Positions 1 to 64,000 of a DNA stretch of 64,000 nt are shown in pieces. The DNA is taken from positions 310,001-374,000 of the forward strand of contig NZ_FQUQ01000002.1 in NCBI RefSeq assembly GCF_900129215.1, in the 5' to 3' direction. This DNA comes from Pedobacter caeni. GTDB taxonomy: Bacteria > Bacteroidota > Bacteroidia > Sphingobacteriales > Sphingobacteriaceae. Positions within the stretch are counted from its first letter, which is position 1. Each line of letters opens with the position of its first letter. The notes beneath the pieces are model-generated. The model ran no database searches, had not been told where the DNA came from, and was given only the letters and a program-made list of their open reading frames with translations. The position numbers and the translations under genes are program-made.

Positions 1-2
1 AT

Positions 3-1130
3 GGCTTTATCATCACCAGAAACAGGATCAATGGTCAAATGAAAAAAGCGGAAGGCCAGGTCCGCAATGTTCCAAAAGTGGAAAGAAACTATTTAAACCT
101 GGCCAGACAACAACAGATTAAACAAGAGCTTTACATATTTCTGATGCAGAAAAGTGAAGAGACCGCCATTTCTAAGACGTCTAATATTGCTAACTCCAAA
201 ACCATAGACCCCCCCAAGTCTGAAGTTAAGCCGTTTAGTCCGAAAAGAATGGTGGTCTATTTATTTGGATTGGTAGCAGGGATGGTGATTCCCCTGGGGC
301 TGATGTATGTAAAAGACATGTTGAATGATAAAATTCAGACTAAAGAAGACATCATCAGGTTGACTCAGGTTCCCATTATCGGCGAGATCAGTCATGATGA
401 GGGGAACGACAATATGGTGGTGGCAAACAGTTCCAGGTCTGCCATTTCAGAGCAGTTCCGGGCCATGAGAACCAACCTTTCTTTCTTCTTCAAGAATGCG
501 GATGAGAAAGTGATTTTATTGACCAGCAGCATGTCTGGGGAAGGGAAATCATTTGTAGCCATTAACCTGGGACAAATTTTAGCGCTGACGAATAAAAAGG
601 TGTTGTTGATGGAGCTCGATTTGCGGAAGCCAGGGCTTTCTGCCAAGCTGCAGATCTCAAACCCGATAGGTTTTACCAATTATGTAACCACTCCTGAATT
701 AACAGCCGCTGATATTGTGAAGCCATTGAAAGCTCAGGAAAACCTGTTTGTGGTGAGTTCAGGCCCTATCCCACCAAATCCGGCAGAGTTGCTGCTGAGT
801 GAAAGAACAAAAACGCTGATGCAGGAATTGAAGCAGCAGTTTGACTATATCATCATTGATGCCCCTCCGGTAGGAATTGTTACTGATGCGCAATTGCTGG
901 CTTCTTATTCAGACGTATGTATGTACCTCGTGAGACAGAATTATACCCTGAAACAGCAAATCAATATCGTGGATGATTTGGCCAGAAGCCAAAAAATCAA
1001 AGGATTAAGTATTGTGGTGAATGACATCAAGGCCACCAAAGGTTATGGTTATGGATACAGCTATGGCAATTATGATGTGAGTGGTCAGGAATCAGGTTTT
1101 TTTAGCAAACTGTTTAAACGAAATAAATAA
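3..1130 (+). CDS. Wzc-like exopolysaccharide tyrosine autokinase, C-terminal part (5' truncated)
   Basis: This is the C-terminal part of a polysaccharide co-polymerase fused to a bacterial tyrosine kinase, an inner-membrane protein that controls polymer length and export. The frame is open to the left edge, so the N-terminal Wzz domain lies outside. Counting from the first Met at position 39: the end of the GNVR region (about 10-40), a transmembrane helix (about 71-91), then the cytoplasmic kinase. The kinase shows Walker A SMSGEGKS (164-171), Walker A' LLMELDLRKP and Walker B YIIIDAPP (270-277). The tail carries a tyrosine cluster (about 336-345), the usual autophosphorylation site. The flippase gene starts 6 bases downstream. 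Family assignment is firm; the exact length of the protein is unknown. Confidence 0.93.
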   Translation, partial: GFIITRNRINGQMKKAEGQVRNVPKVERNYLNLARQQQIKQELYIFLMQKSEETAISKTSNIANSKTIDPPKSEVKPFSPKRMVVYLFGLVAGMVIPLGLMYVKDMLNDKIQTKEDIIRLTQVPIIGEISHDEGNDNMVVANSSRSAISEQFRAMRTNLSFFFKNADEKVILLTSSMSGEGKSFVAINLGQILALTNKKVLLMELDLRKPGLSAKLQISNPIGFTNYVTTPELTAADIVKPLKAQENLFVVSSGPIPPNPAELLLSERTKTLMQELKQQFDYIIIDAPPVGIVTDAQLLASYSDVCMYLVRQNYTLKQQINIVDDLARSQKIKGLSIVVNDIKATKGYGYGYSYGNYDVSGQESGFFSKLFKRNK

Positions 1131-1136
1131 TTTCAA

Positions 1137-2684
1137 ATGAAATCAGCAAATAAGGTGGTGATCAACACAGGTATATTATATGCCAGGATGTTGATTACAA
1201 TGGGGATTTCGTTGTATGCGACAAGGCTGGTTTTAAATGCATTGGGCTCCGTAGATTACGGGGTCTTTAACCTTGTTGCCGGAGTGATTGCCATGCTGTC
1301 TTTTTTAAACACGGCGATGGCCACCTCTACGCAAAGGTTTCTTTCTTTTTATCAGGGAAAAAATGATCTGAAAATGCAAAAGCGGGTATTTACCAATAGC
1401 CTGCTCTTACATATAGGTATTGGCTTGCTGATGGTCATTGTGTTGGAGATCTCCGGATTTTTCCTCTTTAACGGCTTTCTGAATATTCCTGCTGATCGGG
1501 TTGAAGTGGCCCGGTTGATTTATCATTTTATGTCAGTCACGGTATTTTTTACCATTGTAGCGGTTCCTTTTACAGGATCTCTTGTTGCACATGAAAATAT
1601 GTTATGGGTGGCCATAGTAAATGTGGTGGAGACCTTGTTGAAACTAGGAATTGCTTATGTATTATATATTGTAGCTCAGGATAAATTGTCGGTCTACGGA
1701 TTACTGACTGCAGGAATCAGCATTGCCAGCTTTTTACTTTATGCTGTGTATTGTTTTGGTAAATATGAAGACTGCACGTTGGAAGGTGTTTTTTCCGTAG
1801 ATAAAACAATGATGAAAGAGCTGACTTCCTTTGCAGGATGGAACCTGTTTGGTTCCCTTTGTGCGCTGGGAAGGGCACAGGGACTGGCCATCTTGTTGAA
1901 TATCTTTTTTGGAACGGTAGTCAACGCAGCCTATGCGATCGCAAACCAGGTTGCCGCTCAACTGAATTTTTTCTCTTTAACCCTTTTAAGGGCAATCAAC
2001 CCACAAATCATGAAAAGTGAGGGAGCCGAAAACCGGGAAAAGATGTTGCGTCTTTCTATGATCGGCAGTAAGTTTGGTTTCTTCCTGCTGGCTTTTGCAG
2101 CCATTCCCTGCATTTTCGAAATGAATGCCATTCTTCACCTGTGGCTGAATATTGTACCAGAATACACAGCAGCTTTCTGTTCTTTAATGTTGTGTGCAAC
2201 CTTAATTAATCAGCTGACTGTGGGCCTGCAATCGGCCGTACAGGCCACAGGAAAAGTAAAGGTTTACCAGGCAGTTGTGGGCTCTGTCCTGTTGTTGGCT
2301 CTGCCACTTGCTTACCTGTTGTTAAAGCTGGGGTATCCCGTTTATACGGTGTTTATTGGCTATTGTTTTATCGAGGTCATCGCCTGTACACTCAGGCTGT
2401 TTTTTTTAAGAAATATAGCCGGATTATCCATCAGGCTGTACTTTTCTAATGTGATTTTCAAAGTGGTTGTACCACTTTGTCTGCTGGTGCTGACTTGCTA
2501 TCTGAGCGTTACTTATGTTCATTTTGGCTGGAGGTTCATCTTTACCGGGGTAGCGGGTGTTTCCGTTTTCCTGGTCAGCATTTATCTCTTTGGTTTATGT
2601 GATGATGAAAAAGCAATCATCCATAAGATAGCAAATCAGTTAACTGATAAACTGAATTTAAAGAAACAATTTAATCACGTGTAG
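1137..2684 (+). CDS. Wzx-like polysaccharide flippase (MOP superfamily)
   Basis: A polytopic membrane protein of 515 residues with about 12-14 predicted hydrophobic helices. It probably flips lipid-linked repeat units across the inner membrane. The N-terminus (ATRLVLNALGSVDYGVFNLV) resembles the start of PST/MOP-type oligosaccharide flippases, and the length fits. It sits between the co-polymerase kinase and the sugar-modification genes, as expected for a Wzx/Wzy locus. The substrate cannot be read from sequence. Multidrug MATE exporters share the fold, but the context favours a flippase. Confidence 0.85.
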   Translation: MKSANKVVINTGILYARMLITMGISLYATRLVLNALGSVDYGVFNLVAGVIAMLSFLNTAMATSTQRFLSFYQGKNDLKMQKRVFTNSLLLHIGIGLLMVIVLEISGFFLFNGFLNIPADRVEVARLIYHFMSVTVFFTIVAVPFTGSLVAHENMLWVAIVNVVETLLKLGIAYVLYIVAQDKLSVYGLLTAGISIASFLLYAVYCFGKYEDCTLEGVFSVDKTMMKELTSFAGWNLFGSLCALGRAQGLAILLNIFFGTVVNAAYAIANQVAAQLNFFSLTLLRAINPQIMKSEGAENREKMLRLSMIGSKFGFFLLAFAAIPCIFEMNAILHLWLNIVPEYTAAFCSLMLCATLINQLTVGLQSAVQATGKVKVYQAVVGSVLLLALPLAYLLLKLGYPVYTVFIGYCFIEVIACTLRLFFLRNIAGLSIRLYFSNVIFKVVVPLCLLVLTCYLSVTYVHFGWRFIFTGVAGVSVFLVSIYLFGLCDDEKAIIHKIANQLTDKLNLKKQFNHV

Positions 2685-2697
2685 TCTCTATTGAGTT

Positions 2698-3705
2698 ATG
2701 AAAAGTATCCTAAAAAAGATCGTTCCGAAATCGGCTAAAAGGTTCTATCGGTCTAAGCAAACCCAGTTATCGATCATCAAAGATTACGTCTATGATTATC
2801 GGAAGTTTAACCGGGAATCTGCTTCATTTAAATTAAGAAGTAAGGAGATGATGCAGGCTTACATCATTAAAGAATACCATGCTATAGAAAAAGGGCTGGC
2901 CTTGCTGGATCCCCGACCGGGATTTGGGGAAGCGAGAGTTTCTGCTTTAGCGGATGTGGTAGAAGAGTATATAAAAAATTACGGGATCGATTCCGTTACC
3001 TCTATTACCGCCTTTACACTTAGAGAGTATTTGAATTTTGATGCCACACATCATAAAGTTCCTGAATATTTATCCAGGAAACTGGAAAGTCTTATCACCC
3101 GTTGTGATGAATCGTCTTCCGATAAAACCGGGGGCACTAAAATTATTCCCAGAACGGAAATTACCGACACATTGGATTTCGATTATGCCGGGTTTTTTAA
3201 GTCCAGACACAGTGTGAGGGATTTTTCGGAAGAGCCGGTCTCTACTCAGCAGATTTTGAATGCCATTGATACGGCAAGGTATACACCTTCGGTGTGTAAC
3301 CGACAGGCCTGGAAAGTATATGTGATTGAACATTCAAATGTGGAGCTTAAGAAGAAGCTGTTGAATGTGCAGAATGGCAACCGGGGTTTTGGGGAACACA
3401 TCAGCTCCCTGATTGTGATCACCGGAAAGCTGTCTTCTTTTTTCGCCTATGAAAGAAATCAGGTATTTATTGATGGGGGAATGTTCGCGATGTCTATCGT
3501 ATTGTCGCTCCATGCAGAAGGCTTGGGTGTCTGTTGCCTGAATACGAGTTATGCGGTGAAACAGTATGAAGCTTTCAGGGCGTCAATGCAGATGGATAGC
3601 GACTGTGTTCCGATCATGTTCCTGGCTGTAGGAAATCTTAAAGAGGATTTCAAAGTGGCCATTTCAGAGCGTAAGCCACTCGCAGATATTGTTGAAGTGA
3701 GGTAA
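2698..3705 (+). CDS. nitroreductase-family protein in the exopolysaccharide locus
   Basis: A 335-residue protein whose C-terminal 190 residues match the FMN-binding nitroreductase fold. It has a SRHSVRDFSEEPV start (about 163-175), a TPSVCNRQAWKVYVIE segment and a GLGVCCLN segment near the end. The N-terminal 140 residues are basic and not a recognised domain. Nitroreductase-like genes beside pyruvyl transferase genes are a recurrent pair in Bacteroidota capsule loci, and here the pyruvyl transferase-like gene follows by 23 bases. The substrate is unknown; a role in making or modifying a sugar substituent is inference. Confidence 0.8.
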   Translation: MKSILKKIVPKSAKRFYRSKQTQLSIIKDYVYDYRKFNRESASFKLRSKEMMQAYIIKEYHAIEKGLALLDPRPGFGEARVSALADVVEEYIKNYGIDSVTSITAFTLREYLNFDATHHKVPEYLSRKLESLITRCDESSSDKTGGTKIIPRTEITDTLDFDYAGFFKSRHSVRDFSEEPVSTQQILNAIDTARYTPSVCNRQAWKVYVIEHSNVELKKKLLNVQNGNRGFGEHISSLIVITGKLSSFFAYERNQVFIDGGMFAMSIVLSLHAEGLGVCCLNTSYAVKQYEAFRASMQMDSDCVPIMFLAVGNLKEDFKVAISERKPLADIVEVR

Positions 3706-3728
3706 CAAGATATAAATTTTAATTTTTA

Positions 3729-4973
3729 ATGATGAACAATTTCAAGCAGCTATTTAAGGGGTTATATGTTGAGTTTTTCTGGTCGCTGGCCCTTTTCTGT
3801 TCTCTTTTTATAAAGGCTAAAAAGAGTGCGAATAAGATTTTGGTGCTGCCCGCTGCAAATCTGAATGGAGGTTTTGGGGAAGATATCATGATCACGAGTT
3901 TCATGAATAATTTTGCAAATGGTACGCCTGTCTGCATTTTAAATGGATTCAGGATCGTTAGGGAAGATTATAAAACGATCAATAAAAATATAGAGTTTAT
4001 TGATGGCTTTAACGATAGGGTTAATTTTCTGAAACTCTTGTTACTGATCAAAAACTGTTCTCTGGTTTATGTGATTGGTGCAGATATTATGGATGGTACT
4101 TACCGGGTGCATAACTCGATCAACCGTTTGAGGGTGATCGAACTGGCACATCGTATAGGGGTAAAGGCACAGATTTCCGGATTTAGTGTGAGCAAGAATA
4201 TCCTTCCTGTGGTGAAAGCAAAATTCATTCAGGTGGCTAAGGATGTGAAGTTGAAAATCAGAGATGTGGAATCCTATACCAGGATGAAAGATTTTATTGC
4301 TACAGACAGACTGATCTTAACAAATGACATTGCTTTTATCTGTCCGGATGTACCGGCAAGTTATCAAAGCAATACCTATAACGATTATAAGCTATGGGCG
4401 AATACGGTCAAAGCAAATGGCAAAACGATCATTGGGGTTTGTCCGAATGCCATTCAGGCAAAAAAGATCGGTTTTGAAAACTACCTTTCTGGATTTAAGC
4501 AGTTGTTGGAAGGCTTTTTAGCAGTGGGCGACTATGCCTTTGTTTTTCTTTATCATGACATCAGACCCATCTGTGATGATGCCAGTGACAGCACGATCAG
4601 CCATATTCTGAATGACTATTTTAAGGCAAAGTCTGTGGATTGCTTTTATACCGACCAGATTAAAAATGGGGTAGAACTAAAGGGTTATGTTTCCTTAGTG
4701 GATTTTACCATCACGGGCAGAATGCATTTGGGAATCTCAGGCTTAACTTTCTCCAAGCCTATGTTTGGCGTTTCCTATGCCAATAAATTTGAGGGAATGG
4801 TGAAGTTGTTTGAGGTAGATCCGAACATCTGCCTGATTGATTATGATAAGCTCAGCGAATCAAAAGAAAAGATTCAGCTCTTTACTAAAAACTTCGAGTC
4901 GATCGAAAACAGCGTAAAAAAGAACATACAGAAGGTTAAACTAGAAACAAGTAACAACTATACCCATGGGTAA
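3729..4973 (+). CDS. polysaccharide pyruvyl transferase family protein
   Basis: A 414-residue protein resembling the CsaB/WcaK pyruvyl transferase family, which adds pyruvate ketals to sugars of cell-surface polymers. It shows the glycine-rich NGGFGEDIM segment near residue 50, a YVIGADIMDG segment, and the C-terminal signature-like TGRMHLGISGL followed by KPMFGVSYANKFEGM. A hydrophobic stretch near residues 12-28 could anchor it to the membrane. It overlaps the next gene by 8 bases, which suggests translational coupling. The family also contains members with other proposed roles, so the exact reaction is inferred. Confidence 0.78.
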   Translation: MMNNFKQLFKGLYVEFFWSLALFCSLFIKAKKSANKILVLPAANLNGGFGEDIMITSFMNNFANGTPVCILNGFRIVREDYKTINKNIEFIDGFNDRVNFLKLLLLIKNCSLVYVIGADIMDGTYRVHNSINRLRVIELAHRIGVKAQISGFSVSKNILPVVKAKFIQVAKDVKLKIRDVESYTRMKDFIATDRLILTNDIAFICPDVPASYQSNTYNDYKLWANTVKANGKTIIGVCPNAIQAKKIGFENYLSGFKQLLEGFLAVGDYAFVFLYHDIRPICDDASDSTISHILNDYFKAKSVDCFYTDQIKNGVELKGYVSLVDFTITGRMHLGISGLTFSKPMFGVSYANKFEGMVKLFEVDPNICLIDYDKLSESKEKIQLFTKNFESIENSVKKNIQKVKLETSNNYTHG

Positions 4974-6303
4974 AGGGATATTATTATTTATTATCATCTC
5001 TATTTATCTTTTCAGAACGGTTATCCTTAAAACAAAGAAAAGGGATACCAAATTTTTATGGGTCAGCTTTTTTATATTCTGCATCCCATTTGAATTTGGA
5101 AAAGCACTGAATACCCCAAAGCTGAATGATATTGCAGGCACTGTACAGCCCATCTATATCATTTCTTTATGCATTGGGTTAATTATTGCAGTGCTGCCTT
5201 ATGCGAAACGGAGATTTATAAATTATTCCTTTAACCTCAACAACTGGATCAACGCTTTTTGTGTGCTGCTGATCATCTCTTTTCTGAACCCTTACAATTC
5301 TTTTTATACCGGAACCTGGGTGCTTGCAATCTTTTTCTTATCCAATATTCTCTTTTTCAAATTGCTGAGTAGCTTTTTGACAAAAGCGGATGTGGTGAAC
5401 GGTCTTTTCGACGGACTGATGTGGCTGGCCTATTCTCAGTTTTTCCTGGCCTTATGTTTTCCTGTCCTGGGGATCTCTGCCGTAACCAAGCTGTTTCATG
5501 AATCTGCGGAAATCTGGGCCACCAGACTGGATACCAGAAGCGGAGCTGTAGGCTTCTTTAATCACCCGGGAAGGTTAGCCTTATTTATGGTGATTGCCTC
5601 TTCCTTTTTTCTCTCCACTTACCTGTATAATTTCAAAAGAAAAGCGAGCGCAATATGCCTGGGCATTTGTATCCTGACGCTTTTCCTGACGTACTCCAGG
5701 ACTTCTTATTTAGCTTTAATCATTACGCTTTCAACCTGCTATTACATTGATAAGAATGCCCATAAGAACATTTTTTCAATGTCTAATATTTTGAAATTTG
5801 TAGTGCCAACGGTACTGGTTTTAGTGTATCTGATTGTCTACTCTCCTTTGAGTGCACTGTTTCTTCAAAGTGACTCTTCTGATCAGTATGACAACAGAAT
5901 GGTGCACTGGTTAATGGCATTCAATATATTTGAAACTTCTCCATACATCGGAGTAGGGCTAAATGCCCACCTCTCATACATTTCACAACATCTTGGTATC
6001 GTAAGCCAGGTAACAATGGACGACTTCTTTTCGGTCAATCCGATACACAATATTCATTTGATCATCTTGAGTGAAATTGGGATTCTCGGGATTCTTTTAT
6101 GGGTCTATTTTTTATTTGGTAACATCTTTAAAGCAAAAAAAGAAATTAAGGAGGGACATAATGAGGTCTTCTCCCTTACTTTAATCGGGCTCTTTGTAGC
6201 TTACATTATCTATGGTCTAACAGGTTGGGCTCCCTTCTCAACAGCCATCTTGCCAATATTCCTTTTTATAACTTTTTTTTCAATTAAATACAGAGACCAA
6301 TGA
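4966..6303 (+). CDS. O-antigen polymerase/ligase-like membrane protein (Wzy-like)
   Basis: A polytopic protein of 445 residues with about 10-12 hydrophobic helices and a long extracytoplasmic loop (about 290-370) holding an SVNPIHNIHL segment. These are features of the Wzy_C/WaaL-type polymerase and ligase family. In this Wzx/Wzy-type locus the likely role is polymerisation of repeat units on the periplasmic face. Sequence identity within the family is low, so the call rests on topology and position. The stop codon overlaps the start of the next gene in an ATGA. Confidence 0.78.
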   Translation: MGKGILLFIIISIYLFRTVILKTKKRDTKFLWVSFFIFCIPFEFGKALNTPKLNDIAGTVQPIYIISLCIGLIIAVLPYAKRRFINYSFNLNNWINAFCVLLIISFLNPYNSFYTGTWVLAIFFLSNILFFKLLSSFLTKADVVNGLFDGLMWLAYSQFFLALCFPVLGISAVTKLFHESAEIWATRLDTRSGAVGFFNHPGRLALFMVIASSFFLSTYLYNFKRKASAICLGICILTLFLTYSRTSYLALIITLSTCYYIDKNAHKNIFSMSNILKFVVPTVLVLVYLIVYSPLSALFLQSDSSDQYDNRMVHWLMAFNIFETSPYIGVGLNAHLSYISQHLGIVSQVTMDDFFSVNPIHNIHLIILSEIGILGILLWVYFLFGNIFKAKKEIKEGHNEVFSLTLIGLFVAYIIYGLTGWAPFSTAILPIFLFITFFSIKYRDQ

Positions 6304-7559
6304 GGAAAATACTGATTGTTACCCCATATATGCCATTCCCTCTAAATTCTGGTGGAAGAATAGCTCAATTTGAATTCAATAATGAAATGCGTCATCATTT
6401 TAAGATGACCCTCGCCTTTACCATGAAACCGGAAGAGCAAAAAGCACTTGAAGAGCTCAAAGGATTGTGGAAAAATGTAGAGTTTAAACCTTATGTGATC
6501 AGAGATAAATCTGTTTCGGATAAGTTTGGTGATATCTTGTTCCGTTTTTCGGAATTCTTCAACCGGTTGATCGGCAAAGGTGTCTTTTTCTTCGGTTGTA
6601 AGACGAATCTGGATAAACTGCTAAAAATAAATACCACACTCTTCAGATCTAAAAGCTTTGGATTTCCAAGAGGATTTATTGATCATTTTAGAAATGTCTT
6701 ATTGGAAGATAATTTTGAATATGTACAGGTGGAATTTCACCAGCTGATTTCTTTTGCCGAATATATTCCACAAAGTTCTTACCGGATTTTTGTACACCAT
6801 GAACTCAGGTTCATCAGGGAAAAGAGAGAGCTTGAGCTCTTCAGCTTCAATTCCGGTTTTTTAAAAAGGATCTATAAAAGAAACAAAAAGTTTGAACTAT
6901 CTGCCCTGGAAAAGTATGATATGGTTTGTACACTTTCTGATGTCGATAAACTCCTTTTAGAAAAAGACATCAAAAAGCCGATCCTGGTTTCTTCTCCGGT
7001 TCCGATCAGAGTGGGAAAAGCGGAAACAGGTTTTTCATCTGCCAATAAATTGGTGTTCCTCGGAGGGGAAGATCATTTCCCGAATAAAGAGGGGGTAGAT
7101 TGGTTTCTGATGAACTGCTGGATGCCTTTAAAATCCAAATACCCGGATTTAAGACTGTCTGTAATTGGTAAATGGCATCAGCAAACCATTGATGGTTATG
7201 CCGGATTGTTAGACGCGGTAAGCTTTTTGGGTTATGTGGAGCAGCTTCATGAGGAATTGGCGAATAGCATATTTATTGTTCCTATCCGTATTGGCAGTGG
7301 AATCAGGATGAAAATTATTGAGGCCGTGAATGCCGGTATCCCATTTGTTTCTACAGAAGTGGGGGTAGAGGGTTTATGCTTTAAAAACGGACATGACTGT
7401 TTAATTGGTAACACCGCGCAGGAATTCTGCTCTGCGGTGGCCAGGATATTAGAGAGTGAAGATTTAGGCACCAGGCTTCTGGAAAATGCCCGGAATACTC
7501 TGAACAAAGAAAATTCTTATACACAATTAATTGACAGAAGGCTGGCCATTTATAATTAA
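6300..7559 (+). CDS. glycosyltransferase, GT4-like
   Basis: A cytoplasmic transferase of 419 residues with the two-domain GT-B layout. The C-terminal half holds LVFLGGEDHFPNKEG (about 250) and the nucleotide-sugar binding block PIRIGSGIRMKIIEAVNAGI with the conserved EAVNAGIP glutamate. That arrangement matches group-1 transferases that use NDP-sugars with retention of configuration. It starts inside the stop of the polymerase gene (ATGA overlap), so the two are probably translationally coupled. Donor and acceptor are unknown. Confidence 0.87.
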   Translation: MRKILIVTPYMPFPLNSGGRIAQFEFNNEMRHHFKMTLAFTMKPEEQKALEELKGLWKNVEFKPYVIRDKSVSDKFGDILFRFSEFFNRLIGKGVFFFGCKTNLDKLLKINTTLFRSKSFGFPRGFIDHFRNVLLEDNFEYVQVEFHQLISFAEYIPQSSYRIFVHHELRFIREKRELELFSFNSGFLKRIYKRNKKFELSALEKYDMVCTLSDVDKLLLEKDIKKPILVSSPVPIRVGKAETGFSSANKLVFLGGEDHFPNKEGVDWFLMNCWMPLKSKYPDLRLSVIGKWHQQTIDGYAGLLDAVSFLGYVEQLHEELANSIFIVPIRIGSGIRMKIIEAVNAGIPFVSTEVGVEGLCFKNGHDCLIGNTAQEFCSAVARILESEDLGTRLLENARNTLNKENSYTQLIDRRLAIYN

Positions 7560-7574
7560 AGAAGGAAACCTATC

Positions 7575-8405
7575 ATGAAAACTATGAAGTTGATCAAACC
7601 TAAATTAATTGTTTTGGTGGTGCTGTATAAGAAGACGATTTCAGCGTCTCCTACCATCAGTCATTTGTTATCGCAAAATAAAGAACTGTTTGACCTGGAG
7701 CTGGTGATCTGGGACAATAGCCCGGAGCCTTCTCCGGAAGCAGAAATTAGCGGACTATCGGCTGTCTTTTCTAAGTTTCAATACATCCAGACTCCTGAAA
7801 ACGTATGGTTGTCGAAATTATATAATCAGGTGCTGCAGGCCAATGTTTACGATTATGCTTTATTGCTTGATCAGGATAGCGAATTACCGGATTATTATTT
7901 CGACAAGTTAGGTGCAGCAATATCGGATTTCCCGGATATTTCTCTTTTTCTCCCGATTGTGCTGAACAATAAAAAAGTGGTGAGCCCGGGGTCCTTTGTT
8001 TATTTCAAAGGAAAACATTGGAAAAAGATAAAGACCGGACTAATGAGTTCTAAAAATGTGTTGGCAATTACCAGTGGAATGGTCATTTCCTCCAAAGTGA
8101 TCCTTGCTCATCAAATGAAATTCGATGAGCGCCTGAACTTGTATGGCATTGATACCAGCTTTATGCTCAGGTTCTCAAAATTAGAAAAGCAGCTCTATGT
8201 TTTAAAGGTAAAGTTTGACCATGATACGGTGTTGTGGTCAAACCCTTCGGCAGATGTGATGTTAAGCCGCTTTAGAAATCTCAAAGGTACCTGGCCCAAG
8301 ATTTTATCAGACAGGCCGGTGGCCTTGGTGCTGGCTTATTTTTATAGCATAGCAGTTTCTCTAAAGCTGGCGTTAAAATACCAGGACAGGAGATTTTTAA
8401 AATAA
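7575..8405 (+). CDS. glycosyltransferase family 2
   Basis: A 276-residue GT-A type transferase. The N-terminus KLIVLVVLYKKTISASPTI is the usual first strand, and LLLDQDSELPDYYFDKLGAA (about 96-115) carries the DxD-like acidic motif for metal and nucleotide sugar. It resembles rhamnosyltransferase-like GT2 proteins, though the acceptor cannot be told. Two nearby Met codons (residues 1 and 4) are possible starts. It follows the previous gene by 15 bases. A 170-base non-coding stretch with a repeated start leader comes after it. Confidence 0.86.
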   Translation: MKTMKLIKPKLIVLVVLYKKTISASPTISHLLSQNKELFDLELVIWDNSPEPSPEAEISGLSAVFSKFQYIQTPENVWLSKLYNQVLQANVYDYALLLDQDSELPDYYFDKLGAAISDFPDISLFLPIVLNNKKVVSPGSFVYFKGKHWKKIKTGLMSSKNVLAITSGMVISSKVILAHQMKFDERLNLYGIDTSFMLRFSKLEKQLYVLKVKFDHDTVLWSNPSADVMLSRFRNLKGTWPKILSDRPVALVLAYFYSIAVSLKLALKYQDRRFLK

Positions 8406-8560
8406 AATAGCCCTTTAAGGCTTCTGAAAACGATTAAAAACAACAAGCAGAAATCTGATGAAACCATCATGAGCATACAGATCACACAACGAAATGAACC
8501 GGGTTTACGAGCTCAAGAATACTGTTGAAAACCATAAATGTCAATGAATAATACAAGATC

Positions 8561-8607
8561 ATGATCGCTTCTTAACCATTGAAAAACAATTATATTCCAA
8601 TGAAAAT
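8561..8607 (+). repeat. start leader repeat, copy 1 (upstream of GT4 gene)
   Basis: A 47-base segment covering the untranslated leader and first codons of the next gene. It is repeated at 10909-10955 with only two mismatches; the last 33 bases are identical, including the ATG and two following codons. A TAA codon inside this copy (8573-8575) closes the reading frame before the ATG at 8600, which supports 8600 as the true start. Confidence 0.9.
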
Positions 8608-9703
8608 TATTTGTGTACACCAAAGTGCTGATATGTATGGTTCTGACAGAAGCTTTTTGCAAGTCGTAAAATACCTTAGTCAGTCTGCCGACTTTAAGAA
8701 AATAACCATTGTACTTCCACGTAGCGGACCATTGGTGCTGGAGCTGGAGAAGTTAAATGTAGATATCAGGTACCTGAACCTTTCCTTATTAAGTAAAACT
8801 TATTTGATGAAACTACAATGGGGGAAAATCCTGTTTCCTTTATTCCAGTTCCGCACAAAAAAGAAATTGTTCAATGAATATGATGTGGTGTATGCCAATA
8901 CTTCAGTGATTTTGGACTTTTATCTGCTGGCCCCTTTTCTTCATCAAATGAAGATCATTCACATCAGGGAAATCCCAAATAAAACATTGGGTAAAGTGTT
9001 GTCTTTATTTCTGAGGCAGGCAAAATCAAAAATTATATTCAATTCGTACTCTACTTTGAAAAGCTTTGAAAAGTTAGACAACAGTGTGGTAATTCATAAT
9101 GCCTTTGAAGGCTTTGGTAAAGACGTTGCCTCAGAAATGAAAAAAGAAGAAAGGCCTTTGAGGGTCTTGTTAATCGGAAGGATCAATGGATGGAAAGGCC
9201 AGGACTTTGCCATTGAATCATTGGTGAATATGAAAGCTTCCCCGGTTTTATTGAGAATTGTGGGCAGCACTTCTGCAGGGAATGAAGATCTGGTGCTGCA
9301 ACTAAAGAAAAAAGTAGAACAGCTCGGGCTGAGTAATCAGGTAGAGTTTTTAGACTTTGTGTCTGATACTGCCGAAATCTACGCCTGGTCTGACGTGGTC
9401 ATTGTTCCAAGCACCAAGCCAGAACCTTTTGGAAGGATTGCCATAGAAGCGATGAGTTTATACAAGCCGGTTATTGCAGCAAACCATGGCGGGCTGACGG
9501 AAATTATTGAAAATGGAGTAAGCGGATATCTATTTGAACCCAATAACACGGTTTCATTTGTTAATGCTTTAAGCAGGTATGCAGGCGACAGGGACTTGTT
9601 GGAACAACATGGAAAGAATGCTAAAAGAACCTATGATGAGAAATTTTCCTTAAAGGGGTTCTATAAAAAACTGGATGCAGTCTTTAAAAAGGAAATGGTG
9701 TAA
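8600..9703 (+). CDS. glycosyltransferase, GT4 family
   Basis: A GT-B transferase of 367 residues. The C-terminal half shows LRVLLIGRINGWKGQDFAIE, VVIVPSTKPEPFGRIAIEAM and KPVIAANHGGLTEII, the classical group-1 nucleotide-sugar site with the E(x7)E pattern. I start it at ATG 8600 (protein begins MKIICVHQSADMYGSD). The upstream TTG at 8579 only adds codons of the repeated leader, and another gene begins with the same leader at the equivalent ATG. It is probably part of the same transcript as its neighbours. Its sugar specificity is unknown. Confidence 0.9.
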   Translation: MKIICVHQSADMYGSDRSFLQVVKYLSQSADFKKITIVLPRSGPLVLELEKLNVDIRYLNLSLLSKTYLMKLQWGKILFPLFQFRTKKKLFNEYDVVYANTSVILDFYLLAPFLHQMKIIHIREIPNKTLGKVLSLFLRQAKSKIIFNSYSTLKSFEKLDNSVVIHNAFEGFGKDVASEMKKEERPLRVLLIGRINGWKGQDFAIESLVNMKASPVLLRIVGSTSAGNEDLVLQLKKKVEQLGLSNQVEFLDFVSDTAEIYAWSDVVIVPSTKPEPFGRIAIEAMSLYKPVIAANHGGLTEIIENGVSGYLFEPNNTVSFVNALSRYAGDRDLLEQHGKNAKRTYDEKFSLKGFYKKLDAVFKKEMV

Positions 9704-9809
9704 AAAGGTTGATGCCGGTTATAACTGTGTAGGATTGAAAAATATCAGAAACAAGAAGCTGAAAAAAAGTTGAAACAACTAGTTGAATTGAAAAATAAAT
9801 CTGGAAAAA

Positions 9810-10892
9810 ATGAATAGTAAGATAAGAATATGCCTTTTACTTTTAACAGCAACAACTGCTGCATTGTGCTCCGACGTTTATGCTCAGGATAAACCAGTAA
9901 AACAACTCCTGGTTGGGGCTTATTATTTTGATGGATGGACAGGGAAAACCAATCACATTACCAAATCATTAAGAGAGAATTTTAAGGAACGGGAGCCGGT
10001 CTGGGGATGGGTGACGAGCAAGCCGGAAATTATTCAGAAGCAGGTCAATGCCGCTGTAAATGCGAACATTGATTTTTTTAGCTTTTGCTGGTATGATTCT
10101 GATTCTTCGAAAAAGAACCTGGAGGAACCAAGAAATAATGCCCTCCGTTTATTTATAAACACCAGGGATAAAAAAGGATTGAAATTCAATCTGCTGGTGG
10201 CAAATCACTATGGATACCTGATCAGACCTGCCGATTGGGACCGGGTGACGAAAACCTGGATTGAGTTGTTTGAAAATAAGGCTTACCTGAAACTCAATGA
10301 AAAGCCATTGCTCACTTTCCTCAGTTTAAGGATGTTGCTTAGCACTTTCGGCTCAACAGCGAAGATTAAAACCGCATTGGATAAACTGAGAGCAGATGCA
10401 AAAGCCAAGGGCCTGGAAGGGGTCACTATTGCGGTCTGTATTGGTCCCAAGCAGGCTGATGCCGATCAGGCAAAGGAATGTGGCTTTGACCTGCTAACCG
10501 GGTACAATTACCATGACCAAACCCTAATTGCCGGCCAGTCTGTCAGCAAGATCTCGGCTTTAAGTCCAAGGGAACAATCTGTCTGGACCAGCTTTTTAAA
10601 ATTAGGGATGCCATATATGCCGGTGGCCACACTCAATTGGGATCCACGCCCCTGGGATGACACTAAAAAAGTAAAAAAGGCTTCCCCACATTTTGACGGC
10701 TATTCTCCGGCTTCAGTTTATGAATCTATAAAAGGTTTGAAAAAATGGACACTTGAAAATCATCCTTCTGGCTCTGCGAGTAATGTAGCGATGATTTATG
10801 CCTGGAATGAATATGGGGAAGGGGCATGGCTCACGCCATCTGCAAAGTACCAGGATAAATTTTTGCGTGCAGTTAAGGAGGCATTGAAATAA
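9810..10892 (+). CDS. secreted glycoside hydrolase family 99-like (WbsX-like) protein
   Basis: A 360-residue protein with a signal peptide (about 1-25, ending SDVYAQ) and a GH99/WbsX-type barrel: LVGAYYFDGW near the start, INFDFFSFCWY-like strand (residues 85-97), NLLVANHYGYL, LNWDPRPW and the C-terminal AWNEYGEGAWLTP. Family members are endo-alpha-mannosidase-like enzymes or are found in O-antigen clusters with undefined roles. Export to the periplasm and position in an exopolysaccharide locus suggest it trims or modifies the polymer. The catalytic role is inferred. It is preceded by a 106-base A-rich leader. Confidence 0.82.
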   Translation: MNSKIRICLLLLTATTAALCSDVYAQDKPVKQLLVGAYYFDGWTGKTNHITKSLRENFKEREPVWGWVTSKPEIIQKQVNAAVNANIDFFSFCWYDSDSSKKNLEEPRNNALRLFINTRDKKGLKFNLLVANHYGYLIRPADWDRVTKTWIELFENKAYLKLNEKPLLTFLSLRMLLSTFGSTAKIKTALDKLRADAKAKGLEGVTIAVCIGPKQADADQAKECGFDLLTGYNYHDQTLIAGQSVSKISALSPREQSVWTSFLKLGMPYMPVATLNWDPRPWDDTKKVKKASPHFDGYSPASVYESIKGLKKWTLENHPSGSASNVAMIYAWNEYGEGAWLTPSAKYQDKFLRAVKEALK

Positions 10893-10908
10893 AAAAATAT
10901 GGATGCTT

Positions 10909-10955
10909 ATGATCGCTTCATTACCATTGAAAAACAATTATATTCCAATGAAAAT
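10909..10955 (+). repeat. start leader repeat, copy 2 (upstream of acyltransferase gene)
   Basis: Second copy of the 47-base leader seen at 8561-8607, identical except at two positions. Here the frame upstream of the ATG stays open because the TAA of copy 1 reads TTA, which creates an apparent N-terminal extension that I do not accept. The two copies are direct repeats flanking the GT4 and GH99-like genes. A looser copy, sharing the ACAATTATAT and CAATGAAAAT blocks, precedes the glycosyltransferase at 12467. Confidence 0.9.
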
Positions 10956-11643
10956 ACTATTCGAAACCATTATTAAGAAAAGAAATCCCTCCTTTAAATT
11001 TGATGAACACATCAGTAACCGTACCTTATTCAATTTGGTAAGGAATAAAAGTGTTGAACTTTTAAGGGGTATTGTTTTTCTGTTGTTTCATTTGAAAAAA
11101 CCCGGACTCATTTTCATGGGAAGGGCAGTCAGGTGTTTCAATAGCCAGAACATTAGCCTGGGGAAATGGGTGAGAATTGATTATGGCGTATACCTTAGTG
11201 GTCTTGGAAAAGGGAAACTCAGTATCGGGAATTCCTCAGGCATAGGAGCTTATTCTCAATTGATCATCTCTACTTCTTTTAACAACCTCGGGGAGTATAT
11301 TCACATTGGAAATCATGTCGGTATTGGTCAGTTCGCCAGTATCGGTGGTTCGGGAGGTGTTTCCATAGGAAACAATACCATCATTGGTCAGTATTTCAGC
11401 TGCCATCCGGAAAATCATAATTACAGCGATCCAAACAAACTGATTAAAAACCAGGGGACCACACGCGCTAAAATCAGCATCGGGGAGAATTGCTGGATCG
11501 GGGCTAAGGTGACCATTCTTGCCGGGGTGAGCATTGGTGATAATTCTATTATAGCGGCAGGTGCGGTGGTGAACAAGAGCATGCCCGCTAATTCTATCAT
11601 TGCGGGTGTTCCTGCCCGTGTTATTAAAGGTATATATGACTAG
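10948..11643 (+). CDS. hexapeptide-repeat acyltransferase (O-acetyltransferase)
   Basis: A 231-residue left-handed beta-helix protein. Hexapeptide-type repeats run from about residue 60 to the end (for example ISIGENCWIGAKVTILAGVS, IGDNSIIAAGAVV), and the end SIIAGVPARVIKGI is typical of sugar O-acetyltransferases such as the WcaF/NodL/CysE-like group. It probably transfers an acetyl group from acetyl-CoA to a sugar of the repeat unit. I choose ATG 10948 (MKILFETIIKKRN) because it matches the start in the duplicated leader. The end overlaps the next gene by 8 bases. Confidence 0.87.
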   Translation: MKILFETIIKKRNPSFKFDEHISNRTLFNLVRNKSVELLRGIVFLLFHLKKPGLIFMGRAVRCFNSQNISLGKWVRIDYGVYLSGLGKGKLSIGNSSGIGAYSQLIISTSFNNLGEYIHIGNHVGIGQFASIGGSGGVSIGNNTIIGQYFSCHPENHNYSDPNKLIKNQGTTRAKISIGENCWIGAKVTILAGVSIGDNSIIAAGAVVNKSMPANSIIAGVPARVIKGIYD

Positions 11644-12334
11644 AAAGATCTTTTTAAGCGTTTTAACCAGTCTTATTTTATTGACTTCCATGGGGTCTGT
11701 AGCTGGTAAAGGGATAGATTCTATTCCCTCAAGAGTATTGATCCTGGGAAATAGCATCACCTTCCATGGGGCCAAACCATCAGTAGGCTGGACAGGAAAC
11801 TGGGGAATGGCAGCGAGTACTGCAGAAAAAGATTATGTCCATATTCTTCAGGCGAAAATGAAGGCGGTTCGGCCCAATGTAAAACTGAAATCCGGCAATA
11901 TAGCTGCTGGTTTTGAAAGGCAATTCTGGAAATATAACCCTGATGATTTTAAAGATTACAAGGCCTTTGATCCTGATCTGATCATCTTGGTTATCGGAGA
12001 GAATGTAGATGATGCCATGGCAGTAAAGCAAGGGTTGGGAACTTACCTTGGGCAATTTGTAAAGGAGCTATCTGGCAGGAGCAATGTAAAAGTCTGTCTG
12101 GTGGGGAGCTTCTGGCCGAATAAAAATATTGACAACATCATGAAAGCGACGGCTGGCCAGAACAACTGGTCGTATGTGGACTTGCAGGGGCTCTACAAAG
12201 AGAGAGATAAGAATACGGCCCTCAACCAGTATCAGAATAAAGGAGTCGGCATGCATCCTTCTGATCAGGGAATGGAAAGTATAGCAGAAAGAATCTGGAA
12301 TAGTGTGCAAGACTGGTTTGTTGATCAGCCATGA
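11636..12334 (+). CDS. secreted SGNH/GDSL hydrolase
   Basis: A 232-residue exported protein. From ATG 11636 it begins MTRKIFLSVLTSLILLTSMG, a good signal peptide. The mature part shows the SGNH pattern: block I VLILGNSITFHG with the nucleophile Ser, block III-like VIGENVDD, and the catalytic Asp/His in GMHPSDQGM near the end. Such enzymes are esterases, often de-acetylating carbohydrates. Next to the acyltransferase it may remove or balance acetyl groups on the polymer, which is inference. A TTG further upstream would extend the protein but would place non-signal residues before the hydrophobic core. Confidence 0.84.
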   Translation: MTRKIFLSVLTSLILLTSMGSVAGKGIDSIPSRVLILGNSITFHGAKPSVGWTGNWGMAASTAEKDYVHILQAKMKAVRPNVKLKSGNIAAGFERQFWKYNPDDFKDYKAFDPDLIILVIGENVDDAMAVKQGLGTYLGQFVKELSGRSNVKVCLVGSFWPNKNIDNIMKATAGQNNWSYVDLQGLYKERDKNTALNQYQNKGVGMHPSDQGMESIAERIWNSVQDWFVDQP

Positions 12335-12340
12335 AATCTT

Positions 12341-12355
12341 CCGGTTTTAAACCGG
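12341..12355 (+). other. short hairpin after the SGNH gene, possible weak terminator
   Basis: A 7-base perfect inverted repeat (CCGGTTT / AAACCGG) with a one-base centre lies 6 bases after the stop codon. It is followed by a broken T-rich stretch, not a clean T-run. It may only attenuate transcription, since the next glycosyltransferase gene starts 112 bases downstream in the same direction. Confidence 0.3.
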
Positions 12356-12466
12356 GTTTACCTTTTCGGCACCTTTCAATTAAGCTTTGAACTCTTGAAA
12401 ACTTTTTAAAATCGATAAAAAGCACAAGTAAAGCAATAAAAAACAAGAAAAAACAATTATATAACA

Positions 12467-13573
12467 ATGAAAATAGCAATTATCGGAACGCGGGGAATTC
12501 CAAATCATTATGGTGGATTTGAGCAATGTGCAGAATATTTAGCCCTGGGTTTGGTGAAGAGGGGACATGAGGTGCTCGTTTATAATTCGCATAACCATCC
12601 TTATCAGAAAAGCGAGTGGAATGGTGTGGACTTGCGTCATTGTTATGATCCGGAGCATAAGCTGGGGACAGCCGGACAATTCATCTATGATTTAAACTGT
12701 ATTCTTGATGTAAGAAAACGCAAATGTGATGTCATTCTTCAATTGGGATATACCAGTGGATCTGTCTGGGGCTGGCTATTGCCAAAAAAAGTGGTGGTCA
12801 CCACAAATATGGACGGACTAGAGTGGAAAAGGACGAAATACTCAGGTAAAGTGAGAAAGTTCCTGCAATGGGCCGAAAAATTAGGGGTAAAATATAGCGA
12901 TCACCTGATTTCGGATTCTATTGGCATCCAGGATTACCTCAAACAAAAATATAACGCCGACTCTACTTTTATTGCTTACGGGGCAACCTTGTTTGAACAG
13001 CCCGTTGAAAGTATCCTTAAAAGCTATCAGGTATCTTCCTATCAATATGATATGCTCATCGCCAGACTGGAACCTGAGAACAGCATTGAGCTCATTTTAG
13101 ATGGTGTGGCAACAGCAAACCTCAACCGCCCGTTTTTGGTGATTGGTAAGCATGAGACAACCTATGGGAATTATTTAAAAGAAAAGTATGCCGGGAATGG
13201 ACAGATCCGCTTTGTTGGTGGAGTTTATAACATCGATATCCTGAATAGTTTACGCCATTATTCTAACATCTATTTCCATGGGCATACTGTGGGTGGAACA
13301 AACCCTTCACTTTTAGAAGCAATGGCCTCCAACACCTTAATTTGTGCAAATGACAATCCTTTTAACAAGTATATTCTGGGTACCGATGCAATTTATTTTA
13401 GCGATGCAGATGGCGTAGCTGAGCAACTGCTTCAGGTGAGGTATGAGGAAGATAAATATCAGGCTATGATACAGGCAAATAAAGATAAAATTACCAATAT
13501 CTATGATTGGGAGTTGATCGTAGATCAATACGAAAAACACCTTTCAGAAGTGAAAGGTGTTTTAAACAGGTGA
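12467..13573 (+). CDS. glycosyltransferase with DUF1972 N-terminal domain, GT4-like
   Basis: A 368-residue transferase starting MKIAIIGTRGIPNHYGGFEQ, the hallmark of the DUF1972 domain found in rhamnosyltransferase-like enzymes. The C-terminal half has the GT-B site with GGTNPSLLEAMASNT and the glutamate of the E(x7)E pattern. The nearby rfb (dTDP-rhamnose) genes make a rhamnosyl donor plausible, but this is inference. It is the last gene of the rightward train. Its 3' end codes a strong hairpin that probably ends transcription, and the wzi-like gene converges 16 bases away. Confidence 0.87.
   Translation: MKIAIIGTRGIPNHYGGFEQCAEYLALGLVKRGHEVLVYNSHNHPYQKSEWNGVDLRHCYDPEHKLGTAGQFIYDLNCILDVRKRKCDVILQLGYTSGSVWGWLLPKKVVVTTNMDGLEWKRTKYSGKVRKFLQWAEKLGVKYSDHLISDSIGIQDYLKQKYNADSTFIAYGATLFEQPVESILKSYQVSSYQYDMLIARLEPENSIELILDGVATANLNRPFLVIGKHETTYGNYLKEKYAGNGQIRFVGGVYNIDILNSLRHYSNIYFHGHTVGGTNPSLLEAMASNTLICANDNPFNKYILGTDAIYFSDADGVAEQLLQVRYEEDKYQAMIQANKDKITNIYDWELIVDQYEKHLSEVKGVLNR
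13534..13563. terminator. hairpin inside the 3' end of the glycosyltransferase gene
   Basis: A perfect 12-base inverted repeat (AAAACACCTTTC / GAAAGGTGTTTT, loop of 6) overlaps the last codons of the rightward gene. An A-run on one side and a T-run on the other make it a plausible bidirectional terminator between converging genes whose spacer is only 16 bases. Confidence 0.7.
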
Positions 13574-13589
13574 TATTTGGTTAGTGGTT

Positions 13590-15125
13590 TTATTGAAATT
13601 GCTTTTTTAGCCTGAGCATTAAGCCCAGGGAATTGTTCAGGAGCTGGCCCTGATCAAGTGCGGTTGCAAAACCTGCACTATAGCCATTTTTAAGCTTTTT
13701 AGAGCCTTCTAAATAGAAGGAGAATTGCTCAACAGGTTTGAAGATATTCGTTGTTTGAGGATTTCTGATTTTACCTGTTGAGTTTCCATAAATGCTGGTT
13801 CCGAAAGTTCCGTAATTCCAGGAATAGCTGATTTTTGTCATGAAGTCCCAGTTCAGGACAGTGCCACTAAGACCGGTATGGACCGCGATTACCCGGTTGT
13901 TGATAAAGTAATCTGCTTTTTTGATCGCTTGTCCGCTTCTGGCATCATGTCTGGCGGTGATCAATGGATTTCCTAAGCCCATGTTCTTATAAGACCATCC
14001 ATTCACGTAATAGAAGTTATTGTAATAGTCTTCATCCCCCGATTTGGTAAACGTAGACCAGGGATATCCGGCCTGATCTTTAGAATAAAAGAGTTCAAAT
14101 AAAACCTTCTTCCAGGCAAAGCCCGTTGTCTTGTCGTTATATTTTCTGTTTTCAACACTGATCCCATTCAGGCCGTCGTTGATGTTCCCAAGTTTGGATA
14201 AAGCACCTACATCATAGAAATTCTGACGATAGATCATGACCTTTACCGCATCGAAATCATATTCCGCACCGAGGTCTATTGAGCCCAGCTGATTGCCGAT
14301 CTTAGAAGTAGGAACTCCTTTGGTGCCATATGCTTTTCCGGTAACGACATAAAAGAACGTTTCCGCAGGAGACAATTTGAAATTATCACCATAAGCAGCT
14401 TGTTCATTGCCCCAGTACACCTGATGATTGAAGCCTCCATAAAGTTTCAGCTTCCAGTCTGCTTTTCCCAGCCTGATGTACAGTGATTTTTGATGGAAAT
14501 ATGTTTTGGGATTTCTATCATTGATATAATAAATGATTTTAGGAGCAGGGGCGATGCTGTCCAGAATGGGTGTCCTGCCCAGCCATCCATGTACAAAATT
14601 TCCCTTTACAGAGAACAGTCCGTCGAAAATGGGTACCCTGTAATACTCAGGAATAGAGAGTTCCAGTTTTGGTACTCCGGGTGCATTACCGGAAACAGCG
14701 AAATTACCGGAACTCAATATCGTATCGCCATTCAGCCCCATGACATCCTTTGTTCTGCCTGCTTTGAACTGAAATACCCCCAGTTTTACCTTTGCGTAAG
14801 CATCAATGAGCTGAAGGTTTGAACCTTTCCCTGCATTGGCCCTTCCTTCGAAGCCAAAGCCCCAGTCGAAGAGTTTGGTGTTGGATTTTTTGTATTCCTT
14901 ATAAGCCCTTCCGATAAAGCCAGCGGATACACCGGAAAGGGGAACGGAGCCAAATTGATTAGACCGCATCCAGAAAGGAACCACATCATTTGTGGTACCG
15001 ATTGCCTGAGCCTCGAGTTCATATTTAACATCAAGCCGCTGTGCATGTGCCTGATTGGAGAACATCAAAAGGAAAGCGATACCGAAGAGCGTGTGTTTGA
15101 TTAATGGAATGCGATTTATCCCCAT
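13590..15125 (-). CDS. Wzi-family capsule/exopolysaccharide assembly outer-membrane protein
   Basis: A 511-residue exported protein with a signal peptide ending near SNQAHAQ (about residue 29) and a long beta-strand-rich body rich in aromatic and glycine residues, ending in aliphatic-aromatic strands. The early block PFWMRSNQFGSVPLSG is characteristic of the Bacteroidota Wzi-like family. Wzi is an outer-membrane barrel that helps attach capsule to the cell surface in enterobacteria; the Bacteroidota members probably have a related role. It is the last gene of a leftward operon ugd-manC-wzi, 12 bases after manC. Confidence 0.85.
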   Translation of the reverse strand: MGINRIPLIKHTLFGIAFLLMFSNQAHAQRLDVKYELEAQAIGTTNDVVPFWMRSNQFGSVPLSGVSAGFIGRAYKEYKKSNTKLFDWGFGFEGRANAGKGSNLQLIDAYAKVKLGVFQFKAGRTKDVMGLNGDTILSSGNFAVSGNAPGVPKLELSIPEYYRVPIFDGLFSVKGNFVHGWLGRTPILDSIAPAPKIIYYINDRNPKTYFHQKSLYIRLGKADWKLKLYGGFNHQVYWGNEQAAYGDNFKLSPAETFFYVVTGKAYGTKGVPTSKIGNQLGSIDLGAEYDFDAVKVMIYRQNFYDVGALSKLGNINDGLNGISVENRKYNDKTTGFAWKKVLFELFYSKDQAGYPWSTFTKSGDEDYYNNFYYVNGWSYKNMGLGNPLITARHDARSGQAIKKADYFINNRVIAVHTGLSGTVLNWDFMTKISYSWNYGTFGTSIYGNSTGKIRNPQTTNIFKPVEQFSFYLEGSKKLKNGYSAGFATALDQGQLLNNSLGLMLRLKKQFQ

Positions 15126-15137
15126 ATTTTAATTTAA

Positions 15138-16217
15138 TTAAGTGAAACTATCTCCGAATTCATCTGCCAGTTGCCTGACCACCTCTTTAATCTCCTGTTC
15201 CTGGTCTTTAGGGTAGATGAGTAATGCATTGCCATCATCTACTACAATAAAGTTGTCCAGTCCTCTGATGACGGCAACCTTGTGTGTATTGATATGGATG
15301 ATGCTGTTCTGTGTATCCTGCACATTGACCTGTTTGGCCGAAATCACATTATTAGCGGCATCTTTGCCTGCAGCTTCGTGTAATGAAGTCCAGGTGCCAA
15401 GATCCGACCAGCCGAAATTTGCAGGAATGGTGTAAATGTTATCCGCCTGTTCCATAATGGCATAGTCTATCGATATGTTCGGAGAGCTGGCATAATTTTC
15501 ATCGATAAAAGCGCGTTCCGCAGGACTGTTGTAATGTTCCTTTCCACTTTCAAACAGATCATGAATTTCAGGAGCGTATTTCTTTAAAGCACTGATGATG
15601 GTCTTTGCTTTCCAGATAAAGATTCCTGCATTCCAGAGGTAATTCCCCGCTGAGAGGTACTCTTGCGCCTTTTGAAGGGTCGGTTTCTCTCTGAATTTTT
15701 CTACTTTATAAATCCCCTCTTCAGTTTCTTTTCCGTACTGAATGTATCCATAGCCTGTGTCTGGTCTGATTGGGCTGATTCCAAGTGTCACCAGGGCTTC
15801 GTGGTTGCGGGTATACTCCAATGCAAAACCAATTCGTTCTACAAAAACATCCTCAAACAAGATGAAATGATCTGAGGGGGCTACAATCAGATTAGCTTCC
15901 GGATTGAGGGCTGCTAGTTTGAAAGATGCATAAGCAATACAGGGAGCAGTGTTGTTTCTGCTGGGCTCGCAAATCAGCTGATCGGCTGAAATCTCCGGTA
16001 GTTGCTCCAGGATAATATCACTATACTGACTATTGGTGACGATAAAAATATGTTCAGCAGGACAGACTTTTAAGAACCGGTTATAGGTGATCTGAAGAAG
16101 TGATTTTCCTGTTCCTAAGATGTCCAGAAACTGTTTGGGAAAATGATTGCGGCTTTTGGGCCAGAAGCGGCTGCCAATGCCACCAGCCATAATCAATACA
16201 TAATTATTTTTATCCAT
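15138..16217 (-). CDS. manC: mannose-1-phosphate guanylyltransferase
   Basis: This enzyme makes GDP-mannose from mannose-1-phosphate and GTP in the cytoplasm. The N-terminus carries the signature MAGGIGSRFWPKSRNHFPKQ, followed by CEPSRNNTAPCIAYAS and ILIVAPSDHFI-type motifs. The length of 359 residues fits the single-domain form without the phosphomannose isomerase half. I start at ATG 16217 (MDKNNYVLIMAGG); a longer start would overlap ugd, whose stop lies 4 bases upstream. It is co-transcribed with ugd and the wzi-like gene, supplying a mannosyl donor for the polymer. Confidence 0.92.
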   Translation of the reverse strand: MDKNNYVLIMAGGIGSRFWPKSRNHFPKQFLDILGTGKSLLQITYNRFLKVCPAEHIFIVTNSQYSDIILEQLPEISADQLICEPSRNNTAPCIAYASFKLAALNPEANLIVAPSDHFILFEDVFVERIGFALEYTRNHEALVTLGISPIRPDTGYGYIQYGKETEEGIYKVEKFREKPTLQKAQEYLSAGNYLWNAGIFIWKAKTIISALKKYAPEIHDLFESGKEHYNSPAERAFIDENYASSPNISIDYAIMEQADNIYTIPANFGWSDLGTWTSLHEAAGKDAANNVISAKQVNVQDTQNSIIHINTHKVAVIRGLDNFIVVDDGNALLIYPKDQEQEIKEVVRQLADEFGDSFT

Positions 16218-16221
16218 GTAG

Positions 16222-17556
16222 TTATTGGTTATCGATAAGAACTTCATTTTCAATAAGAGACCTGCCGATACTGTTATAGTAATAGCCCAGATCAGTCATC
16301 TTTTGAAGATCATATAAGTTCCGGCCATCAAAAATCACTTTACTGTTCAGACATTCTTCCATCTGATCGAAATCCGGATTTCTGAATAGCGACCATTCTG
16401 TGGCGATGAGTAAAGCATCTGCACCTTTTAATGCTTCATATTGATCTATGGCATACGTAACCTGATTTCCCAGGAGCGCTTTTACATTACCCATTCCTTC
16501 GGGATCAAAAACAGTAAGTGTAGCACCCTGTTTGAGCAGGCGGTCTATGATGTATAAAGCAGGTGCTTCGCGGATATCGTCGGTTTCCGGCTTAAAAGCA
16601 AGTCCCCAGAGGGCAAAATGTTTCCCTTGTATATCGTTGTTGTAGTATTTTAATATTTTATCGACGAGTACAGTTTTCTGTTTTTCATTTACAGACATCA
16701 CTGCTTTCAGGATCTGAAAATCATAGGCGTTTTCTGCTGCGGATTTTGATAAGGCCTGCACATCTTTTGGAAAACAACTACCTCCATAACCAATGCCAGG
16801 GAAGAGGAAGCGTTTACCAATGCGCTCGTCGGCACCGATCCCGCGACGTACGGCATCGACATCAGATCCCACCAGTTCACATAGATTGGCGATCTCATTC
16901 ATAAATGTGATTTTGGTGGCGAGGAATGAGTTTGCTGCATATTTGGTGAGCTCTGAAGATTTCTCATCCATAAATAAAATCGGGTTTCCCTGTCTGACAT
17001 AAGGTCCATAGAGTTCTGTCATCAGTTTGATGGCACGCTCGCTTCTGGTGCCCACCACTACGCGGTCGGGTTTCATGAAATCCTCTACCGCAACACCTTC
17101 ACGTAAAAATTCAGGATTGGAAACCACATCGATCTCGACGGTAGTATTTGCTGCAAAAACGGCCTGCACCTTAGCGGCAGTACCTACGGGGACTGTTGAT
17201 TTATTGACAATTACTTTATATTCTGTAACGAGTTTTGAGATGTCTTCTGCTGCTCCCAGAATATAGGAAAGATCGGCATTGCCATCTCCTCCCGGAGGGG
17301 TAGGTAAAGCCATAAAGATGATTTGCGCTTCTCTGACAGCGAGCGCAAGATCAGTTGTAAAAGTCAATCTCTTTTGTGATATATTTCTTAGAAATAAAGT
17401 GTCAAGGCCTGGTTCATAGATGGGAATGATCCCATTTTGCATCTTTTCCACCTTTGCTTTGTCAATGTCTACGCAGATTACATTGTTTCCTGTCTCTGCA
17501 AGACATGTACCGGTTACTAAACCTACATATCCTGTTCCTATTACCGCAATTTTCAT
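16222..17556 (-). CDS. ugd: UDP-glucose 6-dehydrogenase
   Basis: Oxidises UDP-glucose to UDP-glucuronate with two NAD+. The 444-residue protein has the Rossmann start MKIAVIGTGYVGLVTG, the NKSTVPVGT segment, the catalytic cysteine in GIGYGGSCFPKD (about residue 255-266), and the GLAFKPETDDIREAP block. I start at ATG 17556; a longer frame adds a basic non-conserved N-terminus before the Rossmann fold. It is first in the leftward operon with manC and wzi. The 238-base gap to the divergent priming transferase must hold promoters for both directions. Confidence 0.93.
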   Translation of the reverse strand: MKIAVIGTGYVGLVTGTCLAETGNNVICVDIDKAKVEKMQNGIIPIYEPGLDTLFLRNISQKRLTFTTDLALAVREAQIIFMALPTPPGGDGNADLSYILGAAEDISKLVTEYKVIVNKSTVPVGTAAKVQAVFAANTTVEIDVVSNPEFLREGVAVEDFMKPDRVVVGTRSERAIKLMTELYGPYVRQGNPILFMDEKSSELTKYAANSFLATKITFMNEIANLCELVGSDVDAVRRGIGADERIGKRFLFPGIGYGGSCFPKDVQALSKSAAENAYDFQILKAVMSVNEKQKTVLVDKILKYYNNDIQGKHFALWGLAFKPETDDIREAPALYIIDRLLKQGATLTVFDPEGMGNVKALLGNQVTYAIDQYEALKGADALLIATEWSLFRNPDFDQMEECLNSKVIFDGRNLYDLQKMTDLGYYYNSIGRSLIENEVLIDNQ

Positions 17557-17794
17557 AAGTAGTTCCTTTTTTTTTATTGTAAAACTACCTATCATGAGCT
17601 GAAAATGTTGCTGTTTTTCTTAAAATACCTATTTGTGGGGACATTTTGAATCGGTAATCGAGCTAATTTTGGTAAATGTTAAGAGGTTTATTATGATGAC
17701 TTGAAATTTTTAGGTTGTTTTTATAAATGAGTGCTTTTTGTTTGCAATTTATTAACGACTTCTTAACAACTCAACCCTATTTATCCCATTTCAG
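17557..17794. promoter_or_regulatory. divergent intergenic region between ugd and the priming transferase
   Basis: A T-rich spacer between two divergent transcription units. On the plus strand there is a TAATTTTG (17664-17671) that fits the Bacteroidota -7 element TAnnTTTG. I do not find a TTG at the usual 20-base spacing, so the call is tentative. I see no clear -7 element for ugd. Confidence 0.35.
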
Positions 17795-19186
17795 ATGCAA
17801 ACACGTTATTTGTACTTGCTCAAATACATCTTGCCCATTACAGATCTTGTAATGCTCAATTTGGTCTATGTTTTAGCCTATTACCTTACCGAATACCTGG
17901 GTAAAACAGTTTCTTATGAACTGTGGCAGCATTATATGGTGGTTTGTAACCTGCTGTGGATGTTCAATACGGTGATTTTTGGCCTGTATTCAGATTATGG
18001 ATCAAGAAGGCTGGAGCGGATTTACAGGGGAACTTGGCGCAGCATCGCATTACATGGTGTTGGTTTCGCTCTGTATCTGTTGTTTTCCAGGGATGTAGAC
18101 TTTTCCAGAACTTTCCTGTTGGTATTCTATGCCTTGTTGCTGGGCGCCTTTGTGCTGAACCGATTCCTTGGAACTGCCTTCCAGTTTTTACTGGTGCAGC
18201 GTTTTAACGTAAATAAAAAAGTAGCCTTAATTGGTGTTAATCCTACCGGAAGGCGACTGGCGCATTATCTGGACCGCCAATACAATATAGATTTTTATGG
18301 TTATCTTGATGATGGCAGCAGGATCTATGCGGATGAAAACGGAAACCTGCCAACCCGTTTTATTTCCAAAATGGTTGCAGCAGCATTAAGTGGGGTAAAG
18401 GATATTTATGTATCGCTGGAACCACACCGCATGTCGGAAATTGGAACCTTTCTGGAGGTAGCCGACAAGCATTGTCTGAGGGTAAAGTTTATTCCGGATA
18501 TGGCGACCACCCTGGCTACGCCTTATACGATCAGCTATGTGGGAGATGAATTTCCGGTAATTTCACTTAGAAAAGAACCCCTGGAAAGTGTCAGCAACCG
18601 CTTTAAAAAACGGGCTTTTGACATAGTCTTTAGTCTTGGGGTGATCATTTTTCTGATGAGCTGGTTGTATCCTCTGATTGCCATCCTGATTAAAATGCAA
18701 AGCAGAGGGCCGGTTTTGTTTAAACAACTCCGAAGCGGAAGGAATGATGAGCCTTTCTGGTGCTATAAGTTCAGAAGCATGAAGGTCAACAACGACAGTG
18801 ATAAAAAACAAGCCACCAAAGACGATGACCGCATTACTCCGATAGGGAAATTTCTTAGAAAATCCAGCCTTGATGAGTTGCCTCAGTTCTTTAATGTACT
18901 CTTTGGAAATATGAGTGTAGTAGGCCCAAGACCACATATGCTAAAACATACAGAAGAATACCGGGCCATCATCAATCAATTTATGGTCCGCCATTTCTTA
19001 AAACCGGGAATCACCGGATGGGCACAGGTAAATGGCTTCAGAGGAGAAACCAAAGAAGACGATGCCATGCAAAAAAGGGTACAACACGACATCTGGTACC
19101 TGGAAAACTGGACTGCAATGTTAGAAGTGAAAATTGTCTTCCTGACGGTCATTAATATGATCAAAGGAGAAGATAATGCGTATTAA
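17795..19186 (+). CDS. undecaprenyl-phosphate sugar phosphotransferase (WcaJ-like priming transferase)
   Basis: Starts repeat-unit synthesis by loading a sugar-1-phosphate, probably glucose, onto undecaprenyl phosphate at the inner membrane. The 463-residue protein has four to five N-terminal helices (to about 115), a central nucleotide-binding-like domain (VALIGVNPTGRRLA), one further helix (about 275-300) and the C-terminal catalytic domain with KRAFDIVFSLG, YKFRSMKVN, DELPQFFNVLFGNMSVVGPR and KPGITGWAQVNG. This full-length layout is that of polyisoprenyl-phosphate hexose-1-phosphate transferases such as WcaJ. It leads the rightward unit that also holds the rfb genes. Confidence 0.92.
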   Translation: MQTRYLYLLKYILPITDLVMLNLVYVLAYYLTEYLGKTVSYELWQHYMVVCNLLWMFNTVIFGLYSDYGSRRLERIYRGTWRSIALHGVGFALYLLFSRDVDFSRTFLLVFYALLLGAFVLNRFLGTAFQFLLVQRFNVNKKVALIGVNPTGRRLAHYLDRQYNIDFYGYLDDGSRIYADENGNLPTRFISKMVAAALSGVKDIYVSLEPHRMSEIGTFLEVADKHCLRVKFIPDMATTLATPYTISYVGDEFPVISLRKEPLESVSNRFKKRAFDIVFSLGVIIFLMSWLYPLIAILIKMQSRGPVLFKQLRSGRNDEPFWCYKFRSMKVNNDSDKKQATKDDDRITPIGKFLRKSSLDELPQFFNVLFGNMSVVGPRPHMLKHTEEYRAIINQFMVRHFLKPGITGWAQVNGFRGETKEDDAMQKRVQHDIWYLENWTAMLEVKIVFLTVINMIKGEDNAY

Positions 19187-19206
19187 CAGCTAAAAAAATA
19201 CTGAAT

Positions 19207-20265
19207 ATGAAGAAGATCTTAATTACCGGTGGCGCTGGTTTTATCGGCTCACATGTGGTCCGGTTGTTTGTAAAAAACTATCCTGACTATGAAATCATCA
19301 ACCTGGATAAACTAACTTATGCAGGCAACCTATTGAACCTTACTGATGTCGAATCGGCTCCTAATTACAGGTTTATCAAAGGAGATATTACCGATGCAGC
19401 CTTTATTAATGAGCTTTTTCAATTGGAAAAACCTGAGGCGGTGATCCACCTTGCTGCGGAATCGCATGTAGACCGTTCCATTAGTAATCCAATGGAATTT
19501 GTAATGACGAATGTGATCGGAACGGTGAACTTATTGAATGCGGCAAAAGAATCCTGGAAAGGAAATTATCCTCAGCATCGCTTTTACCATGTCAGCACAG
19601 ATGAGGTTTACGGTGCCCTTGGAGAAATAGGGATGTTTACGGAAAGTACTTCTTATGATCCGCATAGCCCTTATTCTGCTTCAAAAGCGAGTTCTGATCA
19701 TTTTGTTCGGGCCTATCACGATACTTATGGCCTGGATGTGGTCATTTCGAACTGTTCAAATAACTACGGATCTCATCATTTTCCTGAAAAGCTGATCCCG
19801 CTGGCCATTAACAACCTAAAAAATAATAAACCTGTACCTGTTTATGGTAAAGGTGAAAATGTGCGCGACTGGCTTTGGGTCGAAGATCATGCACGTGCAA
19901 TTGACACCATCTTCCACCAGTCAAAATCCGGGGATACCTATAATATCGGCGGACATAATGAATGGAAAAATATCGACCTGATCCATTTGTTGTGTAAGAT
20001 CATGGATCAAAAACTGGGAAGAACTCCCGGCACATCTGCGGAACTCATTACCTATGTAACAGATCGGGCAGGGCATGACCTCCGCTATGCAATTGACTCT
20101 ACAAAATTACAGGAGAACCTGGGATGGGTGCCTTCCTTACAATTCGAAGAAGGTCTGGGAAAAACTGTAGATTGGTATCTTGAAAATGTAACCTGGCTGG
20201 AAAATGTAACCTCCGGGCATTATCAGGAATATTATAACCAACAATATGAATATAACGAACAGTAA
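19207..20265 (+). CDS. rfbB: dTDP-glucose 4,6-dehydratase
   Basis: Second step of dTDP-L-rhamnose synthesis. The protein of 352 residues has the NAD-binding motif ITGGAGFIGSHV at the start, the HLAAESHVDRSI block, STDEVYG, and the YSASKASSDH active site with Tyr and Lys of an extended SDR. The C-terminus WLENVTSGHYQEYY is typical. It overlaps rfbD by 20 bases and follows the priming transferase by 20 bases, so it is part of one operon. Confidence 0.95.
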   Translation: MKKILITGGAGFIGSHVVRLFVKNYPDYEIINLDKLTYAGNLLNLTDVESAPNYRFIKGDITDAAFINELFQLEKPEAVIHLAAESHVDRSISNPMEFVMTNVIGTVNLLNAAKESWKGNYPQHRFYHVSTDEVYGALGEIGMFTESTSYDPHSPYSASKASSDHFVRAYHDTYGLDVVISNCSNNYGSHHFPEKLIPLAINNLKNNKPVPVYGKGENVRDWLWVEDHARAIDTIFHQSKSGDTYNIGGHNEWKNIDLIHLLCKIMDQKLGRTPGTSAELITYVTDRAGHDLRYAIDSTKLQENLGWVPSLQFEEGLGKTVDWYLENVTWLENVTSGHYQEYYNQQYEYNEQ

Positions 20266-21124
20266 AAAGAACATACTTGTTTTTGGCGGAATCGGTCAAT
20301 TGGGTCAATGCATCAGTAAAATTTGCGAAGAAAGAGCAGTCACCTCTGTTCGTTTTCTCGATGAATTTGAAGGGAATATACTGGACCCGGTTATCCTGGA
20401 AAAATTGTTTCAGGAAGAAGCGCCTGAATTCGTGATCAATTGTGCGGCATATACTGCAGTAGATAAAGCGGAAGATGAACCCGGCCTTTGCGAGAAAATC
20501 AATAAAGACGGTGCCGCAAACCTGGCCAGATGCTGTGCGCAATTTAAGGCAACACTGCTCCATATTTCTACAGATTTTGTGTTTGATGGAAAAGTACCGA
20601 AACTTTTAAATGAAAATGACCCGGCTGAACCGATCAGTGTTTATGGTAAAACCAAACTTGACGGAGAGCAGGAAATTACAAAAATATTAAAGGAACATTA
20701 CATCCTTCGCACCAGCTGGCTGTATTCTGAATTTGCGAATAATTTTGTGAAAACGATGCTTAAGCTAGGTGCGGAACGTGATGAACTCAGTGTGATTGTG
20801 GATCAGGTAGGAACACCAACTTATGCGATAGACCTGGCATTAGTGCTATTGGAGATCATCGCATCAGACCGTAAAGCATACGGAACCTACCATTACAGCA
20901 ATGAAGGAGTGACCTCCTGGTATGATTTTGCAAAGGCCATTTTTGACCTGAGTGATACGGTGGTAAAACTCCATTCAATTCCGGGTTCTGCTTATCCAAC
21001 CAAAGCAGCCCGGCCCGCTTTTTCTGTAATGGATAAGGCAAAAATTAAACAGGTATATGGTCTGGAGATCCCCTACTGGAGGGATAGCCTGATCAAATGT
21101 ATTAACGCTATAAAAAAAGAATAA
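20246..21124 (+). CDS. rfbD: dTDP-4-dehydrorhamnose reductase
   Basis: Final reductase in dTDP-L-rhamnose synthesis. The protein of 292 residues shows the NAD(P)-binding start ILVFGGIGQLGQ, INCAAYTAVDKAEDEP, STDFVFDG, and YGKTKLDGEQ with the catalytic Tyr and Lys. The start overlaps the end of rfbB; Met at residue 1 gives the usual short N-terminal arm before the Rossmann strand. The stop codon directly abuts rfbA. Confidence 0.94.
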   Translation: MNITNSKKNILVFGGIGQLGQCISKICEERAVTSVRFLDEFEGNILDPVILEKLFQEEAPEFVINCAAYTAVDKAEDEPGLCEKINKDGAANLARCCAQFKATLLHISTDFVFDGKVPKLLNENDPAEPISVYGKTKLDGEQEITKILKEHYILRTSWLYSEFANNFVKTMLKLGAERDELSVIVDQVGTPTYAIDLALVLLEIIASDRKAYGTYHYSNEGVTSWYDFAKAIFDLSDTVVKLHSIPGSAYPTKAARPAFSVMDKAKIKQVYGLEIPYWRDSLIKCINAIKKE

Positions 21125-22009
21125 ATGAAAGGAATTATACTAGCAGGAGGTAGCGGGACACGTTTACATCCTTTGACCCTGGTGATGAGTAAACAAATGA
21201 TGCCGGTCTATGATAAACCAATGATCTATTATCCATTGTCTACTTTAATGCTGGCGGGGATTAATGAAATTCTGATCATTTCAACACCTCATGACCTGCC
21301 GAACTTTGAGAAGCTACTGGGTGACGGAAGTAAGCTGGGGTGTAAATTTTCTTATGCGGTACAAGCCGAGCCTAATGGCCTTGCCCAGGCTTTTGTAATC
21401 GGTGCAGATTTTATCGGGACAGATAAAGTAGCACTGGTACTCGGCGACAATATATTTTACGGGGACGGGATGGCCAAGCTCCTTCAGGGTAGTTCTGACC
21501 CTGAGGGAGGCGTGGTCTTTGCTTATCCGGTGTCAGATCCCGAACGCTATGGTGTGGTGGAATTTGATGAAAATAAAAAAGCGATCTCTATTGAAGAGAA
21601 ACCTTCAGTACCAAAGTCGGACTATGCGGTGCCTGGTTTGTATTTCTACGACAATTCTGTGGTAGAAATTGCTAGGAATATCAAACCTTCTCCAAGGGGA
21701 GAGTATGAGATCACAGACGTGAATAAGGTTTATCTGGAGCAGGGTAAACTTAAAGTTGGAGTGCTGAGTCGGGGGACTGCCTGGCTGGATACCGGTACTT
21801 TTGCTTCATTGATGCAGGCTGGTCAGTTTGTACAGGTCATCGAAGAGCGTCAGGGGCTGAAAATCGGATGTATCGAGGAAGTGGCCTACCGGATGAATTT
21901 CATTGATGATGAGCAGCTGTCTGCAATTGCTACACCATTGATCAAGAGTGGTTACGGAGCCTATCTTTTGAAAATGATCAGGCAGATTGAGCCGCAGCCG
22001 GCAGGTTAA
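21125..22009 (+). CDS. rfbA: glucose-1-phosphate thymidylyltransferase
   Basis: First step of dTDP-rhamnose synthesis: joins glucose-1-phosphate and dTTP. The 294-residue protein has the signature [18 protein letters not shown], then [27 protein letters not shown] and [12 protein letters not shown]. The length and tail fit RmlA. It immediately follows rfbD. The epimerase gene rfbC, needed between the dehydratase and reductase, is not in this window. Confidence 0.95.
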
Positions 22010-22447
22010 TTAAATTGCTTTGCCTGTTTCCTGACGGTGTAAAATATTTCAATGAAAAAGCTTGTTTAAACTTTTGAAATTTTGGACTATTCTGTTTTTT
22101 TGAACAAAAATGAGGAATAATGCCTGGTTTTGTAGATAAAAGTAGCAATAGGCTTGAAAAAAAGTTTCTGATTTCGCATAAGAACGGGCTTTCGTTCGGT
22201 CAGATTAGTTGACTTTTGGTGATGGAAACAAAAAAATACCCTTTTGATTGCTTAAAAACGATTTATCAAAAAAGTTTTTAGTAAAATCCCCACTTATAGG
22301 GATGCTTTTTCTGTTTAATTGGATTAGTTTTTGTTGTTAATTGGTCTTTAGAAGTTTAATCTGAAACTCCGAATTTTTTTAAAATTAGGTCTTTTTAGGT
22401 TAAATTTCTTAAAGAGTAATTTTTATTCCTAATTTGTTTAAATTCCG

Positions 22448-22588
22448 ATGCTGATCTATCATTTGTACTTCATCAACTGTCTTTTGTTCCTTTCAGGGGG
22501 GCTGATGTTCAGTTTGCTTCTTTTTTTCTCTTATCGTTTTATCAACTCTTTGGAAAAAAATATTTCTCTTGGTTCTGTAAGACCATAA
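22448..22588 (+). CDS. possible 46-residue membrane peptide
   Basis: A short frame with an ATG start coding a very hydrophobic segment: a polar start (MLIYHLYF), then a likely transmembrane helix (about residues 9-30, with LLFLSGGLMFSLLFFS) and a basic/polar tail (YRFINSLEKN) ending RP. I recognise no family and see no obvious ribosome site. A T-rich sequence often codes such hydrophobic frames by chance, so this is only a candidate. Confidence 0.25.
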   Translation: MLIYHLYFINCLLFLSGGLMFSLLLFFSYRFINSLEKNISLGSVRP

Positions 22589-22700
22589 GGGAGTTCTTTG
22601 TCGTTTGAATAATAGATCATTCAGATCGGATTGTTAATTGTGCTAACTAAATATGAATCTAATCAATTTATAATTTTTTTAATCTAACCCCTATTTCACC

Positions 22701-22814
22701 ATGTCAAAATCATTTCTTATTCCTGTTACCCCGCGAGTCTCCGGCGTAACACACCTTTGCGGTAACTATCTGCTCTTTAATGCCAATTTGTTAATGAATA
22801 ATTGTATCTGGTAA
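22701..22814 (+). CDS. possible 37-residue peptide upstream of the LuxR regulator
   Basis: An ATG-initiated frame with a less biased composition than its surroundings: it begins MSKSFLIPVTPRVSGVTHLC and ends NNCIW, with two cysteines. It resembles no family I know. It could be a leader peptide or a small precursor, or chance. It lies about 150 bases before the regulator gene in the same direction. Confidence 0.22.
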   Translation: MSKSFLIPVTPRVSGVTHLCGNYLLFNANLLMNNCIW

Positions 22815-22963
22815 GTTTTTGAGGCAGAACCCGTCTTCTGATCCTACAATACCTACTTTATATTTTTTTAATAAGATGAAGAAAAACTAAAGACGTTCTC
22901 AAAACCCGTTATGAATAAACTGACGAGCCGTTTTTTTATTTTTTAATCTTTTCAATTAACCTT

Positions 22964-23749
22964 ATGGAATTTATGGAATTTAATAATAACGTCATGAATG
23001 CTCCCTGGGATAGGCGTAGCGACTTCTACACACGTTCAAATATGGCTTTACCTAAAGTAATTTTAGATCAGTTTTTGCCCTCATTTCTTAGTCCAGGGCA
23101 GTTTTACTACTATTTAGTAGATTTCTATGGCCAACAGATCAGATATATAGATCCAAGTATCGCTGATATCTTAGGACTAGATCCGGAATCAGCAACTGTG
23201 GATAGTATCCTGGGTTGTATCCATCCTGAAGACATCAATTATGTAGCGCAGACAGAATCGGCAAGTTATCGGTTTATGCTCAATCAGGTAGGTAAAGATA
23301 ACCTGAAGAGCTATTACAAAACGACTTACTGTTTTAGGTTCAAAGTGGTTGGTGGCAATTATGAATTGTTCCATAATGAGTCTGTATTCCTCTCTGATGA
23401 GGAAACAGGCCGTATCTCACAGGTACTTCATATTCATACGAATATCAATCACCTGACCGCTGTGAATGATTACACCCCTGCATTGATGGATTTAAAGGGA
23501 ACGGAGAATGTATGGCCGGTCAATGTCAAACCAGAATCGGAAAGCACTTCGCTCAATTTAAATTTTAGTAAACGGGAAATGGAAATCATTAAGTTGATCG
23601 CCCTTGGTTATAAAAGTGAAGAAATTGCAGAATCACTATTTATTTCCCTGCATACCGTTCAATCTCATCGTAAGAATATTATTCGGAAATCTGGTGTTAA
23701 AACCAGCTCTGAACTCATTAGTTTATGTGTGAAAGAAGGATTAATTTAA
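22964..23749 (+). CDS. LuxR-family transcriptional regulator with PAS-like sensor domain
   Basis: A 261-residue cytoplasmic regulator. The N-terminal part (about 45-165) looks like a PAS fold: YYYLVDFYGQQIRYIDPSIADILGLDPE, then IHPEDINYV. The C-terminal LuxR helix-turn-helix (about 200-261) shows FSKREMEIIKLIALGYKSEEIAESL and SLHTVQSHRKNII. There is no receiver domain, so it is probably ligand- or signal-regulated rather than phosphorylated. The start is ambiguous between Met 1 and Met 4 (direct repeat ATGGAATTT). It ends in a strong terminator. A role in control of the exopolysaccharide locus is inferred from position. Confidence 0.85.
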   Translation: MEFMEFNNNVMNAPWDRRSDFYTRSNMALPKVILDQFLPSFLSPGQFYYYLVDFYGQQIRYIDPSIADILGLDPESATVDSILGCIHPEDINYVAQTESASYRFMLNQVGKDNLKSYYKTTYCFRFKVVGGNYELFHNESVFLSDEETGRISQVLHIHTNINHLTAVNDYTPALMDLKGTENVWPVNVKPESESTSLNLNFSKREMEIIKLIALGYKSEEIAESLFISLHTVQSHRKNIIRKSGVKTSSELISLCVKEGLI

Positions 23750-23770
23750 TCCGTTTTTTACAGCTCAGGG

Positions 23771-23812
23771 AAAATAAGAAAGGCGGACCATTTGGTTCGC
23801 CTTTCTTATTTT
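23771..23812 (+). terminator. intrinsic terminator after the LuxR gene
   Basis: Perfect 15-base inverted repeat (AAAATAAGAAAGGCG and its complement) with a 12-base loop, 21 bases after the stop codon. The right arm ends in TTATTTT, so it works as a rho-independent terminator rightward, and its A-rich left side allows function leftward too. Confidence 0.88.
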
Positions 23813-23885
23813 GTAAAGTTTGTTTTTTATTGACCTGTTGAGTCAATCCCTTGCTCAAGCAGGTTAAGCCGATAATGCTTCCCGT

Positions 23886-24923
23886 TTAGTAAAAATCTGG
23901 TAATGGATTCAGGCTGGTATTCTGACGCTGATGCCAGTAAGGATAGATCGTTGGAACTTCACTAGCTGCATCCAGTTTCTTTACTTGTTCCAGCGTTAAA
24001 TTCCATCCTACAGCATCCAGGTTTTGTTTCAGTTGTTCCTCATTTCTCGCGCCTATAATGATGCTTGAAACGGTAGGACGCTGCAACAACCAGTTTAAGG
24101 AAATCTGTGCCACTGTTTTTCCTGTTTCTTCAGCCACTTCATCAAGGGCATCTGTAATGTTATAGAAGACTTCTTCATTCAGGATGGCCTCCGGAACAGG
24201 ACTTCCGCCCTGTGCAATGCGGCTATCTGCAGGAATGGGTTTGTTGCGTCCGTATTTGCCTCCTAAGCGGCCTGCGGCAAGTGGGCTCCAGATGAAGCTG
24301 CCAACATTCTGATCCAGACCTAAAGGCATCAGTTCCCATTCATATTCCCTGTTGGTCAGGGAATAATATACCTGATGGGCCACATATTTATTCCAGCCAT
24401 ATTTCTCAGATATTCCCAAAGATTTCATCAGGTGCCATCCGGAAAAATTAGAGCAGGCAATATAGCGTACTTTTCCACTTTGGATCATGTCATCAAGGGT
24501 TCTTAATGTCTCTTCGACCGGGGTATTCCCATCAAAACCATGCATGTGATAGATGTCAATATAATCGGTGTTTAATCGCTTAAGGCTGCCTTCCAGTTGC
24601 TTTAGAAGGTGAAAACGGGAGGATCCCTGGTTGTTGGGGCCTTCTCCAAAAGTGAAGGTGGCTTTGGTCGAGATCAGGGTTTTATTTCTTATTCCTTTGA
24701 TGGCTTTCCCCAGGATCTCCTCTGATAAACCTGCTGAGTAAACATCCGCGGTATCAAAGAGGTTGACCCCGGCATCCATGCACAGGTTGACCATGCGCGT
24801 AGCCTCCTCAACCTGTGTACTGCCCCAGGCTTTAAAAAAGTCGTTGCCACCACCAAAAGTGGCGGTTCCAAAGGTGAGTACCGGAACAAAGAGTCCGGAT
24901 GCGCCTAATTGTCTATATTCCAT
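23886..24923 (-). CDS. aldo/keto reductase
   Basis: An NADPH-dependent oxidoreductase of 345 residues with the barrel signatures GVNLFDTADVYSAGLSEEILG (catalytic Asp and Tyr), STKATF (Lys), DIYHMHGFD (His) and IACSNFSGWHL. The closest type is the bacterial YajO/YhdN-like group with unknown natural substrates. It is read leftward alone, with a 65-base gap from the unknown gene upstream. The substrate cannot be told. Confidence 0.9.
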   Translation of the reverse strand: MEYRQLGASGLFVPVLTFGTATFGGGNDFFKAWGSTQVEEATRMVNLCMDAGVNLFDTADVYSAGLSEEILGKAIKGIRNKTLISTKATFTFGEGPNNQGSSRFHLLKQLEGSLKRLNTDYIDIYHMHGFDGNTPVEETLRTLDDMIQSGKVRYIACSNFSGWHLMKSLGISEKYGWNKYVAHQVYYSLTNREYEWELMPLGLDQNVGSFIWSPLAAGRLGGKYGRNKPIPADSRIAQGGSPVPEAILNEEVFYNITDALDEVAEETGKTVAQISLNWLLQRPTVSSIIIGARNEEQLKQNLDAVGWNLTLEQVKKLDAASEVPTIYPYWHQRQNTSLNPLPDFY

Positions 24924-24988
24924 AAGCTTTATAATGCTGATAATATGATCTGTAAAAGGTATTCAGATTAAAGGATTTTCAAGTCATG

Positions 24989-26317
24989 TTATTGCAAGAG
25001 TTCTTCATAAAAAGCTTTCATTTCGGGAGGCGACTTTTTGATCAGTGCAGGGTATTTGTTGTCGGGTCCCCAGATGCTGTAGATCACATAAGTCCAAATG
25101 TAAGCCGGCATCTCTCTGGCATCTTCTTCCGACCAGTCTTCTTTGCTGCTTTTGCTGATGTAATCCGTAAAATTTCTTTTGCAATCCAGCAGCAATTGTA
25201 AGTTCTCAACGTTATGGAAAGCTTCAGCAAACAGTTTAAACGGTTTGTGTTCCTGCATTGATAGAATACAGCTGATAAAGACAGGTAAGGAGGCTTTGCT
25301 GATGCCAAACTTTTCCACAAAAGCAGGAGTGAATTTCTCCTGAATGGATTGGTGTTCTTCGTCAACCTCCTGCATGTACTTTTTCACCAGCTCAAAGTGT
25401 TTTTCACTTTCAAGACCCAATGCAAAAACAGCAAAGGTAGAAGGCATCGCGCAATTTTCGTCCTGTAGATTATGGTACCATTCCCATTTTTTCATTGCAA
25501 GGAGGGCGTATTCTTCAATTAATTTATGGAGGTCCGGATATTGAACAGCGTTGGCAAAGAGATGATGGACACCGGTTTTGATGAGTCCTTTTATGGGGAG
25601 GATCTGCTTTGTTTTTGCGGAAAATTCTATAGAATAACTTTTCGGGAAATCAACTTTCAGGAGTGCGTTTATGAACTGAAAGATGGCTTGATAAGCCGCT
25701 TCACATTCCTGATTTACTTTGATTTTAATGGTGGCAAAAACATCATTGGCTACACAGCTTACATTTTCATCTTTATAGTTTGTTAACTGTGTTGCCAGTT
25801 TCCCTGAACCATATTTTTTCAATTCTTCCACTTCATTTGAACCGAGGGATTTTACCATCCGGAAGTACCTGTTTACGGTCACGATTTCAAAGCTTGCTCC
25901 GTATTTCATCAAACAGATGGCCACATAACATACAAAACTTAAATGTTCAGGGTTTACGGCAGAAAGATCAGTGCCTGGGCTTAGCAGGTAATCATCTGCA
26001 GAGCGGACAGGCGCTTTACCAAAAAATGGTTTTTGAACATTTTCTTCAACCCATTTTTCCAGGCTGTATTCCTGAAATCCTTCCGGGGCCTGCTTTCTGA
26101 TTTTATCACAAAATTGACCGGCTTTTTCTGCGGTAAATGGTGCTTTATTCAGGAAATATCTAATGATACTATCAATGAGAAAAAGTTCTCCTGTTGGTAA
26201 TTCAAGAGGATGGGGGTATTCTGCTGATTCTTTAATGGTATCAGACCAGATGGCATCGATAAACCGCTCCAGTAATTCTTCGTTTCCTTCGATTTTTACA
26301 TTATAGTTTTTATTCAT
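24989..26317 (-). CDS. conserved-looking protein of unknown function, 442 residues
   Basis: I do not recognise this protein with confidence; it may belong to the uncharacterised DUF6138-like group, but I cannot confirm that. It is soluble, acidic and probably alpha-helical: no signal peptide or transmembrane segment, many Glu/Lys-rich helices, and a C-terminal region of short helix repeats (about 270-430) ending PEMKAFYEELLQ. Coding is supported by length and clean codon use. The gene stands between the aldo/keto reductase and an AraC gene on the same strand. No function is proposed. Confidence 0.6.
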   Translation of the reverse strand: MNKNYNVKIEGNEELLERFIDAIWSDTIKESAEYPHPLELPTGELFLIDSIIRYFLNKAPFTAEKAGQFCDKIRKQAPEGFQEYSLEKWVEENVQKPFFGKAPVRSADDYLLSPGTDLSAVNPEHLSFVCYVAICLMKYGASFEIVTVNRYFRMVKSLGSNEVEELKKYGSGKLATQLTNYKDENVSCVANDVFATIKIKVNQECEAAYQAIFQFINALLKVDFPKSYSIEFSAKTKQILPIKGLIKTGVHHLFANAVQYPDLHKLIEEYALLAMKKWEWYHNLQDENCAMPSTFAVFALGLESEKHFELVKKYMQEVDEEHQSIQEKFTPAFVEKFGISKASLPVFISCILSMQEHKPFKLFAEAFHNVENLQLLLDCKRNFTDYISKSSKEDWSEEDAREMPAYIWTYVIYSIWGPDNKYPALIKKSPPEMKAFYEELLQ

Positions 26318-26346
26318 TTTATGGCAATTCTTTATTTTTACAGCAT

Positions 26347-26363
26347 AACGTTTGAAAAACGTT
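26347..26363. other. short inverted repeat between the AraC gene and the unknown gene
   Basis: AACGTTT / AAACGTT with a 3-base centre lies in the 47-base gap, just after the AraC stop and before the start of the 442-residue gene. It could be a weak terminator or an operator for the downstream gene. There is no T-run of usual length on the relevant strand. Confidence 0.3.
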
Positions 26364-26364
26364 T

Positions 26365-27303
26365 TTAGCTCTGCTGATGATTTAAATGAGCGATATAAAT
26401 TGCTCCATTTTCATTCTTTCCCGGTATCCTGCCATTTAACGGATTGTATTTTTTCAGGAACTTGTTAAAATGGCTGAGGTCGCTGAAGCCGAATTTATAG
26501 CTGATCTCTTTTTTTGTCGCATTCCCGGAACTCAACTGACTCTCAATGACCTTGAATTTATAATCATCAATATATTGTTTGATGGAAACATTCATCTGAC
26601 GCTTGAACAGATTACTTAAATAATTAGGAGAGAAATGGAAATGGGTAGATAGTACACTCATCTTTAGTGATTCTGGCTCCTGGATATGGGAGTGGATAAA
26701 TTCAACGACGGAAATCAAAGTATGGCCATTTGGCGATTGCTCGGTGATCATATCAGTGATGGCATTCTTCTTCAGAATGGAAAATACTGCCCGGATGAGG
26801 TGAAAAATCAGCTCATTGGATGGGCTTAACGTGTTTTGCCATTCTCTGACAATCAATAACATGATTTGATCAATCTTTTCCAGATCATCTTCAGATTTGA
26901 CTAACCTGGAATCATAAGTGGCACTGATGGCCAGTAAATGATCAATGAGTTTACTCCAGTCTTTCGTTGTCTTTTCATTAGAAAAGCCCTCCAGGTACAT
27001 GTTATTGAACTTCAATACGCTAAAGGTGGTCTCTTCCGTGATATCGAAAATATGGCCATCCTGAGGTGCAAGTAAAAAGAGACTTTTGCCTTCATAATGC
27101 TGCTCTATCTGATTGTGGTAATGTTTTCCCTTGCCGGAATGGATGAACACCAATTCAAAATGATCGTGATTATGCAAAGGAAAAGGCCATTTTAGCGTAG
27201 TAAAATGCCGGATAAAAAGGGCCTCATGCTGGATAAATCTTTTCACGTTGAATTTTACAAGTATAGGATTAATAAGTACAATTATTAAAATCAGAGCGGT
27301 CAT
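26365..27303 (-). CDS. AraC-family transcriptional regulator
   Basis: A regulator with an N-terminal cupin-like sensor (PFPLHNHDHFELVFIHSGKGKH, about residues 40-61) and two C-terminal helix-turn-helix motifs: LKMSVLSTHFHFSPNYLSNLFKRQM and ATKKEISYKFGFSDLSHFNKFLKKY. It is divergent from an MFS transporter gene, which is the likely target. The first 20 residues are unusually hydrophobic and the ATG at 27303 overlaps the transporter's -7 element. A shorter start, for example GTG at 27246, is likely, so the 5' end is uncertain. Confidence 0.85.
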   Translation of the reverse strand: MTALILIIVLINPILVKFNVKRFIQHEALFIRHFTTLKWPFPLHNHDHFELVFIHSGKGKHYHNQIEQHYEGKSLFLLAPQDGHIFDITEETTFSVLKFNNMYLEGFSNEKTTKDWSKLIDHLLAISATYDSRLVKSEDDLEKIDQIMLLIVREWQNTLSPSNELIFHLIRAVFSILKKNAITDMITEQSPNGHTLISVVEFIHSHIQEPESLKMSVLSTHFHFSPNYLSNLFKRQMNVSIKQYIDDYKFKVIESQLSSGNATKKEISYKFGFSDLSHFNKFLKKYNPLNGRIPGKNENGAIYIAHLNHQQS

Positions 27304-27310
27304 AGATTTG
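27303..27310 (+). promoter_or_regulatory. -7 promoter element of the MFS gene
   Basis: TAGATTTG matches the Bacteroidota -7 consensus TAnnTTTG and lies 19 bases before the start codon of the transporter, leaving a short leader. No TTG is found at the usual distance upstream, so only the -7 part is supported. Confidence 0.5.
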
Positions 27311-27329
27311 CGACATTCCTAAACAACAA

Positions 27330-28523
27330 ATGATGCTGTCTGATCAAAATACAAAAATACGACCTGTAGTGATTCCCTTAATGGCAATTTCCGCAGGAAT
27401 TATAGTAGCAAACGTATATTATAACCAACCGATTCTAAAGGAAATAGGGCTTTCCGTCAATGCGACAGAAAGTGAAATTGGCAAGATTTCTATGATCTCC
27501 CAACTCGGTTATGGATTGGGAATGTTTTTTCTACTCCCCCTTGGGGATAAAGTAAACAGGAAAAACCTGATCATCGGTTTGGCAGGATTGCTCTCCATAA
27601 CACTGGTGATGGTTGCTTTTTCTACCAGTCTCCTGCAAGTCTCCATCCTGAGTTTTTTTGTTGGTCTTTTTTCCACACCCGCACAGATCATTTTACCAAT
27701 GGCGGCGACTTTAGATAAGGTAAACAGAGGGGCCACGGTGGGTAAGGTGTTTAGCGGAATTTTGGTGGGAATCCTGGGTGCAAGGGTTACAGCTGGACTC
27801 CTCACCGAATGGTTGGGCTGGAGGTCCGTGTTTGCGATCTCGGCTTTCATGGTGATGGTCATGTGCATCCTTTTAAAAATTTACCTGCCCGAGGCTGCGT
27901 CTAAATTTAAAGGAAATTACCTCAGCCTTTTGAGATCTACCTTATCCCTGATTAAAGAATATAAGGTGTTGAGGCAGGCTGCGGTGTTGGGCGCATTTAC
28001 CTTTGGGGTTTTTTGTTCTTTCTGGACCACCCTGACTTTTCATTTGAGTGCTTCTCCATTTCATTATCATGCAGGAACAATTGGTTTATTTGGATTGATT
28101 GCGATAGGAGGGGCGCTGGTTGCACCTTACTTTGGTAAGTTGGCAGATAGGGGAAGTGTGTATAAGTCGCTCGTGATGACGGTCTGCATGATTATTGGAA
28201 GTATTCTTCTGATCAAGCTATTCCCTTTTTCTATAGCTGTTCTGATCATTAGCGTTTTCTTTTTGGATATTGGGGTTCAGGCCACGCAGATTACCAATTT
28301 TACCAGAATTTACAGCTTGCATGAACATGCCCATAGCCGGCTGAACACCATTTATATGACCACTTATTTTATAGGAGCTGCAGCAGGGACTTATGCTGGT
28401 TTGCTGGCCTGGGAATATGGGGGATGGAATGCGGCAACATGGCAAATGTTATTCTGGAGTAGCACTGCTTTGATCATTGTGATGATTTCTGCACGTTCAA
28501 AACCTGTAGCTGCACTAAACTAA
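27330..28523 (+). CDS. major facilitator superfamily transporter
   Basis: A 397-residue inner-membrane transporter with 12 predicted helices. It has the N-half loop motif LGDKVNRKNLIIGLAG (a variant of the GxxxDRxGRR loop) and the C-half equivalent GKLADRGSVYKSLVM. It resembles arabinose-efflux/YnfM-like drug exporters. Divergence from an AraC gene suggests control by a small molecule. Both Met 1 and Met 2 are possible starts. Substrate unknown. Confidence 0.88.
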   Translation: MMLSDQNTKIRPVVIPLMAISAGIIVANVYYNQPILKEIGLSVNATESEIGKISMISQLGYGLGMFFLLPLGDKVNRKNLIIGLAGLLSITLVMVAFSTSLLQVSILSFFVGLFSTPAQIILPMAATLDKVNRGATVGKVFSGILVGILGARVTAGLLTEWLGWRSVFAISAFMVMVMCILLKIYLPEAASKFKGNYLSLLRSTLSLIKEYKVLRQAAVLGAFTFGVFCSFWTTLTFHLSASPFHYHAGTIGLFGLIAIGGALVAPYFGKLADRGSVYKSLVMTVCMIIGSILLIKLFPFSIAVLIISVFFLDIGVQATQITNFTRIYSLHEHAHSRLNTIYMTTYFIGAAAGTYAGLLAWEYGGWNAATWQMLFWSSTALIIVMISARSKPVAALN

Positions 28524-28535
28524 GGAATACAAAAC

Positions 28536-28955
28536 CTATCTTTTTTTAGAACTGATCATGGCATCAATACTGTATTTCCCTGGTCCCAGCAAAAGAATAG
28601 ACAGGTAGCCAACTAAAAAAGCAGGGACAAGTTCATGTTCTCCAAAGATCTCCCAGTTGTGTATGCCCAGAATGACAAAAATGGTAATGAGTAACGGAAT
28701 GGTAGCGAGTCTGGTAAAAAGACCAAGAATGATAAGAATGGAGCAAAATAATTCGGCGAATACAGTCAGGCCCAATGAAAAAGTACTGCCCAGGCCCATA
28801 AAACTCATGAAAGTATCTTTCTTCTCTGCAAAATGGATCAATTTCGCGTAACCGTGACTGGGGATCATTAATGCGCCAAATCCGATTCTCAGGAATAATG
28901 TGGCGAGGTTAAATTGGACTGGGCTATGACTTATTGTGGATAATCGCTTCATCAA
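28536..28955 (-). CDS. DoxX-family membrane protein
   Basis: A 139-residue protein with four hydrophobic helices. The N-terminal RIGFGALMIPSHGYAKL and the LGLFTRLATIPLLITIFVI block are typical of DoxX/quinol-oxidase-subunit-like proteins. The function in Bacteroidota is unclear; some members take part in redox stress. It converges on the MFS gene with 12 bases between. A palindrome and a possible promoter lie upstream and are listed separately. Confidence 0.85.
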   Translation of the reverse strand: MMKRLSTISHSPVQFNLATLFLRIGFGALMIPSHGYAKLIHFAEKKDTFMSFMGLGSTFSLGLTVFAELFCSILIILGLFTRLATIPLLITIFVILGIHNWEIFGEHELVPAFLVGYLSILLLGPGKYSIDAMISSKKR

Positions 28956-28980
28956 ATGGGATCTAAAGATTGTGCCTGAC

Positions 28981-29008
28981 TTACCTGTGCTTCATTATGC
29001 ACAGGTAA
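28981..29008. promoter_or_regulatory. 10-base inverted repeat in the DoxX leader
   Basis: Perfect repeat TTACCTGTGC / GCACAGGTAA around an 8-base centre, 26 bases upstream of the doxX-like start codon. No T-run follows on the minus strand, so it is more likely an operator or leader hairpin than a terminator of the upstream operon. Confidence 0.5.
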
Positions 29009-29040
29009 ACAGGACTTTGTTTTCTAACCAAATAGCATGA

Positions 29041-29073
29041 CAAATGTAATCTATTTAGAATCTTTCTAAACAA
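29041..29073 (-). promoter_or_regulatory. candidate promoter of the DoxX gene
   Basis: On the minus strand TACATTTG (29048 to 29041) fits TAnnTTTG, and a TTG lies 22 bases upstream (29073 to 29071), slightly wider than the usual 19-21. The palindrome at 28981-29008 would be in the transcribed leader. Confidence 0.45.
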
Positions 29074-29124
29074 TAAAAGAGGGTAAATGTGATTCTATGA
29101 CAATTAAATTACAATTGGAAAGGT

Positions 29125-29676
29125 TTAGGAATTTAGCCTATACATGATATCAGACCTTAGAACATACTTGATTCCGTTGATAAGGCGATCACCCTCATGG
29201 CGCTGACTGTGTTCAAAAATCAGGGCCATCCCTTTTTTTGGAGTGATGACCTCTCCGGATTTAAACTTAGTCTCTCCACCTTCATATCCTTCATTCAGAT
29301 ACACCATAAATGTGTAATAACTGAATTCTGTTTCACTGCGTATAAAGCTGCCGTCTCTGTGCATTTTGAACCGTTGTCCGGGGCTATATTTGTAGAATCG
29401 GAATAATTCATTTAATCCAATAGCTTCAGCATGGCCAATGACTGGTCTGATATGGGTTTTAAGTCTTTCCCAAAGCTCTCCGGCATAATTAAGATCATTA
29501 TATAAAATCCTTTCATTGTCGCGGATCATTTTCATCATCGCCTGTTGACCATCAATATTTACTTTCGCTTCTTCGAAGCCCATTTCTTCACTTTTGAAAA
29601 TCAACTGATCACATTCTTCATCAGTCAGGAAATGATCAATTGTGAAGATTTCGGTATGCTCATTAATGTTGTTCAT
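29125..29676 (-). CDS. 2-oxoglutarate/Fe(II)-dependent oxygenase, prolyl 4-hydroxylase-like
   Basis: A 183-residue oxygenase of the P4Hc type. The iron ligands are visible: His106 and Asp108 in FKMHRDGSF and His160 in SQRHEGD, with Lys170 in NGIKYVLRSD as the likely 2-oxoglutarate anchor. Such enzymes hydroxylate protein or small-molecule targets. It is the last gene of a leftward run with macrodomain, NADAR and Nudix-like genes (18-base spacing), so its substrate may be linked to ADP-ribose chemistry, which is inference. Confidence 0.85.
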   Translation of the reverse strand: MNNINEHTEIFTIDHFLTDEECDQLIFKSEEMGFEEAKVNIDGQQAMMKMIRDNERILYNDLNYAGELWERLKTHIRPVIGHAEAIGLNELFRFYKYSPGQRFKMHRDGSFIRSETEFSYYTFMVYLNEGYEGGETKFKSGEVITPKKGMALIFEHSQRHEGDRLINGIKYVLRSDIMYRLNS

Positions 29677-29694
29677 AGCGTTGAAGGTTAATAA

Positions 29695-30201
29695 TTACAA
29701 TAGTTTTTGATATATCTCGTGGCTTTCTTCGTCATAACAAACGAAAATCAAACGGTCAAATGCCTTTACATTCTTGAAATTCCGGACGGTATCTATGGCG
29801 ATTTCTGCAGCCTTATCTTTCGGGAAATGATAGATTCCTGTGCTTATTCCGGGAAATGCAATCGTTTTTAAATGGTGTTCAAATGCTAACTGCAGGCAGT
29901 TCTTATAACAATCATGTAATAGCTTGTCTTCATTTTTAGATCCGCCATTCCATACCGGGCCAACGGTATGAATCACGAATTTTGCAGGCAGAAGCCCTGC
30001 AGTTGTGATGACCGCGTGTCCGGTTGCACAGCCACCCTGCCTGTTCCGAATTAAAATGCATTCTTCCAGAATGGCTTTTCCACCCTTTCGATGAATTGCT
30101 CCGTCCACTCCACCGCCTCCCAGCAATGAACTGTTTGCTGCATTTACGATTGCGTCTGCTTTAATAGTAGTAATGTCTCCTTTGACCAACTCGATTTTCA
30201 T
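29695..30201 (-). CDS. macrodomain protein, O-acetyl-ADP-ribose deacetylase-like
   Basis: A stand-alone 168-residue macrodomain of the MacroD/YmdB type, which binds ADP-ribose and can remove it from proteins or deacetylate O-acetyl-ADP-ribose. It shows [20 protein letters not shown], the glycine-rich loop [15 protein letters not shown] with the catalytic Asp, and the second loop [11 protein letters not shown]. All key residues of active members appear present. It sits 12 bases after the NADAR gene. Confidence 0.93.
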
Positions 30202-30213
30202 ATTGGATGATGT

Positions 30214-30765
30214 TTAAGCATTCAATTGCGATCTTACTTCCATTAAGACAAAGCCAAGCAAGTTTTCACCCTTCCATAATAAAGGGTTTTCTGCTTTCGG
30301 GTCATCAGCAGCGAGGCCTATTCCCCAAACCGGATCTACCGGGCTTGCCTCTACGATAACCCTGTTCTTCGTTTGCAATAAAAAGTCTTTCAGCTCCTGA
30401 TGCTGATTGAATTTATGATAGTTTCCGGCAAGGACAATATCAAACTTATGAGCATCCCATACTTTGGCATCAAAGCGCTCCACTAATCTCCCCAGTTTCT
30501 TTACTTCGGCCGGGGATTTAACCTCCAGGATTCTTTTTGCAATGGCAAAATCCTCAAATAATTCTGCTTTCTTTGCCATCATCCAATGTTCTGTACTGGG
30601 GTAAGTTTTTCCTTCATGGGTAAATGGAGCAATCCACCACTGACTGAAACAACTTGCAGAAATATGGCCGTCTTTGGCGGGTTGGTGCCCCCAGAAGAAA
30701 AGGAATTTGATCTTTTCTTTTTTCTGGTACTTTTTAATTAGTTCTTCTTTATGGGAATTGGTCAT
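30214..30765 (-). CDS. NADAR-domain protein (YbiA-like)
   Basis: A 183-residue NADAR domain protein. Typical features are FLFFWGHQP, SQWWIAPF, YPSTEHWMMAKKAELF (about 60-75), the GNYHKF segment and DPVWGIGLAADDP near the C-terminus. YbiA is linked to riboflavin-intermediate hydrolysis, and other NADAR proteins have been reported to remove ADP-ribose from guanine bases of nucleic acids. The neighbour macrodomain and Nudix-type regulator fit an ADP-ribose role. Which reaction applies here is open. Confidence 0.9.
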   Translation of the reverse strand: MTNSHKEELIKKYQKKEKIKFLFFWGHQPAKDGHISASCFSQWWIAPFTHEGKTYPSTEHWMMAKKAELFEDFAIAKRILEVKSPAEVKKLGRLVERFDAKVWDAHKFDIVLAGNYHKFNQHQELKDFLLQTKNRVIVEASPVDPVWGIGLAADDPKAENPLLWKGENLLGFVLMEVRSQLNA

Positions 30766-30801
30766 GGTTTTAAGGTTTAATCATCATCGCAAAGCGGTAT
30801 G

Positions 30802-31494
30802 CTATTGCTGAGCTGAAATGTTCAATTGAAAATTACTTTGTTTCAATGCTTTGTTGAATTTGTATAAATCAGGATGGCGGTTTTTTGAGCCTTCCCGTTT
30901 GCTGCCGGTTAGTAAGATGTATTCTGCATCCAGTATCTTTCTGCGGAAATTTCTCCGGTCAATCGTAATGCCTAAAATGCATTCATAAAGTGCCTGTAGT
31001 TCAGGCATGGTAAATGTTTCGTCCAGCAATTCAAAACCTACAGGATAATAGAGTATTTTGGATTTCAACCGCTGCAAGGCCTGATCGAAGATCAACCCAT
31101 GATCAAAGCCAAGTGCTGGCAGTTGGTTTACCGGAAACCATTGCACATCGTTGGCCATTTTTCCTGCTACAATTTCAAAACGCTCCGGATTGATCAGCGC
31201 GTAATGAGCAATAGAAATTACCCGGCCTCTGGGATCCCGGTTGGGTTCATCAAAAGAATAAAGCTGTTCGAGATAAAGGTTTTCAATGCCAATCTTAGTG
31301 TGCATAATCCTGTTGCAGACCTGCTGCAGTGTTTCTTCCATTTGCAGGAATCCTCCGGGGAGGGTCCAGCCATTTTTAAAAGGCTCGTCTTTTCTGTTGA
31401 GCAGCAATACAGATAGCGACTGGTTATGGTAGCCGAATACCACAAGGTCAACTGCGAGAGAGGGGTTTTTATAGGTGTGGAATTCCGGATTCAT
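30802..31494 (-). CDS. NrtR/AraR-type Nudix-like transcriptional regulator
   Basis: A 230-residue protein: an N-terminal Nudix-like domain (about 12-145) and a C-terminal winged helix (about 155-215; FTMPELQALYECILG, RRNFRRKILDAEYIL). That is the layout of the NrtR family, whose Nudix domain senses ADP-ribose or sugar nucleotides instead of hydrolysing them. The Nudix box is degenerate: Gly48, Glu54 and Arg62 are kept but the Glu residues of RExxEE are replaced (positions 63, 66, 67 are Ile, Thr, Lys), so catalysis is unlikely. It is first of four leftward genes and probably controls them. Confidence 0.86.
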   Translation of the reverse strand: MNPEFHTYKNPSLAVDLVVFGYHNQSLSVLLLNRKDEPFKNGWTLPGGFLQMEETLQQVCNRIMHTKIGIENLYLEQLYSFDEPNRDPRGRVISIAHYALINPERFEIVAGKMANDVQWFPVNQLPALGFDHGLIFDQALQRLKSKILYYPVGFELLDETFTMPELQALYECILGITIDRRNFRRKILDAEYILLTGSKREGSKNRHPDLYKFNKALKQSNFQLNISAQQ

Positions 31495-31716
31495 TTCTGC
31501 TTTGCGTTATTATGACACAAAGTAACGGTGAAATTATAATAACTTCCAAATAAATCTTCAATCTTCTTGAAAATCAGCCTTTATGATGCTTTTTTAACCT
31601 GCTCTTTTGTGAAAGATAAGTGAGGTCAAAATGCGAATTGAGAAAATAAGACGTTATAGTTTGAGTCTCGTTGTATTTGTTCACAATGAAACATATTTAA
31701 CTATTGAAATCTATCT

Positions 31717-32214
31717 ATGAAAAAAATATTTTTAGCAGCAAGTTTTTTAGCAATTTTTGCGGCATGTACTCAAACTTCTTCTTCTAATGGCAATATCGCT
31801 GGTGGGGATACGACGATAGTTGATTCTACTTCCTCGCCGGCAACAGAAGTACTGGATGGTGCAGGTAAAAAAGAGGTTGCTGTTGATCATAAGCTGGGAA
31901 AAAAATATGCAGGTAAATATAAAGGGAATATTCCTAATGCTGATGGAACGGCTAAAACAACCCTGGTCTTAAATGATAATGGAACATTCAAACTGACAGA
32001 ACTCTTCACCCGTGCGGGAGCGAAACCTCTTGAGTCTACCGGATATTGGTCTCGGGAAACCGGACATACGGATGTGATTAGTTTAAGAGAAAATAACATT
32101 GAACCCTATAAAAAGTTTAAAACTGAGGGAAGACAATTGCGTCAGTTAACTCAGGAAGGAAAAGTAATTGAAGGCGAAATGAAAGACCTGTATTTACTTA
32201 AAAAAAGCAAATAA
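31717..32214 (+). CDS. NlpE-like lipoprotein
   Basis: A 165-residue lipoprotein: signal peptide with lipobox FAAC (Cys17), a Ser/Thr-rich linker (about 18-45), then a small beta domain of the NlpE N-terminal type (about 65-163; KYAGKYKGNIPNADGTAKTT, STGYWSRE). NlpE-like proteins are outer-membrane lipoproteins tied to copper tolerance and surface sensing in enterobacteria. In Bacteroidota the role is not defined. It stands alone and ends in a terminator. Confidence 0.83.
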   Translation: MKKIFLAASFLAIFAACTQTSSSNGNIAGGDTTIVDSTSSPATEVLDGAGKKEVAVDHKLGKKYAGKYKGNIPNADGTAKTTLVLNDNGTFKLTELFTRAGAKPLESTGYWSRETGHTDVISLRENNIEPYKKFKTEGRQLRQLTQEGKVIEGEMKDLYLLKKSK

Positions 32215-32868
32215 ATGCTGGCTGAAGCGTCTGCAATCCAGTTTCAGGCGCTTCAGTTTTTTCGCGCTTATTTTCTGATAGATGATCAGATCCGGAATCC
32301 CGGATGAGGGATTTTCTGCAAGATAATCTGCCTGTATTCAACTGCTTAAAACACTGATTGGCAGTATGCTCAGTTTATTAATCCACATAGTGTTATATTT
32401 ACACCATCTTCTTTGGATAAATTATCCCATGGCAGATTGGAGTCTGTTGAGGAGTAATTACATTGATAATGAGAGATTTATGTTATTTTATCCAGGTTGC
32501 CGTTGTGGTGTTAATCGTAGTTTTTTGTCAAAAATTAAGTATACTAAATTAATAATTATATATTTGCAACCTCAAAAGGATTTTACCTGTTTTGAACTTT
32601 AATACAGGTAATTGGATGTAAATTGATCCTTCCGGCGGCTTGCCAAAAGGAGGGTGGATTGAAGCTCAAATCCCGGAGAAAATAGTCAACAAAACAAAAG
32701 GCTGGTTTTGAAGACTGCAAAGATTTTATGGTTTTATACGGTAATTGTCGATCAGGTTAACTGACCAGATTGGAATTTAAGGAAGAAATCATCTGATTAA
32801 TTGGAAAAACAAGAAACTAAAGCCTTAAGCCAAGGTAGAAGGCTTCCTAAACTTTAAAGACAACCCAA
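32215..32868. other. intergenic region before adk
   Basis: No convincing gene. It holds the terminator of the preceding gene, a TATATTTG promoter-like -7 element at 32559-32566 (no TTG at proper distance), about 300 bases of possible leader, and a hairpin (AAGCCTT / AAGGCTT, 32820-32845) 23 bases before the adk start. A 78-residue open frame here looks spurious. Confidence 0.5.
32222..32262 (+). terminator. intrinsic terminator after the NlpE-like gene
   Basis: Twelve-base stem (CTGAAGCGTCTG against CAGGCGCTTCAG, with one G-U type pair), an 11-base loop and a run of six T, starting 7 bases after the stop codon. Confidence 0.88.
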
Positions 32869-33438
32869 ATGCTAAATTTTGTTCTCTTTGGCCCACCGGG
32901 TGCAGGCAAAGGCACTCAATCTCAGAAATTGATAGATCAATATCAATTGATTCACATTTCAACAGGTGACCTTTTTAGGGCTCACATTAAAAATCAATCA
33001 CCATTAGGCCAGAGAGTAAGTGAGCTAATTGCAGATGGACAGTTAGTTCCGGATGAAATTACCATTGCTATGCTGGAAGAAGAAGTGGATAAAAACCCTG
33101 GAGCCAAAGGCTTTATTTTTGATGGTTTTCCACGTACTGTTCCTCAGGCGGCTGCTTTAGATGAGTTTCTGGAAAGCAAAGGAAGTTCAATTGCAGGTGT
33201 AATTGCTTTGGATGTTGATCAGCAGGAATTAACCAAACGTATCGCCCAACGTCAGTTGGAAACCGGTCGTGTGGATGATCAGGCAGATAAATTGCAAAAA
33301 AGAATAGACGAGTATTTTAGCAAAACGATTCATGTTTTGCCTTATTACGAAGCACAAAGCAAACTAAGTAAAGTAAATGGAATCGGAAAAATCGATGACA
33401 TCTTTGCTGAGTTATGTGAAGTAGTAGATAAATATTAG
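32869..33438 (+). CDS. adk: adenylate kinase
   Basis: Converts ATP and AMP to two ADP in the cytoplasm. The 189-residue protein is the short form without the zinc/LID insertion. Motifs: P-loop FGPPGAGKGTQSQKL, STGDLFRAHI, FDGFPRTVPQA, and RVDDQADKLQKRIDEY near the end. The strong P-loop at residue 7 supports this start. It is followed by a terminator before obgE. Confidence 0.97.
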   Translation: MLNFVLFGPPGAGKGTQSQKLIDQYQLIHISTGDLFRAHIKNQSPLGQRVSELIADGQLVPDEITIAMLEEEVDKNPGAKGFIFDGFPRTVPQAAALDEFLESKGSSIAGVIALDVDQQELTKRIAQRQLETGRVDDQADKLQKRIDEYFSKTIHVLPYYEAQSKLSKVNGIGKIDDIFAELCEVVDKY

Positions 33439-33483
33439 TTTTAACAATAGGATTGGTCCTGATCTCATCAGGATAACAAAAGC

Positions 33484-33506
33484 CCGGCTTAAAAGCCGGC
33501 TTTTTT
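33484..33506 (+). terminator. terminator between adk and obgE
   Basis: CCGGCTT / AAGCCGG hairpin with a two-base centre followed by six T and an AT-rich stretch. It lies 45 bases after adk and 20 bases before the obgE start, so read-through or a promoter within this short space is needed for obgE. Confidence 0.8.
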
Positions 33507-33525
33507 ATTTTAAAAAAAGAAGGTT

Positions 33526-34530
33526 ATGTCGCAAGGTTCAAATTTTGTAGATTATGTTAAAATATGCTGTCGCTCCGGCAAGGGAGGGGCAGGTTCTGCA
33601 CACTTGCATCGTGATATACGGACTTCTACAGGTGGACCTGATGGAGGTGATGGCGGACGCGGTGGACACATCATCCTGAAAGGTAACTCCCAGTTCTGGA
33701 CTTTACTTCACCTGAAATACCGTAAACACATCATCGCACAGGATGGTCAGCCGGGTTCCAGTGGAACCTCTTCCGGTAAGTTCGGTAAAGATGAAATTTT
33801 GGATGTACCCCTGGGAACCATCGCCAAAGATGCGGAAACAGGAGAGGTGCTTTTTGAAATCACTGAAGATGGAGAAACAAAAATCCTGACTGCAGGTGGA
33901 CGTGGCGGACTGGGAAACTGGCATTTTAAAACACCAACCCTTCAAACACCACGCTTTGCCCAACCAGGTGAAGCAGGTAAAGAAGAATGGATGGTACTGG
34001 AATTAAAGGTACTTGCCGATGTAGGCCTGGTAGGTTTTCCCAATGCAGGAAAATCAACTTTACTTTCTGTACTTTCCGCAGCAAAACCGGAAATCGCAGA
34101 TTATCCTTTTACCACCCTGGTGCCGAATCTTGGGATCGTTTCTTACCGTGGAGGCAAATCATTTGTAATGGCCGATATCCCGGGAATTATTGAAGGCGCT
34201 TCAAAAGGAAAAGGTTTAGGGTATCGCTTTTTACGTCATATCGAAAGAAATTCAGTATTGTTGTTTATGGTTCCGGCGGATACCCACAGAACAATTGCAG
34301 AAGAATATGCCATTCTTAAAGCAGAACTTCAGGATTACAATCCGGAACTGATGCAAAAACCTCATTTACTGGCCATCACTAAATCCGATATGCTGGACGA
34401 AGAGCTGGTTGCTGAAATGAAGAAAGAACTGCCTAAAAATATTCCATCCATCTTTATTTCTTCTGTAGCCCAAAAAGGCTTAACAGAATTGAAAGATATG
34501 CTATGGGAATCGATCAATTCGGAAGCTTAA
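33526..34530 (+). CDS. obgE: Obg GTPase
   Basis: Essential ribosome-associated GTPase acting in large-subunit assembly and stress control. The 334-residue protein starts with the glycine-rich Obg domain ([27 protein letters not shown]-like, residues about 18-45), then the G domain with [10 protein letters not shown] (about 170), [12 protein letters not shown] and [17 protein letters not shown]. There is no long C-terminal extension. The first Met fits the usual Obg start. A strong bidirectional terminator follows. Confidence 0.97.
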
Positions 34531-34540
34531 AAAATAGATA

Positions 34541-34590
34541 AAGACCTTTCTTCAGCAACTATACTGCTGAAGAAAGGTCTTTTAGTTTTT
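34541..34590. terminator. bidirectional terminator between obgE and the GNAT gene
   Basis: Perfect 17-base stem (AAGACCTTTCTTCAGCA and complement) with a 7-base loop, followed by a T-rich run on the plus strand and preceded by A-rich sequence for the minus strand. The right arm codes the last residues of the converging GNAT gene, whose stop codon sits in the loop. Confidence 0.9.
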
Positions 34591-35038
34591 TCTGCATACA
34601 AATACTGCTCTCCACCTTTTCATAAGGCCCAAAGTTTGGAATCACCTCATAACCTACTTTTTGATAAAGGGTTACTGCTTCCTTCTGTTTATTCCCAGTC
34701 TCCAGGATACAGGTTTCATATTTCATCTCATTTGCCCAGTGTTCCAGTTGCTCCAGGATCTGTCTGGCAATTCCCTGTCTGCGGAACTCAGGATGAACAA
34801 ACATCCGCTTAATTTCCATTACGCCTTCCCCATATTCCTTTATCGCACCACAACCTACTGCACTCCCATCGATATAGGCAACTATTGCATGTTTTATGGT
34901 ATCTGTTTTATTGAATTGTGTGAAAAAAGCATGGTCTTCTCCATTGTTAATGCTTAGGTTCTCGTCTAAAAGAGCGATTAATTTTCTGAAGTCCAGATGT
35001 TCCGGATTTGTCCTGCTAATGTGTATGCTCCTGTTCAT
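34559..35038 (-). CDS. GNAT-family N-acetyltransferase
   Basis: A 159-residue acetyl-CoA-dependent transferase. The central strand IKRMFVHPEFRRQGIARQIL (about 91-110) holds motif A with RRQGIA, and ILETGNKQKEAVTLYQKVGYE is the motif B end. The closest type is the small PanZ/YjcF-like acetyltransferases. Substrate unknown. The 3' end overlaps the terminator of obgE. Confidence 0.88.
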   Translation of the reverse strand: MNRSIHISRTNPEHLDFRKLIALLDENLSINNGEDHAFFTQFNKTDTIKHAIVAYIDGSAVGCGAIKEYGEGVMEIKRMFVHPEFRRQGIARQILEQLEHWANEMKYETCILETGNKQKEAVTLYQKVGYEVIPNFGPYEKVESSICMQKKLKDLSSAV

Positions 35039-35105
35039 GATATATTTATTTACTAAATGAATCTGTCTGATGAATAAATCTATACTAGGGATGAATGGCG
35101 CTGGT

Positions 35106-36011
35106 TTAGTTAATATAAGGGTTTTTAGGGATGTTTACGATTTTATAGCCATCATTTTTAAGGTCTTGTAGTTCTGTTTCATTGGGTAGCTGTTTAAAGA
35201 CGATTGCGGACAATACCTGGCCCGGAATGATCTTCAACTTTAAGAGAACGTCCAGAAATGATTTTTTAAGATAAATGGATCTGAATTTTTTATTTTTCAT
35301 ATTGGCCTCCAGTGCCTCAGCCCCGCTAAAATAGAAATTGGGATTGATTTTTTTAAAAGCAACCATCGGCAGGTTTAAACCTGCTGCAAATTTTTCAAAC
35401 TCACGTTCCGACACCTTGTACACAAAGTTACCAACAGGCTCATAAGAAAACCTGTTTTTCCAGATTGACGATCCTAAATTACTTTTGATGGCATTCAGGC
35501 TGTTCACCATAAACAGCAATAAAGGCATTTTTGAAATGGGGTCCTGTGGCTCAATCACCACGATCCCTTTTTTGGAAACCCTGATCATCTCGTATAATGC
35601 AGAGTAAGGGCGTGGGAAATGATGATAGGACTCTTTACAAAGGACAAAATCATAGCTGTCATCTGTAAATGATAACCTTTCGGCATTTTCAGAGCGAAAA
35701 TCATTGACAATCCCTTCATGATGCGCAATACTGAGGAAATCTGTATTCAGATCACTTGCAGTTGCTTTATTCCCATTCTTAAGAATGTATCTGGCATCGA
35801 AACCGTAGGCATCCCCAACAGTTAACCATCGCTGGTCTTTATTTTTTAACAAGGGGTTCAGACAATCAAAAAACAAGCGCTGAAGCCATGATCCTATACT
35901 ACCGGCATCTTCGTATCTGCTTTTCTTAAAATAGTCAGATTTCGCCTCTGGAGTAGGAAACTTTTCGTTATACCATTTCTCATGCAGCTCATAGCTTTCT
36001 TTATGAAACAT
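35106..36011 (-). CDS. class I SAM-dependent methyltransferase
   Basis: A 301-residue protein with a Rossmann-type methyltransferase core. Motif I is WLTVGDAYGFDARYIL (about 61-76), followed by ATASDLNTDFL and DDSYDFVLCKESYHHFPRPY (motifs II and post-II). The ~60 N-terminal and ~100 C-terminal residues are not recognised and may form the substrate lid. Proteins of this shape are often found in surface-glycan or small-molecule modification. It is a single-gene unit. Confidence 0.82.
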   Translation of the reverse strand: MFHKESYELHEKWYNEKFPTPEAKSDYFKKSRYEDAGSIGSWLQRLFFDCLNPLLKNKDQRWLTVGDAYGFDARYILKNGNKATASDLNTDFLSIAHHEGIVNDFRSENAERLSFTDDSYDFVLCKESYHHFPRPYSALYEMIRVSKKGIVVIEPQDPISKMPLLLFMVNSLNAIKSNLGSSIWKNRFSYEPVGNFVYKVSEREFEKFAAGLNLPMVAFKKINPNFYFSGAEALEANMKNKKFRSIYLKKSFLDVLLKLKIIPGQVLSAIVFKQLPNETELQDLKNDGYKIVNIPKNPYIN

Positions 36012-36036
36012 TATCTTTAAGTGGGTTAAGGTATAT

Positions 36037-36044
36037 CAAATTTA
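36037..36044 (-). promoter_or_regulatory. -7 promoter element of the methyltransferase gene
   Basis: TAAATTTG on the minus strand fits TAnnTTTG and lies about 26 bases before the start codon. A TTG at the standard distance is not seen, so the call is moderate. Confidence 0.4.
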
Positions 36045-36283
36045 AGTTAAAAATTTTCTGACTGATGACCTGAAAGTGTTAAAATGTGTTAATTTTATGT
36101 AGCAGGTTTTATTAAAGCCGTTTAATTTGTTATAGTTGGGGATCCGGGCGCGATATTTGTCTTGAGAACAAATTCATGTCTTCAGACGGGTACAATAAAA
36201 ATAATAAAAAATGACGGCTTCAGCGCCAATAACAAACAAATTACAATAATGAGATCATGACCATTAAAAAGAAATATATGCTA

Positions 36284-37864
36284 ATGAAAAAATGCTTGGT
36301 AATCCTTTTTGTATGCTTTAGCAGCAGCACTTTTGCACAGGAAAAATATTGGCAACAAGAAGTCAGTTACACGATTGATGTAGCCCTGAACGATCAGGCA
36401 AAGACGCTTAAAGGCTCAGAACAGCTAGTTTATAAAAACAATTCCCCGAATACGCTTGATTTTATCTGGTTCCACATCTGGCCAAATGCATATAAGCAGG
36501 AATCCACCGCTTTGTTCCAGCAATTGAAAAATGATACTACCAGAGCAAAGAAAATGGAAAAATACACCTATGGTAGTATAGACGGCTTAAATTTCAAAGT
36601 AAATGGCAAAAAGGCAATTACGGAAGCACATCCCAATCCCCAGTATATTGACATCATTAAAGTGAAACTGGCTACGCCGCTAAAACCCGGAGCATCTGTA
36701 AATATCGCTACGGATTTCAATGTTAAACTTCCTTCGTACTTCTCCAGATCAGGCTTTGCGGATGGAGAGTTTATGGTTTGTCAATGGTATCCGAAACCGG
36801 CAGTATATGATAAGGATGGCTGGCATGAGTTTCCTTACCTTGATATGGGGGAGTTCTATAGTGAATATGCTTCCTTTAAAGTAAACATTACCCTACCTTC
36901 AGACTATGTTGTTGGAGCAACAGGTGTATTGCAGAATGCTGATGAGCTTACTGCTTATAAGACAATAGGCGCTAAAAATGCAGCGAACAGAACCGGAACA
37001 CCAGTGCTTTATCAACCATTAAATAAAAATGCAACGAAGAAATTAACCTACGAAATCAACAATGTTCCTGACTTTGCCTGGTTTGCAGCGAAGAACTTTG
37101 TGATCCAATACGATACAGCCAAACTGGCCTCAGGGAAATCTGTAGATGCCTTTACGTATTACCACAATAAAAAAGAGACCTTGTGGAACAACAGTATCGA
37201 CTATGCAAAAGATGCGGTAAAGCATTATAGCAAGTGGATCGGGGAGTACGAATATCCGGTAGTTCAGGTGGTAGAGGGGCCTGCAAATAATTCAAGTGGT
37301 GGAATGGAATATCCAACGATCACTTTAATCACCAGTCCGGATGCTAAAAAGGAATCTCTTGACGCAGTAATTGCCCATGAAGTAGGGCACAACTGGTTTA
37401 TGAGCATGCTCGGAAGTAACGAAAGAAAACATACCTGGCTGGATGAAGGATTGAACAGTTATTTTCAATTCAGATATGAAGCAGAGAAATACAGGTCCAA
37501 CTCTTTATTCGGAGATGCCATTCCTGAACAGGTTAAACAATTGCCGGAGCCGGAGTTTTCTTCGCGGATTTACCAGGTGATGGGCTCAATTCCCATGAAA
37601 TCAGCTATAGAAACACCAGCAGATAAATTCTCCAGCTCTGATGAATACGGCCTGATTTCTTATGTGAAAACAGCCTTATGGTTACACTTGCTGGAAAATG
37701 AAGTAGGACGGGAAAAAATGGATAAAGCTTTTCAGCATTATTTCAGCTTATGGAAAAATAAACATCCACAGCCGGAAGACCTGAAAGCAGCATTTGAAGC
37801 CTCATTGGGAACAAATTTAGATGCTTATTTTAAACTTCTGGATAAAGAAGGTAGCTTCAAATAA
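36284..37864 (+). CDS. secreted M1-family zinc metallopeptidase
   Basis: An exported aminopeptidase-like enzyme of 526 residues from ATG 36284; the start at 36257 adds nine residues before the signal peptide (MKKCLVILFVCFSS, cleaved near FAQ). The zinc site is complete: HEVGHNW followed 18 residues later by Glu in WLDEGLNSYF. The substrate-binding exopeptidase motif is GGMEYPT, a variant of GxMEN. It is a periplasmic peptidase of the Bacteroidota M1 type with an N-terminal beta domain. A terminator follows. Confidence 0.88.
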   Translation: MKKCLVILFVCFSSSTFAQEKYWQQEVSYTIDVALNDQAKTLKGSEQLVYKNNSPNTLDFIWFHIWPNAYKQESTALFQQLKNDTTRAKKMEKYTYGSIDGLNFKVNGKKAITEAHPNPQYIDIIKVKLATPLKPGASVNIATDFNVKLPSYFSRSGFADGEFMVCQWYPKPAVYDKDGWHEFPYLDMGEFYSEYASFKVNITLPSDYVVGATGVLQNADELTAYKTIGAKNAANRTGTPVLYQPLNKNATKKLTYEINNVPDFAWFAAKNFVIQYDTAKLASGKSVDAFTYYHNKKETLWNNSIDYAKDAVKHYSKWIGEYEYPVVQVVEGPANNSSGGMEYPTITLITSPDAKKESLDAVIAHEVGHNWFMSMLGSNERKHTWLDEGLNSYFQFRYEAEKYRSNSLFGDAIPEQVKQLPEPEFSSRIYQVMGSIPMKSAIETPADKFSSSDEYGLISYVKTALWLHLLENEVGREKMDKAFQHYFSLWKNKHPQPEDLKAAFEASLGTNLDAYFKLLDKEGSFK

Positions 37865-37893
37865 AGAGTGTTTTTTTGCTAAAATATAAACAT

Positions 37894-37923
37894 AAAACGG
37901 CCGTTGCGATCAACGGTCGTTTT
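37894..37923 (+). terminator. intrinsic terminator after the M1 peptidase gene
   Basis: Stem AAAACGGCCGTTG against CAACGGTCGTTTT (13 pairs with one G-U type), loop of 4, T-rich right flank, about 30 bases after the stop codon. Confidence 0.85.
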
Positions 37924-37975
37924 GTGTTTAGCAATGTCCCGGATTCAATAAACCGGAAGATCGCTGCTTATATCA

Positions 37976-37983
37976 TATCTTTG
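37976..37983 (+). promoter_or_regulatory. -7 promoter element of the MocR-type gene
   Basis: TATCTTTG fits TAnnTTTG and lies 29 bases before the start codon, just after the terminator of the previous gene. No TTG is seen at the usual distance. Confidence 0.5.
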
Positions 37984-38012
37984 CCGGGACCAGCAGCTCA
38001 TCAGCAGGCGTT

Positions 38013-39437
38013 ATGGAGAAATACAGATACGAAGAAATCGCAGAAGAGATGGAAGCCAATATTGTGGCTGGCCGGTTAAAACCAGGGCATAAGCTTCCTT
38101 CTGTCAGAATCCTCAAACTAAAATACAATATTGGTTTAAGTACGGTACAGCGTGCCTACGACGATCTGATTATAAAAGGCCTCGTAGAAAGTATTCCTAA
38201 ATCCGGTTATTATGTAGCCGGAAAAAAAGAGAAAGAGCAGGCTGTTAAGAGGCCAGAAGCCATTTTGATCAGGGATGCTGTTTTCGAAAATAATTTATCG
38301 GTCATCACGACCAACCCCGATTCACAAAAGAAACATAGCCTCAGCGAATTTAATGTAGCTGCTCCCGGAGACCTTTTTATTCCCCAGAAGCTTCTGTTGA
38401 GAACAATGCAGCAGGTGATCCGGGAGAAGGGGATCAGCTTGCTGAAGTATTATCCTTCCAATGGGTCGGAATTTTTGAAAGATCAGCTTGCCAGCCGGGC
38501 AACAGGGTATCATAGCCGGTTTAATGCAGAAGAACTGATCATCACAGATGGTGCTGTTCAGGCTTTTTACATTGCATTAGCGTCGGTTACAAACCCGGGA
38601 GATGTGGTGGCAATTGAAAGTCCCTGTATCTTTTCTATGCTGGAGGTACTAAAGAACTTAAGACTGAAAGTTATAGAAATTCCGGTACATCGGGGTTCCG
38701 GATTTGATGTTGCCTTTCTGAAAAGGGCAACAGAACACATCCCTTTAAAGGCAATTGCGCTGACACCCAATTTCCATAATCCTACCGGTGCTGTTCTTTC
38801 AGATGCGGATAAACTGGAACTGCTTACGATTGCCCAATCTAAAGGCATTCCAATAATCGAAAATGACGTTTTTGGTGATCTTCATTTCTCGGGTAGCCGT
38901 CCTTCAAATATCCAGTCTATGGACAATAGCGGCCTGGTCATGACCTTCTCTTCTTTTTCCAAGACCCTTGCTCCCGGAATCAGATTAGGTTGGCTCTCCC
39001 CAGGGAGGTTTTTTAAACAGGCGGAGCAACTTAAGTTTTCTCTGGGAAGTACCGTATCTCCAATCTATCAGGAAACCATTGCCAAATTACTGTCGACCAG
39101 TAGTTACGACAGGCATGTCAGGAAATTCAGGATGCAGCTGGCGGCTCAGTCTTACCAGACCATTAACCTCATTTCTGAATATTTTCCTGTAAGTACCCGC
39201 ATCAGTCAGCCGAAGGGAGGCTATAGCATCTGGCTTAAAATGGAAAAGAAGCTGGATATGAAAATGTTTTACAAACATTGTGAGCAAATAGGTGTTCGTT
39301 TCACGCCAGGCTCTGCCTTTTCTTTCAGTTCTGTTTTTGAGCAGCATTTCAGAATCATCTTCGCCAGTAAATACACCGGACAAAGAGAAGAAGTGTTAAA
39401 ACTTGCGGGTAAAACTGCGCAGGATTTATTGGGCTGA
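38013..39437 (+). CDS. MocR-type regulator (GntR winged helix fused to PLP aminotransferase domain)
   Basis: A 474-residue fusion regulator. Residues 1-70 form a GntR helix-turn-helix (KYRYEEIAEEMEANIVAGRL, LPSVRILKLKYNIGLSTVQRAYDDL). Residues about 100-470 form a fold-type I aminotransferase with TDGAVQAFYIALASV, IALTPNFHNPTGAVL and the PLP lysine in SSFSKTLAPGIRLGW. Such proteins sense PLP or amino compounds and control adjacent genes. The next gene, a GNAT-like protein, is read in the same direction 98 bases downstream and may be a target. Confidence 0.9.
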   Translation: MEKYRYEEIAEEMEANIVAGRLKPGHKLPSVRILKLKYNIGLSTVQRAYDDLIIKGLVESIPKSGYYVAGKKEKEQAVKRPEAILIRDAVFENNLSVITTNPDSQKKHSLSEFNVAAPGDLFIPQKLLLRTMQQVIREKGISLLKYYPSNGSEFLKDQLASRATGYHSRFNAEELIITDGAVQAFYIALASVTNPGDVVAIESPCIFSMLEVLKNLRLKVIEIPVHRGSGFDVAFLKRATEHIPLKAIALTPNFHNPTGAVLSDADKLELLTIAQSKGIPIIENDVFGDLHFSGSRPSNIQSMDNSGLVMTFSSFSKTLAPGIRLGWLSPGRFFKQAEQLKFSLGSTVSPIYQETIAKLLSTSSYDRHVRKFRMQLAAQSYQTINLISEYFPVSTRISQPKGGYSIWLKMEKKLDMKMFYKHCEQIGVRFTPGSAFSFSSVFEQHFRIIFASKYTGQREEVLKLAGKTAQDLLG

Positions 39438-39510
39438 TCCTATTGCTTTCCCTTGGAACTGTACCCCTTTGATTTTCATATTCTGGACCTGTCTCTTTCT
39501 TTAAAGACCT

Positions 39511-39518
39511 TAATTTTG
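39511..39518 (+). promoter_or_regulatory. -7 promoter element of the GNAT-like gene
   Basis: TAATTTTG fits TAnnTTTG, 17 bases before the start codon. It gives the GNAT gene its own promoter next to the MocR-type gene. No TTG is seen at the usual distance. Confidence 0.45.
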
Positions 39519-39535
39519 AGGATTATCATTATTAT

Positions 39536-40063
39536 ATGGACAATCGCATTAAAACAAAATTTACCGTAGCTTCAGAAGAAGGAATAGCGGATTTACAATA
39601 TCTTGGAGAAACCAGAGGGCATGAGAAATATGGTGCCTTGCTCAATGAAAAACAGATGGCCGATTATCTGTTCGAAAAGTATAACAGGGATACCATCATC
39701 AGTAATTTAAATACTTTTTCTAATCAGCTGGTGGTCGTTTATGTAGATGAAAAGCCTGCAGGTTATGCTTTTCTTACCGGAAAGGGGAGCGTTCCTGAAC
39801 ATCTTGCTGATCAGCGTGTTTTTCATCTGCAGGATTTCGAAGTGCTGAATGCTTTTAATGAAGGAGAAGCTAAAGACCGTCTGATGGAAAAATGCATCAT
39901 GATTTGCAAAGCTTATGATGCGGTCACGCTTACTGAGAAAGCAGATGAGAAAGACCGGATTGCTTTTTATGAGCAATATGGATTCCGTCAGCAGGAATCA
40001 GCACTGTCCGATATTGCAGGTGTGTCTTCTCCGTCAATCCTTCTGATCAGGGAAAACAATTAG
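39536..40063 (+). CDS. GNAT-like acetyltransferase
   Basis: A 175-residue protein with the outline of a GNAT fold: LQYLGETRGHEKYGALL near the start, the strand LVVVYVDEKPAGYAFLTG (about 61-78), and ADEKDRIAFYEQYGFRQQE as motif B near the end. The acetyl-CoA loop of motif A is poorly conserved (EAKDRLMEKCIMI has no clear GxGxA), so the activity is uncertain. It follows a MocR-type regulator, and its stop codon is 1 base away from the converging MFS gene. Confidence 0.7.
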   Translation: MDNRIKTKFTVASEEGIADLQYLGETRGHEKYGALLNEKQMADYLFEKYNRDTIISNLNTFSNQLVVVYVDEKPAGYAFLTGKGSVPEHLADQRVFHLQDFEVLNAFNEGEAKDRLMEKCIMICKAYDAVTLTEKADEKDRIAFYEQYGFRQQESALSDIAGVSSPSILLIRENN

Positions 40064-40064
40064 C

Positions 40065-41291
40065 TTATTTTCTATTGATAAAAGACTCTTTTTTCATGGT
40101 CCTGCTGCAAATCCATACACTGATGATCATTAAAACTGCAGCAGCTAAAAATGGAGCACCGGAGAATTTAACAGGGGCATTTGGCCTGGTAAACCAGGCA
40201 AAAAGATTGGTCATTAACAATGGACCTACAATGGTTGTCGCACTCATCAGACTGGTGAGTGCCCCTTGTAACTCTCCCTGTTCGTTCTGTGGGACATTGC
40301 CTGAGATCGTGGCCTGCAAGGCCGGCCCTGCGATTCCACCTAAGCAATAAGGAACGAGGAAAGCAAACATCATCCAGCTTTGATTGGCAAAAGCAAATAA
40401 GACCATTCCAAAAGCCGAAAGCCCAAGACCAATATAAATGCTTTTTTCATTCCCTAACCTCGGACTGGTATAGCGGATCAAACCACCTTGTACAAGTGCG
40501 ACCAATATTCCCGCAGTAGCGAGCGAGATGCCTACTAAAAAGGTATTCCAGTTGAAACGTTCAATATTAATAAAGGTCCAGGTACTTTGTAAAGCATGTC
40601 CGGCGATATAAATAAAAATTAAGGCAACGATTAATCCACCAACTCCCTTGTATTTCCTCAGGCACAATAAAGAACCCATTGGATTTGCTCTTGACCATTC
40701 AAAAGGCCGGCGGTGTTCTTTTGATAAAGATTCCGGTAAAACAAAATAGCCGTAAAGTACATTGATCAGCGTCAGGATTGCGGCAGCAATAAATGGCACC
40801 CTTGGTCCCAGTTGTCCCAATAAGCCACCTAAGGCCGGGCCAATTACAAAGCCTAAACCGAAAGCAGCACCGATCATTCCGAAATTTTGTGCCCTGTTTT
40901 CTTTTGTACTGATGTCTGCAATATAAGCTGTGGCAGTGGTCATACTTGCACCAAAAACACCGGCAATGACTCTTCCAAGGAATAACCACCAGATATTTGG
41001 TGCCAGTGCAAGGAAAATATAATCAATTCCAAATCCCAAAAGAGACAACAATAAAACAGGTCTTCTGCCATATTGGTCGCTCAGATTTCCAATAATTGGT
41101 GCACAAACAAATTGCATAATCGCATAGGCAAACATCAGAAAACCACTCCATTGGGAAGCCTGGCTAATATTTCCATGGATCAATTGTTCGATCAATTGAG
41201 GGAATACCGGAATAATCAGGCCTATGCCAATCACATCCAATAACATCGTGATGAAAATGAAGCTTAACGCTGCCTTTCGTGAAGAAGCCAT
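40065..41291 (-). CDS. TCR/Tet-type MFS drug exporter
   Basis: A 408-residue exporter with 12 predicted helices. It shows the Tet-group start FIFITMLLDVIGIGLIIPVFP, the antiporter loop GNLSDQYGRRPVLLLSLLG (A motif), and GFVIGPALGGLLGQLGP (motif C) of drug:H+ antiporters. It resembles TetA-like proteins broadly distributed in Bacteroidota; actual tetracycline resistance is not implied. It stands alone, with a 290-base AT-rich spacer upstream. Confidence 0.87.
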   Translation of the reverse strand: MASSRKAALSFIFITMLLDVIGIGLIIPVFPQLIEQLIHGNISQASQWSGFLMFAYAIMQFVCAPIIGNLSDQYGRRPVLLLSLLGFGIDYIFLALAPNIWWLFLGRVIAGVFGASMTTATAYIADISTKENRAQNFGMIGAAFGLGFVIGPALGGLLGQLGPRVPFIAAAILTLINVLYGYFVLPESLSKEHRRPFEWSRANPMGSLLCLRKYKGVGGLIVALIFIYIAGHALQSTWTFINIERFNWNTFLVGISLATAGILVALVQGGLIRYTSPRLGNEKSIYIGLGLSAFGMVLFAFANQSWMMFAFLVPYCLGGIAGPALQATISGNVPQNEQGELQGALTSLMSATTIVGPLLMTNLFAWFTRPNAPVKFSGAPFLAAAVLMIISVWICSRTMKKESFINRK

Positions 41292-41581
41292 AAAAGTTGT
41301 TGTGGGTTTGAACCCGCAAGATATATTTTTTAATCTATTCGTTCGCTTGCTATTTTATTTTCATCAGTATATATTTGTTTTTATCGGTTATGAAGCGATC
41401 ATAAGCATATTGATAACTGTTTTTAAGCGGTACGCTTATGATGGTTTCATATCGGTTTTTTATTTTTGCAGGAACAGAAGACGCTTCTTAAAGAAACTAA
41501 TCCGGGGGGATGAAGGAACAAACAAGGGTGGTAATTAAGGTGGCTGTTAGCTTACCTTAATCCACCTGTTCCGGGTAATCC

Positions 41582-42025
41582 TTATATTGAAATACCCTGG
41601 CCTTCTTCCACGAAGTTTTTCAATGAAGTACCAATGATATGCGTCCAGCCTGCATTAAATGAGGACGGTGCAAAATCAAGATTGTCTGTGACAAAACTTT
41701 CCAACCCTGTATGAGTCAGCTTTAACCTGGTTTTTCCTGCTTCATTAAACAATTCAAAGCTGACTGCGGATTCGCCGGGTAGGTTCTCATATTTCCAGGT
41801 ATAGGTCAGTTTCTTTTTCGGAATGAGTTCGGTGATTTTACAGAGGTGAAGGTATCTGGTGTCGTCTTTTGAACCATAAAACTGGAATTCAAAACCTATT
41901 TCAGGCTTAAAGTCAGCAATGTCAAAATACCATTTTTTCATTTTTGAATTGTTCGTTAATGCATCCCATACACGCGATACCGGCGCATTCAATGTTCTTT
42001 CAAGTACAAGTGGTTCTGCTTTCAT
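41582..42025 (-). CDS. SRPBCC/AHSA1-family protein
   Basis: A 147-residue START-like protein: VLERTLNAPVSRVWDALTNNSKMKKWYF at the start, the YTWKYENLPGESAVSFELF middle and GWTHIIGTSLKNFVEEG at the C-terminus. This is the small ligand-binding AHSA1 type commonly paired with ArsR regulators in Bacteroidota. It is the second gene of a two-gene operon, 18 bases after the ArsR gene. Ligand unknown. Confidence 0.9.
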   Translation of the reverse strand: MKAEPLVLERTLNAPVSRVWDALTNNSKMKKWYFDIADFKPEIGFEFQFYGSKDDTRYLHLCKITELIPKKKLTYTWKYENLPGESAVSFELFNEAGKTRLKLTHTGLESFVTDNLDFAPSSFNAGWTHIIGTSLKNFVEEGQGISI

Positions 42026-42043
42026 TGTGTTGTAGATTTAAAT

Positions 42044-42364
42044 TTATGATTTAGGCTGATTTTCCTCCTCAAGAAAGGATTCCAGCGCATCCAGTTTTTG
42101 CGACCAGAAGGTCTTGTATTTTTCTGCCCATGCAGCTACTTCCCTGATTTTTTGGAGCTGCGGTTCACAATAACGTTCTCTGCCATCCTGCCTGATCATT
42201 ATCAACCCACATTCCATTAAGATCTTAATGTGTTTGGAAACCGCAGGCCTGCTCATGTCGAAATGGTCTGCGACAGCATTCAGGTTTAAGGATTGCTGAG
42301 AAATTAAGTCAATAATTTCTCTTCTCGTAGGGTCGGCTATGGCCTGAAAAACATCTCTTCTCAA
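42044..42364 (-). CDS. ArsR-family transcriptional repressor
   Basis: A 106-residue winged-helix protein: DVFQAIADPTRREIIDLISQ, then the recognition helix MSRPAVSKHIKILMECGLI and RYCEPQL. There is no obvious metal-binding cysteine pair, so it is of the non-metal type paired with AHSA1 proteins. It leads the operon. Its promoter carries an 18-base inverted repeat placed around the -7 element, so autorepression is likely. Confidence 0.92.
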   Translation of the reverse strand: MRRDVFQAIADPTRREIIDLISQQSLNLNAVADHFDMSRPAVSKHIKILMECGLIMIRQDGRERYCEPQLQKIREVAAWAEKYKTFWSQKLDALESFLEEENQPKS

Positions 42365-42381
42365 CTTATTTTTTGTTTATA

Positions 42382-42428
42382 TGAAACCGTTCGGTTACAA
42401 ATGTAAGTGTAACCGAACGGTTTCACAA
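42382..42428 (-). promoter_or_regulatory. promoter and palindromic operator of the arsR-AHSA1 operon
   Basis: On the minus strand TTG (42428-42426), 20 bases, then TACATTTG (42405-42398): an exact match to the Bacteroidota promoter pattern, 33 bases before the arsR start. The inverted repeat has 18-base perfect arms (42382-42399 and 42408-42425), so one arm fills the spacer between the elements, the other overlaps the end of the -7 box and runs downstream. A bound dimer would block the promoter. Confidence 0.85.
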
Positions 42429-42442
42429 TTGTTTTCTGAAAT

Positions 42443-42501
42443 ATTTCCCATACCCGCCCCATTCCTCGCTTTTTAAGCGAAGAGGAGGGGGGATGGGAAA
42501 T
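42443..42501. repeat. 59-base imperfect palindrome, possible REP-like element
   Basis: Perfect outer arms ATTTCCCAT / ATGGGAAAT, a CTCGCTT / AAGCGAAG centre with a 3-base loop, and C-rich / G-rich imperfect arms between. The C/G-rich block is out of character with the AT-rich surroundings. Copy number in the genome cannot be tested here. Confidence 0.5.
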
Positions 42502-42980
42502 TATTTGTCTTTTTGGGAATTCTGAATCTTTCTTAACCGGGGTTCCCTGGAAGGTGTTCCAGTTTTCGTTCGTTCAGGTTGCCGAGATATACACTATTGG
42601 AAATCCGCTTTCCATCAGCCGACTTAAAGCAGAATTAAATAAATTTTGTTTCTGATATATCTCAGTATTCATGTTTTTAACATAGCGCATAGTGATTTTG
42701 TTTTCAAGTCGAGTACAGCTCCCGATCAAATGGCTTTGAAAGGGGGATAAGTCCTATCAGGCCCTTTCAACCCCTACCGTCAGCCTACCCCTGACCACCT
42801 TAATTAAGGCAATGTTAAACCATTCTATATGACCTTAACACAAGAAAGAAGCTCAATAGATTTCGGCTTAACATCCTTTTCCATCCAGATTGAGCCCCTT
42901 AATAGTTTTTATCAGTGCTTCAAGTGGCTTAATGTTATAATTTTCGGGATTAAATTTTTCATTACAATTGAGTATCTTCA

Positions 42981-43901
42981 ATGAAAATATTTGGATATAG
43001 GAATAAAATGAAGCTCATCTTTACCTCCCTTTTTTTTCTGTTCATGAGTATTCATGTCTTTGGACAGGCTGATGACGGTTTACTGTCCCGGTTGCAGGGA
43101 CTTTATAATCAGAAAATTGAATTTTATAATGTCGATGGGTTTGAGATCTCCAGTCAGAAATTTGATGTTGAATTTTCAAAGAAAAACATTGTTAAGAATT
43201 TCAAAAAATCCGGTATCAGAGAAGCTGATTTAAATAAGACAGATTCCCTGTTGAAATTTGATAATCTATATGTAGGTCGATCTGAGGAGAAGGTGAAAGG
43301 GATTGTTTTTAATCATCATTATTACTTTATTGAAAGTCCCGATAAAAAGCTGGTTGGAATTAGTTTTTCCACCATGAACAAGGACGATAAAGCATTTGAA
43401 AGAAGTTTTGTGACGTTAATTAAGAACAATGCGATTCCGAACAGCGTATTCAACTCTATGAATCCGGACAGCCTCAATTTTGCAGGTAGAAAAATAGCTC
43501 TGGGAGAGGGATGCAGGTATATGGGCGTGAATAATGTTCAATGTCCTTCCAATGGACAAATGAGCTGGAGTATTCATAAAACACTGGAAGATGCCAGCCA
43601 GACCGTAAATGACCAATGGAAATTAATCAGGGAGCAGAAAGGTGGGAAATCGCTATCAGATACTACAGTCAATGTTGTTTTTGAAGGGAGGGAAGCTATT
43701 GCAAAAAAGATGGTTTATGGCCTCAAGGGGATAAACTCCTTATTGATAAAAATGGACGGAGCGAAAACTTTAACGGTTTATGCGGTAGCCAGTCCGGTAA
43801 AAAATGGTTTCATCAGTTGTATAATGAGCTTCTGGGACAGCGATAACGTCAATAGAAATGGCTTGCCGAGATTGTTGGAGAAGGTGATGACCTTGAAATA
43901 A
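42981..43901 (+). CDS. secreted protein of unknown function, 306 residues
   Basis: I do not recognise a family. A signal peptide is clear (hydrophobic core LIFTSLFFLFMSIHVFG, cleaved near GQA). A second Met at residue 10 is closer to the signal core and may be the true start. The mature part is about 280 residues, mixed alpha/beta, with two cysteines about 10 residues apart (EGCRYMGVNNVQC, about 174-184) that might form a disulfide. It is a single-gene unit converging on the DUF4249 gene and a MATE remnant. Confidence 0.6.
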   Translation: MKIFGYRNKMKLIFTSLFFLFMSIHVFGQADDGLLSRLQGLYNQKIEFYNVDGFEISSQKFDVEFSKKNIVKNFKKSGIREADLNKTDSLLKFDNLYVGRSEEKVKGIVFNHHYYFIESPDKKLVGISFSTMNKDDKAFERSFVTLIKNNAIPNSVFNSMNPDSLNFAGRKIALGEGCRYMGVNNVQCPSNGQMSWSIHKTLEDASQTVNDQWKLIREQKGGKSLSDTTVNVVFEGREAIAKKMVYGLKGINSLLIKMDGAKTLTVYAVASPVKNGFISCIMSFWDSDNVNRNGLPRLLEKVMTLK

Positions 43902-43918
43902 AGCAGGTACATGATCAA

Positions 43919-43981
43919 TCAGCGTTGTTCCAATCGCTTGAAACAACGCTTTAAGAAAATAACCAATGCAAGAATGATCAT
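43919..43981 (-). pseudogene. 3' remnant of a second MATE transporter gene
   Basis: Sixty-three bases coding MIILALVIFLKRCFKRL and three more residues to a TGA stop. The C-terminus of the intact MATE gene at 47257 reads MIVLALVILNRCFKRL. At DNA level about 41 of 48 aligned bases match, with a single codon-sized gap. Homology stops just before the DUF4249 stop codon. It is too short to work and is best read as the last 20 codons of a deleted paralogue on the same strand. Confidence 0.75.
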
Positions 43982-43992
43982 TGTAACTCAGA

Positions 43993-44811
43993 TTACTGAA
44001 CGGTCAATTGCTTTTTACTTACGGTATGTACGCTGAAGTAACCCAGGGCTTTGTTGTTGATGTTTGAAGGCGGGTTTCCGGGAGTAGTTCCGCCAGAGGG
44101 GCCATTTGAGGATTGCTGGCTTAGCGTATACCAATAAAGAAATACGTTTTTATCTATACATTGCATTTCAATATCCACCACATCCCCTGTTCTCAACTGA
44201 TCCTGATCGTCATTATTCCCGGTAAAGAATAATACACTCGGAACATCATTGCCATCGCTCAGGCGGTCATTTTCTGCATATACCTGTTTCGATTGAATCC
44301 CATTCACTTTCATTACAAAACGATATTGATTGGCAATGCCGGCAGGATCTTTATAATGTACCTGGGCCTGTTTCTGATCATCACCACCAAAATTGAAAAC
44401 TTTTACATCCAGGAAATCAATCGCTACCGGAGCAGGCATGCTGGAACTGGCGGTATACACCACATTATTTACGGTGGCCTTAAGCGTATAGGTACGTCCG
44501 GTTTCTCCTTTCAGAGCAGGAAAAGTATAAAACCCGGGAGTCGTTTCAGAAAAGGTCCAGGAATGCCCATTGTCGTCTGTAACAAGAACCACTGCCCCGC
44601 TAACCGGAGGGTAGGTGTTGTTTTCCGTATAAGGTACGGATTTGCTGATTTTGATCAGTTGCTGCCCCGGTTGATCCGTAATGGTGCCTTCTATCACCAG
44701 CTGGCTTTCTGCATTGTCGAGCTTCACATCAATCACCTTTTCACAAGAACTCCATGCGATGGACCCGGTAAAAAGTATGGCTATATATTTAATTTGTTTT
44801 AACATGGTCAT
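43993..44811 (-). CDS. DUF4249 lipoprotein
   Basis: A 272-residue lipoprotein with lipobox-like WSSC (about residue 23), followed by EKVIDVKLDNAESQLVIEGTITDQPG, the usual start of the DUF4249 family. DUF4249 proteins are surface- or periplasm-facing partners encoded next to TonB-dependent receptors in Bacteroidota. The start codon overlaps the receptor stop codon as TAATG, so the two are translationally coupled. A second Met at residue 3 is an alternative start. The substrate is unknown. Confidence 0.88.
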   Translation of the reverse strand: MTMLKQIKYIAILFTGSIAWSSCEKVIDVKLDNAESQLVIEGTITDQPGQQLIKISKSVPYTENNTYPPVSGAVVLVTDDNGHSWTFSETTPGFYTFPALKGETGRTYTLKATVNNVVYTASSSMPAPVAIDFLDVKVFNFGGDDQKQAQVHYKDPAGIANQYRFVMKVNGIQSKQVYAENDRLSDGNDVPSVLFFTGNNDDQDQLRTGDVVDIEMQCIDKNVFLYWYTLSQQSSNGPSGGTTPGNPPSNINNKALGYFSVHTVSKKQLTVQ

Positions 44812-47138
44812 TAGAATTTGAAGTTATAAGTTACAGAAGGGATGATTCCAAAAAGGCTGGTTTGCACAGCTTCCGTGCGGCTCGGATCATTTTCTTTATC
44901 TCTGAACCTGATGGCATAAGGATTTTTAGTATTGAGCACATTGTATATACTGAATGTCCAGCTGCTCTGGAACCTGCGGGTTTCTTTAGCTTTGAGGGTA
45001 GCCCCAATATCCAGTCTTGAAGTATTCGGCATCCGGTTGGCATTTCTATCTGTATAATAGTAGGTAGTCAACCCGCCTACATTATACTTGCCTGCCGGAT
45101 AGGTTACCGCATTTCCGGTATTGAAAATATAGTTGGCAGAAACAGACCAACGTTTGCTAAGATTATACATGGCCACCAATGACAGGTCATGTGTACGGTC
45201 TTGTCTGGCAGGGAAATAAGTTCCCTGGTTGATGCCATCAAACTGCCGTTCGGTTTTTGAAAGCGTATAACTGATCCATCCGGTCAGCCTGCCTTTGGTC
45301 TTTTTTCCATAAAGCTCTACTCCATAAGCACGGCCCTTTCCATATAAGAGGAGTGATTCTACCTCGGCATTAGCCGTCAGATCTGCACCATCTTTATAAT
45401 CGATCTGGTTTTGCAACCATTTGTAATATACCTCTGCAGAAAACTCGTAACCATTGTCTTCCGTGTTTTTAAAATATCCAAGAGCAATCTGATCCCCGAT
45501 TTCGGGTTTGATGTTGTTGCTGCTCATCACATACTGGTCGGTAGGAGCGCTTGTTCCTGAATTACTCAGGATATGAATATTTTGAGTATTACGGTTATAG
45601 GAAGCTTTGATTGAGTTTTTATCATTTAAGGTATAGCTTGCTGAAAAACGGGGCTCCAGGTTGAAATAGTTTTTAACAAACTCTCCACTGCTATACGTTT
45701 TAGATGAAATGACTTCAGCTGCAGGGTTGTAAGTGTTGATTTTTCCCGGGCCGAGCAAGGAAAACTGGCTCAGGCGTAAGCCAATTAACAAATTGAATTT
45801 TTCGCTCAGCTTCCATTCATCGGATACATATGCGCCGAACTCCACACCATAGCGTTTTTCTATAGAAAGGGGATTGATACTGGAATTACCTGAAGCAGTA
45901 ATGTCAGAAGGTGTGATTTGATGATGTGTGCCTTGTAATCCAAATCTTAGCAAGTGGTTGCTGCTGAAGTACTGAAAATCCTGTTTAAAGTTTAAATCCC
46001 TGATGAGCGATTTCACTTTGGCATTGCTTTGTTCATCGATCAGTTCGACGGCATAGCTGTAGCGGTTGTAAATTAAGGAGGTGTTGGAAAATAACCTGTT
46101 GTTAAAAATATGGTTAAAACGCATGGTGGCAGTCGTATTGCCCCAATCGTTGGCAAATAAATCTTTAATTCCAATATTGTCCTGACCAAAATAACCGGAA
46201 AGGTAAAGGGTATTTTTATCATCAAATTTGTAATTCACTTTCGCATTGATGTCATAGAAATTAAGGGTGTTTTTTTTCAAAGCGGAGTCGCCAAAAGCTT
46301 TCAACAGGAGATCGATATAGGTCCTTCTTGCACTGATCATGAAAGAGCTTTTATTTTGGACCAGCGGGCCTTCAGCTTTGATGCGTGAAGCAATGAGGCC
46401 AATACCACCCTCTACACCAAACTTTTTGTCGTTACCGTCCTGCATTTTAACATCCAGTACGGAAGACAAACGGCCTCCATATTGTGCCGGCATCCCACCC
46501 TTATACAGACTCACATCCTTTATTGCGTCGGCATTAAAAGTGGAGAAGAAACCCAGTAAATGCGCAGAATTGTAAACTGTAGCCTCGTCCAGTAAGATCA
46601 GGTTTTGGTCAGCAGCACCACCGCGGACAAAAAATCCGGTATTACCTTCTCCTCCGGATTTTACTCCCGGCAGAAATTGTATAGCTTTCAACACATCCTT
46701 TTCACCCAATAACACAGGTACATTGTCCAGGTCCTTCATATTGATCTTGTTTAAACCCATCTGCGGATTTTTTACATTTTCATTCTTCAGGTCTCCGGCA
46801 CTGATCTGGACTTCCTGTAAGGTGGATGCAGAGGAAAGCGCTACATTGATGGTCAATGCTTTGCTGAGTGAGATTTTTTGGGTTGAAATCTGATAACCAC
46901 TATAACTAACGGTCAGGTTATATTCTCCTGCAGCTGTAGTGATAGAATAGAAGCCATAAGCATTTGTAGCAAGGCCAATGTTTTGAGTCGCGTTTTGCAG
47001 TTTAACGGTTGCCCCGATCAGTGTTTCTCCCGTTGCTCCGTCTTTTACCGTACCGCTTATCGTGATGCGCTGTTGTGCGGATAAAATAAGAGGAAAGGAA
47101 CTGAGAAAACTGAAGAGAAAAATGAATGTTATTTTCAT
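44811..47138 (-). CDS. TonB-dependent receptor with carboxypeptidase-like N-terminal domain
   Basis: An outer-membrane importer of 775 residues. From ATG 47138 it begins MKITFIFLFSFLSSFPLILSA, a signal peptide. Then follow a carboxypeptidase-regulatory-like domain (about 22-105), the plug domain (about 115-220; NTGFFVRGGAADQNLILLDE) and a 22-strand-type beta-barrel ending in Phe (VTYNFKF). It is paired with the DUF4249 lipoprotein. The ATG at 47180 is rejected because it lies in a hairpin arm and would bury the signal peptide. Substrate unknown. Confidence 0.9.
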   Translation of the reverse strand: MKITFIFLFSFLSSFPLILSAQQRITISGTVKDGATGETLIGATVKLQNATQNIGLATNAYGFYSITTAAGEYNLTVSYSGYQISTQKISLSKALTINVALSSASTLQEVQISAGDLKNENVKNPQMGLNKINMKDLDNVPVLLGEKDVLKAIQFLPGVKSGGEGNTGFFVRGGAADQNLILLDEATVYNSAHLLGFFSTFNADAIKDVSLYKGGMPAQYGGRLSSVLDVKMQDGNDKKFGVEGGIGLIASRIKAEGPLVQNKSSFMISARRTYIDLLLKAFGDSALKKNTLNFYDINAKVNYKFDDKNTLYLSGYFGQDNIGIKDLFANDWGNTTATMRFNHIFNNRLFSNTSLIYNRYSYAVELIDEQSNAKVKSLIRDLNFKQDFQYFSSNHLLRFGLQGTHHQITPSDITASGNSSINPLSIEKRYGVEFGAYVSDEWKLSEKFNLLIGLRLSQFSLLGPGKINTYNPAAEVISSKTYSSGEFVKNYFNLEPRFSASYTLNDKNSIKASYNRNTQNIHILSNSGTSAPTDQYVMSSNNIKPEIGDQIALGYFKNTEDNGYEFSAEVYYKWLQNQIDYKDGADLTANAEVESLLLYGKGRAYGVELYGKKTKGRLTGWISYTLSKTERQFDGINQGTYFPARQDRTHDLSLVAMYNLSKRWSVSANYIFNTGNAVTYPAGKYNVGGLTTYYYTDRNANRMPNTSRLDIGATLKAKETRRFQSSWTFSIYNVLNTKNPYAIRFRDKENDPSRTEAVQTSLFGIIPSVTYNFKF

Positions 47139-47180
47139 GCCATTTAGATATTTAATGAGACGAAAATATCTAAACGGCAT
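47137..47180 (-). promoter_or_regulatory. 17-base hairpin overlapping the start codon of the TonB receptor
   Basis: Arms 47137-47153 and 47164-47180 pair over 17 positions with a 10-base loop. The only DNA mismatch becomes a G-U pair in the mRNA of this strand, so the RNA stem is fully paired. The first two bases of the start codon are the base of the stem. No U-run follows, so it is not a normal terminator. It may control translation of the receptor or serve as an operator. Confidence 0.6.
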
Positions 47181-47256
47181 AGGACCACCTTGAAAAAAGG
47201 GACGAGCTGTATAGATTACAGGTTCAACCGTAGGAAAAGTGTATTGACCTGTTTGG

Positions 47257-48618
47257 TCAGTTCGTTGTCTGAATGGTTAATGGCAAACGCTTAAAACAAC
47301 GATTTAAAATTACCAGTGCAAGAACAATCATGACCATGTCAATCGCTGTACTGCCCCAGTAAATTGCGCTTATTCCAAAATACCCTGGCAAAAAGATCAT
47401 CAGTGGGAAATATAAAAACACCTGTCTGAGCATGGCAATCAATGAAGTTTCCTTTGCTCTTTGTATGGAAGGAAGTGTCACTAAACACATAAATACAATA
47501 GGTAAGAAAGGCAATACTGCCAGATACACCCTGAAATCAACCAGTTGCTGCGGACTGATGACGAAGTTTGGAAGCATACTCAGTATCACCGTGGCCGGGA
47601 AAAAAGTCATAAATAACCAGAAGGGTGCAATGATGCAAAAGCCATAAAAGACAAATAACCAATAGGAACGAATCACTCTGTCGTATTGCCCTGCTCCATA
47701 ATTCATTCCGCTTACCGGCTGTAAAGCACGCATTAGTCCTATGATAGGCATCATCATAAATAAAAGGATTCTGTTACAGACCGTGTAAAAAGGTAAATCG
47801 GCTGATGTTCCGTATCTGGTGACTGCATTTAATACCACTGCACTTTGTACGACTGTCATGATGGTCAATATCATTCCTGGTAAACCGAGTTTCAAGAGCT
47901 CTTTAGCGATAGGTACATCTATTTTCAGGCTGTTCCATTTGCTGATAAAAGAAGATTTTCTCCTGGCAAAATACCATAGGCCAATGACAGAATATAAGAG
48001 CATTCCTGTATTGGTTGCCCATGCTGCACCAGAAACACCCCAACCAAAATTTTTAATAAAGATGGGTTTAAGGATGACGTCCAGTATTAAGCCGAGGGCA
48101 ATCATCCAGGCAGCAGTTTTCATCTTTCCCTCTCCACGGATTACCATGTTCAGGGCAAGGCCATGAATCCAGAACAATGCGCCAATCGTGGTTATCCTGA
48201 AATAAGCAGTCCCATAGGTCAGCACATCGCCTGCACCACCCATTAGACGGACCAGAGGTTCCGCAAGAAGATATAAAGGCAGACAAACGAGCAGAGAGAG
48301 CAGAACGCTCATTCCGTTCACCGTCCCGATTAATTTTTGCAGTTTTTCTTTTTCATTTGCGCCCAGCCAGATGCTCAAAGCTGTTCCTGCACCGGTGCCG
48401 ATCAGGCTGCCCAAACCAAGGGTGATCTGAGCCAGGGGATAAGCGATTCCAACACCTGCTAAAGCTTCTTTATTCATTAAACGACCAACAAAAACGCCAT
48501 CCAGAAAACTATTGAGACCATACAATACCATCGCCAGAACCGAAGGCCAGGAGAGTCTCCATAGGATTGTTTTTAAATTTCCGTTCAGGATAAAATGTTT
48601 TTCTTTTTCGTTCTGCAT
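47257..48618 (-). CDS. MATE-family efflux transporter
   Basis: A 453-residue multidrug or metabolite exporter with 12 predicted helices. The N-terminal half shows WPSVLAMVLYGLNSFLDGVFVGRLM and AGVGIAYPLAQITLGLGSLIGTGAGTALS; the second half repeats the topology. It ends CFKRLPLTIQTTN. It lies upstream of the TonB receptor on the same strand (118-base gap). A fossil of a second MATE gene 3.3 kb downstream carries the same C-terminus. Confidence 0.9.
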   Translation of the reverse strand: MQNEKEKHFILNGNLKTILWRLSWPSVLAMVLYGLNSFLDGVFVGRLMNKEALAGVGIAYPLAQITLGLGSLIGTGAGTALSIWLGANEKEKLQKLIGTVNGMSVLLSLLVCLPLYLLAEPLVRLMGGAGDVLTYGTAYFRITTIGALFWIHGLALNMVIRGEGKMKTAAWMIALGLILDVILKPIFIKNFGWGVSGAAWATNTGMLLYSVIGLWYFARRKSSFISKWNSLKIDVPIAKELLKLGLPGMILTIMTVVQSAVVLNAVTRYGTSADLPFYTVCNRILLFMMMPIIGLMRALQPVSGMNYGAGQYDRVIRSYWLFVFYGFCIIAPFWLFMTFFPATVILSMLPNFVISPQQLVDFRVYLAVLPFLPIVFMCLVTLPSIQRAKETSLIAMLRQVFLYFPLMIFLPGYFGISAIYWGSTAIDMVMIVLALVILNRCFKRLPLTIQTTN

Positions 48619-48682
48619 AATTGATCGGGTTTTTTTTATTCGAAATGAGCGTTCTTTTTATTGAAAATGGAAGCACAGCTGA

Positions 48683-51600
48683 TTATTCCGCTGTGCTTTC
48701 AAAAGTTTTAACCAGCATCGGTTTGTCCTTTCCGGAGACGCTTGTTTTTAACAAATCATAAAATAACCAGGCATTAACTGGTTTCGCTGCATCCTTACTC
48801 TCTTTAAGGAAAGTACTGATGGCCTGATTCATGGCCTGTTCTCCGGTAAGTTTGCTGAGCTTATATAGCGCATCACTTCCTTTCTGACTGGATACATAGC
48901 CCGCATCTTCATCGGATTTGATTAAGACCGGTTCTGTGTTTTGTTCTTTTGCCCTTCCCTTGAGGTAGAGGTCGTGGCTTTTCTCCAGATGTTTTTCAAG
49001 AGAAGCTGCACCGTAGAAATGTTGTAATTGCTGATAAGCCAGGTAGCCGGGAATAGACTGGGTAATCACAGGAAAACCCTGGGTGCGACTGATATTTGCT
49101 TGTTGCATATATTGTTGTGCAATGAGTTTTGCAGTAATATAGCGCAGGTAGTCTAAGTCCTCCTGTCTGCGGATATCCGCGATCCAACCATGGTTTTCAG
49201 GCAGAATAATGAGGTTGCCGCTGGAGAAAAGATCCTGGTCATAACGCGGCCTTTCTGCGATCTTAAGGGTTTGATAAGGATAAGCCCCCAGGGTTTTATT
49301 TAAAAACTGAAGGGCTTCCTTTGCAGATTGCATCAGGTGATTTACATTGTAAGCATGGTCAGGATGGTAAGAGATTTCTATGTTAAGCGTCTTCCCTGCG
49401 ATCTGTATCGTTTCTTTCTTTTGAGCATATTTTGCCGACAGGATATGAAAACTGAAAACATCAGGTTTTTCAGAAACAAACTGATAATGATGACGACCGT
49501 CCCTTTTCCATTCTTTTTTCAATAAACCTGGTGCCACTATCGTCTGATCAGCAGTGGTGCTGATGTTTAAGGTATAATTCATACGATCTGCCTGTGTGGA
49601 TGCAAACGACTGTGTTGCAGCAAGAGGGTCCTTGACTTCCGGCAAACGGGAGCTGATTTTTTTCAGGTCGTTCTCGACCCGGTATTTGTTGAGCTTTAAT
49701 GCTCTTCGGTCATCATAACCAAAATAAGGAATGAGGTCCTGAGAAAGAAATGTTCCGTTGAAGGTTAATTCTTTTTGTGGATCATCATTCGTGAATCCCT
49801 GATAATGCAGGCTCCCCTTGATGTTTAATGTCATTTGATCACCCGGCAGAAGGGGATGGCTCAAAAGATAGCTGTTGTGCCTTAGTTCCTGATCTGCTTT
49901 AACCAGCTTAAGTGTATAACCTGGAATACTGAGCTGGTCAATGACCGAGAAATCCATCCATTCTATGTGTAAGGTGTCTATGGGCTGATGGGTTGGATTG
50001 TTTAATTTTAAACTGCTGTTGTAGGTTAAACTTCTTTTTTCCAGATATAGCTCCAGCTGAAGTTCCAGATTCAGGATTTTTGGCTGAGGAGATGACCGGT
50101 AACGCAGATAGGTCTTTTCATAAAGCGCCTGCTCGTTGCGTTCCTCTGCTTTCGCCTGAAACTTGTTCTCTATATTTACGGTCTGGTAAATGATATGGTG
50201 ACAGTAAAAGAAACCTGCACATCCGAGGACGAAAAGCAATAAAAGAACAGGGCTGAATTTTCCTTTTTTTAATATTCTTTTTCCCAGACCGGAAGGGGTA
50301 CCACGTTGCCATAGCCATAGCCCGATAGAGAAAATCGCAAGGCCGAATGAGGTCCAGTAAGTCATGAACCAGGCATGGGAAAGCGAAAAAATGCCATTGC
50401 CGTTCATGTCTGTATTCATCGCTGATCCGGGTGAGAACATAAAATTCAACCTGTTTTGTTCAATCACTTCTATTTCATGTAAAATCACGCTAATGATGAG
50501 GATCAAAATACTGATCCAGTGTGTGGCATATCGGTTTGCAGTGATTCCGGCCACAAAGACACATAGAAAAATGTAAGTGAGGTATTTGGGAATCCAGCGG
50601 ATAAAGAGGTCGTTGAAGTATACCTCAAGCTCAAAATGATGATAGCCTTTTAAGGCCTGAACGAGCATCCCGAATAACATTAAGCAGGTGGTAACGAGTA
50701 ATGCCACCCCCAGCATTGCCATGATTTTGGAGGTCACAGTAACCCATGTGGGCAGGGGAAGCGCATCGCCAATCTGCCAGAAACCGGTGCTCTGGTTTTT
50801 AAACAGTAATTCTGTTGTATTGATGATGATAAACATCAGAAAATAAAAAGAGAGCGGGAGGGTAACCCCGGTAATTTCAATGGTGACGGGTAGGGTTGGG
50901 GCAGCGGAATAGTATTGTTGCTGCCAGACGGCGATATAACACACATAAATAATCAGCAACATGCCGAGGAAGATCTTAAATCCCAATGGCCTTACTACAC
51001 TCTTAAATTCCAGCCAGGAAAGTGAAAAGGCTTTGCCGATTGCTGAAGAAAGAGAGAAGTGTTGACTGACCTTAGAGAGGGGTTCTGTATGTAAAACAGG
51101 TGTTGTAAGAAGCCGGGGGACATCCTGTATCTTTGTTTTACTTTTACCCTCATTCTTTGCCCCGAACTTATTGAAAGAATATTTTCTTGCAGCAATCAAA
51201 AGAGAAAGCATTCCAATGCTGATCCAGATCAACCTGTTGTAAAACAGATAACCAGAAAAACCCGGTGAATAATTGTTCTTCTGAGCAGGAGAGAAATGCT
51301 CTAACTGGGCATGTAAAACTGAAAAGGCAGTGGGATCAGCCAGGACAACACTGGCATTGTTGTTAAAGGAAGTCTCCGCGAAAATCATCAACAGCATCGC
51401 CGTAAGAGAAATTCCGTAGGCGGTTTTTGCACTCCGCGTAAAAACGGAAACGGAAAAACATAAGCTATAGATCACAAAGATATTGGGTAGAAAAACAAAC
51501 AATACCGCTTTCAGTATCGCATTCCATGATAAGGGACCGAGATTGGCAACAGGAAGATAACTGTATAAAATGATCCCAAGCAGGTAGCCTGCATTTAACA

Positions 51601-51937
51601 ACAGGAGTATGGTGATCGAGCCAAGGTATCTTCCCCAAAAGAAGGACTGCTGACTGGCCCTGGTGGTATAAAGCAGGGAAGAAGTACGGTAATCCAGGTC
51701 TTTGGCAAGTGCCGTTCCTCCCAGAATAGCGGTTACGATGAAGCCGATATAACCGATTCCTGCCAAAACGGTATAGAGGATGGCCGGGGCATTTGCATAG
51801 GTTTTATCCGCACCAAAGAACTCTCCGGTATGCCTCATGTAATAAAGGCCCTGTGCAATCATCAACAATAAGAAAATCCAGGTAAAGGGCTTTTTGAAAT
51901 GTTGCTTCAGCTCGAAACTGAAAATAGTAGAGAACAT
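48683..51937 (-). CDS. ABC transporter permease fused to an inactive M1 peptidase-like domain
   Basis: A 1084-residue membrane protein. The N-terminal half holds two sets of about six helices of ABC-2 permease type (FSFELKQHFKKPFTWIFLLL at the start). The C-terminal ~450 residues follow the M1 aminopeptidase layout (N-terminal beta domain about 630-840, then the catalytic domain with TLKIAERPRYDQDLFSSGNL). The zinc site is lost: KLIAQ (937-941) stands where HExxH should be and Gln960 replaces the third ligand Glu. It pairs with the ATPase encoded 3 bases upstream. Permease-M1 fusions are known in Bacteroidota; this one is probably non-catalytic. Confidence 0.82.
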   Translation of the reverse strand: MFSTIFSFELKQHFKKPFTWIFLLLMIAQGLYYMRHTGEFFGADKTYANAPAILYTVLAGIGYIGFIVTAILGGTALAKDLDYRTSSLLYTTRASQQSFFWGRYLGSITILLLLNAGYLLGIILYSYLPVANLGPLSWNAILKAVLFVFLPNIFVIYSLCFSVSVFTRSAKTAYGISLTAMLLMIFAETSFNNNASVVLADPTAFSVLHAQLEHFSPAQKNNYSPGFSGYLFYNRLIWISIGMLSLLIAARKYSFNKFGAKNEGKSKTKIQDVPRLLTTPVLHTEPLSKVSQHFSLSSAIGKAFSLSWLEFKSVVRPLGFKIFLGMLLIIYVCYIAVWQQQYYSAAPTLPVTIEITGVTLPLSFYFLMFIIINTTELLFKNQSTGFWQIGDALPLPTWVTVTSKIMAMLGVALLVTTCLMLFGMLVQALKGYHHFELEVYFNDLFIRWIPKYLTYIFLCVFVAGITANRYATHWISILILIISVILHEIEVIEQNRLNFMFSPGSAMNTDMNGNGIFSLSHAWFMTYWTSFGLAIFSIGLWLWQRGTPSGLGKRILKKGKFSPVLLLLFVLGCAGFFYCHHIIYQTVNIENKFQAKAEERNEQALYEKTYLRYRSSPQPKILNLELQLELYLEKRSLTYNSSLKLNNPTHQPIDTLHIEWMDFSVIDQLSIPGYTLKLVKADQELRHNSYLLSHPLLPGDQMTLNIKGSLHYQGFTNDDPQKELTFNGTFLSQDLIPYFGYDDRRALKLNKYRVENDLKKISSRLPEVKDPLAATQSFASTQADRMNYTLNISTTADQTIVAPGLLKKEWKRDGRHHYQFVSEKPDVFSFHILSAKYAQKKETIQIAGKTLNIEISYHPDHAYNVNHLMQSAKEALQFLNKTLGAYPYQTLKIAERPRYDQDLFSSGNLIILPENHGWIADIRRQEDLDYLRYITAKLIAQQYMQQANISRTQGFPVITQSIPGYLAYQQLQHFYGAASLEKHLEKSHDLYLKGRAKEQNTEPVLIKSDEDAGYVSSQKGSDALYKLSKLTGEQAMNQAISTFLKESKDAAKPVNAWLFYDLLKTSVSGKDKPMLVKTFESTAE

Positions 51938-51940
51938 ATT

Positions 51941-52828
51941 TTATACGTTTTGCGGGGTGAAATCACTAGCGATCAATTGAAAATAATTGTCTTCCAGGGA
52001 AGGCTTTTTTGGTTCAAAACTTAGGTCCGGAGGCGAATCCGCCAGTACCGTAATGATGAGTTTTCCGGAATGGAAGCGGTTGGAAATGATGTTCATTGCT
52101 TTTTGATAAAACGGGAGTTCCTGTTTCTCAATCTGTTTTTCCCAAAGGCGGCCACTAAGTTCATTTTCTATGTCGGAGGGCTTACCGGATTTGATCACTT
52201 CTCCATTTCCGATGATGGCCATGTCGTTGCAAAGGGTAGAAACATCTTCCACGATGTGGGTGGAGAGGATTACGATGGTGTTTTCTCCGATTTCACTGAG
52301 CAGGTTGTAGAAGCGGTTGCGCTCCAATGGATCGAGACCAGCAGTAGGCTCATCGACAATAATGATTTTTGGGTTGCCAAGTAAAGCCTGGGCAATGCCA
52401 AAGCGTTGCTTCATTCCTCCGGAATAAGTGCTGAGTTTTTTCTTTCGGACCTCATAGAGGTTCACCCTGTGGAGCAATTCATTTACTGATGTTGTTCTTT
52501 CTGCCGCATTGTTCAGTCCTTTCATCTCTGCAATATGATTGAGCATTTCTACTGCGGATACATTGGGGTATACGCCAAAATCCTGGGGAAGGTAGCCCAG
52601 AATTCTACGCATTGCAGCAGGATCCTTTAAGACATCAATATCATCCAGATGGATGCTTCCTGAGTCTGCATCCTGTAAAGTAGCAATCGTTCGCATCAAG
52701 GTTGATTTACCTGCACCATTCTGACCAAGGAGGCCGAACATGCCGGTCCCTATTTGGAGCGACACATTCTTTAAAGCCTGTTTTCCGTTGGAATAGGTTT
52801 TGGTAAGGTTCTCTATATTAAGTTGCAT
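51941..52828 (-). CDS. ABC transporter ATP-binding protein
   Basis: A 295-residue ATPase with Walker A LLGQNGAGKSTLMRTI (about 34-48), Q-loop YLPQDFGVYPNVSA, signature YSGGMKQRFGIAQALLGNP and Walker B IIIVDEPTAGLDPLERNR. A short C-terminal tail of about 75 residues follows. It powers the neighbouring permease-M1 fusion, encoded 3 bases downstream, and is preceded by a TonB receptor with a 39-base gap. Direction of transport is not evident. Confidence 0.93.
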   Translation of the reverse strand: MQLNIENLTKTYSNGKQALKNVSLQIGTGMFGLLGQNGAGKSTLMRTIATLQDADSGSIHLDDIDVLKDPAAMRRILGYLPQDFGVYPNVSAVEMLNHIAEMKGLNNAAERTTSVNELLHRVNLYEVRKKKLSTYSGGMKQRFGIAQALLGNPKIIIVDEPTAGLDPLERNRFYNLLSEIGENTIVILSTHIVEDVSTLCNDMAIIGNGEVIKSGKPSDIENELSGRLWEKQIEKQELPFYQKAMNIISNRFHSGKLIITVLADSPPDLSFEPKKPSLEDNYFQLIASDFTPQNV

Positions 52829-52867
52829 TTTGTTTCTTTTTAAAAGGTGATTTGCTGATTTCTATAC

Positions 52868-55213
52868 TTAGAACCTTACTTTTAGGGAACTTCCGTAAGT
52901 CCTTGGATTGCCGATTAATACCGGGGTAGTTGCTGCGGTTTGAGTGGCGTAAGCAAAAGAAAGATATTTTGCTTCCCCTATGTTTTTGGCCCATAAGCTC
53001 AACTCAAACTTCCTGTATTTAATGCCTGCAGAAATGTTGATCAGGCTGAAAGCATTTTGAGTCAGGTCGTTATAGTAGGTCATGTATTGCTTTCCGAAAT
53101 ATTTCCATTCAGGGATGACATAAAAACTGGTCTGGTCATTTGCATAGTAACGATAGGTGGCAGATAATGAAGAAGTGAAACTTGGAGTGAAAATCTGTTT
53201 GTTGCCAACAAAGTCCTTGTTTTCTGTCTTCGAAACAGGAAGTAGTAGTTTTTCATAACGGGTATGGACCACACCGATATTGTAGTTGACTTCCAGTCCT
53301 TTTACAGGAAGTGCTGTTAATTCAAGTTCTCCACCCTTGTTTGTCAACTCGCCGATGTTGTCTATCAGGTTTTCGGGTACAGTAAGCGTTTGTTGCTGAT
53401 CTTTCCAACGTGTGTAGAAGAGTGCAACATTGGCCCTCAGGCGTTTATCCAGCCATTCTGATTTAAAACCGATTTCATAATTGTTGGTGTATTCGGGTTT
53501 ATAGTTTAACCTGCTGGCATCAAGCGTGTAGGCATTAAATCCACCGGAACGGTAACCACGGGAATAAGTGGCATAAAGCAACAGGTCTGTTTCGGGGTTA
53601 TAGGAAATGCTCAGCTTGGGAGAAAAAGCACCATTATGACCTTTTATTTTTGCTTCAGGCTGATACATCCATGGGTTTGGGGCCTTAAAAAAGCCCTGGA
53701 TATAACTCATGTTTCTCTTTTCGTAATCATACCTCAGACCTGCTGTTAGTTCCCATTGACTACTCAAGGCATAGGAAAGGTTGGTATAGGCCGCAATACC
53801 ATAAATTTTCCGGTCGGTATCTGTCGCCGAATCGTATGGCGGAAGCGGGGCGTTTGGATCTTTTGAGGGTGGCATGTCAGGACCGGTGAGGTAAATGGTA
53901 TTGCCTTCTTTCCGATCTATAAAGCCAAATATGCCTCCTGTGAATTTTAATGCTTTCCTGCTGTCCGTTACGATTTTAAATTCCTGAGTAAGGGTGTTTT
54001 GCGGTGCTCTGGGTACCTCAAATGACATGGCATTGTAGGTGTCATAATCAATATCATAGTCTTTATAGGTATCGCTGAGATAGGTATAGCCTGTTACGGA
54101 AGACAATTCTATACCATTGGTCCGGTATAAGGCTTGCAATGAGGAGGTAACCAATTTTCTTTTCTCCAGGTTTGTTCCGTTCTGATTGATGACATAAGGG
54201 TTTTTCAGGGCTTTTTCTGCTCCTGGAACATAGGGGAAAGCTCCGGGGACATCGTTATGCTCTACCTTTGCATTGAAGGTGAAAGAAAGCTTGTCGCTGG
54301 CCAGATACTTCAGGTAGAAGTTGCCATTATAGGTTTCGGGCCTGTCGAACTTTCTGCCATCATACTGGTTGTGGAAATAGCCTTTACGTGTATCATATAA
54401 ACCTGAGATTCCTGCAAAGAGTTTATCTTTAATCAAGGGGCCGGATAAGCCAATATTGTAGCGTTGAGCGTTGTAATTGCCAATCCCTGCTTCTGCAAAA
54501 CCATGAAAATTATTGTCTGGCTTGCGGGTAATGAGGTTGATGACTCCACCGAGCCCGTTTCTTCCATAAAGTGTGCTTTGTGGACCTCTGAGTACTTCTA
54601 CACGCTCGATATCCTGCATTTGAACACTGGCAGAATAGCCATCAAACATAGGAACTCCATCTATGTAAACTCCAACTACAGGATCCTGAGAAAAGGTCAG
54701 CACGCCACGGATAGACATGATATTGAGCGAAGGAGAGCCGATGTTCATTGACATCAGATTCGGGACTGCGAGAACGAGATCCCCCATTTCCCTGATGTTT
54801 CTTTCCTGAATCTGTTTCCCGCTTAAAGCAGAAACCGCCATTGGTACCTTCTGTAAGAGGTTTTCGCGTTTTTCGGCAGTAACGGTGACTGCATCTAATT
54901 GTATCGGCTGATGTTTACAGTTGATGTCCAGCTGAGCGGTTTCTCCTGCTTTAACGGAAATTTTATAACTTTCAGTATGGTAGCCCATGTGGATGGCAAA
55001 GATGGTATAGCTTCCAGGCATAAGATTGAAAGAAAAGCGGCCGTTTTTGTCACTGCTTCGTTCCAGTTTTAATTCTTTAATTTGTATAATTGCTCCGGCA
55101 ACAGCCTGATTGTCTTCAGTATGGATGTATCCATTGATTTCTCCCCCCTTTTGGGCATTGGCCCGGGATAAACAAAAAATAAATAAGCTGAATACGAGTA
55201 CTTTTTTAATCAT
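52868..55213 (-). CDS. TonB-dependent receptor, siderophore-receptor-like
   Basis: An outer-membrane receptor of 781 residues. The signal peptide ends near SRANAQ. A carboxypeptidase-like N-terminal domain (about 22-110) precedes the plug, which has AVTVTAEKRENLLQKVPMAV, SIRGVLTFSQDPVVGVYIDG and ERVEVLRGPQSTLYGRNGLG. The barrel ends TYGSSLKVRF. The plug wording is that of iron-siderophore or related receptors of the FecA/FhuA-like group. A divergent AraC gene and downstream ABC genes suggest a regulated transport unit. Confidence 0.9.
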   Translation of the reverse strand: MIKKVLVFSLFIFCLSRANAQKGGEINGYIHTEDNQAVAGAIIQIKELKLERSSDKNGRFSFNLMPGSYTIFAIHMGYHTESYKISVKAGETAQLDINCKHQPIQLDAVTVTAEKRENLLQKVPMAVSALSGKQIQERNIREMGDLVLAVPNLMSMNIGSPSLNIMSIRGVLTFSQDPVVGVYIDGVPMFDGYSASVQMQDIERVEVLRGPQSTLYGRNGLGGVINLITRKPDNNFHGFAEAGIGNYNAQRYNIGLSGPLIKDKLFAGISGLYDTRKGYFHNQYDGRKFDRPETYNGNFYLKYLASDKLSFTFNAKVEHNDVPGAFPYVPGAEKALKNPYVINQNGTNLEKRKLVTSSLQALYRTNGIELSSVTGYTYLSDTYKDYDIDYDTYNAMSFEVPRAPQNTLTQEFKIVTDSRKALKFTGGIFGFIDRKEGNTIYLTGPDMPPSKDPNAPLPPYDSATDTDRKIYGIAAYTNLSYALSSQWELTAGLRYDYEKRNMSYIQGFFKAPNPWMYQPEAKIKGHNGAFSPKLSISYNPETDLLLYATYSRGYRSGGFNAYTLDASRLNYKPEYTNNYEIGFKSEWLDKRLRANVALFYTRWKDQQQTLTVPENLIDNIGELTNKGGELELTALPVKGLEVNYNIGVVHTRYEKLLLPVSKTENKDFVGNKQIFTPSFTSSLSATYRYYANDQTSFYVIPEWKYFGKQYMTYYNDLTQNAFSLINISAGIKYRKFELSLWAKNIGEAKYLSFAYATQTAATTPVLIGNPRTYGSSLKVRF

Positions 55214-55217
55214 ATGT

Positions 55218-55262
55218 TTTAGATTGATTCTAAATAAGTGTAGTTTTATGGCGCAAAACTAC
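55218..55262. promoter_or_regulatory. two inverted repeats between the TonB receptor and the AraC gene
   Basis: TTTAGA-5-TCTAAA (55218-55234) and GTAGTTTT-7-AAAACTAC (55240-55262) lie in the 111-base divergent spacer. On the minus strand the second contains TAGTTTTG, a -7-like box about 41 bases before the receptor start, but with no TTG at 20 bases. They are candidate AraC operators. Confidence 0.45.
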
Positions 55263-55324
55263 TTTCCTGTTCTCGTTGGGGATTACGATTTCGGGAATAA
55301 AAATGACGCTAAAAGGAATAAATT

Positions 55325-56314
55325 ATGAAGATCACATTGAATTTTTCCGACCTCCAGGATATGACAATGGAGCATGCCTTTCCAGACAACTACCACTATC
55401 TTGGTGAACCGATTGTAGAGCGGACAACCTCGCTGGAATGCTTTGGTGGAACAGGCAGCTACCGGGAGATCTTTTTTGAAGGTGTTCATATTGCATATGG
55501 GGACCTGAGGTTAAAGCAGCAGACGATCCTTAATTTTGAAAGTGATTTTGAAACCGTAGAGATGCATTTTGACCTGTCAGGAAATACGCTGACCAATATT
55601 TCTGGAAGTAATCGCATGCGTTACGAGTTCAATAGCAATCATCATAACATCATTTACGTTCCCGGGATTAAAGGAAACCTGCATTTTAATACCATGAGTA
55701 CCCAGGTGCTGGAAATAAATCTGTCGATCCCGCTGTTTAAGAAGTTCATTGCAGATACGGAGATCTTTACAAACTTTATTCAGGAGATCAATCAGCAGAA
55801 TCCTGCAATGCTGGGGCGGCACAATATGCCGATTACACCGGCAATGGTTTCTCTGATCCGCAGTATGCTGGATTGTAAGAAAGAAGGAATGTATAAAAGA
55901 ATGTACCTGGAAGCTAAGGTTGTAGAGTTGTTGCTGCTCCAACTGGAGCAGTTTGCCTTTCATGATTGCAACTCCTTTTGTTCCTTAAAACCTGCGGACA
56001 TGGAGAAAATGCACCATGCCAGGGACATTATTTTTACCAGGGCAAATGAAGTACATTCCCTGCGCCGGCTGGCACTTGAAATCGGGACCAATGAGTTTAC
56101 GCTCAAAAAAGGCTTCAAAGAAGTGTTCGGGACTACGGTATTTGGAATGTTGAGCGATCTGAAGATGGAAGAGGCAAAACGCCTGTTGTCGGAAGGAGAG
56201 AAGAGCATTTCAGAAATCAGTGAATACGCCGGCTATAAAAATTGCACGCATTTTACCACCGCCTTTAAAAAGAAATATGGAGTTACTCCGGGAAAATATA
56301 AAGTAGAACTTTAA
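55325..56314 (+). CDS. AraC-family transcriptional regulator (PchR-like)
   Basis: A 329-residue regulator. The N-terminal ~220 residues resemble the PchR-type sensor (ECFGGTGSYREIFFEGVHIAYGD), and the C-terminal AraC domain has LRRLALEIGTNEFTLKKGFKEVFG and ISEISEYAGYKNCTHFTTAFKKKYG. PchR-type regulators commonly respond to iron-siderophores and control adjacent receptors. It is divergent from the TonB receptor and probably controls receptor and ABC genes. The link to iron is inferred. Confidence 0.88.
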   Translation: MKITLNFSDLQDMTMEHAFPDNYHYLGEPIVERTTSLECFGGTGSYREIFFEGVHIAYGDLRLKQQTILNFESDFETVEMHFDLSGNTLTNISGSNRMRYEFNSNHHNIIYVPGIKGNLHFNTMSTQVLEINLSIPLFKKFIADTEIFTNFIQEINQQNPAMLGRHNMPITPAMVSLIRSMLDCKKEGMYKRMYLEAKVVELLLLQLEQFAFHDCNSFCSLKPADMEKMHHARDIIFTRANEVHSLRRLALEIGTNEFTLKKGFKEVFGTTVFGMLSDLKMEEAKRLLSEGEKSISEISEYAGYKNCTHFTTAFKKKYGVTPGKYKVEL

Positions 56315-56324
56315 CTTGTTATGG

Positions 56325-57602
56325 TCATGGTTTGCAGGAAATGATGGTAACTGAGGTTAGCTGATCATTTTTATCATAAAAATAAGATTTAAGACTACCA
56401 TCTTTTCCTGTAATGGTTACCTGTTTAAATAATTGCTGCTGATCTTTGTCTCTTCCCAGATAGATTTGCCGCTCAGGGCTTTCCCAGATGAGCTCATTTT
56501 GCGAATTCAGTGTTTTTGGATTCAGGCTATAAAAATCGGATCTGCTGTAAAGATCGTCTGTTTCGTTTTTATACTGATAAATGGTTTCTGAGCTTGTGCT
56601 GCTTTCTCTGATGAGGCGTCCGTGTTTATCAAAGATATAATCTGTATTGCTGCTTGAAGTAGGGTCAGCTCCTCTGGAAAATCTCCTGACACATTGTTTC
56701 TGGTCGTTGAAGTAAAAGGTTTCAAAACTATAAGGCTGGCCGTTTTCAATTTGTACGGTATGATACCTGTCTTTTTCGTAAACAAACTGAGTGATTGAGC
56801 TGGTTGACCCATCGCTGGATACCAGTTTCCTGATCAGGCCTGAGTTGTCTATGCTGTATTTTAGGCTATAACTCAATTTTCCTTCATAAAAATGGTTCAT
56901 TTCCAATACCTGATTTTTATCGTTATAGCGGTATGTACTATGGTTAGGCATCTTCTCTTTCATCAGGCTATCCTTGAACATCTCTGTAATTCTTTCCGGA
57001 CAATTGCATTGGATATATTTTTTGGACTGGCTTAAATAATGGATCGTATTGGCGTTTTTAATCAGTTGAGCTGCATAATTCCCGTCGGGTAGGAATTTTG
57101 ATGCCAGAATCTGTTTTATTTCTTCCTGTAAACCGATGCTGTTTTTGCGATCCAGCGTTTTCGGAACGAGGTCATCAGCAGAGCTGATGTTCAGGTAGGT
57201 TTTTATTGTTTTCATATACTGGTCTGGTTGAGTCACCAGAATTGGCTGATCTTTTCCATTTGAGATCAGCATTCCGTAGGCTTTTTTTGTATTGGGACGA
57301 TAAAAGAAAAACGGTCCTGATTGATTGTGATAAGCTACGACTTTCTGTTCATCAATGTTGAATATTGGTAAGCTGGAGTAGACCGCCCCAAAATAAGCGT
57401 GTACTTCTTTACGGTGCTTTTTGTGTTTCTGATATTTACTGCTGCCATCATCTGATCCGAAAAATATCAGACTATTTACGGGCTCAGAAAAACTGATGGC
57501 CGCTGTTTCCTTTGGAGGCATCTTTTTGAGAAATAACTTTTGAGAAAAGGACTGAGTGGAAAACAGGTTTAATAACAAGCAGCAAAAAAGTATTCTTAAC
57601 AT
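56325..57602 (-). CDS. secreted protein of unknown function, 425 residues
   Basis: Signal peptide clear (MLRILFCCLLLNLFSTQSFS, cleavage near QK). I do not recognise a defined family. The C-terminal half has repeated Tyr/Asp/Lys-rich strands with YRYNDKNQVLEMNHFYEGK, YIFDKHGRLIRESS and YFYDKNDQLTSVTI, which recall the YD/RHS-like short repeats of secreted proteins. The N-terminal half is mixed alpha/beta. Two cysteines (near positions 197 and 199, QCNC) stand close together. It converges on the AraC gene, 10 bases apart. Confidence 0.65.
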   Translation of the reverse strand: MLRILFCCLLLNLFSTQSFSQKLFLKKMPPKETAAISFSEPVNSLIFFGSDDGSSKYQKHKKHRKEVHAYFGAVYSSLPIFNIDEQKVVAYHNQSGPFFFYRPNTKKAYGMLISNGKDQPILVTQPDQYMKTIKTYLNISSADDLVPKTLDRKNSIGLQEEIKQILASKFLPDGNYAAQLIKNANTIHYLSQSKKYIQCNCPERITEMFKDSLMKEKMPNHSTYRYNDKNQVLEMNHFYEGKLSYSLKYSIDNSGLIRKLVSSDGSTSSITQFVYEKDRYHTVQIENGQPYSFETFYFNDQKQCVRRFSRGADPTSSSNTDYIFDKHGRLIRESSTSSETIYQYKNETDDLYSRSDFYSLNPKTLNSQNELIWESPERQIYLGRDKDQQQLFKQVTITGKDGSLKSYFYDKNDQLTSVTIISCKP

Positions 57603-57750
57603 CTGATCTGAATTTTGGTTGCGGATTTTAAATTACAATCTATTTTTTAGGTTTTCCGGGGCATTTTAATATCCGTCTGTAATCAGGGATTGTTTGTGGA
57701 GAACCGGTTATTATTCGAATAAGTCTGAAGTCTATGCCAGACCTGAAAAT

Positions 57751-57788
57751 AAAGAAGCAGGATCTTTTTTAAAAGATCCTGCTTCTTT
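57751..57788. terminator. strong bidirectional terminator before the secreted-protein gene
   Basis: Perfect 18-base inverted repeat (AAAGAAGCAGGATCTTTT and complement) with a 2-base centre. It ends the leftward MazG-like gene, whose stop lies at 57835. Confidence 0.85.
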
Positions 57789-57834
57789 ATCAAGGTTTGA
57801 TCAGAAAGTTTTTGGTTTCCTGCCTGAACGGTTT

Positions 57835-58302
57835 TTAATAAATGATGCTTTTAAGATCCGCCGGAGAATAATTAATAGACTTTAAGGTCTTATCGTCATT
57901 GGATCTGTAGACCAGGAATAAGGAATCTTCTTCTTTATGATAAGCATTACATTGATGATTGTTCCTGTAATGTTGGATCGTCTCATTCGCCTCTTCTTCC
58001 GATTTGCAGGCCTTGCTCATGTTTGAACGGTGAACCTCATCAAAAAGTGCTTTAAATTTATCTGCCAGTCCGAATTCTAAAATGGCTCCTGATAACACAT
58101 ATTGCAGGTCACATAAGGCATCTGCGATTTCAACCAGGTTATTTTCTTCAACCGCCTGTTTCAATTCATTCAACTCTTCAGCGAGAAGAGAAACCCTTAG
58201 GTTGCATCTTTCTTTAGCAGGGATACCGGGAACATCTTTAATCGGATGTTTAAATGTTTTATGAAATTCTGCTACCTGATTTAGTGAATTGCTCTCTTGC
58301 AT
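57835..58302 (-). CDS. MazG-like nucleoside triphosphate pyrophosphohydrolase
   Basis: A 155-residue protein of the all-alpha NTP pyrophosphatase group. The metal-binding motif is LLAEELNELKQAVEENNLVEIADALCDLQYVL (ExxE followed by ExxxD pattern, about residues 41-72). Members remove non-canonical or excess nucleotides, for example in the dUTPase/HisE-like families. It is near an HD phosphohydrolase on the same strand, 97 bases away. The exact substrate is unknown. Confidence 0.82.
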   Translation of the reverse strand: MQESNSLNQVAEFHKTFKHPIKDVPGIPAKERCNLRVSLLAEELNELKQAVEENNLVEIADALCDLQYVLSGAILEFGLADKFKALFDEVHRSNMSKACKSEEEANETIQHYRNNHQCNAYHKEEDSLFLVYRSNDDKTLKSINYSPADLKSIIY

Positions 58303-58338
58303 GTGTTTTTAATTTAAGATTTTACTCAATATTTCTGT

Positions 58339-58346
58339 CAAAAATA
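58339..58346 (-). promoter_or_regulatory. -7 promoter element of the MazG-like gene
   Basis: TATTTTTG on the minus strand fits TAnnTTTG, 36 bases before the start codon. No TTG is found at the usual spacing. Confidence 0.4.
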
Positions 58347-58399
58347 ATATTTTCAAAGAATATATCAGGACCTGGGATGGGTGGATTTATAAGGGATTG

Positions 58400-58993
58400 T
58401 TAACTCTTCTTTAATATTCCCTTCTCAATGCTTTCTTCGAAAAGTACCTGTGTGTGATTCCATAGTATCTGGGAGCCACGCTGAATCCCGCTGGATTTCT
58501 TAATGACGGTTTCGTACTTTACATCGTATTCTGCCCAGGTGCCTCCCTCGTTGGATACATTTTGAAGGATCGGTTCCAGTCTGTCCATTGATTTGGCAAA
58601 CCGGGCTTCAGCGGTTTCTCCTGCTTCGAATTCTTCCCAGACTGAAATAAATTCTTCTTTCTGTTGATCTGGTAAAAGGCCGAAAATTCTTTCGGCAGCA
58701 ATTCTTTCTGCTTCAGTATTGGTATGATTTGCCGTGGTATCATATAAAAAGACATCTCCCGAATCAATTTCTACAATGTCATGGATGAGCAGCATTTTTA
58801 CGACTTTCTGAATGTCTACTTTTTCGTTGGCATGTTCGGCCAGGACCATGGCCATCATGGCGAGATGCCAGCTATGCTCTGCATCGTTTTCGTTCCGCTG
58901 ACTGTTAAAAAGGCGGGTTTTGCGTTGAATGTACTTGAGTTTGTCGATTTCGTGGATGAAGGCCAGTTGTTTGGCCAGGTGCTCTAAATTCAT
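58400..58993 (-). CDS. HD-domain phosphohydrolase (YfbR-like)
   Basis: A 197-residue metal-dependent HD protein. The metal ligands are seen in NENDAEHSWHLAMMA (His) and LLIHDIVEIDSGD (HD). The family includes 5'-deoxynucleotidases such as YfbR and related nucleotide phosphatases. I start at ATG 58993 (MNLEHLAKQLA); a longer start adds unlike residues. Together with the MazG-like gene it suggests nucleotide-pool clean-up. Confidence 0.88.
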   Translation of the reverse strand: MNLEHLAKQLAFIHEIDKLKYIQRKTRLFNSQRNENDAEHSWHLAMMAMVLAEHANEKVDIQKVVKMLLIHDIVEIDSGDVFLYDTTANHTNTEAERIAAERIFGLLPDQQKEEFISVWEEFEAGETAEARFAKSMDRLEPILQNVSNEGGTWAEYDVKYETVIKKSSGIQRGSQILWNHTQVLFEESIEKGILKKS

Positions 58994-59020
58994 GTGATTA
59001 CATTTGATGTTTAAGCATTG

Positions 59021-59028
59021 CAAAAGTA
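59021..59028 (-). promoter_or_regulatory. -7 promoter element of the HD-domain gene
   Basis: TACTTTTG on the minus strand fits TAnnTTTG, 27 bases before the start codon. The TTG partner is not seen at 20 bases. Confidence 0.4.
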
Positions 59029-59080
59029 GTATTTTATATGGTAAGAAGGCCCTCTCCGGAGTGCCATTTCTGATAGAAAC

Positions 59081-59111
59081 TTGGTTTATTGCTTATTTTT
59101 TCTTACCTTTG
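59081..59111 (+). promoter_or_regulatory. promoter of the porin-betaine operon
   Basis: TTG (59081-59083), 20 bases, TACCTTTG (59104-59111): an exact match to the Bacteroidota consensus. Transcription should start near 59118, giving an untranslated leader of about 177 bases. The leader holds a small hairpin (AGGGA / TCCCT) near 59203-59218 but no riboswitch that I recognise. Confidence 0.8.
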
Positions 59112-59294
59112 CATTGTTTTTAATTTAAACCTTTGCTGTTCTTACGCCATCTGCGCGTTATTTTCTTTTTAAGAAAACAGCACAATATCTGTTTAAATGC
59201 CTAAGGGAATTGACTCCCTGGAATTCATTATAATGTTTTATTTAAAGCATTTTATTACAAGCAGCAATTAAGCGGGCCTGTATTAAACTTTATT

Positions 59295-60470
59295 ATGGTA
59301 AAATTCACACAGCTTATAGGCTGTTTAGTGCTATTTATAGTTGTCCCATTAGCCACAACTTTAGCCCAGGATACGGTAAGAACAATACCCGACACAGTGT
59401 CGGTCCCCATACGGTCAGACCAACCCAGCCTCAGGATCGGAGGTGCATTGCGGTTCAACTATAACCTCTCTTCCTGGAAGAAAGAGCAGGTAAAAAGAGG
59501 AGGAGATTTCGGACTCGATATGTTCCGGGTCAATGCAGACGCCTCGTATAAAAAACTTGATTTTCATGCAGAATATCGGTTTTATGCCAAATCCTCAGGA
59601 GGAAGCTTTTTAAAGGACGGTTATTTAACCTATCATTTCAACGACAGTACCAATCTGGCCATCGGACTCGTTCAGAATCCCTTCGGTAATACCACTTATA
59701 ACTCTCACAACTGGTTTTTTAACCTGCCTTATTACCTCGGCTTTGAAGATAAAGCCTCCATGGGAATAAGGTTTCACCAACACAGCAAACGATGGTCTTA
59801 TGATCTTGCCTTCTTCAAAAATGCAATGGAGCTGGATTTTGGCGATAAAACGGAAATTGATCCTTCCAGATATTCCTACGATGTTGCCGGCAGAAACAAA
59901 GAAGTAAATCAGGGAAACCTGAAAACAGAATACCTGCTGTCGGACAATAAACGCATTGGCATCTCCGGAATGCTTGGAGGAGTATATAACATTCCTACAG
60001 GGCAAATGGGTTCAAGATGGGCCGCGGCGATACATACAGACCTCAACTTTGGGAAACTGAATGTGAAACTTCAGTCGATGTATTACCAATATCATTTGGC
60101 GGATTCCGCACAGTATAAAGATGTACTCAGCCTTGCTGCTTATGGGTCGGCGTATGAAGTAGCCACTAAAGCCTGGTTGCATACCGCATCTTTTGCCTAT
60201 ACGGTACCTTTAAAATTGGGTCCGGTGACAGGGGTTACCTTTTATGAAAACTATTCTTACATGAGTAAGCCACAGGCCGGATATACCGATTCCCAAATGA
60301 ATGTATTGGGTGGAATGGTCACTGCCGGCAATCTGGTGACTTATATAGACTGGGCAGCAGGGAACAATCAACCCTGGTTAGGCCCGGAATGGCAAAATGG
60401 ATTGTCCTCGGGCAATGCAGACTCAAAATGGCATAGCCGGTTTAACATCAATATCGGCTATTATTTCTAA
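59295..60470 (+). CDS. outer-membrane porin-like protein
   Basis: A 391-residue exported beta-barrel protein. The signal peptide ends near TLAQD (about residue 25). The body has alternating hydrophobic strands (GALRFNYNLSSWKKE, LDFHAEYRFYAKSSGGSF, RFNINIGYYF at the end), and resembles the OprO/P-type porin group of Bacteroidota. A terminal aromatic residue marks the barrel. It precedes the betaine transporter by 25 bases and shares its promoter, so it probably lets osmoprotectants cross the outer membrane. Confidence 0.78.
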   Translation: MVKFTQLIGCLVLFIVVPLATTLAQDTVRTIPDTVSVPIRSDQPSLRIGGALRFNYNLSSWKKEQVKRGGDFGLDMFRVNADASYKKLDFHAEYRFYAKSSGGSFLKDGYLTYHFNDSTNLAIGLVQNPFGNTTYNSHNWFFNLPYYLGFEDKASMGIRFHQHSKRWSYDLAFFKNAMELDFGDKTEIDPSRYSYDVAGRNKEVNQGNLKTEYLLSDNKRIGISGMLGGVYNIPTGQMGSRWAAAIHTDLNFGKLNVKLQSMYYQYHLADSAQYKDVLSLAAYGSAYEVATKAWLHTASFAYTVPLKLGPVTGVTFYENYSYMSKPQAGYTDSQMNVLGGMVTAGNLVTYIDWAAGNNQPWLGPEWQNGLSSGNADSKWHSRFNINIGYYF

Positions 60471-60487
60471 CATCTAACATCTAACAT
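60467..60487 (+). repeat. tandem heptamer, three copies of CTAACAT
   Basis: Three exact copies of a 7-base unit that begins in the porin stop codon and fills the spacer to proV. Such repeats can slip in replication, but here a change would only alter spacing, not the frame. Confidence 0.9.
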
Positions 60488-60495
60488 ATAAAGAC

Positions 60496-61734
60496 ATGTC
60501 TAAACTTAAGATAGAAGACCTCACACTCATATTCGGAAAGGAAAAAGAGGAGGCACTTTCATTATTGAAGCAAGGGAAAACCAAAGCGGAGATCCTTAAA
60601 GAAACAGGCTGTACTGTAGCAGTAAAAAATGCCAGTTTTGATATTGAACAAGGAGAATTCTTTGTGATCATGGGATTATCAGGAAGTGGTAAGTCCAGCT
60701 TATTACGTTGCCTGAACCGATTAATAGAGCCAACATCAGGAAATGTGATCTTAAATCAACGGAACATCACAAGTTTGGGAGATAAAGAGTTACAGGAAGT
60801 CCGCCGTAAAGAAATGGCCATGGTATTCCAGAATTTCGGACTCTTGCCTCACCGTACGGTGCTTGAAAATGTGGCTTTCGGACTGGAATTGCAGGATATC
60901 CCTCAAAAGGAACGTGAAGAAAAGGCAAAAACTGTGATCGATCTGGTCAGCCTGAATGGATATGAAAATCAACACACGGGCGAACTGTCTGGAGGAATGC
61001 AACAGCGTGTAGGCCTGGCAAGGGCATTGGCAAATGACCCGGAAATTCTGTTAATGGATGAGGCTTTTTCAGCACTGGATCCCTTAATCCGCACGCAAAT
61101 GCAGGACGAGCTGATTGAATTGCAGGAAAAAATGCACCGGACTATTGTTTTTATTACACATGATCTCGATGAGGCCATTCGTCTTGGAGATCGCATAGCA
61201 ATCATGAAAGATGGAGAAGTGATACAAATAGGGACCCCTGAAGATATATTAACGAACCCGGCAACGGATTATGTGTCTTCATTTGTAGAGAAGGTAGACC
61301 GTAAGTCGATCATTACAGCGGCCAGTCTGATGTTTGAAAAGCCAACGGTAGCTATTCTGCGAAAAGATGGGGTGGAAGGAAGCTTGCGCAAGATGCGTTC
61401 TTCCGGACTTACCTCTTTACCGGCGGTTTCGGTGGATAAACATTTTCTGGGTTTTGTATACCTGAAAGATATCCTCGAACTGAAAGCCAAAGGAGAACAT
61501 ACCATCGAAAAGGCCATCATTAAAGATATTCCAGTGGCTTATCCGGAAACGACCGTAGAACAGATGCTCCCTTTCATTGCAGAAAATGGAAGAGCAGTTC
61601 CGATTGTGGATATCGAGACAAACAAATTGATCGGGATCGTTGCGCAGACTTCTTTACTGATCGAAACTACAGGAGCGAGCTGGGAAAATGTTACAGGAAA
61701 CACAATTGATAACCTTCAAAAAGAAATAATATAG
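60496..61734 (+). CDS. proV: glycine betaine/proline ABC transporter ATP-binding protein
   Basis: The ATPase of a quaternary-amine importer, 412 residues. Walker A is MGLSGSGKSSLLRCL (about 58-72), signature LSGGMQQRVGLARALAND, Walker B ILLMDEAFSALDP. The N-terminal arm (LIFGKEKEEALSLLKQGKTK) is typical of ProV/OpuAA. The C-terminal tail (about 290-400) holds two CBS-like modules, which in OpuA sense ionic strength. It is 25 bases after the porin gene and abuts proW. Confidence 0.94.
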   Translation: MSKLKIEDLTLIFGKEKEEALSLLKQGKTKAEILKETGCTVAVKNASFDIEQGEFFVIMGLSGSGKSSLLRCLNRLIEPTSGNVILNQRNITSLGDKELQEVRRKEMAMVFQNFGLLPHRTVLENVAFGLELQDIPQKEREEKAKTVIDLVSLNGYENQHTGELSGGMQQRVGLARALANDPEILLMDEAFSALDPLIRTQMQDELIELQEKMHRTIVFITHDLDEAIRLGDRIAIMKDGEVIQIGTPEDILTNPATDYVSSFVEKVDRKSIITAASLMFEKPTVAILRKDGVEGSLRKMRSSGLTSLPAVSVDKHFLGFVYLKDILELKAKGEHTIEKAIIKDIPVAYPETTVEQMLPFIAENGRAVPIVDIETNKLIGIVAQTSLLIETTGASWENVTGNTIDNLQKEII

Positions 61735-61735
61735 T

Positions 61736-62563
61736 ATGATACATATAGGAACTTATATAGAACAATTTATAAACTGGCTTACCCTTCATTTTGGCGCTTT
61801 ATTTCAGGTCATCAAAGTAGTGGTAGAGTCTGTAGTGAATGCTGTGGAGTGGACCCTGATGTTCCCCCCATTTTATGTGGTCATTGCATTAATTGCATTT
61901 CTGGCCTGGAAAAGGACAGGATGGGGACTGATGTTGTTTACGCTTTTGGGCTTAACCCTGATCTGGGGAATGGGGTATTGGGCACAAACCATGGCAACAT
62001 TGGCATTGATCTTATCTGCGGCTTTTATAGCCTTGTTAATGGGCATTCCCTTGGGGATATGGGCGGCAAAAACACCCATGGCGGGAAAACTGATCAGACC
62101 AGTGCTCGATTTGATGCAAACCATGCCAGCTTTCGTTTACCTGATTCCTGCTGTACTGTTCTTTGGACTTGGAAAGGTTCCGGGAGCCTTTGCTACCGTG
62201 ATCTTTGCAATGCCTCCGGCAGTACGTTTAACTACACTGGGCATCAGTCAGGTGCCAAAAGATATCGTGGAAGCGACGCGCTCTTTCGGGGCAACACCCC
62301 GACAATTGCTGTTTAAAGTAGAATTGCCTCTGGCATTACCGACCATCCTGGCAGGAGTAAATCAAACCATTATGATGGCGCTTTCTATGGTGGTGATTTC
62401 TGCCATGATTGCTGCAGGTGGCTTAGGTGAAGTGGTACTTAAAGGGATCACGCAACTGAAAATCGGTTTAGGCTTTGAAGGTGGGATTGCAGTTGTAATT
62501 CTCGCAGTAATCCTCGACCGTATTACTCAATCTTTCGGGCCAGTGAAAAAGATAAACGCGTAG
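61736..62563 (+). CDS. proW: glycine betaine/proline ABC transporter permease
   Basis: A 275-residue permease with about six to seven helices. The conserved EAA-type loop is IVEATRSFGATPRQLLFKVELPLALPTI (about 181-208), and the segment FGLGKVPGAFATVIFAMPPAVRLT precedes it. This is the OpuAB/ProW layout. The start codon is one base after the proV stop (TAGTATG). Confidence 0.93.
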   Translation: MIHIGTYIEQFINWLTLHFGALFQVIKVVVESVVNAVEWTLMFPPFYVVIALIAFLAWKRTGWGLMLFTLLGLTLIWGMGYWAQTMATLALILSAAFIALLMGIPLGIWAAKTPMAGKLIRPVLDLMQTMPAFVYLIPAVLFFGLGKVPGAFATVIFAMPPAVRLTTLGISQVPKDIVEATRSFGATPRQLLFKVELPLALPTILAGVNQTIMMALSMVVISAMIAAGGLGEVVLKGITQLKIGLGFEGGIAVVILAVILDRITQSFGPVKKINA

Positions 62564-62611
62564 GCTGGTCAGCGTATAAATTGATCATCAACAAATAAAA
62601 AACAACATACC

Positions 62612-63475
62612 ATGAAAAAAATAATCAGCGGAATATTAATCGCATTGACCATCGGGATGGTTTACTCCTGTGGAAATACTGTAAATGATAAAAAAGTAAC
62701 CATAGCCTATGTAAACTGGGCAGAGGGAGTAGCGATGACGCATTTGTCTAAAGTCCTGCTGGAAAGAGAAGGATATACTGTAGACTTGAAAAATGCAGAT
62801 GTAGCACCAGTGTTTGCTGCAGTAGCAGGAGGGGATGCTGATGTGTTTCTGGATACCTGGATGCCGGTAACGCACAAAGAATATCTGGATAAATTTGGGG
62901 CTAAGCTGGAAATGCTGGGCACCAATTTTAAAAACGCAAGAATCGGTCTGGTGGTTCCCGACTATGTAAAGATCAATAGCATAGCGGAACTAAATGCCAA
63001 TGCAGCGATGTTTGATGGTAAGATTGTGGGCATCGATGCTGGTGCAGGAATCATGAATAAGGCCGAAGCTGCGGTTAAGGATTATGGTTTGAAACTGGAA
63101 CTGCAGTCTGCAAGTGAGGCGGCGATGCTGGCGATATTGAAGAAAAGCATTGATGCAAAACAACCTATCGTGATTACCGGTTGGGCGCCACACTATATTT
63201 TCAGTACTTATAAACTTAAATTCCTGAATGATCCTAAAGGTGTTTTTGGTGCAGTGGAATCTATACAGACGGTAGCGAATAAGGATTTTGTAACCGCAAA
63301 CCCTCAGGTGACGGCATTCTTTAGAAATTTTCAGTTGGATGATGCTGAATTGGGTTCATTAATGGCTGCTATGGAAAGTAGCAATGAGGAGAAGGCTGCT
63401 GTTGAAAAATGGCTGACTGAACACGCAGAGCTGGAAACACAGATGAGGTCTTTCCTGAAATCGGAAGACAATTAA
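62612..63475 (+). CDS. proX: glycine betaine ABC transporter substrate-binding lipoprotein
   Basis: A 287-residue lipoprotein with lipobox VYSC (Cys20), tethered to the inner membrane's outer face. The mature part has VTIAYVNWAEGVAMTHL, DADVFLDTWMPVTHKEY and ITGWAPHYIF, the tryptophan-rich regions that form the cation cage of ProX/OpuAC proteins. It is the last gene of the porin-proV-proW operon, 48 bases after proW, and is followed by two terminators. Confidence 0.93.
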   Translation: MKKIISGILIALTIGMVYSCGNTVNDKKVTIAYVNWAEGVAMTHLSKVLLEREGYTVDLKNADVAPVFAAVAGGDADVFLDTWMPVTHKEYLDKFGAKLEMLGTNFKNARIGLVVPDYVKINSIAELNANAAMFDGKIVGIDAGAGIMNKAEAAVKDYGLKLELQSASEAAMLAILKKSIDAKQPIVITGWAPHYIFSTYKLKFLNDPKGVFGAVESIQTVANKDFVTANPQVTAFFRNFQLDDAELGSLMAAMESSNEEKAAVEKWLTEHAELETQMRSFLKSEDN

Positions 63476-63493
63476 TCTTCATACCTATGTAAT

Positions 63494-63531
63494 GAAAAGC
63501 GGCCCGGAAGTTATTCTTTCAGGCCGTTTTT
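63494..63531 (+). terminator. first terminator after proX
   Basis: Imperfect stem around CGGCC / GGCCG with a T-rich right side (GTTTTTC), about 20 bases after the stop codon. The stem contains a few mismatches. Confidence 0.6.
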
Positions 63532-63541
63532 CATGTGTCTG

Positions 63542-63566
63542 CCGGAATTTTTTTCCGGTTTTTTTT
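63542..63566 (+). terminator. second terminator after proX
   Basis: CCGGAA / TTCCGG with a T5 loop, followed by eight T. It is a compact intrinsic terminator, about 70 bases after the stop codon. Confidence 0.8.
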
Positions 63567-63648
63567 GTGCCGGCATACTTTTGTTAAGCTGTGGTTTAAA
63601 TATTTAATTATTTATTAGTGATATTAATTAACTGTTGATTATTTTAAG

Positions 63649-63656
63649 TATATTTG
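63649..63656 (+). promoter_or_regulatory. -7 promoter element of the right-edge glycosyltransferase
   Basis: TATATTTG fits TAnnTTTG, 22 bases before the start codon in an AT-rich region. A TTG lies 11 bases upstream, too close for the usual pattern. Confidence 0.4.
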
Positions 63657-63678
63657 GTTTTATATATATTAAAGAATA

Positions 63679-64000
63679 ATGAAAATAAGTGTGGTTACAG
63701 TTGTTTTTAATAACGTGGAGTTTATTGAACAATGTATCTTATCGGTGGCTGCTCAGGACTATCTTTCTATAGAGTATGTTGTAGTTGACGGGGGATCAAC
63801 GGATGGGACGGTTTCTGTCATCAATAAGCATCTGAAGCACATTTCTTATTTCTGTTCTGAAAAAGACAGGGGCCTGTATGATGCCTTAAATAAGGGGATT
63901 GCACTAACTACCGGAGAGGTTGTAGGGGTATTGCACGCGGATGACTATTTTCCCGATGCGGGCATCCTTACTGAAGTGGCAGCCTGCTTTAAAAAACATC
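63679..64000 (+). CDS. glycosyltransferase family 2, 3' truncated by the window edge
   Basis: The first 107 codons of a GT-A transferase: MKISVVTVVFNNVEFIEQCI, then SVAAQDYLSIEYVVVDGGSTDGT (nucleotide-sugar loop), EKDRGLYDALNKGIALTTGE and GVLHADDYFPD (DxD motif, HADDYF). The pattern is that of WcaA/WbdP-like GT2 enzymes of polysaccharide synthesis. The rest lies outside. It may open another glycan gene group to the right. Confidence 0.9.
   Translation, partial: MKISVVTVVFNNVEFIEQCILSVAAQDYLSIEYVVVDGGSTDGTVSVINKHLKHISYFCSEKDRGLYDALNKGIALTTGEVVGVLHADDYFPDAGILTEVAACFKKH

Follow-up and report, generated by a model that had tools for sequence, protein, structure and literature searches.

In the window, by which is meant the whole 64,000-nucleotide stretch of Pedobacter caeni DNA analysed here, an intact open reading frame on the minus strand (48683..51937) encodes a protein of 1084 residues in which an ABC-2 permease is fused to a C-terminal domain of the M1 peptidase type that has lost its zinc site. 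The evidence that this domain is dead as a peptidase is strong. Our reading of the system, for which the case is evenly balanced, is that of an ABC exporter in metallophore (siderophore) traffic, with a periplasmic M1 domain that has turned into a non-catalytic binding or docking part. Support for a siderophore link of the operon is good; we infer the ligand, the chelator cargo, the direction of export, the periplasmic place and the binding role of the domain.

In the full-length model, the permease consists of two ABC-2 half permeases. The first (residues 1-255; 51173..51937, minus strand, like all other parts of the gene) comprises an amphipathic helix and six predicted membrane helices; the second covers residues 296-541 (50315..51052). 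A thirteenth predicted membrane helix (residues 563-590; 50168..50251) would lead towards the periplasm, its sidedness being judged from a basic stretch ahead of it. Because 13 long predicted helices precede the M1-like domain, with this basic stretch before the last one, the domain is probably located in the periplasm, as the initial annotation had proposed. The family profile resembles PmtD over positions 3-219, i.e. the first permease half (E 1.3e-5). In a structure search with the full-length model, the permease part remained unmatched and all 50 matches listed fell on the M1 part; the likeness to PmtD is therefore one of sequence profile only.

The pseudo-M1 domain itself (residues 600-1084; 48686..50140) is predicted to be composed of a beta saddle and a thermolysin-like part. 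Its AF2 model (pLDDT 94.7, pTM 0.94) matches the Deinococcus radiodurans M1 structure 6koy (Foldseek, E 6.0e-24) and superposes on E. coli PepN (2dq6) with a VIA Z score of 30.2 and an rmsd of 3.2 over 408 aligned residues. Structure prediction and superposition thus bear out what had been read from the letters, namely a permease with a C-terminal M1 domain whose layout is kept. Sequence searches with the window protein gave no match to Pfam and NCBIfam models, and the single M1-like domain found none in the PDB by phmmer; the assignment to M1 draws on the predicted fold together with the family profile, which matches ERAP2 (E 2.3e-19). Among 40 aligned members of the family, 31 match Peptidase_M1 and 19 match ABC2_membrane_4; the window protein matches neither (E <= 0.01).

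The loss of the zinc site is seen at each of the expected positions. An hhalign comparison of the family M1 alignment with PepN (E 4.6e-07) places KLIAQ (residues 937-941; 49115..49129) on the HEYFH motif of PepN, so that it stands in place of HExxH. Gln960 (49058..49060) falls on the Glu of 'LKEG', which we take to be the third zinc ligand, and Ser1017 (48887..48889) on the Tyr of 'YEKG', presumably the catalytic Tyr. The claim that every zinc ligand has gone is thereby confirmed. It was slightly understated. The catalytic Tyr is missing as well.

A survey of homologues for live and dead sites gave 88 live and 27 dead among 115 full-length aligned rows. These rows are a fetched sample that is rich in the window's own family; only matches with a fetched locus were taken in, and identical rows and open frames shorter than 900 aa (fragments of L008, L009 and L091) were left out. 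The P. caeni genome itself also encodes a paralogue with a zinc-bearing domain (C11:749449-752520). The 88 rows carry His, Glu and His at the same columns as KLIAQ, with Glu at 960 in 100% and Tyr at 1017 in 99% of them. The site therefore lies where it was expected and has been lost in the window protein, which disposes of the possibility that the true zinc site is elsewhere. The 27 rows that lack the motif fall into the window's clade (8 rows) and a second, independent group (19 rows). Within the clade, the site is dead in 8/8 aligned rows: the three motif positions are occupied by K/R/R/R/K/Q/S/R, L/L/K/K/L/L/L/E and Q/Q/E/E/E/E/Q/K, the position of the third ligand by Q/Q/N/N/K/K/N/V and that of the Tyr by S/N/E/E/N/D/N/E. 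The dead state in the clade reflects one old zinc loss. The GxMEN motif aligns with LFSS in the window protein and with FAQS in zinc-bearing relatives (HMMER and hhalign, against ERAP2 and PepN), and its Glu in PepN falls on Ser905. This Glu is also missing from zinc-bearing members of the ABC-2/M1 family. The same alignments with ERAP2 and PepN rule out E914 (in PENHGW) as a retained GxMEN Glu. A short C-terminus was likewise discarded as a mark of zinc-less members, for the zinc-bearing L107 and L141 are also about 1097 aa long.

It might be supposed that the domain retains enzymatic activity through a different metal site or a different chemistry, given that clade-invariant His, Asp and Glu residues remain. 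We consider this improbable. Clade members differ from one another in the former ligand columns, and E607, E854, H861, E895, E914, D929 and E1002 are also present in zinc-bearing rows and hence not new; H657, H687, H858 and H916 are among the clade-invariant residues and lie outside the list of positions more than 80% conserved in zinc-bearing rows.

Selection on the gene is purifying, and it does not look like decay, since dN/dS is about 0.06 over the full length. In comparison with the 89% identical KBW06 copy, the value is 0.061 for the whole protein and 0.060 for the M1-like part (0.073 for the beta saddle, 0.047 for the catalytic-like half), all of these being imprecise with a dS near or above 1. 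Two copies in the clade are damaged, that of L008 being split over several frames and that of L091 bearing a TAG and a gap; the gene is unbroken in the other 8/10 clade loci, and a decaying gene without function is scarcely credible for the window.

Constraint on the domain also bears on a rather unlikely alternative, in which it is a remnant with a structural or docking role: the pump would go on exporting the cargo it had before, and the M1 fold would only prop up the complex or bind a partner protein, for example a periplasmic adaptor or the TonB receptor. Many of the positions that are invariant in the domain are common to zinc-bearing members and may be structural, and the beta saddle is under a constraint similar to that of the rest. 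Against this stands the lower dN/dS of the catalytic-like half. Among seven clade rows, conservation of the domain by 12-residue block is highest at 912-923 (0.75 invariant) and 888-899 (0.67), on either side of the stretch aligned with GxMEN, which also speaks against a mere remnant; the block of the old zinc helix, 936-947, is 0.25 invariant.

The neighbouring genes provide the basis for the metallophore reading. The partner ABC ATPase (51941..52828, minus strand; PF00005, 9.1e-31) ends 3 bases ahead of the permease gene and is of GldA/DrrA/ABCA type: GldA is the best NCBIfam model, below its cut-off, and the best PDB rows are of ABCA type, with NosF lower in the list. Next to it lies a TonB-dependent receptor (52868..55213, minus strand) with Pfam plug and barrel domains, whose best PDB match is FyuA, the pesticin receptor (4epa, 2e-35); with TIGR01783 it scores 194.4 bits, below the cut-off of 223.5. 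TonB receptors carry many ligands, and this counts against the siderophore reading. A divergent AraC-type regulator (55325..56314, plus strand; HTH_18, 1.4e-19) and, downstream of the permease gene, a MATE efflux transporter (47257..48618, minus strand; TIGR00797 above cut-off) complete the locus. Neither a siderophore importer nor a SIP gene was seen next to the window permease gene; elsewhere in the P. caeni genome there are four PF08021 matches and a half-transporter pair, one half of which stands at 57% to its counterpart in L090. Aerobactin-type synthesis was discounted after a search of the genome for IucA/IucC gave no match.

Just upstream of the receptor start, the palindrome TTTAGATTGATTCTAAA (55218..55234, unstranded) is a putative element, and similar forms are seen by eye before several clade receptors. 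As a genome-wide operator, TTTAGA-N5-TCTAAA was rejected, with 6 sites as against 4 for the control and hence no clear enrichment. A search of 10 upstream stretches for a Fur box, using the E. coli consensus, gave no clear signal, the best match in each being equalled by at least 11 of 200 shuffles.

Bacteroidota commonly encode ABC-2/M1 fusion transporters: in a phylum-wide sample of 395 genomes, 97 have matches to the window protein (E <= 0.001), partial M1-only ones included. What marks the window's clade is the position of the receptor beside the gene pair. The TonB receptor adjoins the ATPase-permease pair in 10/10 clade loci (the window and nine others), with one small gene in between in L092, and in 0/55 other loci. 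A complete absence of TonB from those other loci does not hold; a BLAST search (E <= 1e-10) with the receptor of the window gave matches in 3/55 (L104, L113 and L132), and a profile check (E <= 1e-4) raised this to 16/55 whose fetched stretch contains a TonB-profile frame, at a distance of 1.4 kb in the nearest case. The AraC-type neighbour is not special to the clade: it is found in all nine other clade loci and, by profile (E <= 1e-4), in 7/55 other loci, two of them within 0.5 kb (0/55 by BLAST, E <= 1e-10).

Further genes of siderophore handling occur in parts of the clade. A siderophore-interacting flavoprotein (SIP) is encoded in 2/10 loci (L090 and L092), and an intact importer pair of ABC half-transporters likewise in 2/10 (L006 and L090). 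The top summed PDB scores of these half-transporters belong to P-glycoprotein-type exporters, not importers; when only PDB chains as long as a half-transporter are compared, 6p6i_A ranks first, followed by IrtA. The former is probably YbtP, because it is the partner of YbtQ in 8vsi.

The same loci allow a detoxification or immunity role to be weighed, in which the pump, together with the MATE transporter, would expel a toxic peptide-like or sideromycin-like compound entering via the TonB receptor, and the dead domain would capture it. A MATE gene adjoins the permease gene in L003 and L008 as well as in the window (in L006, a MATE gene, 40% identical, lies about 4.6 kb upstream), the family profile matches PmtD, and in two loci of the second dead group the gene is part of an array with a GntR-like regulator and another ABC system. 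The fixed place by a FyuA-like receptor, and the importers or flavin reductase in several loci, argue the other way, and this role is unlikely.

In the second zinc-less group, no receptor adjoins the permease gene, so zinc loss does not require a metallophore. The arrays seen in two loci of this group, in which the GntR-like regulator is a short one, are taken to resemble YtrA operons. Very distant zinc-less relatives of the window's clade are found on plasmids of Zymomonas and Pseudoalteromonas (eight plasmid stretches were fetched, two of them from the same Zymomonas plasmid; the multi-frame copies of Sphingomonas, L173, and Hymenobacter qilianensis, L175, were left out of the alignment). 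The Zymomonas plasmid has, in one gene row, a TonB receptor, a YbtPQ-like half-transporter pair, an ATPase and the zinc-less homologue. The Pseudoalteromonas locus contains an NAD_binding_4 (thioester-reductase-like) gene, a thioesterase, Peripla_BP_2, FecCD, two ATPases, the zinc-less homologue and a TonB receptor whose best PDB match is FyuA (8.8e-38). Trees were built on thinned sets of 51, 36 and 24 rows (23 with one left out). Five trees join these Proteobacterial rows to the window's clade with support of 90, 95, 81, 50 and 97, which we regard as moderate support for a join at which two long branches meet.

These relatives suggest a wider reading, offered tentatively and with less than even confidence: a metallophore exporter found across phyla, in which one zinc loss in a covalently attached periplasmic peptidase produced a dedicated, non-catalytic domain that binds the chelator or hands it over between ABC pump and TonB receptor. 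Since a second genus lost its zinc independently and in another ABC setting, the conversion of peptidase into binding domain would, on this wider reading, be recurrent.

As a mechanism for metallophore export, the FyuA-like receptor would bring the metal-loaded chelator into the periplasm, and an importer encoded nearby or elsewhere would carry it further. The ABC-2 pump and its adjoining ATPase would most likely move the chelator outward, for recycling or, in producers, for secretion; at the periplasmic mouth, the zinc-less M1 domain may hold the chelator, pass it on or dock with a partner, without cutting. The initial annotation had seen in the domain a built-in receptor of the transporter. 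The zinc-less, permease-fused domain has stood up, and the peptide receptor for uptake has not: an ABC-2 permease paired with a GldA/DrrA-type ATPase works as an exporter, and this, the PmtD profile match and a context of metallophores rather than peptides all disfavour it.

The route of chelators out of the cell is often obscure in siderophore traffic. A clade that has dropped the enzyme and kept the pump, together with a fixed TonB neighbour, offers a handle on the cargo: peptide cutting is dispensable here, and a metallophore is a likely cargo. If this is true, a periplasmic pseudopeptidase joins the parts list of siderophore traffic.

Several known systems share parts with the window locus. 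One is yersiniabactin uptake by FyuA/YbtPQ: its receptor type is common to the window and Pseudoalteromonas, and a similar half-transporter pair is present in L090, L006 and Zymomonas. To our knowledge, that system has no ABC-2/pseudo-M1 pump. PmtD (6xjh, 9q1y), the permease of the phenol-soluble modulin exporter, is an ABC-2 half permease like those in the window protein, but is a single half, about 250 residues long, and carries no fused domain. In fold, the window domain resembles the two-domain M1 peptidase of D. radiodurans (6a8z, 6koy) and PepN (2dq6), which, unlike it, are zinc enzymes. A literature search found no report of a zinc-less ABC-2/M1 member and no tested function of ABC-2/M1 fusion transporters. 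The fusion itself is already known as TC 3.A.1.145, e.g. Myxococcus xanthus Q1D520, an ABC-2 permease with a C-terminal M1 peptidase (PMC3924187). By that description, it shares with the window protein a single chain, about 1100-1200 residues long, that combines 13 ABC-2-type membrane segments with an M1 domain at the C-terminus. In PMC3924187, the M1 domain is described as a zinc-dependent aminopeptidase, whereas the window protein lacks the zinc ligands, the motif Glu and the Tyr, and is encoded beside a TonB receptor. A non-enzymatic role has been proposed for another M1-family protein, yeast Tma108, which acts at the ribosome; according to PMC11266112, a review of pseudopeptidases, Tma108 keeps all active-site residues but one. 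It is not part of a transporter. Its old substrate pocket is proposed to serve in binding, as is suggested here for the window domain.

The minus-strand open reading frame at 48683-51937 encodes a product of 1084 residues. Its full-length model (pLDDT 84.9, pTM 0.81) contains two ABC-2-type halves, each with one amphipathic helix and six long helices; the linker at residues 262-291 is modelled with low confidence, helix 13 spans 563-590, and the M1 fold begins at about residue 600. Modelled alone, the M1 part reaches pLDDT 94.7 and pTM 0.94. Its top Foldseek match in the PDB is a two-domain M1 peptidase from Deinococcus radiodurans (6koy, E 6.0e-24), and VIA-align superposes it on active PepN with Z 30.2 and rmsd 3.2 over 408 aligned positions, so the M1 layout recognised in the initial annotation is borne out. 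PmtD is matched by the first half of the family profile (E 1.3e-5).

In the alignment with PepN, the HEYFH position is occupied by KLIAQ (937-941), the third-ligand position by Gln960, and that of the YEKG Tyr by Ser1017; the replacements first noticed at the HExxH motif and the third ligand are thereby confirmed. Among 115 deduplicated full-length homologues, 88 retain H, E and H at the motif columns. The remaining 27 comprise eight rows of the window's clade (the window protein, L088, L004, L005, L089, L090, L006 and L092) and 19 rows that belong to a second group. All five catalytic positions are replaced throughout the clade, except that L092 has Glu at motif position two. A candidate reading, that the window protein keeps the GxMEN anchor, was rejected on the alignments, in which zinc-bearing family members lack this Glu as well; even these, therefore, need not be ordinary aminopeptidases. 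The same genome carries a built-in active control, a paralogue (L128, C11:749449-752520) that is 27% identical, with HETAH intact and its own ATPase; beyond these lie two-component-like genes, named by eye.

The second zinc-less group is independent of the window's clade. All its 19 rows (L100, L108-L122, L124, L125 and L032) come from one genus, g14, within the window's family; the proteins are longer, at about 1215 residues, and 18 of 19 retain the third Glu, as counted by eye. In L100 and L108 the gene is part of an array that also holds a short GntR-like gene and a second ABC system (names assigned by eye). The permease-part tree (51 rows) has two changes between zinc states, each forced by well-supported branches.

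The zinc loss in the window protein is very unlikely to be decay. Relative to a copy in Pedobacter sp. KBW06 that is 89% identical, dN/dS is 0.061 overall, 0.051 for the permease, 0.060 for the M1-like part and 0.047 for its catalytic-like half, ratios that are rough because dS is 0.8-1.3. Across seven clade rows, the most conserved blocks of the domain are 912-923 (0.75 invariant) and 888-899 (0.67); the old zinc helix, by contrast, is poorly conserved (0.25). Broken copies occur in two of ten clade loci: that in L008 is spread over several frames and that in L091 has a TAG and a gap, reflecting either real decay or assembly error.

A TonB receptor, an ATPase and an AraC-type gene are found in the window and in nine other clade loci (L003, L004, L005, L006, L008, L089, L090, L091 and L092), with 30-88% identity to the window's receptor (52868..55213, minus strand) and 66-93% to its ATPase (51941..52828, minus strand); the L091 receptor is in two pieces. 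The receptor adjoins the ATPase in all ten, with one small DoxX/MauE-like gene between them in L092. In 55 comparison loci (L093-L147; stretches of 17-20 kb, 18 from the second group), the ATPase is always found, in L143 about 4 kb away. The receptor profile detects a TonB-like frame in 16 of the 55, the nearest one lying 1.4 to 6.4 kb away from the permease gene, and in none beside the ATPase-permease pair; an AraC-like gene occurs in seven, in two of them within 0.5 kb. The receptor's place thus tracks the window's clade, not zinc loss per se.

Directly downstream of the MATE gene (47257..48618, minus strand) lie a second TonB receptor and a DUF4249 protein (43993-47180), an order repeated in L003. 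Near the clade operon, genes for methyltransferases of the LCM type or class I are found repeatedly (L004 11379-12209; L005 11400-12233; L008 13453-14121; L090 17292-17963), the L008 and L090 copies being 71% identical. Upstream of the window receptor, the palindrome TTTAGATTGATTCTAAA (55218-55234) resembles, by eye, forms upstream of several clade receptors; it has only six exact sites genome-wide against four for the control.

Among PDB entries the window receptor scores best against FyuA, the receptor for pesticin and yersiniabactin (2e-35). A siderophore-interacting flavoprotein is present in L090 and L092, and two ABC half-transporters in L006 and L090. For one half-transporter from L090 and one from Zymomonas, the best PDB match among chains of similar size is 6p6i_A (paired with YbtQ in 8vsi) and the next best IrtA; the highest summed scores for both go to P-glycoprotein-type chains. 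The window genome has a half-transporter pair away from the gene (one half 57% identical), four PF08021 hits, and no match to IucA/IucC.

A tblastn of plasmid records matched 24, including, outside Bacteroidota, 14 from Zymomonas and two from Pseudoalteromonas. The Zymomonas protein is 22% identical, with REIGR at the HExxH position; its gene order is TonB receptor, two half-transporters, ATPase, permease, a row that is plasmid-borne (L170 and L172 are Zymomonas mobilis pZMOB03). In the Pseudoalteromonas protein (L174) this position reads DAVAQ; genes for NAD_binding_4, thioesterase, Peripla_BP_2 and FecCD proteins and for ATPases surround it, together with that for a TonB receptor, which again matches FyuA best in the PDB. 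Beside that receptor, at 12847-15857, lie two genes that resemble reductases (Sacchrp_dh_NADP) and perhaps serve chelator synthesis or tailoring; one of them hits ATC_hydrolase weakly. The family M1 profile aligns with both proteins (E 1.5e-27 for Zymomonas, 6.4e-42 for Pseudoalteromonas). The zinc motif is kept in copies from Granulicella (L171), Spirosoma (L176) and Hymenobacter swuensis (L177). In the trees, the two Proteobacterial rows adjoin the window's clade with support of 90 and 95, falling to 81 without Zymomonas and 50 without Pseudoalteromonas; the M1-part tree with motif columns removed gives 97. As these rows are two long branches meeting, a single zinc loss for them and the clade is only likely.

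Clade members (E <= 1e-140) are rare: two of 145 genomes in the window's genus, two of 93 in genus g16, and one of 92 in the family of genome G523 (L092, a 34% relative). In a class-wide survey of 395 genomes the window's own is the only one, two further hits being zinc-bearing. The Pedobacter copies are most closely related to those of two MAGs labelled Chitinophagaceae and Sphingobacteriales, not to the g16 copies, which makes transfer of the cassette between families likely.

The fold, as predicted, and the dead site, selection and context of the window protein were all established computationally. ABC-2 pumps paired with GldA/DrrA-like ATPases are exporters. Since this pump travels with a chelator receptor, and once with apparent nonribosomal-synthesis genes, it would most simply serve to export or recycle a chelator. 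The M1 fold, hanging by one helix at what would be the periplasmic mouth, may bind or pass on the cargo, or dock a partner.

In the literature searched, with most subscription papers outside it, no report was found of a zinc-less member of the ABC-2/M1 class or of its link to a siderophore locus. The ABC-2/M1 fusion itself is already known as TC 3.A.1.145 (PMC3924187). Pseudopeptidases are likewise known across many families, the M1 example named in a review being Tma108 (PMC11266112).
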